Positions 1-40,238 of a stretch of 40,238 nt of DNA are shown here, in pieces. The notes below the pieces were generated by a model. The model ran no database searches. It saw only the letters and a program-made list of their open reading frames with translations, and was not told where the DNA came from. Numbering within the stretch: the stretch's first letter is position 1; every line of letters begins with the position of its first letter. The position numbers and the translations under genes are program-made. The DNA lies in assembly GCA_017461865.1 (NCBI GenBank), contig JAFTVQ010000096.1, positions 1 through 40,238 of the forward strand, given 5' to 3'. The stretch is from Lachnospiraceae bacterium (GTDB taxonomy: Bacteria > Bacillota > Clostridia > Lachnospirales > Lachnospiraceae).

Positions 1-5
1 CAATA

Positions 6-251
6 TTATTTTACGATTCCTGCCTGTTTGAAAATCTTGCCAACAACTTCTGTAGGCTGAGCACCGTTTGCTAACCATTTTTTTGCAAGCTCTTCGTCTA
101 CTTTGAATGTGCTTGGATCTGTAGTCGGATCATATGTTCCGATTTCCTCGATACATCTTCCGTCTCTTGGGGATCTTGAATCAGCTACTACGATTCTGTA
201 AAAAGGAGCTTTCTTCTGTCCCATTCTTCTTAATCTGATTTTTACTGCCAT
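6..251 (-). CDS. rpsP: 30S ribosomal protein S16
   Basis: This is an 81-residue basic protein with the S16 N-terminus ([19 protein letters not shown]) and the conserved segment [23 protein letters not shown]16 is a small-subunit protein needed for 30S assembly. Its length matches the usual bacterial form. A GGAGG stands 9 nt before the ATG at 251. It is the last gene seen of the ylxM-ffh-rpsP operon, 105 bp after ffh. The usual next genes (KH-domain protein, rimM, trmD) would lie beyond the left edge of the window. I saw no convincing separate promoter in the 105-bp gap. Confidence 0.97.
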
Positions 252-356
252 TTCTTTGTACCTCCAAAATGTTTTTAATATGTTGATTTGTTTATATCTG
301 AATAGAAATCATCCTCGCATTCGGACAAATCTCTAATCTTCACCTGTTATCTGAAA

Positions 357-1739
357 CTAAAACGGAAATCTGCGACCGCCAAAGCCACCCATGCCCGGGA
401 AGCCTCCCATCATACCTCTGCGGCCCTTTTTACCTCCGCCGCCAAACTGTTTCATCATCTTCTGCATCTGTTCAAACTGTTTGATAAAGCGGTTTACAAC
501 TGCAATATCCACACCGGCACCTTTTGCGATACGATGTTTACGGCTGGGATTCAGCAATTTCGGATTGCGACGTTCCTCTACGGTCATGGAAAGAACAATC
601 GCTTCCATACGCGCCATCTGTTTTTCGTCAACAGCGCCCTCAAGATCTGCTGCGCTCACGCCCATTCCCGGCATCATTCCTAAAATCGCGGAAAGACCGC
701 CCATGTTACGCATCTGCTTCATGCTTTCCAGGTAATCTTCAAAATCGAACTTACCTTTCTTCATCTTTGCAGCCATCTCTTTTTCTTTTTCCTCGTCTAT
801 GTCGATGCTTTCCTGTGCCTTTTCAATCAGCGTAAGCACATCGCCCATTCCGAGAATACGGTTTGCCATACGGTCCGGATGGAACTGTTCCAAATCGGAA
901 AGTTTTTCACCCATACCTGCATAAAAAATCGGTTTGCCGGTTACCGCCTTAACCGAAAGTGCCGCACCGCCTCTGGAGTCACCGTCCATCTTGGAAAGAA
1001 TCACTCCGTCAATTCCGACTTTTTCATCAAACTCTTTTGCCACATTCACTGCATCCTGACCTGTCATCACATCGACAACAAGAATCGTCTGGTGCACTTC
1101 TATGCAGTCTTTTATATCCCGAAGCTCCGTCATCATGTCCTCATCAATATGAAGACGTCCGGCGGTATCTAAGATAACTAAATTATGCCCGTTCTTGTTC
1201 GCATGCTCTATTGCGGCTTTAGCAATATCCACAGGTTTGTGATTCTCTCCCATGGTAAATACTTCTACGCCCTGCTTCTCTCCGTTTACCTGCAACTGCT
1301 TAATTGCAGCCGGACGATAAACATCGCACGCTACCAAAAGACATTTCTTACCTTTTACTTTATATTTTCCTGCCAATTTGGCAGTTGTTGTTGTCTTACC
1401 TGCACCCTGAAGACCGCACATCATAAGCACTGTAATTGCTTTTCCCGGCTGAAGCTGTATCTCTGCGCCTTCGCTACCCATGAGATTGATAAGCTCTTCG
1501 TTTACTATCTTAATTACCATCTGCCCCGGATTAAGACCATTCATTACGTCGGCACCGATGGCTCTCTCTTCTACCGTCTTGATGAACTGTTTTACAACTT
1601 TGAAGTTAACATCCGCTTCCAAAAGGGCAATTTTAACTTCTTTGAGTGCTGCCTTGACATCCTCCTCCGTCAAACGACCTTTGCTGCGGAGGTTTTTAAA
1701 TACATTTTGCAGTTTTTCCGTTAAATTCTCAAATGCCAT
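357..1739 (-). CDS. ffh: Signal recognition particle protein Ffh
   Basis: This is a 460-residue SRP54-type GTPase that binds signal sequences emerging from the ribosome and delivers the complex to FtsY at the membrane. The N domain occupies about residues 1-95. The G domain has a P-loop GLQGAGKTT at 109-117, DTAGR at 191-195 and a DVMTGQDA segment. The M domain, from about residue 300, ends in a Met/Gly/Arg-rich tail with repeated GGFGG/MGGF-type motifs, as is typical of the family. It begins 3 bp after the ylxM stop, so the two are co-transcribed. Its receptor gene ftsY is in the same window at 6030-6971 but in a different operon. Confidence 0.98.
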   Translation of the reverse strand: MAFENLTEKLQNVFKNLRSKGRLTEEDVKAALKEVKIALLEADVNFKVVKQFIKTVEERAIGADVMNGLNPGQMVIKIVNEELINLMGSEGAEIQLQPGKAITVLMMCGLQGAGKTTTTAKLAGKYKVKGKKCLLVACDVYRPAAIKQLQVNGEKQGVEVFTMGENHKPVDIAKAAIEHANKNGHNLVILDTAGRLHIDEDMMTELRDIKDCIEVHQTILVVDVMTGQDAVNVAKEFDEKVGIDGVILSKMDGDSRGGAALSVKAVTGKPIFYAGMGEKLSDLEQFHPDRMANRILGMGDVLTLIEKAQESIDIDEEKEKEMAAKMKKGKFDFEDYLESMKQMRNMGGLSAILGMMPGMGVSAADLEGAVDEKQMARMEAIVLSMTVEERRNPKLLNPSRKHRIAKGAGVDIAVVNRFIKQFEQMQKMMKQFGGGGKKGRRGMMGGFPGMGGFGGRRFPF

Positions 1740-1742
1740 GTA

Positions 1743-2057
1743 CTATAACTCCTCCAGGATTTCGGCTGATAACTTTCGTACCTGTTCCATATCCTCTGTT
1801 TCATTAATCTGACGGATTTTTTCTTTTATCTTTTCAAAACGTTCAACAAGATGAAGTTTACTCTCATAAGAAAGCAACGTCTTATCACACCGCTTTATAA
1901 GATCGTGGATGCCCTGTCTGGAAATCCCGTAATCGCCTGCCAATTCCGAAAGCGACATATCATTGAAAACAGCATCTTCGTAAATCTGTCTCTGATGCTC
2001 TGTCAGAAGCTCTCCATAAAAATCATATAAAATTCCCTGTTCTACGATTTTTTCCAT
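1743..2057 (-). CDS. ylxM: YlxM/p13-like helix-turn-helix SRP-associated protein
   Basis: This is a 104-residue protein of the UPF0122/YlxM family, which is encoded next to ffh in Firmicutes and has a sigma-factor-region-4-like helix-turn-helix. Visible motifs are [40 protein letters not shown] (residues about 16-55; the HTH is the last part). I chose the ATG at 2057 because it has AGGAG 7 nt upstream. The longer frame reaching 2117 runs through the -10 and -35 boxes of the operon promoter, so it cannot be translated from that transcript. The family is reported to modulate SRP GTPase activity. It is the first gene of the ylxM-ffh-rpsP operon. Confidence 0.93.
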
Positions 2058-2088
2058 AATAACTCCTATTTTCCAAACAACCTTGGTT

Positions 2089-2117
2089 ATCATACCACTA
2101 TAAAAACAGGGTGTCAA
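2089..2117 (-). promoter_or_regulatory. Sigma-A promoter of ylxM-ffh-rpsP
   Basis: Read on the minus strand, a perfect -35 TTGACA (2112-2117) is followed by a 17-bp spacer and -10 TATGAT (2089-2094), preceded by TGG as an extended -10. The predicted start near 2082 gives a leader of about 25 nt before the ylxM ATG. The -35 box lies inside the downstream arm of the terminator hairpin of the preceding gene. Confidence 0.85.
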
Positions 2118-2138
2118 GTATTTTTTCTTGACACCTGT
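2106..2138 (-). terminator. Intrinsic terminator of the 2143-3714 gene
   Basis: A 12-bp stem with one bulged base (2106-2118 with 2127-2138) around an 8-nt loop is followed on the minus strand by TTTTTATAG. It starts 5 bp after the stop codon of the pseudo-kinase gene. It shares sequence with the promoter of ylxM. Confidence 0.75.
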
Positions 2139-2142
2139 GAAA

Positions 2143-3714
2143 TTATTTTAACACTCTAAAACCAAACTTTGTGTATTGCTCTTTCGGTCCTACTCCCTCC
2201 AGTTCCCGAATCAGAATTCCTTTCAACTGAAGATCCTCAAACGGCAAAATCAAATGGTAATCCATTCCATGCTCTAAAGCACGTATTCTCCTATCTCTCA
2301 TAGGATTGGATGTATATGCTATGATTGTTATATCATTCAAATCATGCCGTTCCATTTCCCGGATTTCCATCGTCGCATCCAAACCGGTTTTTTTCGGCAA
2401 AATCATCTTCATAAAAACAACGTTATAATATCCTTCCGGCGACGCTGCAAGCTTCTCTATAACTTCCTCGCCATCAACCGCCTGCTCTACCATTAGCCCC
2501 AACATTTTCAGTTTTAGTGACACAATTCCCCTGTTAATTTCATCATCATCCGCAACCAGTGCACGGAATCCTGCAAATCCATTCCCCTGTGTATTGTCAA
2601 ACATATGCGCTACCGTGCCTGCGATTTTCTCTTCTTCCAAGCTCGGACGTTTTACCGGAATGCGGAACACAATCTCCATTTGTTCTTCCCGAACGGTTAT
2701 GTACATATTCCCCTTTAAATATTCTGCCAGATATTTTACATTCAGCATTCTTTGCTCTAAATCGCACGCCGCAACAGCAGTATCTATACAGATTTTAAAT
2801 CTAAAATCAAATACTTCCTCCTGCTCCTCTGTCGGTTCATCCATCGCAAATTCAAGCGATGACTTAACCACTTTATTTTCACTGTACGCCGCTGCGATTT
2901 CCATTGCCTCACACAACATTTGTTTCAGCCAAACTCCATCGGACATAAATGAAAATACTTGCGGGCATTTATTTGACATCTCATATGTCACTCCGGTGTC
3001 CGCATTTCTTGCATCCAGCATACACTCAAGGTCATCTAAAAACACATCGGGGAAAATCACCTGATCACATGCAAGATTTTCTCCCTTTTCCATTAAAGCA
3101 AGCAAGAACCATTGTTCCAAATTATATTTGTGCCTGTCAAGCAACCGCTTCAGCCTGTCCACATATTCTGCTTTGAGACTTCCGTCTTTTTCCTTTGACA
3201 TCTCTATCATCTCACAAGCCTGTTCCACAGGAATCTTTACTTCTTCCCCCATTTCTTTCCAAATCCGATACCGCTCCACACTTGAATTTTGCGCAACATC
3301 CAAACTCTCGCTTACAATTCTCCGGTTCTTCTGCGTTTCCTCGTAGTGCTCTGTAATGTCTTTTACACACACGCACACGTTCTTTTTCTCCTGGATCCAA
3401 AACGCCTTTGCCTGCATTCTTTTTTTTCTGTCCTGCGCCCGAACCGAATATTCAACCACATATTCCGCCGAACCATCCAAAACCTGTAATATAGTTTCTC
3501 CGGTCATTTTCGACGCAAAAACCGCAACATCATCCCCCTCATAACTACGTTCGTAACAGTCTTTCCACCACTGATTGAAATCAACTATCTCGATTTGCTT
3601 ATCATCCTGAATGAGCAGTCCTGTATTTGCCTCGGCATCCAAAACAAAAACCTGCTCGCACGTATATGTCAATATAGAAATGAGCACATCCACATTCTGC
3701 TTATCTTTTATCAT
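2143..3714 (-). CDS. Degenerate hybrid histidine kinase / pseudo-receiver protein
   Basis: This is a 523-residue soluble protein. Residues 1-120 look PAS-like. Residues 145-205 resemble a HisKA dimerisation domain, but the SHEIRTP-type box reads GEEVKIP (156-162), so the phospho-His is Glu157. Residues 220-355 resemble an ATPase domain: LKQML (263-267) aligns with the N-box, but both Asn positions are Glu269 and Ile273, and the G1 box keeps D311-T312 followed by Ala. Residues 383-508 are a receiver fold with DDDEIN (389-394) and Thr468 kept, but the phospho-Asp position is Lys436 and the conserved Lys is Leu490. There is no membrane segment. I chose the ATG at 3714 because CGGAGGG precedes it; a GTG at 3753 has no such site. 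It lies 102 bp downstream of the yitT-like gene. It is probably a non-catalytic signalling or scaffold protein; its partner is unknown. Confidence 0.75.
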
Positions 3715-3750
3715 GCTTAACCCTCCGTTGCTGTTTGCCCCTATATTTTC

Positions 3751-3779
3751 CACAATAAAATAATTTTCCTTTTATTGTG
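3751..3779. repeat. AT-rich inverted repeat upstream of pseudo-kinase gene
   Basis: A perfect 10-bp inverted repeat (CACAATAAAA at 3751-3760, its complement at 3770-3779) flanks a 9-nt centre. It lies between the yitT-like gene and the pseudo-kinase start. There is no clear T-tract on either strand, so it could be a weak terminator or an operator; the sequence does not decide. Confidence 0.5.
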
Positions 3780-3816
3780 TGTTTTTTACAGTTTACCATG
3801 TCTATCTCAAAAATGC

Positions 3817-4692
3817 TTATATTTTTTCTGCAAAAATATTTTTATATCCCTCTCCGTATATTTCTGTTGCGTTAGAAATAATCATAAATGACTCCGGGTC
3901 ATGCTCTTTTACTATCTCTTCTACCTGAAGCGATTTCTTTTTATCTGCCACACAAAAAATAATCTTTTTTTCCTTACTTTGAAATGTTCCCGCACCATAC
4001 AACCAGGTCACACCGACTCCTGCTTCATGCAAAAGACAATCCGTCAATTGATCTGCGTGATCACTGATAATATATATCAGACGTGCACCGTCTTTTCCAT
4101 ACAATACCGCATCCATGGTATACATGGTTACCACGGTAGCAATCGAAGCATAAATCGATGCTTCAATCGTTCCAAACACAAGTCCGGCAGCAACAATTAC
4201 ACAGGAATCAAAAATCAAAAAAAGGCTCCCCGTCTTTTTATGCGGAAATTTCTGTTTGATTATCTTGATGATAATATCAATTCCTCCGGTGGTTGATCCG
4301 GCTTTAAACACTATACCTATTCCTGTTCCGACAAGCACTGCTCCAACAATCGCTGCGAGCATGCGGTCTTCCGTCAAAGCCCCGATGCGCTCCATAAAAT
4401 TTGTCAAAAACGATATCATGCACAGGGAATATATGGTTGAAACTATAAATTTAAAACCAAATTTCCATATTCCCAACAAGATAATCGGAATATTCAGCAG
4501 CAAAATCAATGTACCGGTTTCTACATTGAGAAACCGATTGATTAAAATGGCAATACCGGTAACCCCTCCCGGTGCCAGGTCATTTGGATTTAAAAACAGC
4601 GAAATACCTGCGGCATAAAACATTGCCCCAAGCAAAATCGTCACGCACTTTTTAATGGCACTCGCAGCTCTTGATGCTTTCAATTTTTCCAT
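3817..4692 (-). CDS. YitT family membrane protein (DUF161 + DUF2179)
   Basis: This is a roughly 291-residue membrane protein. About five hydrophobic segments in the first 190 residues include the family pattern FLNPNDLAPGGVTGIA and GSTTGGIDIIIKI. A soluble C-terminal DUF2179-type domain follows, with the pattern GVTWLYGAGTFQ and HDPESFMIISNATEIYGEGY. Members are found throughout Firmicutes and their transported substrate is not established. Two ATGs are possible. The one at 4692 is better spaced from the AAGGAAGGGG sequence (6 nt) than the one at 4698, which abuts it. It follows the ilvA terminator, so it has its own transcription start, probably just upstream, and may be co-transcribed with the pseudo-kinase gene. 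Confidence 0.9.
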   Translation of the reverse strand: MEKLKASRAASAIKKCVTILLGAMFYAAGISLFLNPNDLAPGGVTGIAILINRFLNVETGTLILLLNIPIILLGIWKFGFKFIVSTIYSLCMISFLTNFMERIGALTEDRMLAAIVGAVLVGTGIGIVFKAGSTTGGIDIIIKIIKQKFPHKKTGSLFLIFDSCVIVAAGLVFGTIEASIYASIATVVTMYTMDAVLYGKDGARLIYIISDHADQLTDCLLHEAGVGVTWLYGAGTFQSKEKKIIFCVADKKKSLQVEEIVKEHDPESFMIISNATEIYGEGYKNIFAEKI

Positions 4693-4738
4693 ATACATCC
4701 CCTTCCTTTTTGTTCTAGCATACCCATCAGAATAAAAA

Positions 4739-4783
4739 ATATGAGCCGTAAAAATGCCTCATTGCGTTTCTTCCGGCTCATAT
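4739..4783 (-). terminator. Intrinsic terminator after ilvA
   Basis: A perfect 10-bp stem (4739-4748 with 4774-4783) encloses a 25-nt loop and is followed on the minus strand by TTTTTTATT. It lies 11 bp after the stop of ilvA and closes the plsX-to-ilvA gene run. Confidence 0.8.
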
Positions 4784-4794
4784 TGATATTACAT

Positions 4795-6027
4795 TTAAAT
4801 ATTGGTTCTAACCACTTTCGGCTGATATCCTTTTGTGCTAAGCGCCTCAATAATTTTATGCTTATGCTCTGTTCCGAATGCTTCCAATGTAATGCGGAGC
4901 TCTACCGCCGCGCTTCGGTTGGTTGAAACAAACTGATTGTGTTCCAGTTTGATTACATTACCGCTTTCCTCAGCAATAATACCTGCCACGGTAGAAAGCT
5001 CACCCGGTTTATCCGGAAGCAGTACCGATACCGTAAAGATACGGTCACGGAAAATCAGTCCCTGTTGCACAACGGAAGACATTGTAATGACATCCATGTT
5101 TCCGCCACTCAGTATAGAAACTATCTTCTTTCCTCTTACATCCAGATATTTAAGTGCTGCCACTGTAAGTAAGCCCGAATTCTCCACAATCATCTTATGA
5201 TTTTCCACCATATCAAGGAAGGCAACCACCAAATCCTCATCCGGTACCGTAATAATACCATCGATGTTTTCCTGAATGTACGGGAAAATATTACTTCCCG
5301 GCGTTTTTACCGCCGTACCGTCAGCGATTGTGTTTACCCCCGGTAAAGTAGTTACCTTTCCTTCCTTCAGGGAAACTTCCATACAGTTCGCACCAGCCGG
5401 TTCTACACCGATCACTTTAATCTTCGGATTAAGCAGTTTTGCCAATGTCGAAACACCCGTGGCAAGTCCGCCGCCGCCAATCGGCACAAGTATGTAATCT
5501 ACCAAAGGAAGTTCTTTGACAATCTCCATCGCAATAGATCCCTGTCCTGTTGCAACTGCCAAATCATCAAACGGATGAATAAATGTATATCCTTCCTTCT
5601 CTGCAAGCTCATATGCTTTTGCACATGCTTCATCATATACATTGCCGTAAAGAACAACTTCTGCACCATAACTCTTTGTGCGGTTCACTTTGATAAGAGG
5701 CGTGGTTGTCGGCATTACAATTACTGCTTTTGCCCCATAGCATTTGGCTGCATAAGCCACTCCCTGTGCATGGTTTCCAGCGGACGCGGTAATAATGCCA
5801 CGTGCACGCTCATCCGGTGTCAAAGTACTCATCTTATAATAAGCTCCGCGCACTTTGTAAGCACCGGTAAACTGCATGTTCTCCGGCTTTAAATACACTT
5901 TATTCGCTGTCTGCATACTTAAATATTCACTGTAAATCAGTTCTGTCGGCTGTGTTGCTTCTTTTACCTTTTCAGAAGCCTCCTCAAACTTTTCCAGCGT
6001 CAACATTTTTTCTTCTCTGTCACTCAT
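4795..6027 (-). CDS. ilvA: Threonine ammonia-lyase (threonine dehydratase) with ACT domain
   Basis: This is a PLP-dependent enzyme that converts threonine to 2-oxobutanoate and ammonia, the first step to isoleucine or a catabolic step. The PLP lysine is in FTGAYKVRGAYY (about residue 58), phosphate-binding residues are in SAGNHAQG, and the glycine loop is GGGGLATG. A single C-terminal ACT domain occupies the last 80 or so residues. The roughly 410-residue length with one ACT domain fits the short TdcB/IlvA type, so biosynthetic versus catabolic use cannot be settled here. The ATG at 6027 is 6 nt from GAAGG; the ATG at 6033 overlaps the ftsY stop as ATGA but is too close to that site. It is translationally coupled to ftsY, an unusual companion. 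Confidence 0.93.
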   Translation of the reverse strand: MSDREEKMLTLEKFEEASEKVKEATQPTELIYSEYLSMQTANKVYLKPENMQFTGAYKVRGAYYKMSTLTPDERARGIITASAGNHAQGVAYAAKCYGAKAVIVMPTTTPLIKVNRTKSYGAEVVLYGNVYDEACAKAYELAEKEGYTFIHPFDDLAVATGQGSIAMEIVKELPLVDYILVPIGGGGLATGVSTLAKLLNPKIKVIGVEPAGANCMEVSLKEGKVTTLPGVNTIADGTAVKTPGSNIFPYIQENIDGIITVPDEDLVVAFLDMVENHKMIVENSGLLTVAALKYLDVRGKKIVSILSGGNMDVITMSSVVQQGLIFRDRIFTVSVLLPDKPGELSTVAGIIAEESGNVIKLEHNQFVSTNRSAAVELRITLEAFGTEHKHKIIEALSTKGYQPKVVRTNI

Positions 6028-6029
6028 AT

Positions 6030-6971
6030 TCATCCTTCTTTCACATCGATATCAAACAAAGCATTTACAAACTCTTCGGAATCAAACTTCTGCAAATCTT
6101 CTATCGTTTCACCGACTCCGATATATTTCACAGGCACTTTCAGTTCTGACTGGATTGCCACGGCAATTCCACCCTTCGCCGTTCCATCCATCTTCGTCAA
6201 AATAATACCTGTAAGATCTGCAACCTCCCCGAACTCCCGCGCCTGCGAAAGGGCATTCTGTCCGGTAGTTCCGTCGAGCACAACCAAATTTTCCCTGTGC
6301 GCATCCGGAAACTCTTTGTCTATGATTCGATTGATTTTTTTCAGCTCCTCCATCAAATTCTTTTTGTTGTGAAGTCTGCCTGCCGTATCACATAAAAGTA
6401 CATCTGCTTTTCTGGCTTTTGCCGCGTTGACCGCATCAAATATAACGCTGGCAGGATCTGCGTTTTCCGCACCCGAAATAATGTCTACACCGGCTCTGTG
6501 GGCCCATTCTTCCAGCTGCTCTACCGCCGCTGCGCGGAATGTGTCTGCCGCAGCCATAATTACCTTTCGGTTCTGGTCTTTCAGTTTTCCCGCTAATTTC
6601 CCGACACTTGTCGTTTTACCGACACCATTTACACCGATAACAAGAACAATCGACTGTTTATGCTCAAAATCATATGCCGTTTCACCAACCTGCATCTGCT
6701 CTTTGATGCTGTTAATCAGCAGTTGCTTGCACTCGGAAGGCTCTTTGATATGCTGTTCTTTTACCTGCACTTTCAATCGTTCCAATATTTCATTGGTTGC
6801 CTTAACTCCGATATCTCCCATAATGAGAATTTCTTCCAATTCTTCATAAAAATCATCATCAATATTGGAAAATCCACTAAATACGGAATCAATGCCGCTG
6901 ACAATATTATTTCTTGTCTTGGTAAGACCTTCTTTTAATCGGGCAAAAAAGCCTTTCTTTTCTTCACTCAT
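6030..6971 (-). CDS. ftsY: SRP receptor GTPase FtsY
   Basis: This is a 313-residue SRP receptor. It binds the Ffh-ribosome complex through its NG domain and passes the nascent chain to the translocon. The P-loop is GVNGVGKT (113-120), DTAGR is at about 196-200, and TKMDGTAKGG is near the C-terminus. The N-terminus (MSEEKKGFFARLKEGLTKT) is short and lacks the long acidic A domain of enteric FtsY, which is usual in Firmicutes. A GGGAG lies 6 nt before the ATG. It starts 22 bp after smc and overlaps the ilvA start region, so it belongs to the rnc-smc-ftsY-ilvA run. Confidence 0.98.
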   Translation of the reverse strand: MSEEKKGFFARLKEGLTKTRNNIVSGIDSVFSGFSNIDDDFYEELEEILIMGDIGVKATNEILERLKVQVKEQHIKEPSECKQLLINSIKEQMQVGETAYDFEHKQSIVLVIGVNGVGKTTSVGKLAGKLKDQNRKVIMAAADTFRAAAVEQLEEWAHRAGVDIISGAENADPASVIFDAVNAAKARKADVLLCDTAGRLHNKKNLMEELKKINRIIDKEFPDAHRENLVVLDGTTGQNALSQAREFGEVADLTGIILTKMDGTAKGGIAVAIQSELKVPVKYIGVGETIEDLQKFDSEEFVNALFDIDVKEG

Positions 6972-6993
6972 GAATATCTCCCGGTTTTTATTT

Positions 6994-9900
6994 CTATTCT
7001 GTCAGATCTTTTTCAATCAAATTTACACTTACAAGCGTTGACACACCCTTTTCCTGCATCGTAATACCGTAAAGACGATCTGCTCTTTCCATTGTACCAC
7101 GTCTGTGCGTAATTACAATAAACTGCGTATGTTTCGTCAATTTATGTAAGTATTTTGCAAACCGGCCCACGTTGGAATCATCCAGCGCCGCCTCAATCTC
7201 GTCAAGCAGACAGAACGGTGATGGTTTCAAATTCTGGATTGCAAACAATAGTGCGATCGCCGTCAATGCTTTTTCTCCTCCGGAAAGTTGCATCATATTT
7301 TGCAGTTTCTTTCCAGGTGGCTGGGCAATGATCTTGATGCCGGCTTCCAGAACATCTTCATCCTCCATAAGTTCAAGCGTACCATGTCCGCCGCCGAACA
7401 GTTCTTTAAACACTTTATCAAACTCATTGCTGATCTGCGCAAACTTGTCATTAAACTGCTTGCGCATCGCTGTATCAAGTTCCGTAATAATACCTTGCAG
7501 CGTCTCTTCTGCCTTCACAAGATCATCATGCTGATTCTGAAGGAAGGAATATCTTTCCATCAGCACCTTGTAATCTTCAATGGCATTGACATTCACATCG
7601 CCGAGTTTCTTAATATCTTCTTTGATTGCAACAATCTGTTTCTTCATACCTGACAGATCATTCATCTCCGGATCACGGAGTTTTGCCGCCATGGAAAGTG
7701 TAATTTCATACTCGTCCCACATATAATTAATCTGCGACTCCAATGACTCCTGCAATCTCTCTTTTTGCGCATTCAGACGGAATACCTCTTTGTCTAAAAG
7801 CTGAATACGGTCGGAAAGTGACTCTCGCTCTGTAAAGAAGTTCTTCTGACGATCAGAAAGCTCTTGTTTTTTCTCTGTGTGACGTTTAAGTTTTTCCTGG
7901 TTCTCATCCTGTGATGTATAAGAGGCTTCAATGGTTTTTTCGAGTTCGACAATATCCCCCTTCTTGCGCTCCACTTCCGCCACAGAACTATTCATACTCT
8001 CGAGAACTTCTTCTAATTCGCCGGACACTCTTCCGATTTCCACATTGACACGGTCAATATTCTGCTGCATAAAATCCTGTTTCTGCAGAACTTTTTCCAT
8101 TTCCATATTCATCAATGTGCATGCATCCGCCTGCTCGGCTTCCTCTTTGCGGAGCGTTTCCAGATTTCCCTGCATCTGTTCAATCTGTTCCTGAATGTTT
8201 TTCTCCATCTCCTCGGAACGTTTGAGCTCTTCCGCATTTCGCTGCTTTTCTTCCTGAATCTCACGAATCTGTGTTTCGATTTCAGTCTGTTCTTCTTTTA
8301 ATTTTTCAAAACCTTTACCGGTTTCATTTTTCTTTTCCTGCGCCTGCATAACGTTCAAACGTGCCGTATTCTGTTCAATGAACTTTGCCTGCAACGTTGC
8401 TTTTACATGTTCAAGATCCTGACGCACTTTCGAACGTTCTGTCTTTGTTTTTTCAATCTCATCCAAAAGTTTATCGATGAGTTTAAGGTGCTCTTTTACT
8501 TTCTTTTCCAGCTCATCCATTTCACGCCGGCGACCGAGAAGATTGCTGGCATTTTTAAACGCACCACCGCTGATGGCACCACCCGGAACCAGAAGTTCTC
8601 CCTCCAGTGTCACCATACGAATGCCGTAATCAAATTTTCTGGCAATTTTAACCGCATTGTCCACATGGTCAACTACAACAATACGGCCAAGCATCGCCTT
8701 CGCAACATTTTTGTAACGTTTCTCCGTCGTCACAAGGTCGCACGCCATGCCGATGACACCTTTTTCATCCAGAACTTCCGGCGTCTTAAATTCCTGCGGA
8801 TGTTCAATACTTGTAAGCGGTAAGAAAGTCGCACGGCCATATTTGTTCTGTTTCAAATATGCAATCATTTTCTTTGCAGTCTCTTCGTCATCCGTAACAA
8901 TGTTCTGAATATTACCGCCGAGTGCCGTTTCTATTGCTGTCTCGTATTTCTTTTCTACCTTCACGATGTCGGCAACCACACCGATAATTCCGATATTTTC
9001 CGCTTTCTGCTCCATGACTTTTCGGATACTGTTTCCGTATCCGTCATAGCGTTCCGTCAAATTGGAAATCGCGTCTAATTTGGATTTTTCCTGATGATAC
9101 AATACCTGCGTATCTCTCATCTTCTGGTCTTTTTCCGACAAGATATCTGCAATCTCATGATTGCGCTCCTCCAAAGAAGACTGTCTGTCGTTGAGCTCAC
9201 GGATCTCATCATTGACCTTCTTAAACTCTTCCTCAAGCTGGCTGATCATTTCTTCCTGCTGCTGCTCATCGGAACGTGCACGCAGAAGCTTGGAACTCAT
9301 CTCTGCCTTACGGATATTAAGCTGTTCCAGCATAGAGTCAAAACGTCCCATTTTGGACTTGATGGTTCCGCGTTCTGTCAGCGCATCAATAATGGTGCGC
9401 TTTCCGGATTCAATATTCTCATTATATTCTTCAATCTGCTTCTGCATTTCGAGAAGCTTTTCTTTTGCCTCATCTAAAAGTTTCTGGCTGCTTGCGCGCT
9501 CATCATCAAACTGCTTTTTTTCTTCAGCAAAAGCTGATTTTTCATTCTCACGCTCTTCCATCTGCGCACGGATATTTTTTTCACGCTGACGGAAATGTGC
9601 CTGATTGTCATCGGCAGCCTTAATCTGCTCTTTCAATACATTAATCTGCACTTCAAGTTTTCCGCGCATTTCCGATGTACTCGAAAGAAGATTTCTCTCA
9701 TTGTTAATTTCTTCCTCCAAACGTTCAATTGACTGTGCAATACGCTCGTACTCATCCTTGATGTGCTCAAATTTTTCTTTTGTTTTTGTCAGATCATCAT
9801 CTGCAATGCGGTGTTTCTCCGTCACAGACTCCAACTGCCCCTGTATATGACTGTTTTCAAGAAGGAACATGTTGACATCAAGTGTCTTCATTTCCTCCTT

Positions 9901-10554
9901 TTTCTTTAAATATACTTTTGCCTTCTCCGCCTGTCTCTCCAACGGACCAACCTGCTTTTCCAACTCTGTCAGAATATCCGTAACTCGAAGAAGATTCTGC
10001 TTTTCATTATCCAGCTTTTTCTGCGCCTCATTTTTACGGCGTTTAAACTTTACAATTCCTGCCGCTTCATCGAATAGTTCACGGCGTTCATCCGGTTTTC
10101 CGCTCAGAATCTTATCAATCTGTCCCTGCCCAATGATGGAATAGCCTTCTTTACCAATACCCGTATCATAGAAAAGCTCATGTACATCTTTCAGACGGCA
10201 TACCGTTCCGTTAATCAAATATTCACTCTCGCCTGAACGATACAATCTTCTGGCAATCGTTACCTCCGGGTAATCAATCGTAAGTGAATGATCTGCATTG
10301 TCAAGTGTAATCGCAACATAAGCATAACCAAGCGGCTTTCTGTTCTGTGTTCCCGAAAAAATAACGTCTTGCATGGAAGAACCGCGAAGCTGTTTGACAC
10401 TCTGTTCACCCAAAACCCAGCGAACCGCATCCGCCACATTACTCTTTCCACTTCCGTTTGGACCCACAATACCCGTAATGCCGTTATGAAATTCGAAAAT
10501 AATTTTATTGGCAAAGGATTTAAATCCATGCACTTCTATGCTCTTTAAATACAT
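6994..10554 (-). CDS. smc: Chromosome segregation protein SMC
   Basis: This is a full-length 1186-residue SMC ATPase that forms the core of condensin with ScpA and ScpB and organises the chromosome. The Walker A is [10 protein letters not shown] at 31-40. Long coiled coils run at about 165-500 and 680-1020. A hinge lies between about 510 and 665, with the glycine-rich stretch GGAISGGAF near its end. The ABC signature [10 protein letters not shown] is at 1090-1099, and the Walker [13 protein letters not shown] has its Asp-Glu pair at 1118-1119. It starts 7 bp after the rnc stop, with AGGTG just before the ATG. No key residue is missing. scpA and scpB are not in this window. Confidence 0.99.
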
Positions 10555-10561
10555 ATTACAC

Positions 10562-11257
10562 CTACTTCTGTTTTTCTCTCAGCCACATCAGCGCCTCATA
10601 CGCCGCATGTTGCTCCGATATCTTTTTCGACTGCCCCTCACCGTATCCGATGCATTCTCCGCCTAATACAGCCTCTGTCTTAAACACTTTCTCATGATCC
10701 GGTCCTTCTTCACCAACCAGCCGATATTCAAAATCCTGCTGTTTTTTCGCCTGTATCATTTCCATTAAAATTGATTTGGCATCATAAAACAGTTGCTTAT
10801 GTTCCAAATCATTCAGTACATGCGTTAATATAAACCGCTTTGCCTCTTCCAATCCACTGTCTAAATATATAGAACCAATCAACGCTTCCACAACATCTGC
10901 AATAATGGAATCTCTTTCTCTTCCACCGGTTGCTTCCTCGCCTTTTCCGAGAAGAAGGTACTTTCCCAGTTCCAATTGTCTGGCTGTAATCGCAAGCGAA
11001 GGTTCACAGACGGCGCTCGCACGCATTTTTGTCAAATTCCCTTCTGTCATTTTCGGATTTTCAAAATAAAAAAATTCGCTGCTTACCATTTCCAAAACAG
11101 CATCTCCCAAAAACTCAATGCGCTCATAACTGTCAAGTTTATTAATCTTCTGCTCGTTTGCAAATGAAGTGTGTGTCAAAGCCTGACGCAAAAGATTTTT
11201 ATCCTTAAATTCATATCCAATTTTCTTTTCAAGTTCACTGAAATCATAGCAATTCAT
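10562..11257 (-). CDS. rnc: Ribonuclease III
   Basis: This double-strand-specific endoribonuclease matures rRNA and processes structured mRNAs. The signature ERIEFLGDAVLEM lies near the N-terminus (about residues 45-57), the second catalytic Glu is in ADVVEALIGSIYLD, and a C-terminal dsRNA-binding domain occupies the last 70 residues, ending AYEALMWLREKQK. Two starts are possible: ATG at 11257 (GGTG 7 nt upstream) and GTG at 11263 (AGGG 10 nt upstream). I prefer the ATG, but the ribosome-binding sequence is weak for both. It is in the plsX-acpP-rnc-smc cluster. A GC-rich hairpin sits between acpP and rnc. Confidence 0.97.
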   Translation of the reverse strand: MNCYDFSELEKKIGYEFKDKNLLRQALTHTSFANEQKINKLDSYERIEFLGDAVLEMVSSEFFYFENPKMTEGNLTKMRASAVCEPSLAITARQLELGKYLLLGKGEEATGGRERDSIIADVVEALIGSIYLDSGLEEAKRFILTHVLNDLEHKQLFYDAKSILMEMIQAKKQQDFEYRLVGEEGPDHEKVFKTEAVLGGECIGYGEGQSKKISEQHAAYEALMWLREKQK

Positions 11258-11281
11258 ATACACGCACCAAATACCCTAACA

Positions 11282-11299
11282 GAGGCCCCAAAGGGCCTC
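11282..11299 (-). promoter_or_regulatory. GC-rich hairpin between acpP and rnc
   Basis: A perfect 7-bp stem (11282-11288 with 11293-11299) with a four-base loop lies just after the acpP stop and about 25 nt before the rnc start. No T-tract follows on the minus strand, so it is not a standard terminator. It may be an mRNA stabiliser, processing site or partial attenuator. Confidence 0.55.
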
Positions 11300-11304
11300 C
11301 GGGA

Positions 11305-11538
11305 TTATTTATTCTTTGTCTGTTTCATGAGCACAATTGCCTGCTCTACGGTCTCTATCATCTCCACTTTTGAAGTATCAAATGTCACCTCAAGTTCCTC
11401 TTCTAAACGGGTTAATATTTGATATACATCAAGTGAATCCGCACCCAAATCCTTGATAAATGTCGTTTCATCATGTATCTCGCTGGCATCTACACCAAGC
11501 ACTTCCACAAGAACTTTTGTCAGAACCTCTCGTTCCAT
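11305..11538 (-). CDS. acpP: Acyl carrier protein
   Basis: This is a 77-residue acidic carrier protein for fatty-acid synthesis. The phosphopantetheine attachment serine is Ser35 in the motif LGADSLD. I chose the ATG at 11538 because AGGAGG stands 9 nt upstream. The longer frame to 11595 would add a basic stretch overlapping the end of plsX, which no ACP has. It begins 13 bp after plsX, matching the common plsX-acpP pairing in Firmicutes that lack intervening fab genes here. The acceptor for acyl chains passed to PlsX is this same carrier protein, so the pair is functionally linked. Confidence 0.96.
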   Translation of the reverse strand: MEREVLTKVLVEVLGVDASEIHDETTFIKDLGADSLDVYQILTRLEEELEVTFDTSKVEMIETVEQAIVLMKQTKNK

Positions 11539-11551
11539 TTCAAAAGACCTC

Positions 11552-12574
11552 CTACTGTTCGTCTTTTCCTTGAATTTTCTCTTTGATTTTCTCATTGATT
11601 TTCTGTTCTTTAAATGTCAGACACTGTAAAATCGAATTTTTGATTTCGCCCGACATACTGCTTCCATGCGTTTTAACCACAAGACCTTTCAGTCCGAGCA
11701 TCGGAGCACCGCCGTACTGTTCCAAATCAAACGTTTTTAATGTTTCCTTCAATGCCGGTTTCACAAGCATTGCACCGATTTTACTACGTGTATTCGACAT
11801 CATACCTCTTTTAATTTTGCTGATAAGTGTCTGTCCTACACCCTCAAATGTCTTAAGAACAACGTTGCCTACAAATGCCTCGCAAACGATAACATCTACA
11901 ACACCCGCCGGAATATCTCTTGCCTCCACACTTCCGACAAAATTAATATCCGGACATGCTTTCAAGAGCGGGAATGTCTCTTTTACAAGCGCATTTCCTT
12001 TTTCTTCTTCTGCACCGTTATTTACAATACCGACCGTCGGATTTTTCACTCCCATAACACTTTCCATATAAATGGAACCCATCTTTGCAAACTGCACAAG
12101 ATTTGATGGTCTTGCATCTACGTTTGCACCACAGTCAATAAGAAGTGAACATCCTCTCTCATTATCCACCGGAATGAGCGGAGCAAGCGGCGGTCTCTCC
12201 ACACCTTTGATACGTCCGATCAACACCTGTCCTCCGACCAAAACCGCACCGGTACTTCCTGCGGATACAAAAGCATCTGCCTCACCGCCCCGTACCATCG
12301 TCATACCTTTTACGATAGAGGAGTCTTTTTTTGTACGAATTGCATTTACAGGCGCCTCAGCCATCTCAATCACTTCCGTTGCATTTACAACTTCCACTCT
12401 ATCTTTATCATATGTATATTTTGCAAGTTCTTCGTTTACTGCTTCTTCACGTCCAACGAGATATACAAAAACTTTATCACTTTCTTTTAATGCTTCTACC
12501 GCACCTTTCACTACCTGCTCCGGTGCGTTATCTCCACCCATGGCGTCAACTACTACTTTTACTAATTCTGACAT
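11552..12574 (-). CDS. plsX: Phosphate acyltransferase PlsX
   Basis: This is a 340-residue enzyme that converts acyl-ACP and phosphate to acyl-phosphate, which PlsY uses to start phosphatidic acid synthesis. The N-terminus VVVDAMGGDNAPEQVVKGA and the internal GSTGAVLVGG, PTVGIVNNGAEEEKGN and APMLGLKGLVVKTHGSS segments are family hallmarks. Length is normal. AAAGGAGG precedes the ATG by 8 nt. It heads the plsX-acpP-rnc-smc-ftsY-ilvA run and is separated from the upstream rpmF by a terminator and its own promoter. Confidence 0.97.
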   Translation of the reverse strand: MSELVKVVVDAMGGDNAPEQVVKGAVEALKESDKVFVYLVGREEAVNEELAKYTYDKDRVEVVNATEVIEMAEAPVNAIRTKKDSSIVKGMTMVRGGEADAFVSAGSTGAVLVGGQVLIGRIKGVERPPLAPLIPVDNERGCSLLIDCGANVDARPSNLVQFAKMGSIYMESVMGVKNPTVGIVNNGAEEEKGNALVKETFPLLKACPDINFVGSVEARDIPAGVVDVIVCEAFVGNVVLKTFEGVGQTLISKIKRGMMSNTRSKIGAMLVKPALKETLKTFDLEQYGGAPMLGLKGLVVKTHGSSMSGEIKNSILQCLTFKEQKINEKIKEKIQGKDEQ

Positions 12575-12614
12575 GGTTGTTCCTCCTTTTATAAGTCATA
12601 AAACGCTAACTTAT

Positions 12615-12643
12615 ACTATACTTCAAATAGGACAAAAAAGCAA
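12615..12643 (-). promoter_or_regulatory. Candidate promoter of plsX operon
   Basis: On the minus strand a -35-like TTGCTT (12638-12643), a 17-bp spacer and -10 TATAGT (12615-12620) lie about 40 bp before the plsX ATG and downstream of the rpmF terminator. The -35 match is poor (3 of 6), the -10 good (5 of 6). A 7-bp inverted repeat (TATAAGT...ACTTATA) lies between the -10 box and the ribosome-binding site and might be a regulator site. Confidence 0.55.
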
Positions 12644-12670
12644 GAAAACTCCCATGTATTTCACAAAAAA

Positions 12671-12696
12671 ATTGAGAAGTCCGAAGACTTCTCAAT
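12671..12696 (-). terminator. Intrinsic terminator after rpmF
   Basis: A perfect 11-bp stem (12671-12681 with 12686-12696) is closed on the minus strand by a stable C(UUCG)G-type tetraloop and is followed by TTTTTTTG. It lies 24 bp after the rpmF stop and isolates yceD-rpmF from plsX. Confidence 0.9.
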
Positions 12697-12719
12697 CCTT
12701 GATTTTCTTATCTTTTAAA

Positions 12720-12902
12720 TTAGTCAGCTACAGAAATGATTTCTTTCTTGTTGTAGCTTCCGCATTTCTTACAAACTCTGTGAGGCATCATTAAAGCACC
12801 ACATTTGCTGCATTTTACTAAAGTCGGAGCGCTCATTTTCCAGTTAGCTCTTCTTTTGTCTCTTCTACCTTTAGAAGACTTATTTTTTGGACAGATAGAC
12901 AT
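12720..12902 (-). CDS. rpmF: 50S ribosomal protein L32
   Basis: This is a 60-residue basic ribosomal protein of the zinc-binding L32 type. Two CxxC pairs (CSKCG and CKKCG) form the zinc ribbon. The N-terminus has the usual KNKSSKGRRDKRRANWK segment. AAGGAGGTG precedes the ATG. It starts 15 bp after the yceD gene, the standard yceD-rpmF arrangement that leads into plsX in most bacteria. Here a terminator separates it from plsX. Confidence 0.97.
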   Translation of the reverse strand: MSICPKNKSSKGRRDKRRANWKMSAPTLVKCSKCGALMMPHRVCKKCGSYNKKEIISVAD

Positions 12903-12917
12903 CGTTACACCTCCTTA

Positions 12918-13427
12918 TCACGCGTTAAAGATATCTTTTATTACTGCCATACGTGGGTCCGGAACAAATGTATCGCATCCGCAGTCCCCCTCATTCAGGT
13001 CTTTACCGCACACGGTGCAAATTCCTTTGCAATCCTCCCGGCACAGAACCTTCATAGGCCAGTTTATCAATATTTCATTGCCGACAAGCGCATCTGTATC
13101 CAGTTCATATCCTTCCACAAATGACATCTCATCCGCTGCTTCCGGAGTTCCAATCATACTCTCCTTCAGATTTTCTTCCAATTCCAGTTCAAGCGGAACT
13201 CTCACAGGCTTTAAACATCGTCCGCACGGGATTTCACACACCAGAGAAATCCTGCCCTTCAGAAGAACCTCGCCCTTTACCTTGTTTGTCAGCGTCAATG
13301 ATAACCCGCTGCATTCACAAATCGGAAACTCTTCCGACTGCACGGTCACAACCTTTGCTTCATAGGCTGTTGTGAGTTTTTCCTCTTTTCCTTCACTTGA
13401 AAAAATATCGGTCAGGTTATATAACAT
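12918..13427 (-). CDS. YceD family protein (DUF177)
   Basis: This is a 169-residue protein of the DUF177/YceD family, encoded with rpmF in most bacteria and reported to affect rRNA accumulation. Two cysteine pairs are visible: PCGRC (with Cys residues near 89-92) and CREDCKGICTVCGKDLNEGDCGCD near the C-terminus. The latter resembles a metal-binding knuckle and is typical of the family. The ATG at 13427 has AGGAG 6 nt upstream. It is the first gene after a full-consensus promoter, with a leader of only about 20 nt. Confidence 0.93.
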   Translation of the reverse strand: MLYNLTDIFSSEGKEEKLTTAYEAKVVTVQSEEFPICECSGLSLTLTNKVKGEVLLKGRISLVCEIPCGRCLKPVRVPLELELEENLKESMIGTPEAADEMSFVEGYELDTDALVGNEILINWPMKVLCREDCKGICTVCGKDLNEGDCGCDTFVPDPRMAVIKDIFNA

Positions 13428-13453
13428 AGCATACTCCTATCCACACTCAAACA

Positions 13454-13482
13454 ATTATACATACGGGTTTTGTGTTTGTCAA
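13454..13482 (-). promoter_or_regulatory. Consensus sigma-A promoter of yceD-rpmF
   Basis: On the minus strand TTGACA (13477-13482) and TATAAT (13454-13459) are separated by exactly 17 bp, a perfect match to the housekeeping consensus. The -35 begins 14 bp after the stop of the upstream gene. Confidence 0.92.
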
Positions 13483-13496
13483 CCGATTTTTCAAAA

Positions 13497-13892
13497 TCAA
13501 TCACACGGATTTTCAATTCCGGAATCTTCCGCCAAATGTGTCAGATAGCGTTGCGGATTTTCCCGCATTTTCATAAAGGTATCAAACGCAAGCAACACCA
13601 TGGATGTCTGATTTCCTTTTGTCTTGCTTGTATCCATATCCAACTTCGTTTTAAAGCCGTCCATCTGCCAAATCAAAATATCCACGATTGTGTATCCGCA
13701 GATTTTTACCTCGCATGGAAAATCATTTTTTACAAGGTAGATGACATATTCCTTATACACATCATCATTTTTCAAAAATGCGTCCCAAAGCTGTTCAAAG
13801 AATCCTTCTTCCATATTACATGCCCTACATGCCTCTTCGGTCACCTGCTTTACCTGATCGCGCGTGACAACGAGTTTATTGCCTTCTGCCAT
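13497..13892 (-). CDS. Protein of unknown function
   Basis: I do not recognise this 131-residue protein. It is soluble, mixed alpha/beta by appearance, with clusters such as NMEEGFFEQLWDAFLKN, EVKICGYTIVDILIWQMD and a Met-rich segment near residue 100. There is no signal peptide or membrane segment. The ATG at 13892 has AGGAG 7 nt upstream, whereas a GTG at 13919 would overlap the GNAT gene and lacks a good site. It lies 17 bp after the GNAT acetyltransferase gene and is almost certainly co-transcribed with it. The conserved-looking WQMDGFKTKLD segment may guide a profile search. Confidence 0.75.
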   Translation of the reverse strand: MAEGNKLVVTRDQVKQVTEEACRACNMEEGFFEQLWDAFLKNDDVYKEYVIYLVKNDFPCEVKICGYTIVDILIWQMDGFKTKLDMDTSKTKGNQTSMVLLAFDTFMKMRENPQRYLTHLAEDSGIENPCD

Positions 13893-13909
13893 TACTCCGC
13901 TCCTCTCCT

Positions 13910-14344
13910 CTACAACCACTGAATAAATGCCGTCTTGTCACTGCTGTTATATCCTGCTCCCGCATAAAAATCCAGCGTGCTCTGCTCTTTAGAGCCGGTC
14001 AGAAGCATCATCTTATAACAGTTATTTTCCTGCGCAATCTCTCTGGCATAATTGAGACACTGCGTTGCGTATCCTTTACCTCTGTACTCCTTGTGCGTCA
14101 CTACATTTTCCACGAAAGCGTACGGCCGCACACCCCGCGTCAAATTCGGAATAATCACACAGACACAAGAAGAAACTATCTTTCCATCCACTTCATTTAA
14201 TATCAAATGATGATTTTCATCCTTTATAATCGAATTCCATGTATTTTGTAAATACTGTGTATACTCCGGAATATCCTTTTCATGCAAATATAAATATAAA
14301 TGCAACAATTCATCCAAATCGTTTTCATTTGCTTCTCTGACCAA
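13910..14344 (-). CDS. GNAT family N-acetyltransferase
   Basis: This is a 144-residue single-domain GNAT protein. The acetyl-CoA-binding motif A is YRGKGYATQCLNYA (about residues 95-108) and the later motif includes NCYKMMLLTGSKEQSTLDFYAGAGY. Such enzymes transfer an acetyl group to an amine; the substrate cannot be read here. The start is a TTG at 14344, with AGGAG 10 nt and GAGG 3 nt upstream; the protein then begins VREANENDLDEL, as GNAT domains usually do. The leader reaches into a large inverted repeat that also feeds the divergent 14641 gene. Confidence 0.9.
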   Translation of the reverse strand: MVREANENDLDELLHLYLYLHEKDIPEYTQYLQNTWNSIIKDENHHLILNEVDGKIVSSCVCVIIPNLTRGVRPYAFVENVVTHKEYRGKGYATQCLNYAREIAQENNCYKMMLLTGSKEQSTLDFYAGAGYNSSDKTAFIQWL

Positions 14345-14432
14345 TGTCCTCTATCTCCTATACGCAAAATTCCTTTTTCCACATCATAACATAGTTTTTC
14401 ATCTTTTGGAAATGCTACATTATAGAGTTTTT

Positions 14433-14461
14433 ATTATGAAGCAAATTCGGCGAGACATCAA
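14433..14461 (-). promoter_or_regulatory. Candidate promoter of GNAT operon in left arm of inverted repeat
   Basis: On the minus strand TTGATG (14456-14461), a 17-bp spacer and CATAAT (14433-14438) form a good promoter. It is the mirror image of the plus-strand promoter in the right arm, including the CTCGCCGAA spacer segment. A second possible site is an extended -10, TGTTATGAT, at about 14383-14391 nearer the gene. Confidence 0.6.
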
Positions 14462-14573
14462 CTTTCTTTACAAAGACTGTTGAAAAACGTCGGCACTTGG
14501 ATTTTAGGCGCAGCCGAAAATCCTTAGTACCGCTACGTTTTTCACCAAGTGAGAACGTGTCTGCGTAAAAAAG

Positions 14574-14602
14574 TTGATATCTCGCCGAACTGCTCACATA
14601 AT
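14574..14602 (+). promoter_or_regulatory. Candidate promoter of 14641 gene in right arm of inverted repeat
   Basis: TTGATA (14574-14579) and CATAAT (14597-14602) are separated by 17 bp, each matching 5 of 6 consensus bases. The expected start near 14609 gives a leader of about 32 nt containing the outer repeat block and AAGGAGG. Confidence 0.7.
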
Positions 14603-14640
14603 AAACCATTACTATCATTTCCAAAAGGAGGAACAATAAA

Positions 14641-15075
14641 ATGACACAAAAAGATTCTATAAAACTACTCCGTGAATGCGAGGCCGGATGTGCTATGGGC
14701 ATCTCTTCCATCGATGAAATTCTGGACAAAGTACGCGATGAAAAATATGTGAAAATCCTACAGGAAAGCAAAGACCATCACGATAAACTCAAGAACGAAA
14801 TCCATAATCTGCTTGTACAGGCCGGAAGTGAAGACAAAGAGCCATCCATGATGGCAGAAGTCATGGCAACCATGAAAACCTCATTCAAAATGCAGATGAA
14901 CGAATCGGATCAAACAGCAGCAGACCTGATTGTGTCCGGATGCCAGATGGGAATCCGTTCCCTTCACAAGTATAAAAATAAATATGCAAACGCAGGCCAT
15001 ACAGCAACGGATATCTGTAACCGCCTGCTCGATATTGAGGATGAACTTTGTCACAAAAGTTTTGAATATTTGTAA
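14641..15075 (+). CDS. Ferritin-like four-helix-bundle protein, DUF2383-like
   Basis: This is a 144-residue, almost wholly alpha-helical soluble protein. It has four amphipathic helices with recurring acidic and His residues: CEAGCAMGISSIDEIL, ESKDHHDKLKNEIHNLL, ADLIVSGCQMGIRSLHKY and LDIEDELCHKSFEYL. The pattern of two helix-pair halves, each with GCxMGI (CAMGISS and CQMGIRS), suggests an internal duplication, as in ferritin-like bundles. I infer the family from this pattern; metal binding is not proven. AAAGGAGG lies 9 nt before the ATG. The gene is transcribed from the right arm of the inverted repeat. Confidence 0.75.
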   Translation: MTQKDSIKLLRECEAGCAMGISSIDEILDKVRDEKYVKILQESKDHHDKLKNEIHNLLVQAGSEDKEPSMMAEVMATMKTSFKMQMNESDQTAADLIVSGCQMGIRSLHKYKNKYANAGHTATDICNRLLDIEDELCHKSFEYL

Positions 15076-15098
15076 AAAAACAATGTATATGCTATAGT
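15070..15098 (+). promoter_or_regulatory. Candidate promoter of membrane-protein gene
   Basis: TTGTAA (15070-15075), which contains the TAA stop of the upstream gene, is followed after 17 bp by TATAGT (15093-15098) with a TGC extended -10. The downstream ATG at 15129 has GAGG 7 nt upstream. Confidence 0.6.
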
Positions 15099-15128
15099 CA
15101 AAGGAAGAAAAAACTGTGAGGTTAGTCT

Positions 15129-16691
15129 ATGGCAACACAAATGAAAAAATTTAAAATTCCGTTGACAATTCTCTGCGGAATTCTTCATATATGGATTGTT
15201 AAAAACAGAGATCTTGTGACATTTAGCATGCCCGAAAATCCAAGGTTGTATATCTACGGAATTATCGGCGGTGCAATTGTCTTCTGCTTCCTGTTTTACT
15301 TTTTATTTTTCACGGTAATACAGAAACTCTTTGAACGCGACCGGAAATTTCTGTCTTATTTTAAATACTTTCTGGGCTATTTTTCGTTCATGGGAGTTTT
15401 TTGGTTACTAACCTGGCCGGGAATTTTTAAGGGTGACGAATTTTACGTCATTCAAAGCGCGAAAGAATTTACTCTTTCCGGCGGTCAATCAGGACTGACA
15501 AGTATTTTCTACATTGTGTCACTCCTGTTTTTCCCTTCTATGGCTACCATTACCTTTATACAACTTTTGATTATCTGCACCATCTTTGCCGTCATCATGC
15601 ATGATTTATCCGAAGTTGTTTCAGGCAAACGAAAATGGATTCTTTACCTTCCGTTTGCATTACTCCCGGTCATTGACGGAAACTTGTTTACTCTGCGTGC
15701 CACGCTTGTATCCTGGATTTTTCTGTTTGTGATATGCAAACTATACTACTTGATAAAAACAGATAAAATGACTCTGAAATACGCTGTCGTTCTTTCTGTT
15801 CTAACCGGACTTTTGATTGCATGGAGAAGCGAATATATTTATATGCTTCTGCTCCTTCCGTTTACACTGTGGTTTTTGAAAAAGCTGAATTGGAAAAGAA
15901 CTCTTTTGCTTATCGCTATTTGTTTTGTCAGCTACAGCTTATTCCAGATTCCGAATAAAATTGCATTAAACGGAAGCAACAAATACCCGATTTCACTCGT
16001 TCTCAATCCTGTGGCAAACCTTTTCACAGAGGTTGAAACGTTAAAAGGCCCTTGTGTTTATGACGACGTCATGGAAATAAACAAACTTGTTGACGCTGCA
16101 CTTTTACGACAATCCGCATCGGTTAGAAACATCAGCCAATACTGGAATATTCCGGATGTACTGCCGAAGGAACAACTCCGTTCCTTTATGCAGGCGTCCT
16201 TACGTCTGATTATTTATAATCCGGACAAATATCTGAAATATCGCTGGCAGACATTCGCCTACACAAACGGTCTCTATCCGGACCGGGTCAATCATCCCTG
16301 CGGAACGGTTGACAGTATCAACAAATTAATTTACTACGATATGGATTATAAAACAATGTTTGTCTTTATGAATCCGCCGCTCGGTCAAAATCTTCGCGAG
16401 AAAACGATTTCTCTGTTGGCATGCAGAACCTACGGTCAGGAAGCAATTAAGACCAATGCTTTACTCCCTGTCTTTTACAACTGCATTCCGGTAATTGTAT
16501 GTATGTTTGCATTGTTTGTGATCGCATGTTGTAAAAAAGACAAATTGAGCGCAATGCTGATTCTCATGACAAGTGCACAGGTGGCGCTTATCTTCCTGAC
16601 AGCGCCGGCCATGTTTTTCATGTATTATTTCTGTTTCTATTTGAGCGGATATTTCCTGACAGCGTTAGCTATTGCTGACTATAAAAAATAA
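15129..16691 (+). CDS. Polytopic membrane protein, GT-C-like (DUF6020-like)
   Basis: This is a 520-residue protein with roughly ten hydrophobic segments. An acidic motif WPGIFKGDEF (about residues 96-105) follows the third segment, and there is a large soluble loop of about 150 residues between about 280 and 430. One acidic residue after an early membrane helix and a long extracytoplasmic loop are features of GT-C glycosyltransferases, and the overall look matches the DUF6020 family of Clostridia. Both are inferences. If correct it would move a sugar from a lipid carrier to a cell-surface acceptor. It has its own promoter and a bidirectional terminator 6 bp after the stop. No other envelope-glycan genes are adjacent. 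Confidence 0.7.
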   Translation: MATQMKKFKIPLTILCGILHIWIVKNRDLVTFSMPENPRLYIYGIIGGAIVFCFLFYFLFFTVIQKLFERDRKFLSYFKYFLGYFSFMGVFWLLTWPGIFKGDEFYVIQSAKEFTLSGGQSGLTSIFYIVSLLFFPSMATITFIQLLIICTIFAVIMHDLSEVVSGKRKWILYLPFALLPVIDGNLFTLRATLVSWIFLFVICKLYYLIKTDKMTLKYAVVLSVLTGLLIAWRSEYIYMLLLLPFTLWFLKKLNWKRTLLLIAICFVSYSLFQIPNKIALNGSNKYPISLVLNPVANLFTEVETLKGPCVYDDVMEINKLVDAALLRQSASVRNISQYWNIPDVLPKEQLRSFMQASLRLIIYNPDKYLKYRWQTFAYTNGLYPDRVNHPCGTVDSINKLIYYDMDYKTMFVFMNPPLGQNLREKTISLLACRTYGQEAIKTNALLPVFYNCIPVIVCMFALFVIACCKKDKLSAMLILMTSAQVALIFLTAPAMFFMYYFCFYLSGYFLTALAIADYKK

Positions 16692-16697
16692 AAAACA

Positions 16698-16724
16698 GGC
16701 GTTTCCCCGTCTAAGGGAAACGCC
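16698..16724. terminator. Bidirectional intrinsic terminator
   Basis: A perfect 10-bp stem (16698-16707 with 16715-16724) with a 7-nt loop is flanked by CTTTTCATTTTTT on the plus side and TGTTTTTTATTTTTT on the minus side. It separates the convergent membrane-protein and anti-sigma genes. Confidence 0.93.
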
Positions 16725-16737
16725 CTTTTCATTTTTT

Positions 16738-17940
16738 CTACTGCAACAAGCTGACTGCAAGTTCCATATTTTCTGCGGATACTTTGTCTGTTGTCGAAGA
16801 AACCGATGTAACTACCGGTCCTTCTCCTTCCATTACATACATTTTGTTACTGCAGTACATAAGTTTCTGTTCTACCACAAATACGCAGCCTGTATTCTGG
16901 TCTTCGTATGTAATCCAAATTTTATAAATCCATCTGCTCTTCTCATCATCAAAATCCCAAAGGCTGTAATTTACATTTTTTATGTAGCATCCGTTTTCTA
17001 CCAGTTTCTGAATTTTTTCTTTTTTACGTCCGGAAAATTCCAGATCCGACTGCTCATCCGGCATTTTAGTTGTCAGGATAAGACCTGCTCCCATGCTGCT
17101 TTTTTCTCCGCTTGTCAGTTTCCGATAACTGCTCTGCGCAGAATACGGTAATGTTATTTTTAATAAAATATCATCATACGGAAGCATTCCGCCTGTAAAA
17201 CTCACCTCATCACACAGCATGATTCTGTCAGAATTTTCAATCACCGTAAATTTCCCATGTGCCACCTTGGTGAATTCCATCGTGTATAAGATATCATCTC
17301 CGTCATAGAATTCGATCCCGATCAATGATATAAAATCATCCGCAGCAATTGCATAGTTATAAGGATTTGCATATAAAGCATTAATTCTTACTTTTACGTT
17401 CTTTCCTTCAAAATAATGTTCATATGCCTGTTTTGCGTCCTCTTCCACACCGGCAAAATATGCATCCATATCTTCAAATGCTCCGGTACTTTTAAGAAGA
17501 TATGCATCTTCAAAATGGTACGCGAGAAGATCCATAAATTTATCCGTCTCGCCTTCCGTCAAATCCTTGCAGGCCGATTTAATTTTAATCACATCACCGA
17601 TCATAGTAAATCCCGGCCATAGATTGGTCGCCTCACCGATACAGAGAAGCGCGAAAACGCCCATAAAAAGAAAGAGCGCAACTCCAAGCGCAATTACCTT
17701 GCACTTACTTCTTTTCATTTTCTTTTTCACTTTTTTCATAGGCTCGATTTCCACTGTTTGACTTTCGTTTGTATCTGCCGGCGGATTTTCTTCAACTTTT
17801 AATTCTTTTCTGTAATGTTCTAATTTCTTTTCGCATTCCGGACAATCCTTCAAATGCATTTCCAACTCTTTTCTTGTCTCCGGCGAACAAAGATCATCCA
17901 CGTACAACGCCAACAAATCTCTTGCTATCTCACATTTCAT
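16738..17940 (-). CDS. Membrane-anchored anti-sigma factor with zinc finger
   Basis: This is a 400-residue single-pass protein. The N-terminal zf-HC2 anti-sigma module has Cys3 and the H29-x3-C33-x2-C36 pattern. A Lys-rich stretch precedes one membrane helix at about 81-102, and roughly 295 residues then lie outside the cell. The outer part is not one I recognise; it contains several Tyr/Phe-rich beta-like segments and may sense an envelope signal. The ATG at 17940 is 9 nt from AGGAAG and 4 bp after the sigma gene stop, so the two are translationally linked. It should bind and hold the ECF sigma factor encoded just upstream. Confidence 0.88.
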   Translation of the reverse strand: MKCEIARDLLALYVDDLCSPETRKELEMHLKDCPECEKKLEHYRKELKVEENPPADTNESQTVEIEPMKKVKKKMKRSKCKVIALGVALFLFMGVFALLCIGEATNLWPGFTMIGDVIKIKSACKDLTEGETDKFMDLLAYHFEDAYLLKSTGAFEDMDAYFAGVEEDAKQAYEHYFEGKNVKVRINALYANPYNYAIAADDFISLIGIEFYDGDDILYTMEFTKVAHGKFTVIENSDRIMLCDEVSFTGGMLPYDDILLKITLPYSAQSSYRKLTSGEKSSMGAGLILTTKMPDEQSDLEFSGRKKEKIQKLVENGCYIKNVNYSLWDFDDEKSRWIYKIWITYEDQNTGCVFVVEQKLMYCSNKMYVMEGEGPVVTSVSSTTDKVSAENMELAVSLLQ

Positions 17941-17944
17941 ATCA

Positions 17945-18451
17945 TTACACTTCCTTTCCTTTGTTTTCCATCCGTTCAATTAGCATGTCTTTACTCCGAA
18001 GATAGGTAACCCTTCCCCATACCTCCGACTTGCCAAACATCTGCCCGATTTCCCGGAAAGATAATTCTGCATAAAAACGGAGCAAAAACACTTCCTTATA
18101 AGGTTCCGGTAACTGATGTATGTACATGCGGATTTCCTTTGCCGTTTCTTTGGAAAGAACTTCCTGCTCCGGCGTGGGCCCGCCACCGGTAAGTTCGTCC
18201 AAAACAACTTCTGTATCGGCAAATTTTTTCTGTTTGCGCAAATGATCATAATATGTATTCTTTGCAATCTGACAAAGCCATGTGGTCAGTTTGCATTTAC
18301 CGTCAAAAGCATCAATATGTTCCATTGCTTTCAAAAACGTATCCTGCATCAGATCTTCCGCCAAATGCGGATCCTGACACATTTTAAGTAAAAAGGAATA
18401 CACAATTTTTGCATGTTCCCGATACATGTCATTCATATCCGTATGTTTCAC
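17945..18451 (-). CDS. ECF-type RNA polymerase sigma factor
   Basis: This is a 168-residue sigma-70 family factor with only regions 2 and 4. Region 2 is recognisable from DPHLAEDLMQDTFLKAM and KCKLTTWLCQIAKNTYYDHLRK. Region 4 has LPEPYKEVFLLRFYAELSFREIGQMFGKSEVWGRVTYLRSK (a slightly unusual helix: KSEVWGR where KSxxxVR is common). The start is a GTG at 18451, 8 nt from AGGAGG. The GTG at 18460 is part of that ribosome-binding sequence, so it is unlikely. It is co-transcribed with the anti-sigma gene and probably recognises its own promoter upstream. Confidence 0.92.
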   Translation of the reverse strand: MKHTDMNDMYREHAKIVYSFLLKMCQDPHLAEDLMQDTFLKAMEHIDAFDGKCKLTTWLCQIAKNTYYDHLRKQKKFADTEVVLDELTGGGPTPEQEVLSKETAKEIRMYIHQLPEPYKEVFLLRFYAELSFREIGQMFGKSEVWGRVTYLRSKDMLIERMENKGKEV

Positions 18452-18477
18452 ATCAATCACCTCCTCTCACTTACTTA

Positions 18478-18503
18478 AACGCACGAAAAAGGAATTCGTT
18501 ACA
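18478..18503 (-). promoter_or_regulatory. ECF-type promoter upstream of sigma gene
   Basis: On the minus strand TGTAAC (18498-18503), a 16-bp spacer and CGTT (18478-18481) match the classic ECF pattern TGAAAC-N16-CGTN. It sits about 27 bp before the GTG start, which suggests autoregulation by the encoded sigma factor. Confidence 0.7.
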
Positions 18504-18524
18504 AAATTTATAGTTTTTTTTAAG

Positions 18525-18570
18525 AAAAAGGAGTATTGCCTCAAACTGTTTTCCTGCAACACTCCTTTTT
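18525..18570. terminator. Intrinsic terminator after pta
   Basis: A 15-bp stem with one mismatch (18525-18539 with 18556-18570) and a 16-nt loop is followed by TTTTTCTT on the minus strand. It closes the pta transcript 14 bp after its stop codon. Confidence 0.85.
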
Positions 18571-18584
18571 ATAATCATATCAAT

Positions 18585-19586
18585 TTAATAAAGCTGAGCC
18601 TGTACCGCTGTCAAAGCAACAACACCTACAATGTCCTCCCATGAACATCCGCGCGAAAGGTCATTGACCGGTTTGGCAATTCCCTGGAGCATCGGTCCGT
18701 AAGCTTCTGCCTTGCCGAGACGCTGTACCAGTTTATATCCGATATTACCGCAATCCAGGTTCGGGAATACAAGGACATTCGCCTTGCCTGCCACTTCACT
18801 TCCCGGTGCTTTGGACTTTGCCACAGCCGGAACAAGGGCTGCGTCAGTCTGCAATTCTCCGTCAATGCAAAGATACGGGTATTGTTCTTTTGCAATCTGT
18901 GTCGCCTCCACCACTTTATCAACAAGCGGATGCTTTGCACTTCCTTTGGTCGAATGAGATAACATTGCAATCATCGGTTTCACGCCGACAAGGGACTGAA
19001 AACTCTTCGCAGATGTTTCTGCAATCGCCGCCAGTTCTTCTGCCGTCGGATCCTGGTTCAGACCACAGTCTGCAAACAGGAACGTACCATCTGCTCCGTA
19101 TGGGCAATCCGGAACATCGATAATAAAGAAACCGGATACCAGCTTCACTCCCGGAGCAGTCTTCAAAATCTGGAGTGCCGGACGAAGCGTATCCGCTGTC
19201 GCATGACATGCTCCGGCAACCATTCCGTCCGCATCGTTAGCCTTTACCATCATAACACCGAACGTAAGGTAATCATTCAAAAGCTTTTCACGGGCTTTCT
19301 CAACCGTCATTCCCTTCGCTTTTCTTGTTTCGTACAATAACTGCACATATTTCTCAGTCAGATCCGAAGTCTTCGGATTAACTACCACTACGCCGTCAAG
19401 CTCAACTTCCAGCCAGCCTGCACCGTCCATAATCTTCTCTTCATCACCGACCATAATAATATCGGCAATCCCTTCCTGCATAATGTGTGATGCAGCAATG
19501 AGTGTTCTTTTATCACTTGTCTCCGGCAGAACAATCGTTTTTTTGTCTGCACGGGCCTTCTCTTTAATTTTATCAATATATGACAT
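18585..19586 (-). CDS. pta: Phosphate acetyltransferase
   Basis: This is a 333-residue single-domain phosphotransacetylase that interconverts acetyl-CoA and acetyl phosphate. Motifs include KKTIVLPETSDKRTL, ANDADGMVAGACHATADTLRPALQ, the phosphate/CoA-site segment MLSHSTKGSAKHP and VFPNLDCGNIGYKLVQRL. The length is that of the short (non-regulatory) form common in fermentative Firmicutes. It has its own promoter and terminator. Acetate kinase, its usual operon partner, is not next to it here: the genes on both sides are unrelated. Confidence 0.97.
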   Translation of the reverse strand: MSYIDKIKEKARADKKTIVLPETSDKRTLIAASHIMQEGIADIIMVGDEEKIMDGAGWLEVELDGVVVVNPKTSDLTEKYVQLLYETRKAKGMTVEKAREKLLNDYLTFGVMMVKANDADGMVAGACHATADTLRPALQILKTAPGVKLVSGFFIIDVPDCPYGADGTFLFADCGLNQDPTAEELAAIAETSAKSFQSLVGVKPMIAMLSHSTKGSAKHPLVDKVVEATQIAKEQYPYLCIDGELQTDAALVPAVAKSKAPGSEVAGKANVLVFPNLDCGNIGYKLVQRLGKAEAYGPMLQGIAKPVNDLSRGCSWEDIVGVVALTAVQAQLY

Positions 19587-19634
19587 AGTTTTTCTCCCTT
19601 CACCCTATTACCCTTTTAGGGCGTCTGTATCATT

Positions 19635-19663
19635 ATTATAACGCAAGCTTTTTCGGAGCACAA
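19635..19663 (-). promoter_or_regulatory. Promoter of pta
   Basis: On the minus strand -35-like TTGTGC (19658-19663), a 17-bp spacer and a perfect -10 TATAAT (19635-19640) lie about 50 bp before the pta ATG. Confidence 0.65.
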
Positions 19664-19691
19664 GAACAATAAATGTATTAAAAAATGTACA

Positions 19692-19720
19692 TTGTGCCTT
19701 TTCTTTAAATATGTTATTTT
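19692..19720 (+). promoter_or_regulatory. Possible promoter of tmcAL
   Basis: TTGTGC (19692-19697), 17 bp, then TATTTT (19715-19720) with a TGT extended -10. The -35 is the same hexamer as in the divergent pta promoter and forms an inverted pair with it. The match is modest; TATGAT at 19728-19733 is another -10 candidate. Confidence 0.4.
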
Positions 19721-19761
19721 ATTAGTATATGATATTTTAAACAAAACATTTGGAGGTCAAC

Positions 19762-20997
19762 ATGAAAGTTGCCGGAATCATTGCAGAATATAACCCGTTT
19801 CATAACGGACATAAATATCACATTGAACAAACCAGAAAAATCACCGGTGCAGATTTTATTATTGTTGTCATGAGCGGCAATTTTACTCAACGTGGCACAC
19901 CGGCTATCATTGATAAGTATTCCCGTACACGTATGGCCCTGGAAAACGGAGCGGATATGGTCATCCAGCTTCCTTCCTGCTACGCCTGCGGAAGTGCTGA
20001 GTATTTTGCCGACGGAGCCATTGCTCTACTTGACAAACTGGGCTGCGTGGACTATGTCTGCTTCGGAAGCGAATGCGGCGACATTGAACTCCTCAGACCG
20101 ATTGCCGAGATTCTGGCTACAGAACCGGATGATTACAGGGAAATGCTCAAATCCGAGCTCAAAAACGGCGCTACTTTTCCTCGCGCCCGCAATCGTGCAC
20201 TGATTCATTGTATTCCATCCTTTGCAGCCAATGAAAACATCATCGGCTCACCGAATAATATTCTGGGTATCGAATACATGAAGAGTATTATCCGAAGAAA
20301 CAGCAAAATCAAACCGATAACCATTCAACGGACCGGCTCGGACTATCACTCCCAGCGTTTCAGCCAGCAGTACAGCTCTTCCCTTGCATTACGTCATTCG
20401 ATTGATACTCAGAATTCTCTTACTATGATTCGCGGACAGGTACCGGAAAATGTTTACCAAATCATGGAAGAAAATTACCAAAAAACATATCCTCTTTTCC
20501 CTCGCGACTTTTCAGCCATGCTGAAATACAAACTTCTTGTGGAAGAAAAGAACGGATACACCGATTTTGTAGATATTAATGAGGATTTATCAGACCGTAT
20601 TTTAAAAGTACTTTATCAGTCTTACGATTATGAACAGCTGTGTGATATATTAAAGACTAAAAATATTACATATGCAAGAGTCAGCCGTCTGCTTTGTCAC
20701 ATTCTACTCAACCTTCGCAAAGAAGACATGCAGGAATACAAAGAAAACGGAACTGTATTTTACGCCCGCATACTCGGTTTTCGCGATGATGAAAAAGGTC
20801 TTTTCAAAAAGCTCCAAACTTCATCTTCCATACCGCTGATTACCAAAGTGTCCGAGGGTAAAAAATTGGATTCCGCAGCCGCGCGCAAACAATTTGATCA
20901 GGACATTCTTGCTTCTCACATTTACGAGAGTATTGTCGCAAGCAAATTTGACTGCCCGATGCAAAACGAATACCAGAGACCGGTTATCACAGTATAA
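19762..20997 (+). CDS. tmcAL: tRNA(Met) cytidine acetate ligase TmcAL
   Basis: This is a 411-residue enzyme that activates acetate with ATP and acetylates the wobble cytidine of elongator tRNA-Met. The nucleotidyltransferase core is seen in AGIIAEYNPFHNGHKYHIEQ (HxGH-type motif), VVMSGNFTQRG, and GSAEYFADGAI. The family was earlier known as YlbM/UPF0348 and sits in Firmicutes genomes near pta, as here. The ATG at 19762 follows TGGAGG by 5 nt; a TTG at 19750 would precede that site and is rejected. The gene ends in a strong bidirectional terminator. Confidence 0.95.
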   Translation: MKVAGIIAEYNPFHNGHKYHIEQTRKITGADFIIVVMSGNFTQRGTPAIIDKYSRTRMALENGADMVIQLPSCYACGSAEYFADGAIALLDKLGCVDYVCFGSECGDIELLRPIAEILATEPDDYREMLKSELKNGATFPRARNRALIHCIPSFAANENIIGSPNNILGIEYMKSIIRRNSKIKPITIQRTGSDYHSQRFSQQYSSSLALRHSIDTQNSLTMIRGQVPENVYQIMEENYQKTYPLFPRDFSAMLKYKLLVEEKNGYTDFVDINEDLSDRILKVLYQSYDYEQLCDILKTKNITYARVSRLLCHILLNLRKEDMQEYKENGTVFYARILGFRDDEKGLFKKLQTSSSIPLITKVSEGKKLDSAAARKQFDQDILASHIYESIVASKFDCPMQNEYQRPVITV

Positions 20998-21005
20998 AGC
21001 ATAAG

Positions 21006-21041
21006 AAAAGCATCTTTTTGAACAATCAAAAAGATGCTTTT
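21006..21041. terminator. Bidirectional intrinsic terminator
   Basis: A perfect 15-bp stem (21006-21020 with 21027-21041) with a 6-nt loop separates convergent tmcAL and the PFL gene. TTTTATTTTTAT follows on the plus side. Confidence 0.93.
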
Positions 21042-21054
21042 TTATTTTTATCTT

Positions 21055-22419
21055 CTAGTTTTTAAAGCTATGGATCGGCGCAGGAATTCGTCCTCCGCGA
21101 TTTACAAATGCATCGCATCCGAACGGATTAACAGGCATGATCGGCGCATAACCCAACAGTCCTCCAAACTCTACCGTTTCACCGACACCTTTTCCGATGA
21201 CCGGAATGATACGGACCGCCGTTGTCTTCTGGTTCACCATACCGATCGCCATCTCATCTGCGATAATACCGGAAATCGTTGTTGCTTTCGTATCCCCCGG
21301 AATCGCAATCATATCAAGACCGACACTGCAGACACAGGTCATAGCCTCTAATTTTTCCAAAGTAAGCGCTCCTGCTACCACAGCATCAATCATTCCCTGG
21401 TCTTCGCTGACCGGAATGAATGCACCGCTGAGCCCACCTACATAAGAAGATGCCATAACACCGCCCTTTTTCACCTGGTCATTCAACAGCGCCAGCGCTG
21501 CTGTCGTTCCAGGCGCTCCGGCATATTCCAAACCGATCTCGCAGAGGATATCTGCAACCGAATCACCGATAGCCGGTGTCGGAGCAAGCGAAAGATCTAC
21601 GATACCAAAAGGAATTCCCAACATTTTTGACGCTTCCTTAGCAACCAACTGGCCCACACGGGTAACTTTGAACGCAGTTTTCTTAATCGTTTCACAAAGA
21701 ACTTCAAAGTTTTCTCCGCGCACCTTTTCGAGTGCGGTACGAACCACACCCGGGCCCGAAACTCCGACATTAATAATCGCATCAGTTTCTGTCACACCAT
21801 GGAATGCACCCGCCATAAACGGATTGTCATCCGGTGCATTGCAAAACACAACAAGTTTTGCACAACCAAGAGAGTCATCTTCCTTGGTAAACTCTGCAGT
21901 TTCTTTAATAATCTCTCCCATGAGTTTTACCGCATCCATATTGATACCGGTCTTAGTCGAACCGAGATTCACAGAACTGCAGACACGCTCCGTTGTGGAA
22001 AGTGCCTCCGGAATAGAACGGATCAAAAGTTCATCTGCCTTCGTCATACCTTTGGATACCAGTGCAGAATATCCGCCGATAAAGTTTACACCCACTTCTT
22101 TCGCTACCGTATCCAGCACTTTTGCTATCTGCGCGAAATCAGAAGTTGTCTTACAACACGCTCCGCCCACAAGTGCAATCGGCGTCACGCTGATTCGCTT
22201 GTTTACAATCGGAATTCCGTATTCTTTTTCAATTTTATTTCCCGTCTCAATCAACCGGTCTGTCGTACGTCTGATTTTCTCATAGATTTTTCTTTTACAA
22301 GTTTCAAGATCGGAATCGATACAGTCAAGCAGACTGATTCCGATGGTAATTGTACGAACATCCAGATTCTCTTTTTCTATCATTTCATTTGTTTCTAATA
22401 CTTCGTATTGACTGATCAT
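21055..22419 (-). CDS. PFL family protein (UPF0210)
   Basis: This is a 454-residue protein of the UPF0210/DUF711 family, of unknown reaction. Recognisable segments are [60 protein letters not shown] and [16 protein letters not shown]. The many glycine-rich loops suggest a large alpha/beta enzyme. Length is normal for the family. A GGAG is 8 nt before the ATG. It lies 36 bp downstream of the ACT-domain gene, an association seen widely in bacteria and archaea, so the ACT protein is a likely regulatory partner. Confidence 0.92.
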
Positions 22420-22455
22420 AATGATGTCTCCTTATGTATAATGGATATACCGAAA

Positions 22456-22728
22456 TCAAACTCTGTGCATCATGTCAAAAATCTCTTCTCTTTGACACTT
22501 GATCATAACTCCGATTCCCTCGCCGATTGCCTTAAGGTCATCTGACATATCACCGAATGATTTCAACGCACTGCTGCGATCTACGATCATCATCATATTA
22601 AAATAATCCGCAACGATTGTCTGTGAAATATCCAGAATGTTAATCTGATTATCTGCAAGATAAGTACACACCTTTGCAATGATACCAACTGTATCTTTTC
22701 CGACTACTGTAATGATTGTTTTTTTCAT
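22456..22728 (-). CDS. ACT domain protein (UPF0237)
   Basis: This is a 90-residue protein made of one ACT domain: KKTIITVVGKDTVGIIAKVCTYLADNQINILDISQTI followed by a second beta-alpha-beta half. ACT domains bind small ligands, usually amino acids. The ATG at 22728 has AGGAG 8 nt upstream. The longer frame to 22755 starts close to the predicted -10 box and is not supported. It is paired with the PFL gene. The ligand is unknown. Confidence 0.93.
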   Translation of the reverse strand: MKKTIITVVGKDTVGIIAKVCTYLADNQINILDISQTIVADYFNMMMIVDRSSALKSFGDMSDDLKAIGEGIGVMIKCQREEIFDMMHRV

Positions 22729-22764
22729 GTCTGTTTCTCCTTTAGTTTTAATCAAACCATTGTT

Positions 22765-22793
22765 ATCATATACTCATCCGATTCCAAATGCAA
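22765..22793 (-). promoter_or_regulatory. Candidate promoter of ACT-PFL operon
   Basis: On the minus strand TTGCAT (22788-22793), 17 bp and TATGAT (22765-22770) lie in the 72-bp gap after the walJ stop. The -35 is weak (3 of 6). Confidence 0.5.
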
Positions 22794-22800
22794 GCCTGTC

Positions 22801-23598
22801 TTAAACCTCAATCCATCCGGAAGGCTCATTCCGATCCGCTACACGAATATCAAAATCCGAAGCCTGATACGGATTATCCCCCATAGTAATCTCGAGTCTT
22901 ACCGCCTCATGGGCAAGCTCCGGGTGATTGTTTTCCTTGCTCAAATGTCCAAGAAAAACATGTTTTAATTCATCGTGTACGATCGCACTCAAAAGTCTGC
23001 CCGCATTTTCATTGGACAAATGCCCTTTTTTCCCTAAAATACGCTGTTTCAGATAATAGGGATAAGGCCCTACCTGTACCATATTCACATCATGATTCGC
23101 TTCAAGCAATATTGCATCCAATCCTTTGAGATTTTCCACAATTTCATCCGTATAATATCCCATATCGGTAGCCACCGCTATTTTGCTTAATCCGTTTGTA
23201 ACCTTGTAACAAACCGGTTCCGCTGCATCATGCGAAATCGGAATTGCCTGAATCATCAATGTTCCCACAGAAATATTTTCATTTTTCCGGATAGCCTGAA
23301 ACAACTGACCGTCAATATCTCCCACTGATTTTGCCGTGGATATCCCTGCAATTGTTCCTCTGGTGGAATAAATCGGTACATCATACTTCCTCGAAAGCAC
23401 CCCTAAACCACTGATATGATCTGCATGCTCATGGGTGACAAAAACCGCATCAAGGTCTTTTCCGCTGACACCGATGGAATTTAATCCCGCTTCAATCCTC
23501 TTTCCGCTGATTCCCGCATCAATCAGAATATGCGTCGTGTCATCTCCGATATAAATACAGTTTCCACTGCTACCGCTGGCAATACTAAGTAGTCTCAT
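22801..23598 (-). CDS. walJ: MBL-fold metallohydrolase, WalJ/YycJ type
   Basis: This is a 265-residue metallo-beta-lactamase-fold protein. It starts MRLLSIASGSSGNCIYI and carries the metal motif THEHADH (about 55-61), with further metal residues in ISHDAAEP, ATDMGYY and LGHLSKENNHPELA. This N-terminus is typical of YycJ/WalJ, usually found in the walRK operon and reported to have exonuclease activity and affect cell division. Here it instead follows the FtsA-like gene by 3 bp, so it is co-transcribed with it and with coaE and polA. Confidence 0.88.
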   Translation of the reverse strand: MRLLSIASGSSGNCIYIGDDTTHILIDAGISGKRIEAGLNSIGVSGKDLDAVFVTHEHADHISGLGVLSRKYDVPIYSTRGTIAGISTAKSVGDIDGQLFQAIRKNENISVGTLMIQAIPISHDAAEPVCYKVTNGLSKIAVATDMGYYTDEIVENLKGLDAILLEANHDVNMVQVGPYPYYLKQRILGKKGHLSNENAGRLLSAIVHDELKHVFLGHLSKENNHPELAHEAVRLEITMGDNPYQASDFDIRVADRNEPSGWIEV

Positions 23599-23601
23599 CG
23601 T

Positions 23602-26055
23602 TTAATCCTTCCAAAAGATCTGCAGTTCATCGCCGTTGTGCAAAGGCTCAATATACTGCGCTTTTCTTCCGTTGATCAATGTCTCCACCATTTTTCCCTG
23701 TGGTTTCGAAAGATCAAAATTAATGCGGTCAAACACATCCACATAAATATATTCTTGTTTTCCGGTCAGTGTGACCGGATCTCCGTTCACAATAACCGTA
23801 ACACCGTCCACCGGAGATGTTTCAGGTTTCGGAGTAGGCTCTGGTTCCTGATTCATTACCGGCTGCGGCTCCGGAACAGAAACAGGCGCCGCTTGCGGAG
23901 TTTCAACCGGTGCCGGCTGCTCTGCCGGCTTTGACACAGCAGATTTCATGGCGAAATTCGGCATGACCGGTCTGGAAACAACCGGAGGCATCTGACCTGT
24001 CTGATTAAACGCAGTTGCGAAGGCTGAAATGCGCTCTGCTGCTGCATATGCTTTCGCTTTCTTAAACTCTTCTTCCACTTCCTCCGTAACAGGCGCATTT
24101 GCAATTTCTTCCGCACGTTTTCTCGCACGCTCCAACGGACTTAACCCGTCATCATTTCCGGATGACGGCGCATATGACGTTGCAGGGCTCGCAGCCTCAG
24201 AAACCTTCTCTTCCTGTGACACATGTGAAGAAGCAATAGACATACTGTCTTCATCTGTCTCAACACTTTCCGCAGAAGTCTCCTCTTCTTTTTCCGGCTG
24301 TTCATAAGACCATTCCAATGTAAAGTTGTCATATACTTTTGTTTCTTTTCCTGCCACCGCATTATTGACACGAATGACCGCACCCTGTTCAAGAAGCACG
24401 TCCATCACTTCCGTAATCTGCTCAACAGTATAATAGTTAAGCATCTCGATTACATCGCCGTCTTGAATTTCATAATAAGCGGTCTGCAACTCTCCGTTCA
24501 CACTGGCAAACTTCGGAAGACTGATCTGCTGACCGTTTACTGCAATGCTGATCGTCTCCTTATATTCCGGAAAACGTCCGAGCTGCTGACTTGCCTTCTC
24601 ACCTGAAGTTGAACAGGTCACACTGATAACATCGTTGGCCCGGATCGGCGTATGTATATCTGCCGGTTCTCCGTTTAACAAAATCACTGCGGATTCTCCA
24701 CGGCCTCCCCGAACAGTGCGTTCCTTTCCGTTTAAAGTAAACGTAAGAGCTTCCCCGCGTTTCGGGAACAGATCCTCATTCGGGAATTCGGCCTGAATAG
24801 CCGCATCAACAATAGCAAGCTTATTATTATCATACAATTTCACCCTCTGACCGTTGAATGTCACAAACATGAAATTGTTACTCTGCTCATAGAAATTCAG
24901 ACAAATTCCGACCGGAGTTACCAACAGGGAATCTTTTACAATATCCCTAGGAAGGAATTCTATTTTCTGCATCACTTCCTCCCCGCGGATTGCACACCTC
25001 TCTTCCGGAATACCGAGATATTCCGCCACATATTTGGTATATCCTTCAATTTTTCCTCCGCCGCCGACAACAAACACTGCGCTGACCGGTTTGTCACCGT
25101 TCAACTCCCGGATTTTATCCGCCGCCTGCCGCGCCATGGAGCTGAGATTATCCTCCACTACCCTGAGAACCTCCTCTTTGGCTATCTTTTGAGGAATTCC
25201 CATAATATCCCTGTACTCTACAACATCCATTTTTTCGATGCCGCATTTAATATTCTCCGCCGTTTTAAAGTCCACAAGACAATGTCTCGCAATATCTTCC
25301 GTCAGACAATCTCCCGCCACCGGCAACATTCCGTAAGCCACAATACTGCCGTCTTTTGTAATGGAAATATCGCTTGTACCCGCTCCGACGTCAATAAGGG
25401 CAATATTAAGCATGCGGTACATCTGCGGAATCGCCACTTCCATCGCTGCAATCGGCTCCAAAGTCAGATTCGCCACTTCAAGCCCTGCCAATTCCACCGC
25501 TCTGTACAGACCGTCCACAACATCATCCGGAAGGAACGTCGCAATGAGATCTGCCGCGATTACTTTCGCCTTATGGTTTTCGAGATTGCTCATCGGATAT
25601 CCGTTCATGTAATATCTCATAACCGTATATCCGACACAGTAAAATTTCATATCCAGGTCATTATCTTTTTGGAATTGTTCGTATGCCTTCTCAACACCGT
25701 AAGAATCCAATGCAAAGATATCTTCTTTTGCAATGAGTTTCTCACCCTCCAAATCAATCTCAACATGGGTGGTCACCGTCCGGAGTACACGACCGGCCGC
25801 AGCTATGCAGACCTGTTTTAACTCCTGTTTGACTTCAATTTCCAGTTCTTCCGTCACTTCACGGATCATATCCCCGACAGCTCCGATATCATGAATCTGT
25901 CCGTCAATCATGGCTCTCGTCTCATGCTCTTTTACACGTTGTGCCACAACAACAAAACGATCCTTCTCCAAATATCCGATTGTACCTACGACACTTCTTG
26001 TTCCGATATCAAGTCCGTATACATATTTTGGCTGTTTTATTTCTGATCTCTGCAC
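23602..26055 (-). CDS. FtsA-like actin-fold protein with long modular C-terminus
   Basis: This is an 817-residue protein. The first 380 or so residues are an FtsA/PilM-type actin fold: phosphate-1 loop YGLDIGTRSV (about 13-22), an inserted 1C-like subdomain, phosphate-2 loop LIDVGAGTSDISI, and adenosine motif VVGGGGKIEGY. Normal FtsA has about 400-430 residues. Here about 430 more follow, with repeated short beta-rich modules each opening with a hydrophobic-x-x-NG-x-x-x-x-L pattern (FNGQRVKL, LNGKERTV, VNGQQISL, VNGDPVTL), and a Pro/Glu-rich linker between the third and fourth. The typical membrane-binding helix is not at the C-terminus. The start is a GTG at 26055 with GGGGG 7 nt upstream, overlapping coaE by 19 bp. 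It is away from ftsZ and the division cluster, so a role outside canonical division is possible. Confidence 0.85.
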   Translation of the reverse strand: MQRSEIKQPKYVYGLDIGTRSVVGTIGYLEKDRFVVVAQRVKEHETRAMIDGQIHDIGAVGDMIREVTEELEIEVKQELKQVCIAAAGRVLRTVTTHVEIDLEGEKLIAKEDIFALDSYGVEKAYEQFQKDNDLDMKFYCVGYTVMRYYMNGYPMSNLENHKAKVIAADLIATFLPDDVVDGLYRAVELAGLEVANLTLEPIAAMEVAIPQMYRMLNIALIDVGAGTSDISITKDGSIVAYGMLPVAGDCLTEDIARHCLVDFKTAENIKCGIEKMDVVEYRDIMGIPQKIAKEEVLRVVEDNLSSMARQAADKIRELNGDKPVSAVFVVGGGGKIEGYTKYVAEYLGIPEERCAIRGEEVMQKIEFLPRDIVKDSLLVTPVGICLNFYEQSNNFMFVTFNGQRVKLYDNNKLAIVDAAIQAEFPNEDLFPKRGEALTFTLNGKERTVRGGRGESAVILLNGEPADIHTPIRANDVISVTCSTSGEKASQQLGRFPEYKETISIAVNGQQISLPKFASVNGELQTAYYEIQDGDVIEMLNYYTVEQITEVMDVLLEQGAVIRVNNAVAGKETKVYDNFTLEWSYEQPEKEEETSAESVETDEDSMSIASSHVSQEEKVSEAASPATSYAPSSGNDDGLSPLERARKRAEEIANAPVTEEVEEEFKKAKAYAAAERISAFATAFNQTGQMPPVVSRPVMPNFAMKSAVSKPAEQPAPVETPQAAPVSVPEPQPVMNQEPEPTPKPETSPVDGVTVIVNGDPVTLTGKQEYIYVDVFDRINFDLSKPQGKMVETLINGRKAQYIEPLHNGDELQIFWKD

Positions 26056-26648
26056 AGGTATACCCCCATTTTTTCATCAATCTGTTTTTTGGTTTCCTCA
26101 AAATCTCCCGAATTATCAATCACAACAGAGCAAAACTCTCTGAATTTCTGCTCACTCATCTGCCTTGACATAATCGATGTGATTTTTTCTTCCGAATAAT
26201 TCCGGCTGATTTTCAGCCGTTCTCTCCGGACATTTTCATCGGCATATATATACCACATTTCATCGACAATCTCGTCATAATGTTCCTCAATTAAAAGTGC
26301 CGCCTCCAAAAAGAAAAAATCTGTTTCTCCGTCTTCTCTTTTCTCCTGAATTACCTGCAATATGTATCGGCGCACCTCGGGATGTATAATTGCATTAATC
26401 CGCTCCAACTTGTTTGGATCCGAGAAAATTGCCGATGCCATCTTTACCCGGTCAATTTCCCCATCCTCCCCGATTATTTCCTTTCCGAGACACTCCACTA
26501 CAGGAGCAAAACAAGGCATCCCCGGTTCCTTCAATTTATTAGCCACCTCATCTGCCAATAACACATGTGCATTATATTCTTTTTGAACATAACCCAACAC
26601 TTCTGATTTGCCGGAACCGACACCTCCGGTAATTCCAATTAATATCAT
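26037..26648 (-). CDS. coaE: Dephospho-CoA kinase
   Basis: This is a 203-residue P-loop kinase that phosphorylates dephospho-CoA in the last step of CoA synthesis. The Walker A is GGVGSGKS (8-15), followed by LLADEVANKL (substrate-binding Asp) and the lid region with RRERLKISRNYSEEKITSIMSRQMS. Length is typical. It follows polA by 20 bp, a common Firmicutes pairing, and overlaps the start of the FtsA-like gene by 19 bp. Confidence 0.96.
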   Translation of the reverse strand: MILIGITGGVGSGKSEVLGYVQKEYNAHVLLADEVANKLKEPGMPCFAPVVECLGKEIIGEDGEIDRVKMASAIFSDPNKLERINAIIHPEVRRYILQVIQEKREDGETDFFFLEAALLIEEHYDEIVDEMWYIYADENVRRERLKISRNYSEEKITSIMSRQMSEQKFREFCSVVIDNSGDFEETKKQIDEKMGVYLCRDQK

Positions 26649-26668
26649 AAATATATCCTTTACATTTA

Positions 26669-29296
26669 CTATTTCGCCTCATACCAATCACTTCCGGTAT
26701 GCACGTCAATCTCAAGTTCCACCGAAAGCTGCGCAGCACCTCTCATATCACGGTATAAGATATCCTGCACGCTCTCCACCTCATCTTCATACACTTCCAA
26801 AAGAAGTTCGTCATGCACCTGAAGAAGAATGCGGCTCTTAAGTCCTTCCTCAAGAAGAGATTGATACACGCGAATCATTGCAATCTTCATAATGTCTGCT
26901 GCAGTTCCCTGAATCGGTGCATTCATCGCCACACGTTCCCCAAACTGCCGTTGCATGAAATTAGAACTGGAAAGCTCCGGAATCGGCCTTCTGCGTCCGA
27001 ACAATGTACGGCTTTCTCCGGTCTCCTTGGCATCACTGACACAGCGGTCCAAAAAGACTTTAATTCCGGGATATGTTTCAAAATATTGCTCAATATAAGC
27101 AGCAGCTTCTTTCCGGCTGATACTCAAATCCTGACTCAACCCGAAAGAACTGATTCCGTAAACAATACCAAAATTTACTGCTTTCGCATTTCTCCGCTGC
27201 AAATCCGTCACTTCCTCAAACGGTGTATGGAACACTTTGGAAGCCGTAATGCGGTGAATGTCTTCTGACATACGGTAAGCCTCGATTAATTCTTTATCTT
27301 CTGACATATGTGCCAAAATACGGAGCTCAATCTGCGAATAGTCCGCATCCACAAACACACAACCCGGTTTTGGTACAAAAACCTTACGTATCCTTCTTCC
27401 GAGTTCCATTCGCATCGGTATATTCTGAAGATTCGGCTCAGTAGACGAAATGCGTCCGGTAGCCGTAATCATCTGATTAAAATTCGTATGAATCCTTCCG
27501 TCTTCACAGATAAACTCCGCCAAACCATCCGCATATGTGGATTTTAATTTGGTAAGTCCCCGGTATTCCAATATATCTGCTACCACCGGGTATTCCGGTG
27601 CCAATTTTTCCAAAACATCCGCTGCGGTAGAATAACCTGTTTTTGTCTTCTTTCCGCCTTTCAGCTGCATTTTTTCAAACAGAATCTCTCCGAGCTGTTT
27701 CGGTGAATTGATATTAAACTCTTCGCCTACCGCATCGTATATTTGTTGTCTTAAAACAACAATTTTTTCCTCAAGAAGTCTTCCGTACTGTGCCAGTTCA
27801 TCCTTCTTGACAATTACCCCTTCTTTTTCCATTGCATAAAGCACGTAGGTGAGAGGCATTTCCATCGTTTCAAACAGATCCTGCATCTGTGCATCACGAA
27901 GTCGTTGTGTCAGCAGCGGATAACTTGCACGGATCATATATACAATCGCTCCCATACAGGAAACAAATTTATCTTCCTCTGTCTCATATGCTTCCGCAAG
28001 ACTCTTCTTTCCAAACTGCGTTTTGTAATCCTGTAAAACGATATCGCAATATTCTCCTGCCACATCCTCCGGTGTATATTCATTTTTGAGCGGATTCATA
28101 AGATACGCCGCCAGCTTCACATCAAAGAAATTCTTAACAATTTCAATATTTCCAGAAAAGCACCCATACGTCTTTTTACAATCAAAAGATATCAACTTAC
28201 ATTTTCCGACCAGTCCGTCCAACTTCCCTGCCAAATAGTCCGTTGTCAGAAAACCCTGTGCAGCCACAAAATAAGTTTCCGCATCATTGTAAGCCAATGC
28301 GACTCCTACTCCCTCTGCCACATAGTAAGCAACCGCTTCCTCCTTGGCACAGACAGAAAACAAATTCTCCGCCTCCGTCATATCTAAAACAAGCTTGCAG
28401 GCCGGAAGCTTTCTCTCAACCTCTCCCGTATTTTCAAAACGGCTGAGCATATGTTTAAAAGCAAGCTTCTTGAACCATTCATAGGCATCTTTTGTGTATA
28501 ATTCTCCAAGCACTGCATCCTCAAGTTTATAGGATATCGGCGCATCAATTTCGATGGTCGCAAGTTCTTTGGATAATTCTGCCAGTTCTCTGTTTTCTCG
28601 GAGCGTTGTCTGAATACTCTTCTTTGTGATCGAATCAATATTGGCATATATATTTTCAATGGAACCATAGGATACCATCAAGTCCGTCGCCGTCTTCTCC
28701 CCCACTTTCGGAACACCCGGAATATTATCCGCCGTATCTCCCATCAATGCTTTAAGTTCTATAAACTGAAGCGGTGTCACCTGATAGCGTTCTTTCACAT
28801 CCGCCGCATAGTAATCCTCCACTTCCGTACGGTTCCCTTTCGTCTTTGGAATACGGATCTTAATACGGTCCGACGCAATCTGCAAAAGATCTCTGTCCCC
28901 GGATACAAGTGCGACAGAAACCCCTTCTTTCTCTGCCCTTTTTGCCATAGTTCCGAGAATATCGTCCGCCTCATACCCCTCCTGTTCCATCGTAAGAATT
29001 CCCATGGCAGAGAGTACCTGTTTCATGACCGGAACCTGCTGACGCAATTCCTCCGGCATCGGCTTACGCGTTCCCTTATACGCTGCATATCTCTTGTGGC
29101 GGAACGTCGGCGCCTTCAAATCAAATGCAACTGCAAGATACTGCGGCTTTTCCTCCTCTAATATCTTGAACATAATATTTAAAAATCCGTAAATTGCATT
29201 GGTATGAAGTCCCTCCGGGTTCGTCAGATCCGGAACTCCGTAAAATGCCCGATTCAATATGCTGTGTCCGTCAATAAGTACAAGTTTCTGTTCCAT
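26669..29296 (-). CDS. polA: DNA polymerase I
   Basis: This is an 875-residue family A polymerase for Okazaki-fragment processing and repair. Residues 1-290 are the 5'-3' exonuclease (GHSILNRAFYG, AFDLKAPTFRH, YEADDILGT, DTADNIPGV). The middle domain at about 310-480 has lost the proofreading Asp-x-Glu motif: the strand reads AVAYYVAEG where a DTETD-type motif would be. It should therefore lack 3'-5' exonuclease activity, as in several Gram-positive Pol I enzymes. The polymerase motifs are intact: DYSQIELRILAHMS (A), RRNAKAVNFGIVYGISSFGL (B) and QVHDELLLEV (C). GGAG lies 7 nt before the ATG. It is the second gene of an operon headed by a small zinc-finger protein. Confidence 0.98.
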   Translation of the reverse strand: MEQKLVLIDGHSILNRAFYGVPDLTNPEGLHTNAIYGFLNIMFKILEEEKPQYLAVAFDLKAPTFRHKRYAAYKGTRKPMPEELRQQVPVMKQVLSAMGILTMEQEGYEADDILGTMAKRAEKEGVSVALVSGDRDLLQIASDRIKIRIPKTKGNRTEVEDYYAADVKERYQVTPLQFIELKALMGDTADNIPGVPKVGEKTATDLMVSYGSIENIYANIDSITKKSIQTTLRENRELAELSKELATIEIDAPISYKLEDAVLGELYTKDAYEWFKKLAFKHMLSRFENTGEVERKLPACKLVLDMTEAENLFSVCAKEEAVAYYVAEGVGVALAYNDAETYFVAAQGFLTTDYLAGKLDGLVGKCKLISFDCKKTYGCFSGNIEIVKNFFDVKLAAYLMNPLKNEYTPEDVAGEYCDIVLQDYKTQFGKKSLAEAYETEEDKFVSCMGAIVYMIRASYPLLTQRLRDAQMQDLFETMEMPLTYVLYAMEKEGVIVKKDELAQYGRLLEEKIVVLRQQIYDAVGEEFNINSPKQLGEILFEKMQLKGGKKTKTGYSTAADVLEKLAPEYPVVADILEYRGLTKLKSTYADGLAEFICEDGRIHTNFNQMITATGRISSTEPNLQNIPMRMELGRRIRKVFVPKPGCVFVDADYSQIELRILAHMSEDKELIEAYRMSEDIHRITASKVFHTPFEEVTDLQRRNAKAVNFGIVYGISSFGLSQDLSISRKEAAAYIEQYFETYPGIKVFLDRCVSDAKETGESRTLFGRRRPIPELSSSNFMQRQFGERVAMNAPIQGTAADIMKIAMIRVYQSLLEEGLKSRILLQVHDELLLEVYEDEVESVQDILYRDMRGAAQLSVELEIDVHTGSDWYEAK

Positions 29297-29310
29297 TCAT
29301 GCTCTCCTGC

Positions 29311-29631
29311 CTACGCCAAAGCGTAAATATATACAATCAGTATGATCAAAATCGCCGTCACTTCAAACGCAAAAAATCCCAAAATCAAATTCCTGCGCCG
29401 CTTGATACCGTTTTCCGCCCGCACCATATACTCCATAAGTTCGCGGTCCAAATCAAACGTTTTTCCCTCTTCAAGGCGAGAAATACCCTCCGACGACAAA
29501 TACTGAATCGTCAGTTCCTCTTTGCACTCCTCGCACGTATCCATATGTCTTAAAAAATGCATCAATTCTCTGCCCTTCAGTTCATCACGCAAAAAGGCCG
29601 GAATCAAACGTTGAATCATTTTGCAATCCAT
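29311..29631 (-). CDS. Small membrane protein with anti-sigma-type zinc finger
   Basis: This is a 106-residue protein. The first 40 residues carry the zf-HC2 pattern Cys3, His29, Cys33, Cys36, exactly the spacing of the anti-sigma factor at 16738-17940. A charged middle and one C-terminal membrane helix (about 83-104, with a run of I, L, V and A) follow. There is almost no extracellular part. No sigma factor gene is next to it; instead it is 14 bp upstream of polA and shares its transcript. Its partner, if it is an anti-sigma factor, must be encoded elsewhere. AAGGTG precedes the ATG. Confidence 0.82.
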   Translation of the reverse strand: MDCKMIQRLIPAFLRDELKGRELMHFLRHMDTCEECKEELTIQYLSSEGISRLEEGKTFDLDRELMEYMVRAENGIKRRRNLILGFFAFEVTAILIILIVYIYALA

Positions 29632-29660
29632 AGTATCACCTTTTTCATTCGCATCTATTT

Positions 29661-29689
29661 ATTATAGCAAAAAAAGACCGTTACTACAA
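29661..29689 (-). promoter_or_regulatory. Promoter of the zinc-finger/polA operon
   Basis: On the minus strand TTGTAG (29684-29689), 17 bp, then a perfect TATAAT (29661-29666). It lies 30 bp before the ATG and directly after the terminator of the preceding gene. Confidence 0.8.
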
Positions 29690-29696
29690 CGAAAAA

Positions 29697-29719
29697 ACAT
29701 CGGTCAAAAAGACCGATGT
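29697..29719 (-). terminator. Intrinsic terminator after MBL gene
   Basis: A perfect 9-bp stem (29697-29705 with 29711-29719), loop of five, followed by TTTTTTCG on the minus strand, beginning 5 bp after the stop of the metallohydrolase gene. Confidence 0.88.
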
Positions 29720-29724
29720 CATTG

Positions 29725-30534
29725 TTAACACAAAGAAATTATTTCCAAATCGTCCGGAACAAACACTTCACCGTCAAACACAGTCTTTGCTTCCTCCGTA
29801 TACAACCTCTTTCTGTCCGCAAGCCGTTTGTCCTCTGTATGCCACAGAACCAATTTTTCCGCCATAAGTTCCTGCGCCGTGCGCCCCGCATCCAACGCTG
29901 TCCCGTGATGTTTCTCATACGGCTCGAAAATCTCTTTATCCGCATCCAGGCAAAATGCTTCATGAAGCAGCCACTGACTGCCTATCACATACTTTCCGCA
30001 TCCCTCATTATACGGCTCATCTCCCGTAAATGTAAGGACACATCCATCCGCCAAAGTTGTCGTAAATCCGAACTGCTTTGCCTTTGTGGAGAAAATATCA
30101 AAAAATGTCACGCTGTAGGACAGTATTTCCGCCGTCTGCCCCTCAACCACCTCTTCAAACAGTATTCTCTCTCCCAAAAATGCAGCATGTTTTTTTGCCA
30201 GCATCATCTCGCAAAAAGAATGCAGCATAGCAATCACTTCTTTATGGCCGTAAATACGAAACTCACCTTTATAGTTACCCTTATGCATTTGCGTTGCAAC
30301 CATACGCACAATCCAGATTGCCCCGAGAATGTGATCCGTATGCTTGTGTGTCACAAACATATGATGAATCTTATTTACCAAAACCCCCATCTTTTCAAAC
30401 TGCGCCAAAATCCCGTTTCCGCCGCCGGCATCTACCAAAAACAGCTCTTCTCCGTCACTCAGTGCAAAACACGTATTGTAACATCCGGTCACCGCTGCAT
30501 TTCCCGTACCGAAAACATATAACTTCTGCTCCAT
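29725..30534 (-). CDS. RNase Z-like MBL-fold hydrolase
   Basis: This is a 269-residue metallo-beta-lactamase-fold protein. It begins with a GTGNAAVTGCYNTCFAL strand-turn of RNase Z-like proteins and has the metal motif THKHTDHILGAIW. Later metal ligands are in FTGDEPYNEG (Asp), LLHEAFC and LVLWHTED (His). The sequence is closer to the RNase Z/arylsulfatase-like branch than to WalJ. The substrate is unknown. It is a single-gene transcription unit with a strong promoter and terminator, next to tRNA-Leu on the opposite strand. Confidence 0.83.
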   Translation of the reverse strand: MEQKLYVFGTGNAAVTGCYNTCFALSDGEELFLVDAGGGNGILAQFEKMGVLVNKIHHMFVTHKHTDHILGAIWIVRMVATQMHKGNYKGEFRIYGHKEVIAMLHSFCEMMLAKKHAAFLGERILFEEVVEGQTAEILSYSVTFFDIFSTKAKQFGFTTTLADGCVLTFTGDEPYNEGCGKYVIGSQWLLHEAFCLDADKEIFEPYEKHHGTALDAGRTAQELMAEKLVLWHTEDKRLADRKRLYTEEAKTVFDGEVFVPDDLEIISLC

Positions 30535-30572
30535 GCGTTTCTCTTCCTTCCCAAATGCATTTACTATCCGTC

Positions 30573-30601
30573 ATTGTAAGAAAAACATTTTTTCTTGTCA
30601 A
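30573..30601 (-). promoter_or_regulatory. Sigma-A promoter of RNase Z-like gene
   Basis: On the minus strand a perfect TTGACA (30596-30601), 17-bp spacer and TACAAT (30573-30578). The start would be near 30566, about 32 nt before the ATG. Confidence 0.87.
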
Positions 30602-30664
30602 GACACGCACATTCCTGCATATATAACAAAAAATATTCTCCTCATTATTTTCTTCATATGACAC

Positions 30665-30693
30665 TTGAAATTCCTATCTTCTTGTGTTAAACT
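30665..30693 (+). promoter_or_regulatory. Promoter of tRNA-Leu
   Basis: TTGAAA (30665-30670), 17 bp, TAAACT (30688-30693), ending 20 bp before the mature tRNA 5' end. Confidence 0.75.
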
Positions 30694-30713
30694 AATCTTC
30701 GGTTGAAAAAAAC

Positions 30714-30796
30714 GCCGGTGTGTCGGAATGGCAGACGATGCAGACTCAAAATCTGTTGGGTGTACGCCCGTGCGGGTTCAAGTCCCGCCACCGGCA
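30714..30796 (+). tRNA. tRNA-Leu (anticodon CAA)
   Basis: An 83-nt class II tRNA. The acceptor stem GCCGGTG pairs with CACCGGC, discriminator A at 30796. The anticodon loop CTCAAAA (30745-30751) gives CAA at 30747-30749, reading UUG. A long variable arm with GGG/CCC stem and a T arm GCGGG-TTCAAGT-CCCGC complete the fold. The CCA end is not encoded. It is a single tRNA unit with its own promoter and terminator. Confidence 0.96.
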
Positions 30797-30798
30797 GT

Positions 30799-30828
30799 AA
30801 AAGAACCATGGATATCCATGGTTCTTTT
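30799..30828. terminator. Bidirectional terminator after tRNA-Leu
   Basis: A perfect 30-bp palindrome centred at 30813/30814, followed by TATTTT on the plus strand. It also lies 8 bp after the stop of the convergent NifX-like gene. Confidence 0.9.
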
Positions 30829-30836
30829 TATTTTCT

Positions 30837-31238
30837 CTATTGCCCACACGAATGATTTCCACATCCGCCACCGGAACAATTCCCGTGATGTCCGTGTCCT
30901 TCACCATGATGATTACATTTTACTTCAGGATTATAATCAAGCTTTCCATCTAGAAACGCTTTTACAGCCGCATCCGCACCTCCGGAAACGCCGCCGTATA
31001 ATCTGATTCCTGCCTGGGCAAGTGCCATTTGTGCACCACCGCCGATTCCTCCGCAAATGAGCACCTCTACATCATATTCCGATAACAATGTTGCAAGCGC
31101 TCCGTGTCCGCTTCCGTTTGTATCAATCACCCGTTCCTCCGCAATTTCGTTCTCTTCTGCCTTATACAATTTGAAACTGCTTGTATGCCCGAAATGCTGG
31201 TAAATTTCTCCGTTCTCATAAGTTACTGCAATATACAT
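30837..31238 (-). CDS. NifX/NifB-type Fe-Mo cofactor-binding domain protein
   Basis: This is a 133-residue protein. Residues 1-105 form a dinitrogenase Fe-Mo-cofactor-type domain (MYIAVTYENGEIYQHFGHTSSFKLY, LICGGIGGGAQMALAQAGI). Stand-alone members bind or carry metal clusters and are common outside nitrogen fixers. The last 25 or so residues are a His/Gly/Cys-rich tail (NHHGEGHGHHGNCSGGGCGNHSCG with six His and three Cys), a probable metal-binding extension. The gene starts 3 bp after the flavodoxin gene, which suggests joint work in redox or metal-cluster chemistry. No nif genes are nearby. Confidence 0.9.
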   Translation of the reverse strand: MYIAVTYENGEIYQHFGHTSSFKLYKAEENEIAEERVIDTNGSGHGALATLLSEYDVEVLICGGIGGGAQMALAQAGIRLYGGVSGGADAAVKAFLDGKLDYNPEVKCNHHGEGHGHHGNCSGGGCGNHSCGQ

Positions 31239-31241
31239 ATT

Positions 31242-31769
31242 TTAATCCTCCTTCAAATAATCAACCAATGGTGCTATATACGCTATATCCGAAATATCAA
31301 ATGACCCTTTCAGTGCCTCTTCAAACCCCTGACCCATTTCATCCTTATCTTTTTGATTTTTCATCATTTTTGCTGCCATCTTCATCATCATTTTTTCGCC
31401 GAACGGCATCTTGTCATAGCAAATACCGCTCTGCATATAAAAATGCGGAATTGTTTCCAGCTCTTCCGGCGTAAAGTTATTTTTCCACATATCATTCACA
31501 ATATCTTCCGCCGCATTCGGAGTCGCACCGGTCGCAAATACTGCAAACTTTTTGGCACCGCTTCGCGCAACCAATTCTTTTGCCTTCTTAAGCTCATCCA
31601 CCATCCCCGCAAAAAATCTTGTTCCGAACACGACAACATCATACTGTGCTAACTTTTCCGGCGTTGCTTTTTTTAGTTCCATCAAATCACAGGACACTTC
31701 TCCCGCTATCATCTCCGCATATTTTTTTGTAAATCCTGTTTTACTCTTGTACACAATTACTGTTTTCAT
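31242..31769 (-). CDS. Flavodoxin-domain protein
   Basis: This is a 175-residue flavodoxin-like protein. The FMN phosphate loop is YKSKTGFTKKYAE (about residues 7-19), and FGTRFFAGMVDELKKAKEL and FATGATPN are further flavin-contacting regions. This branch resembles flavodoxin-type protoporphyrinogen oxidase (HemG-like) proteins, but the actual donor and acceptor cannot be read. AGGAGG lies before the ATG. A TTGACA on the minus strand (31827-31832) stands upstream without a good -10 box. It is co-transcribed with the NifX-like gene. Confidence 0.88.
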   Translation of the reverse strand: MKTVIVYKSKTGFTKKYAEMIAGEVSCDLMELKKATPEKLAQYDVVVFGTRFFAGMVDELKKAKELVARSGAKKFAVFATGATPNAAEDIVNDMWKNNFTPEELETIPHFYMQSGICYDKMPFGEKMMMKMAAKMMKNQKDKDEMGQGFEEALKGSFDISDIAYIAPLVDYLKED

Positions 31770-31834
31770 GATGTCCTCCTACAGTTTCTTCAAATTGTCT
31801 TCCATTTGCATGATTCCCAATTGCCTGTCAACAA

Positions 31835-31858
31835 AAAAAGAAGCCAAAGCTTCTTTTT
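31835..31858 (-). terminator. Intrinsic terminator after lysA
   Basis: A 10-bp stem (31835-31844 with 31849-31858), tetraloop, followed on the minus strand by a T-rich run (TTTTTTTG). It lies 19 bp after the lysA stop. Confidence 0.8.
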
Positions 31859-31877
31859 CTGCTTATTTCCCAAATCA

Positions 31878-33149
31878 TTATTTATCCAAATCTTTAAAAA
31901 TGTCAAAACAATCCAACGTCGCAAAATAGTCCTTCGGCTGCTCTGCACGGCGAATCAGTTTTACACCGCCGTCTTCCTGTAACAGGAGTTCTGCGGATTT
32001 CAGTTTTCCGTTGTAGTTGTAACCCATGGCAAACCCATGTGCACCTGTATCGTGGATTACAAGATAGTCCCCTTTATCGATCTGAGGAAGCATACGGTCA
32101 ATGGCAAATTTGTCATTATTCTCACAAAGAGAACCCGTCACGTCATATTTGCAGTTACATTCCGCATCCTCTTTTCCAAGCACGGTAATGTGATGGTAAG
32201 CACCGTACATCGCCGGTCTCATCAGGTTCACCGCACATGCATCCACTCCGATATACTCTTTATGCGTGTGCTTCTCATGGATTGCTTTCGTAACAAGCGC
32301 ACCATACGGTCCCATCATAAAACGTCCCATTTCTGTATAAATCGCAACATCGCCCATTCCGGCAGGAACTAAAATCTCTTCATATACTTTACGTACACCT
32401 TCTCCGATTGCACGGATATCGTTTGGCTCTTTATCCGGTGTATACGGAATACCGACTCCGCCGGAAAGATTGATAAACGTAATGTTTGCCCCTGTTTCGT
32501 CGCGAAGTTTTACTGCAAGTTCAAAAAGCTGCTTAGCAAGCATCGGATAATATTCATTTGTGACCGTGTTACTTGCAAGAAATGAGTGAATACCGAAGTT
32601 CTTCACTCCTTTTTCTTTCATGATTTTAAAGCCTTCAAAAAGTTGCTCCGTCGTAAATCCATACTTAGAATCGCCCGGGTTATCCATAATTCCGTTGCTC
32701 ATCTTGAAAACACCACCCGGATTATAGCGGCAAGACAACGTTTCCGGCAATTTCCCGATTGTTTTTTCCAAAAATTCAATATGTGTGAAATCATCTAAAT
32801 TGATGGTTGCACCAAGTTCGTTTGCATAGACAAACTCTTCTGCCGGTGTGTCATTGGAAGAAAACATAATATCAGCCCCTGTCGCGCCGATTGCTTTGGA
32901 AAGCATAAGCTCCGTCATGGATGAACAATCACAGCCGCAACCATATTCTCTTAAAATCTGAATCAAAAAAGGATTCGGATTGGCTTTTACGGCAAAATAT
33001 TCTTTAAATCCTTTGTTCCACGCAAAAGCCTCTTTCACTGCCTGCGCATTTGCGCGAATCCCTTTTTCATCATAAATATGGAAGGGGGTTGGATATGTTT
33101 TTACAATTTCTTCTATCTGTTCTTTGTTTACAAATGGTACTTTATTCAT
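31878..33149 (-). CDS. lysA: Diaminopimelate decarboxylase
   Basis: This is a 423-residue fold-type III PLP enzyme that decarboxylates meso-diaminopimelate to lysine. The PLP lysine is Lys55 in YFAVKANPNP, with CGCDCSSMTEL following. The substrate and PLP loops are INLSGGVGIPY, YTEMGRFMMGPYG (where classical LysA has ExGR) and VDACAVNLMRPAMYGAYHHI. The ATG at 33149 has GAGGAG 10 nt upstream; a GTG at 33167 lies on that sequence and is rejected. It follows ddh by 53 bp, so the last two steps of the dehydrogenase route to lysine are together. Related decarboxylases (ornithine/arginine type) are less likely given the neighbour. Confidence 0.9.
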   Translation of the reverse strand: MNKVPFVNKEQIEEIVKTYPTPFHIYDEKGIRANAQAVKEAFAWNKGFKEYFAVKANPNPFLIQILREYGCGCDCSSMTELMLSKAIGATGADIMFSSNDTPAEEFVYANELGATINLDDFTHIEFLEKTIGKLPETLSCRYNPGGVFKMSNGIMDNPGDSKYGFTTEQLFEGFKIMKEKGVKNFGIHSFLASNTVTNEYYPMLAKQLFELAVKLRDETGANITFINLSGGVGIPYTPDKEPNDIRAIGEGVRKVYEEILVPAGMGDVAIYTEMGRFMMGPYGALVTKAIHEKHTHKEYIGVDACAVNLMRPAMYGAYHHITVLGKEDAECNCKYDVTGSLCENNDKFAIDRMLPQIDKGDYLVIHDTGAHGFAMGYNYNGKLKSAELLLQEDGGVKLIRRAEQPKDYFATLDCFDIFKDLDK

Positions 33150-33202
33150 TGATAAAAATCTCCTCACAGTAATTCTATATATTGCCTACCAGCAACTATA
33201 TT

Positions 33203-34189
33203 TTACAATAAATGTGCTCTCAAATCTTCTGCACTGTTGCTGCTAAGGTAAGCCGGTGCTACATCAAACACCGTCTTGCAACCGCACTGTCCTTCTTTCT
33301 GCATACGGTATGCAGCTCTTGCATACGCCGTAATAACAGAAGCCGTAAATTCCGGATTGGAATCCAGTTTTAAACTGTATTCCACAATGTGCTGATGCTC
33401 GCTGTTCCATCCGGTCTTTCCGCTGCGGATCACAAAACCACCGTGCGGAATTCCGCTGTGGTCTCTTTTAAGTTCCTCTTCCGAAATAAAGTTAACAGTG
33501 GTATCATAATCTGCAAAGTAATTCGGCATTGTTTTAATTTCCTGCTCAATCTTTGCAAGATCGGCGCCTTCTTCCGCAACAACAAAACACTCTCTGATAT
33601 GTTTCTGGCGTGTAGTAAGTTCCGGGTTACTTCCGCTTCTCACCGCATCCAGTGCACTTTCTACCGGAATTGTATACTGCTTACCGTCTTTTACTCCTTC
33701 TACGCGGCGGATTGCATCGGAATGCCCCTGACTGACACCTTTTCCCCAGAATGTGTAATCTTTTCCTTCAGGAAGAATTGCACTTGCATAAAGTCTGTTC
33801 AAAGAGAACATACCCGGGTCCCAGCCAACGGAAATCATAGCCACTTTTCCGCTCTCTTTTGCCGACGCGTCCACGTTTGCGAAATGCTCCGGAATTCTCG
33901 CATGTGTATCGAAACTATCTACCACATTGAAATATTTTGCATATTCCGGCGTCTGCACCGGAAGATCTGTTGCACTTCCGCCGCAAAGAATGAGTACATC
34001 AATCTCCTCTTTCTTTGATATTGCATCATCCACGTGATATACCGGTACCCCCGGTGTTAATATTTTTACACTCTCCGGTGCACGTCTTGTAAATACTGCC
34101 GCAAGTTCCATATCCGGATTCTGCTTTACCGCACACTCAATTCCTCTTCCTAAATTTCCGTAACCTAAAATACCGATTCTGATTGTCAT
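33203..34189 (-). CDS. ddh: meso-Diaminopimelate D-dehydrogenase
   Basis: This is a 328-residue NADPH-dependent enzyme that makes meso-DAP from tetrahydrodipicolinate in one step, bypassing the acyl-intermediate routes. The N-terminal Rossmann motif is GILGYGNLGRGIE. Substrate-domain signatures are ISVGWDPGMFSLNRLY, FWGKGVSQGHSDAIRRVEGV and the C-terminal GQCGCKTVFDVAPAYLS. The length is typical. It follows the TrmB-like regulator gene by 76 bp. The 76-bp gap has a TATAAT (minus strand, 34223-34228) without a convincing -35. Confidence 0.96.
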   Translation of the reverse strand: MTIRIGILGYGNLGRGIECAVKQNPDMELAAVFTRRAPESVKILTPGVPVYHVDDAISKKEEIDVLILCGGSATDLPVQTPEYAKYFNVVDSFDTHARIPEHFANVDASAKESGKVAMISVGWDPGMFSLNRLYASAILPEGKDYTFWGKGVSQGHSDAIRRVEGVKDGKQYTIPVESALDAVRSGSNPELTTRQKHIRECFVVAEEGADLAKIEQEIKTMPNYFADYDTTVNFISEEELKRDHSGIPHGGFVIRSGKTGWNSEHQHIVEYSLKLDSNPEFTASVITAYARAAYRMQKEGQCGCKTVFDVAPAYLSSNSAEDLRAHLL

Positions 34190-34265
34190 AATTGTCTTCT
34201 TCCTTTCTGGTGATTTGATTTTATTATAATTTTTCCTGTTCCGACTTAATATTTTCGCACGGGAT

Positions 34266-34991
34266 TCACTCTTCTTCCGTTTTATTGACTCCCAACTGTG
34301 TCAGACGGATTTCGTTTCGAAGTGCTTCTTTCAATACATTGACAAAATTCTTTTGTCCGGAATAAAGGCATGTATCACTGTCGTTTTCCGAATAATCACC
34401 GGTTAGCACATACTTCGAGTCCACGATCAGATGAATTTGCTTCTCCTTCGGTTCCGATATATACATCTGTATTGTATCCGAACACTCTACCGGCTTATCC
34501 GTCAGCAAAACTACTTTCTTATGTTCCGCACTCAGCGCCTCCAATTTTGGCAGATACTGCGCGATATAACAAGATGGGATGGACAGATACAGTCGCAATT
34601 CTACTTTATCCAGCATAGTATTCATTTTATCCCGGATATGTTTATATCCCTCAATTGTTATATATCCGTCATTTTCTTCCCGGCATCGCACCAGAGACCT
34701 GCTCAAATGTTGTTTTGCCTCTGTAATTCTTCTCAAATGATTGTCACACATTTCTTCTACCGGAACCGCCACATATTTATTGGAGGCAGCCTCCATCCGA
34801 TATGCTGCTCCTTTTTCAACAAGCCCGGCCAACGCATTGTAGACATTTGATCTTGAAATTCCTGTTAATTTCGCAACTTCATAACCATTTAATGCTCCGC
34901 TCCGATATAAACACACATAAATCGCAGCTTCCTGCCTGGTCAAACCAAACAATAATAATTCTTCTGTTATCTTTTCTGCTATTTCTTTCAT
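34266..34991 (-). CDS. TrmB-like transcriptional regulator
   Basis: This is a 241-residue regulator. The N-terminal winged helix (about 10-75) has the pattern LTRQEAAIYVCLYRSGALNGYEVAKLTGISRSNVYNALAGLVEKG, characteristic of the sugar-specific TrmB family in Firmicutes. A helix and a ligand-binding C-terminal domain follow. Its ligand is unknown. It heads a probable operon with ddh and lysA, so its ligand may relate to lysine/DAP, though TrmB proteins usually respond to sugars. A strong promoter and a palindrome overlapping the predicted start suggest self-control. Confidence 0.85.
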   Translation of the reverse strand: MKEIAEKITEELLLFGLTRQEAAIYVCLYRSGALNGYEVAKLTGISRSNVYNALAGLVEKGAAYRMEAASNKYVAVPVEEMCDNHLRRITEAKQHLSRSLVRCREENDGYITIEGYKHIRDKMNTMLDKVELRLYLSIPSCYIAQYLPKLEALSAEHKKVVLLTDKPVECSDTIQMYISEPKEKQIHLIVDSKYVLTGDYSENDSDTCLYSGQKNFVNVLKEALRNEIRLTQLGVNKTEEE

Positions 34992-35000
34992 CTCCCCATT

Positions 35001-35022
35001 AGTATTCCTTTATAGGAACACT
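35001..35022. promoter_or_regulatory. Candidate operator palindrome at TrmB promoter
   Basis: AGTATTCC (35001-35008) and GGAACACT (35015-35022) form an inverted repeat (7 of 8) around TTTATA. It overlaps the -10 box by three bases and the predicted start site. It looks like a binding site for a dimeric regulator, most simply the adjacent gene product. Confidence 0.55.
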
Positions 35023-35047
35023 ATATCACATGCAGTTTTTTTGTCAA
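35020..35047 (-). promoter_or_regulatory. Promoter of TrmB-ddh-lysA
   Basis: On the minus strand TTGACA (35042-35047), a 16-bp spacer and TATAGT (35020-35025) preceded by TGA as an extended -10. Confidence 0.82.
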
Positions 35048-35051
35048 TAAA

Positions 35052-35079
35052 AAAAGGACTTTTTTATTAAAGTCCTTTT
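35052..35079 (-). terminator. Intrinsic terminator of the his-ung-DHH operon
   Basis: A 9-bp stem (35052-35060 with 35071-35079) overlaps the last codons of the DHH gene and is followed by TTTTTTTATT on the minus strand. Immediately after it comes the -35 box of the next promoter. Confidence 0.82.
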
Positions 35080-36041
35080 GATCTTATCACATCTAAAAAT
35101 CTGCGTTCAATTTTTTTATCTCTTTGCGGACCGATTCCGAGAACCCTATCCCCCGGAATAAATCCACCGGCCATATCCCTATGACCTCCGCCGTCACCGA
35201 TTCCCTTCAATGCTTCCTTAGCCACTACGCCTGCGTCTACCTCCGGTATCTCGCTGCGGACGGAAAACTTGATACCATCCACTCTTTCCGCATAAACAAT
35301 CGATACGGTCACTATATCCAGCGACAATACAAAATCAGAAATAATGGCAATCAGCGCATCCGGGCAATCGAACGGTATTTTCGCAAATCCGATTTCACCC
35401 TTTAAATGTATATTGTCAATCGCCGCACCGTATGCTTTTAAGTCCGTCATTTCCATTACATTCATATACATATCATTAATTAAATGTATATCGGCTCTCT
35501 CAAACACATAGGAAAAAACTTCTGCATCAAATGGGAACGCACCTCTTGTAAAATCAGCCGTATCCATTTTAATACCATACGCAAGTGCCGAAGCAACATT
35601 CATCGGCAATTCTGTTCTGGTCTGTCTGAAATAATCTGCAATGATAGATGAACATGCGCCGACAATACGAACATCTTTATACTGATAGTCACACTCCTTG
35701 AAGGTCGGATGATGATCGATGCACGCAATCTCATCCCCAATAAAATCCGTAATATTGGAATTATATTTCTGTGCATCCACCACAATAATATAATCCTCTT
35801 CTTTCATGTCGGAAATTTCATATTTTGATCTGACATCAATCCCGAAAACCGAAAACATTTTTTTTGTACTTAACTTGTCAATCTTTCCGTCATAACATAT
35901 TGTACTTTCTACACCATGTTTTTCCAAAAAGCATTGTAAGCCGAATGCACTTGCAATTGCATCCGGATCCGGAAAATTATGTGTCTGAATAAATATTCTG
36001 TGTCCTCTTAATAATTCTACCAACTTAATCGGATTCATCAA
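35067..36041 (-). CDS. DHH-family phosphoesterase, NrnA-like
   Basis: This is a 324-residue DHH/DHHA1 phosphoesterase. The first metal motif is FPDPDAIAS (about 23-31), VVDAQKYNS is the second, DHH is in IDHHPTFKE, and the C-terminal DHHA1 motif is GGGHRDMAGG. Family members degrade nano-RNA, pAp or cyclic-dinucleotide products. Which of these applies cannot be told. It follows ung by 33 bp. The terminator overlaps its last codons, so termination is built into the coding end. Confidence 0.88.
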   Translation of the reverse strand: MMNPIKLVELLRGHRIFIQTHNFPDPDAIASAFGLQCFLEKHGVESTICYDGKIDKLSTKKMFSVFGIDVRSKYEISDMKEEDYIIVVDAQKYNSNITDFIGDEIACIDHHPTFKECDYQYKDVRIVGACSSIIADYFRQTRTELPMNVASALAYGIKMDTADFTRGAFPFDAEVFSYVFERADIHLINDMYMNVMEMTDLKAYGAAIDNIHLKGEIGFAKIPFDCPDALIAIISDFVLSLDIVTVSIVYAERVDGIKFSVRSEIPEVDAGVVAKEALKGIGDGGGHRDMAGGFIPGDRVLGIGPQRDKKIERRFLDVIRSKGL

Positions 36042-36074
36042 TTCTTTCCTTCTCTTTCCCTATTTCTACATTTC

Positions 36075-36749
36075 TTATATATTTTCTATCTGCCAATCAA
36101 TTGTGCTCAAACCATGTTTCTCCAAAAACTCATTTGTTTTGCTAAACGGTTTGCTGCCGAAAAATCCTCTGTAAGCAGAAAGCGGACTCGGATGCGGAGC
36201 TTCCAAAATCAAATGTTTTGGATTGTTCAGCATCTTTTTCTTTGTCTGCGCCGGCGCTCCCCATAAAATAAACACAATCGGACGATCCTGTTCATTCAGA
36301 ACAGAGATTGCTGCGTTGGTAAACTCCTCCCATCCAATGCCCCTATGTGAGTTGGCCTGGTGCGCTTTTACCGTCAAAACAGTATTTAACAAAAGAACTC
36401 CCTGTTTTGCCCACTTTACAAGATAACCGTTATTCGGCACATAGCACCCTAAATCACTCTCCAGCTCTTTATATATGTTCACAAGAGACGGTGGAATTGC
36501 CACCTCCGGTTTTACGGAGAAACATAATCCATGCGCCTGTCCTACATTGTGATACGGATCCTGTCCTATGATTACCACTTTCACATCTGCAAGCGGCGTC
36601 AATTCAAACGCGCTGAATATCTCGTCGGATGGCGGAAACACAAGGCTGTTGCTGTACTCTTCCTTTACTTTTGCATATAACGCTTTATAATACGGCTTTG
36701 AAAACTCCGGTTTCAACGGTTCCAGCCAGTCGTTACTGATTGCTGCCAT
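36075..36749 (-). CDS. ung: Uracil-DNA glycosylase
   Basis: This is a 224-residue family 1 UDG that removes uracil from DNA. The catalytic Asp64 is in the water-activating motif GQDPYHNVGQAHG (62 onwards), the uracil pocket is in FSVKPEVAIPPSLVNIYKE and LLLNTVLTV, and the DNA-inserting loop is HPSPLS near residue 187. The length is normal. It starts 10 bp after the hisF stop, an unusual but compact co-transcription with histidine genes. Confidence 0.97.
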   Translation of the reverse strand: MAAISNDWLEPLKPEFSKPYYKALYAKVKEEYSNSLVFPPSDEIFSAFELTPLADVKVVIIGQDPYHNVGQAHGLCFSVKPEVAIPPSLVNIYKELESDLGCYVPNNGYLVKWAKQGVLLLNTVLTVKAHQANSHRGIGWEEFTNAAISVLNEQDRPIVFILWGAPAQTKKKMLNNPKHLILEAPHPSPLSAYRGFFGSKPFSKTNEFLEKHGLSTIDWQIENI

Positions 36750-36759
36750 AACTACCCTC

Positions 36760-37515
36760 TTATAATCTCACGGAAACATTTCTGTCCCGCAAATATTCCT
36801 TTACTTCACAAATTTCCAATTCTTTGAAATGGAACAACGACGCTGCCAAAGCCGCATCCGCTTTTCCTTCCGTTAACGCATCATAAAAATGCTCCAGTTT
36901 CCCTGCTCCACCCGATGCAATCACCGGAATGGATACATTCTCGGAAATCAATCTGGTCAACTCAATATCATACCCGGCTTTGGTTCCGTCACAATCCATA
37001 CTTGTAAGTAAAATTTCTCCTGCTCCGAGTTTATCTGCTTTCATCGCCCACTCAATCGCATCAATGCCCATGTCAATACGACCGCCGTTTTTAAAAATAT
37101 GCCATCCGCCCGGTGTCTTTTTTGCATCGATTGCAACAACCACACATTGACTGCCGAACTTATCTGCAGCTTCAGATATGAGATTCGGATTCATAATAGC
37201 TGCAGAATTCACGGAGATTTTATCAGCCCCTTCTCTGAGCAATGCTTTAAAATCATCTACCGTGCGGATTCCGCCGCCGACTGTAAATGGAATAAATACC
37301 TTTTCAGCCACTTTTCTTACCATATCCACAACCGTATTGCGATTATCGGAAGACGCCGTAATATCAAGAAATACAAGTTCATCCGCCCCGGCCTTATCAT
37401 ATGCCTGCGCAATCGCCACCGGATCTCCTGCGTCAATCAAATCAACAAAATTGACTCCTTTTACTACTCTGCCGTTTTTTACATCCAGACACGGAATAAT
37501 TCGTTTTGTATGCAT
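36760..37515 (-). CDS. hisF: Imidazole glycerol phosphate synthase cyclase subunit
   Basis: This is a 251-residue TIM-barrel cyclase. With HisH it converts PRFAR and ammonia into IGP and AICAR in histidine synthesis. The catalytic Asp11 is in [18 protein letters not shown], and the second Asp is in VVVAIDAKK. The phosphate sites are [10 protein letters not shown] and [13 protein letters not shown]. Its ATG directly abuts the hisH stop, so the two subunits are translationally coupled. Confidence 0.98.
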
Positions 37516-38136
37516 CTAGTTATCCTCCCTGCCGACAGCCAAGAAATTTTTTAAGATTGCAAGTCCGACATCGGAACTTTTCTCCGGATGAAACTGACAT
37601 GCAAATACATTATCTTTTTCTACAGACGCATGCACTAACGTACTGTAGTCCGTAGTTGCCGTCACAATAGACTCATCTTCTGCCTTCAAATAATAAGAAT
37701 GCACAAAATAAACATAACTATCCTCTTTCAGTCCCGCAAACAACTTCCCTTCTCTCGGAAACTTCAGTGAGTTCCATCCTATGTGCGGTATTTTTAAATC
37801 CGGACTGTCCGGGATACGCAGAATCTCTCCCTTTAAAATTCCGAGGCCTTCCACGCCATCACTCTCATCGCTTCGTTCAAAAAGAAGCTGTAAGCCAAGG
37901 CAAATTCCTAAAAATGGCGTCCTGTTTTCTACCACCTGACGAATTACTTCCACAAGTCCGTAACGGTGAAGCTTCTCCATCGCATCACCGAAGGCTCCTA
38001 CTCCGGGCAAAATCACCTTTTCCGCATTTAAAATCTGCTGTGGATCTCTTGTGAGAATTGCCTTTTCACCAAGTGCAGTGATTGCTTTTTCCACACTTTT
38101 TATATTCCCGGCATCATAATCGATAATTGCTATCAT
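37516..38136 (-). CDS. hisH: Imidazole glycerol phosphate synthase glutaminase subunit
   Basis: This is a 206-residue class I glutamine amidotransferase that gives ammonia to HisF. The nucleophile is the Cys in GICLGLQLLFE (about residue 79), and the His-Glu dyad is in QFHPEKSS. The N-terminus IAIIDYDAGN is typical. Its start overlaps the stop of the upstream gene as ATGA. No other his genes are in the window. The upstream neighbour is not a known histidine gene. Confidence 0.97.
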   Translation of the reverse strand: MIAIIDYDAGNIKSVEKAITALGEKAILTRDPQQILNAEKVILPGVGAFGDAMEKLHRYGLVEVIRQVVENRTPFLGICLGLQLLFERSDESDGVEGLGILKGEILRIPDSPDLKIPHIGWNSLKFPREGKLFAGLKEDSYVYFVHSYYLKAEDESIVTATTDYSTLVHASVEKDNVFACQFHPEKSSDVGLAILKNFLAVGREDN

Positions 38137-40238
38137 TTCACTTCCTCCTCAGACAGGACATCTTCCGTCGGCTGCGCCGGTGTTTCTTCTGTCTGCACAT
38201 CTCCTGTCGGCAATTCTTCTGTCTCCCCGGTCGGCATTTCTTCTGTCACTGCTGTTCCGTTCTGTCTGCTGAGACTTCCTGTAATCTCTTCCAGACGCAA
38301 CGTGTAATCATAATTACCGAGCATATTGATTTCATTTGCATCTTCCTCTGTAATCTGATACTCTGACGAAAGTGCATTTACAATCTGTGTCTTTATCGCA
38401 TCTGTCTCGGAAACTGCATCATATTCCGCTATCTTCTCTCCCAATTCCTGCCAAAGTTTATATCCGGAAAGCAACGCATCCAGTGCCTCTACAGGAAGAT
38501 TCATCAACTTATAATTTTCGTAAGCCTCCATCTTGTGAGAAAGTTGCAGAATCATCTTCGATTTTTCATATAACCTTTGATCGGCTTCAGACAGATTCTT
38601 TCCTGTAAATTCCTCATAAGCTTTTTCATAATCCTGCTTGTAAAATGCATTTCTTCCATCCGCCAAAGACCACATCTTCGGTACAAAATGCATAACCAGA
38701 AGCAACAATGCCATAACTGAAAAACAGAGCGCAAAAATCCGGATCACCATTTTTACCGGCAATCTCTTTTCCCCGAAAATTTCAGGCGGAAGATTATCTT
38801 CCTTTTTCTTCGCCTTCTTTTCCTTTTTCGGTTTCTTTTCTTTCTTATCTTTTTTCTTTTTCTTTCCGCCCTTCTCCTCGGCGTCTAACTCCTCCAGAAT
38901 ACCTTCATTATCTTCTGCATCTGTTACCGGAGCTTTTCCCTTCTTCCCTTTCTTTGCCTTTTTCTCTTTCTTTTCTACAACCGGCTCTTCGTCTTCATCC
39001 GGAATCTCTTCCGTCAGTGCATCAAAGATTTTTGCGAAAAATCCCTTTTTCTCTTCCTGTTTCTTTGACGCTTTTTTCTCATCCGCTTCTACCATTGCTA
39101 TGAGATCCAACTCGTCGCTCATACCACTTTCATCGCCACCCAAATCGGCAAAAAGGTCAAGCGGTATATCTGCCTCCTCCTGCGACATTGCGGATAAAAT
39201 ATCCTGAATCTCTTCGTCACCTGCAACTGCTGCAGCATTATCCTCATCCACAGGAATCACTTCCGGTTCTTTTTCCTTTTTCTTCTTACCAAAGAACGGG
39301 AACTTAATTTTTTTCTTCTCTTTTTTCTTATTCGCGGATGCGTCTCCGCCGCCAAGCAACTCATCAAGCCATGGATCTTGTTCCGAATCAAAATCCGACT
39401 CATCAAATCCGACCAGAACACTCTCCTCGATTCCGTCTCCTACAAGCTCATTGTTGTCAAGCTTATTGAGTAAATCATTGATTTCGTTTAAATCCGGATT
39501 TTCTTCACTCATCGCCGCCAAAATATCATCTTCAGACTGTTCTTCATTTTTCTTCGGAACTTTTTGCACACGATCAGTTTTGTCTCCGATTCCCAGCAAC
39601 AATTCCAGTTGCTCCGGATCATCCATATCGATTTCAATCTCCTCTAAAGAAACCGGTTCTTCTTCCAAATCAGCCGGAGCCTCTTCCTCACTCAAAGTAT
39701 CCTCACTTGCAGACTCGTCCCATGTTTCATCCCCATCATCCTCAAGCATTCCCGCCAACATATCATCAAGAGACATTCCTAAGTCTTCCGTCGGGTTGGC
39801 TTCCACCCCGGATATCGGCTCTTCTCCTGTCTCCATATCTACATTTGCCTGTGCAAATAACGCTGCGATCTCATCTGCCCCCAGCGCTTTGTTCGGATCA
39901 TCCGATACCGGCGTGATCTCAATTGCTTTTTCTTCTACAATTTCTTCCGGTTCCTCTATTATCTCTTCCGGCTCCTCGATAGCTTCCTCCGGCTCCGCTA
40001 TAGCCTCTTCACCCGTCTCCATATCTACATTTGCCTGTGCAAATAACGCTGCGATCTCATCTGCTCCCAGCGCTTTGTTCGGATCGTCCGATACCGGTGT
40101 AATCTCAATTGCTTTTTCTTCTACAATTTCTTCCGGTTCCTCTATTATCTCTTCCGGTTCTTCTATAGCTTCCTCCGGCTCCGCTATAGCCTCTTCACCC
40201 GTCTCCATATCTACATTTGCCTGTGCAAATAACGCTGC
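38133..40238 (-). CDS. Acidic/lysine-rich single-pass membrane protein with tandem repeats (5' end missing)
   Basis: At least 701 residues are in the window; the reading frame is open to the right edge, so the start is beyond it. From the N-terminal side: at least two 62-residue repeats, a Glu-rich region with many short acidic-amphipathic motifs (DEIAALFAQ, LDDMLAGM, DDILAAMS, INDLLNKL, EIQDILSAM), basic KKKEKKK-type runs, then a membrane helix (encoded at about 38685-38757: VIRIFALCFSVMALLLLVM), and a C-terminal domain with one TPR-like pair and an acidic TEE/PTG tail. The N-terminal part should be cytoplasmic. I do not recognise the family. DEIAALF resembles the EIDALL-type short motif of flagellar switch proteins, but no flagellar gene is near. 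The stop overlaps hisH. Confidence 0.8.
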   Translation of the reverse strand, partial: AALFAQANVDMETGEEAIAEPEEAIEEPEEIIEEPEEIVEEKAIEITPVSDDPNKALGADEIAALFAQANVDMETGEEAIAEPEEAIEEPEEIIEEPEEIVEEKAIEITPVSDDPNKALGADEIAALFAQANVDMETGEEPISGVEANPTEDLGMSLDDMLAGMLEDDGDETWDESASEDTLSEEEAPADLEEEPVSLEEIEIDMDDPEQLELLLGIGDKTDRVQKVPKKNEEQSEDDILAAMSEENPDLNEINDLLNKLDNNELVGDGIEESVLVGFDESDFDSEQDPWLDELLGGGDASANKKKEKKKIKFPFFGKKKKEKEPEVIPVDEDNAAAVAGDEEIQDILSAMSQEEADIPLDLFADLGGDESGMSDELDLIAMVEADEKKASKKQEEKKGFFAKIFDALTEEIPDEDEEPVVEKKEKKAKKGKKGKAPVTDAEDNEGILEELDAEEKGGKKKKKDKKEKKPKKEKKAKKKEDNLPPEIFGEKRLPVKMVIRIFALCFSVMALLLLVMHFVPKMWSLADGRNAFYKQDYEKAYEEFTGKNLSEADQRLYEKSKMILQLSHKMEAYENYKLMNLPVEALDALLSGYKLWQELGEKIAEYDAVSETDAIKTQIVNALSSEYQITEEDANEINMLGNYDYTLRLEEITGSLSRQNGTAVTEEMPTGETEELPTGDVQTEETPAQPTEDVLSEEEVK
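39837..40238 (-). repeat. 186-bp tandem repeats in the 38133-40238 gene
   Basis: Two complete units of 186 bp (40023-40208 and 39837-40022) encode identical 62-residue segments beginning METGEEAIAEPEEAIEEPEE. A third unit is only partly seen at the right edge (40209-40238), and a diverged start of a further unit (METGEEPISG) follows at 39836 downwards. The DNA units differ at a handful of positions and the differences I saw are synonymous. Confidence 0.92.

Follow-up and report, generated by a model that had tools for sequence, protein, structure and literature searches.

The window analyzed here, a 40,238-nucleotide stretch of contig JAFTVQ010000096.1 from a Lachnospiraceae bacterium, contains a 225-bp palindrome between two divergently oriented genes. 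The locus raises the question of what this palindrome is. The initial annotation had described it as an inverted repeat with mirrored, outward-facing promoters and had read it either as a miniature inverted-repeat element that delivers promoters or as a symmetric, regulated divergent promoter. The inverted repeat itself was confirmed on reading the sequence. Its outer 12 bp match perfectly (CTTTTGGAAATG at 14403–14414 and CATTTCCAAAAG at 14616–14627), and an arm pair of 39 bp (14430–14468 and 14567–14605), which is 79% complementary, holds the -10 and the -35/spacer blocks. The competing inner pairings that had been reported also exist, 14478–14490 with 14535–14547 on the one hand and cacttgg (14494–14500) with ccaagtg (14545–14551) on the other. 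The palindrome is real and far beyond chance: the 225 nucleotides fold end to end at -88.4 kcal/mol on the plus strand and -102.5 kcal/mol on the minus strand (z = -12.1 and -12.8, respectively), and none of 200 shuffled sequences folded equally well. The parts of the palindrome and its neighboring features are given in Table 1.

Table 1. Coordinates of the palindromic element, its parts, the promoter-like sites and the adjacent genes in the window.
Feature	Positions	Strand	Basis or remark
GNAT acetyltransferase gene, left of the palindrome	13910–14344	-	PF00583, 3.3e-16
Predicted native leftward promoter, TTTCCA-18-TATGAT, TG before -10	14383–14412	-	Overlaps the outer left arm, which supplies the -35
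Whole palindromic element (arms and core)	14403–14627	.	End-to-end fold; site without element in three congeners
Left arm	14403–14470	.	Outermost ~16 bp native (-35 region of the leftward promoter), remainder inserted
Mirrored outward promoter-like site, TTGATG-17-CATAAT, left arm	14433–14461	-	9/12, consensus match only
Conserved family core	14471–14565	+	Covariance model R1 match, 92.6 bits (G000:C38:14471-14565)
Core 5' strand, conserved, GACTGTTGAAAAACGTCGGCACTT	14475–14498	+	Alignment A1 and pair counts
Inner hairpin, variable (GGATTTTAGGC / GCCGAAAATCC)	14499–14523	+	Letters vary among copies, pairing retained in many
Core 3' strand, conserved, TTAGTACCGCTACGTTTTTC	14523–14542	+	Alignment and pair counts; served as search pattern
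Mini-hairpin GT-GAGA-AC, bulges from one strand, marks core orientation	14549–14556	+	
Right arm	14566–14627	.	Compared with empty sites
Outward promoter-like site, TTGATA-17-CATAAT, right arm	14574–14602	+	10/12, consensus match only
DUF2383-like four-helix protein gene, 144 aa	14641–15075	+	PF09537, E 0.0013, below cut-off

In its own genome the full 225-bp sequence is single, and its center has relatives. The suggested search of the same genome and of related genomes revealed dispersed copies of an inner part of ~95 bp with the recurring layout GACTGTTGAAAAACGTCGGCACTT-hairpin-TTAGTACCGCTACGTTTTTCAC-CAAGTGAGAACG-TGTC, while the arms proved private to each copy. Copies were found in 24 of 145 relatives by DNA search. 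With a covariance model (R1) built from the core alignment, 7, 8, 10, and 12 copies were detected in four genomes of the window's genus, and matches occurred in 123 of 299 sampled Lachnospiraceae genomes, often with at least 10 copies in each. All matches in a class-level sample of 291 genomes were to Lachnospiraceae. The named collection contributed at least 120 stretches, including some from the cultured Butyrivibrio hungatei DSM 14810, and these named matches were almost all to Lachnospiraceae (Blautia, Butyrivibrio, Ca. Fimimorpha, C. symbiosum). Searching Rfam returned no family match, only sub-threshold, spurious miRNA hairpins; the whole 225-bp query had no match in plasmids and phages, nor did the element match viral contigs. 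A literature search covering Lachnospiraceae, Clostridia, Butyrivibrio, and Blautia found no description of a repeat of this kind. The hairpin family is widespread in gut and rumen Lachnospiraceae and apparently uncatalogued.

The arrangement of some copies deserves mention. At G168:C21:12436-12900, three same-strand copies with a period of 187 bp form a tandem array. When two cores lie close together, they follow a minus-then-plus order in 11 of 12 pairs and never a plus-then-minus order (loci L255, L189, L182, L187, L210, L154, L157, L161, L271, L138, and L282), a possible sign of a dimeric mobile unit or of oriented targeting. Many draft contigs end inside the core (L171, L176, L177, L180, L197, L202, L206, L224, L254, and L262), and the element seems to break assemblies. 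Many copies, together with an open reading frame like the end of a Firmicutes-type PolC, were found in a genome labeled 'Muribaculaceae bacterium' (JAMPHJ01..., L170, L182, and L190), a label that may be wrong. We also noticed a second family of long hairpins at L120 and L126 (around 1900-2240), which has a conserved core of its own (GAAGAAGCTTTAGAATTAGTTAGAGCC ... GGCTCTTAGTAATTCTTAAGCAATGAG) with variable inner hairpin and arms, and which sits where L094 has the present element.

The comparison with vacant sites that had been recommended was informative. The site of the palindrome in the window is empty in three congeners (L033–L035), where a stretch of 39 bp leads from the leftward promoter straight to the ribosome site of the ortholog of the DUF2383-like gene. 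Clean empty sites from which the arms are absent too were found in sister species for other copies, at L087/L104 (225 bp), at L302/L352 (173 bp, with flanks 94–97% identical), at L291/L358, at L376/L429 and L430, and at L392/L432. Arms and core arrive together. The possibility that the arms were host target palindromes predating the insertion was considered and rejected, as the empty sites lack arms; the outer ends can nevertheless be host-derived. The outer left CTTTTGGAAATG of the window's copy is retained in the empty sites L033 and L034, and L035 has CTTTTGGAAAT instead. The outer part of the right arm, CTATCATTTCC, repeats in inverted form the native left flank seen in L033, GGAAATGATAG. 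Since G002 natively has CCAAAAGGAGG at the position of the right end, the outermost 7 bp of this end in the window may be native as well. Arm pairing also extends into native flank at L077, L084, and L090 (groups A and E).

At the ends of the insertions, a 3-bp overlap (GGA, ATC, or TGT) was present at three sites and was 0 or unclear elsewhere, and no constant terminal bases were found at the compared insertion sites. Losses were recognized too: in L367 and L362 the deletions lie at short direct repeats, ATTTAT and CTGTAT, and L106 retains the arms with only a partial core. At two gene-end loci (L106, L112, and L115 vs. L117, L116, and L121), related species differ in what they carry at the same place: the complete element, arms around a reduced core, or a simple hairpin resembling a terminator.

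Given the dispersed cores, the empty site in the window and the inversion of the core within the family described below, the part of the initial annotation that proposed a miniature inverted-repeat mobile element is upheld, and the palindrome is most probably a single insertion of a mobile, non-autonomous DNA hairpin that occurs across the Lachnospiraceae.

The part concerning promoters fared differently. The two mirrored, outward promoter-like sites do exist as consensus matches, one in each arm. The count of such promoters around the palindrome is 11, which is not above chance when compared to shuffled sequences (8.0 ± 3.6). The reading of the element as a mobile promoter that brings outward promoters to neighboring genes would agree with the two matches of 9–10/12 in the window's copy, with its site between divergent genes and with the precedent of known MITEs such as the Correia elements of Neisseria, which can carry promoters and can invert (PMC10969869). 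Among 192 copies, however, 22 outward promoter-like sites were found vs. 19 expected from shuffles, and only two copies, that of the window and L076, have such sites in both arms. The promoter hexamers belong to the arms, which are not conserved; what is conserved is the internal core and not the promoter blocks. The gene context of the copies is tandem (95) more than divergent (28). Promoter delivery as the nature of the element is thus not borne out, and we consider this explanation very improbable.

A local, symmetric regulated divergent promoter selected at this locus only, the other reading offered initially, would account for the location between divergent genes and for the mirrored hexamers, but it is already contradicted by the recurrence of the core at unrelated loci and by the three congeners, which have the 39-bp stretch and no palindrome; it is extremely improbable. 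The mirrored promoter-like sites are probably a by-product of palindromy, and the palindrome itself is better viewed as an inserted hairpin.

As for transcription at this locus, the leftward promoter with the best conservation support is the predicted native TTTCCA-18-TATGAT, which is retained in three congeners without the element. To the right, the AGGAGG site of the 144-aa gene, whose orthologs are 95, 90, and 89% identical in G001, G003, and G002, respectively, lies at 14626–14631 and touches the end of the palindrome. Judged by motif and position, the insertion may have supplied the rightward gene with a new -35/-10, and the right-hand promoter-like site may now serve it. On the left side (region 13894–14374), and in this genome only, the GNAT gene separates the yceD-side operon from its conserved promoter; the three congeners have no GNAT gene at this place and have GNAT homologs that are 73–76% identical elsewhere. 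A perfect 12/12 match to the sigma-70 consensus, TTGACA-17-TATAAT, is found upstream of the yceD gene (13482–13454, minus strand).

Compared with a MITE, conservation within the element is inside-out: the core is conserved, while the arms vary between copies and pair within each copy. In 192 distinct copies with a median arm length of 49 bp, the median pairing score was 25 for a copy's own arms vs. 1 for arms of different copies, which pair no better than chance. In 99.4% of cells the closing bases of the mini-hairpin are paired, and they have changed on both sides; in the core pairs 398 double-sided changes were counted (slid controls, 47–96) vs. about 31 one-sided changes. G.T and A.C combinations are about equally frequent in the arms (315 vs. 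349) and in the core (97 vs. 96). Because selection on one transcribed strand would prefer G.U over A.C, this equality indicates that pairing is held at the DNA level.

These observations also bear on whether the copies form a family of structured non-coding RNA genes with compensating stems. Such genes would be expected to show the strong covariation, the bulging GNRA-like mini-hairpin and the conserved bases on the unpaired side that are seen here, but there is almost no G.U, the core is inverted relative to its flanks at 5 of 13 loci, the copies are present or absent among congeners, and no Rfam family corresponds to them. An RNA gene family is very doubtful for these reasons, and a mobile hairpin acting as DNA remains the preferred reading.

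The arms differ not only between distant copies. In G089, pairs of copies with cores differing by at most 1 base have arms that are ~26% different, and despite this divergence the two arms of each copy match each other. Between orthologs at the same locus, divergence is about 4% in the core, and in the arms it is roughly that of the flanks (about 6%). Among 65 single changes in orthologous arms there were 9 compensated changes vs. about 1 expected if changes were independent, the latter being our own estimate from the observed per-site rate. The majority of the differences between orthologous arms are single changes without compensation, so in-place homogenization is modest. Homogenization in place alone cannot explain the ~26% difference between arms whose cores are at most 1 base apart, and arm differences between near-identical cores are hard to explain by ordinary copying.

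It had also been suggested that the core be checked for inversion, and inversion was indeed seen within the family. In the clade of G089, G358, and G360, the core lies in the opposite direction at 5 of 13 orthologous loci, as called from draft assemblies with decisive core scores, while the order of the flanks and outer arms is unchanged. The inversion could be read directly at L301/L357 and L302/L353. Starting in unique flank and crossing the arm, one reaches the first core bases that tell the orientation after about 45–60 bp, less than the length of a read, and a simple misassembly is therefore unlikely. The groups within the window's genus yielded no inversion except for one weak, ambiguous call (L095). 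From these comparisons, the core appears to be often flipped between related species.

We propose that the element would extrude as a single-strand hairpin or a cruciform during replication, and that the arms would then be re-matched by template switching or by recombining with each other. Such an exchange would sometimes draw adjacent host sequence into the arms, which in the window's copy would be the native left flank, copied in inverted form to the right; the same exchange would flip the core. Template switching at imperfect inverted repeats homogenizes arms and inverts spacers (PMC8604942), and it would explain the matched arms, the foldback capture of flank, the inversion, and the microhomology deletion without a special enzyme. 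Dispersal would need more than template switching. An enzyme or a replication-coupled process may read the asymmetric core, with its bulging mini-hairpin, and move the element; given that the asymmetric core and mini-hairpin are the only constant feature, the mover presumably reads the core as a single-strand hairpin. It is conceivable, although we hold it to be rather unlikely, that only the core is read and copied and that the arms are re-made by foldback at or soon after insertion, partly from the target, so that there would be no fixed ends and no dedicated terminal-repeat transposase. The arms may instead drift in source lineages, with homogenization acting repeatedly.

Neither an autonomous partner nor a transposase was found, the family tested being Y1_Tnp (PF01797). 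This family would be the candidate mover if the copies were REP/REPIN-like elements mobilized by an IS200/IS605-type Y1 transposase (RAYT). The copies are palindromic and intergenic with a single-strand-like asymmetry, and the same opposed orientation in 11 of 12 close pairs is as in REP dimers (PMC3733652). Y1_Tnp, however, is encoded in 63 of 123 genomes with the element vs. 102 of 176 genomes without it (Fisher p = 0.29). Among 50 high-copy genomes 23 lack it, G089 with its many near-identical cores being one of them, and the element is 160–225 bp in length, not 20–40. Mobilization by RAYT is accordingly very improbable, and the non-autonomous hairpin is preferred.

About 40% of the genomes sampled from this bacterial family, a dominant one in the gut, carry the repeat, and its conserved middle and private arms do not match the current view of MITE or REP recognition. 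With its core inversions and roughly 200 readable copies, the repeat is a natural setting in which template switching at palindromes can be tested in wild bacteria. The copies also seem to break assemblies; they alter the intergenic DNA between genes and can be misread as promoters, terminators, or RNA genes.

Like prokaryotic MITEs, the element is short, free of open reading frames and mostly intergenic, has inverted repeats and is polymorphic in its presence, and clean insertions of 173–225 bp without an open reading frame occur as a unit at many sites. Unlike in MITEs, the terminal repeats are not common to the copies, the conserved part is internal, no constant target duplication was evident, and promoters are not enriched. 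Integron attC sites are likewise hairpins whose stems are poorly conserved and whose strand is marked by asymmetric bulges, a resemblance that we take as a lead only; in contrast to attC sites, R and L boxes were not recognized on an informal look, and the copies are single dispersed insertions rather than cassettes. A recombinase-driven inverton would have fixed inverted-repeat sites and a dedicated recombinase; the arms of the present element are not a fixed site. The in-place inversion at 5 of 13 orthologous loci is like that of the Correia elements. Similar to REP/REPIN sequences, which are GTAG/CGTC-tagged palindromes, the copies are dispersed and often paired in opposed orientation (PMC3733652), but they differ in their length and in having neither an unpaired terminal GTAG/CGTC tag nor an association with Y1/RAYT; membership among the GTAG/CGTC REPs was considered and rejected, since the CGTC/GTAG strings lie inside the core stem and not at unpaired ends. 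Template switching at short inverted repeats predicts exactly the arm homogenization and spacer inversion seen here (PMC8604942), although the spacers in those cases are a few bases within fixed sequence, whereas the present spacer is a core of ~95 bp in a mobile, dispersed family. The element is akin to MITEs and REPs by its behavior, and by their defining features it is a member of neither.
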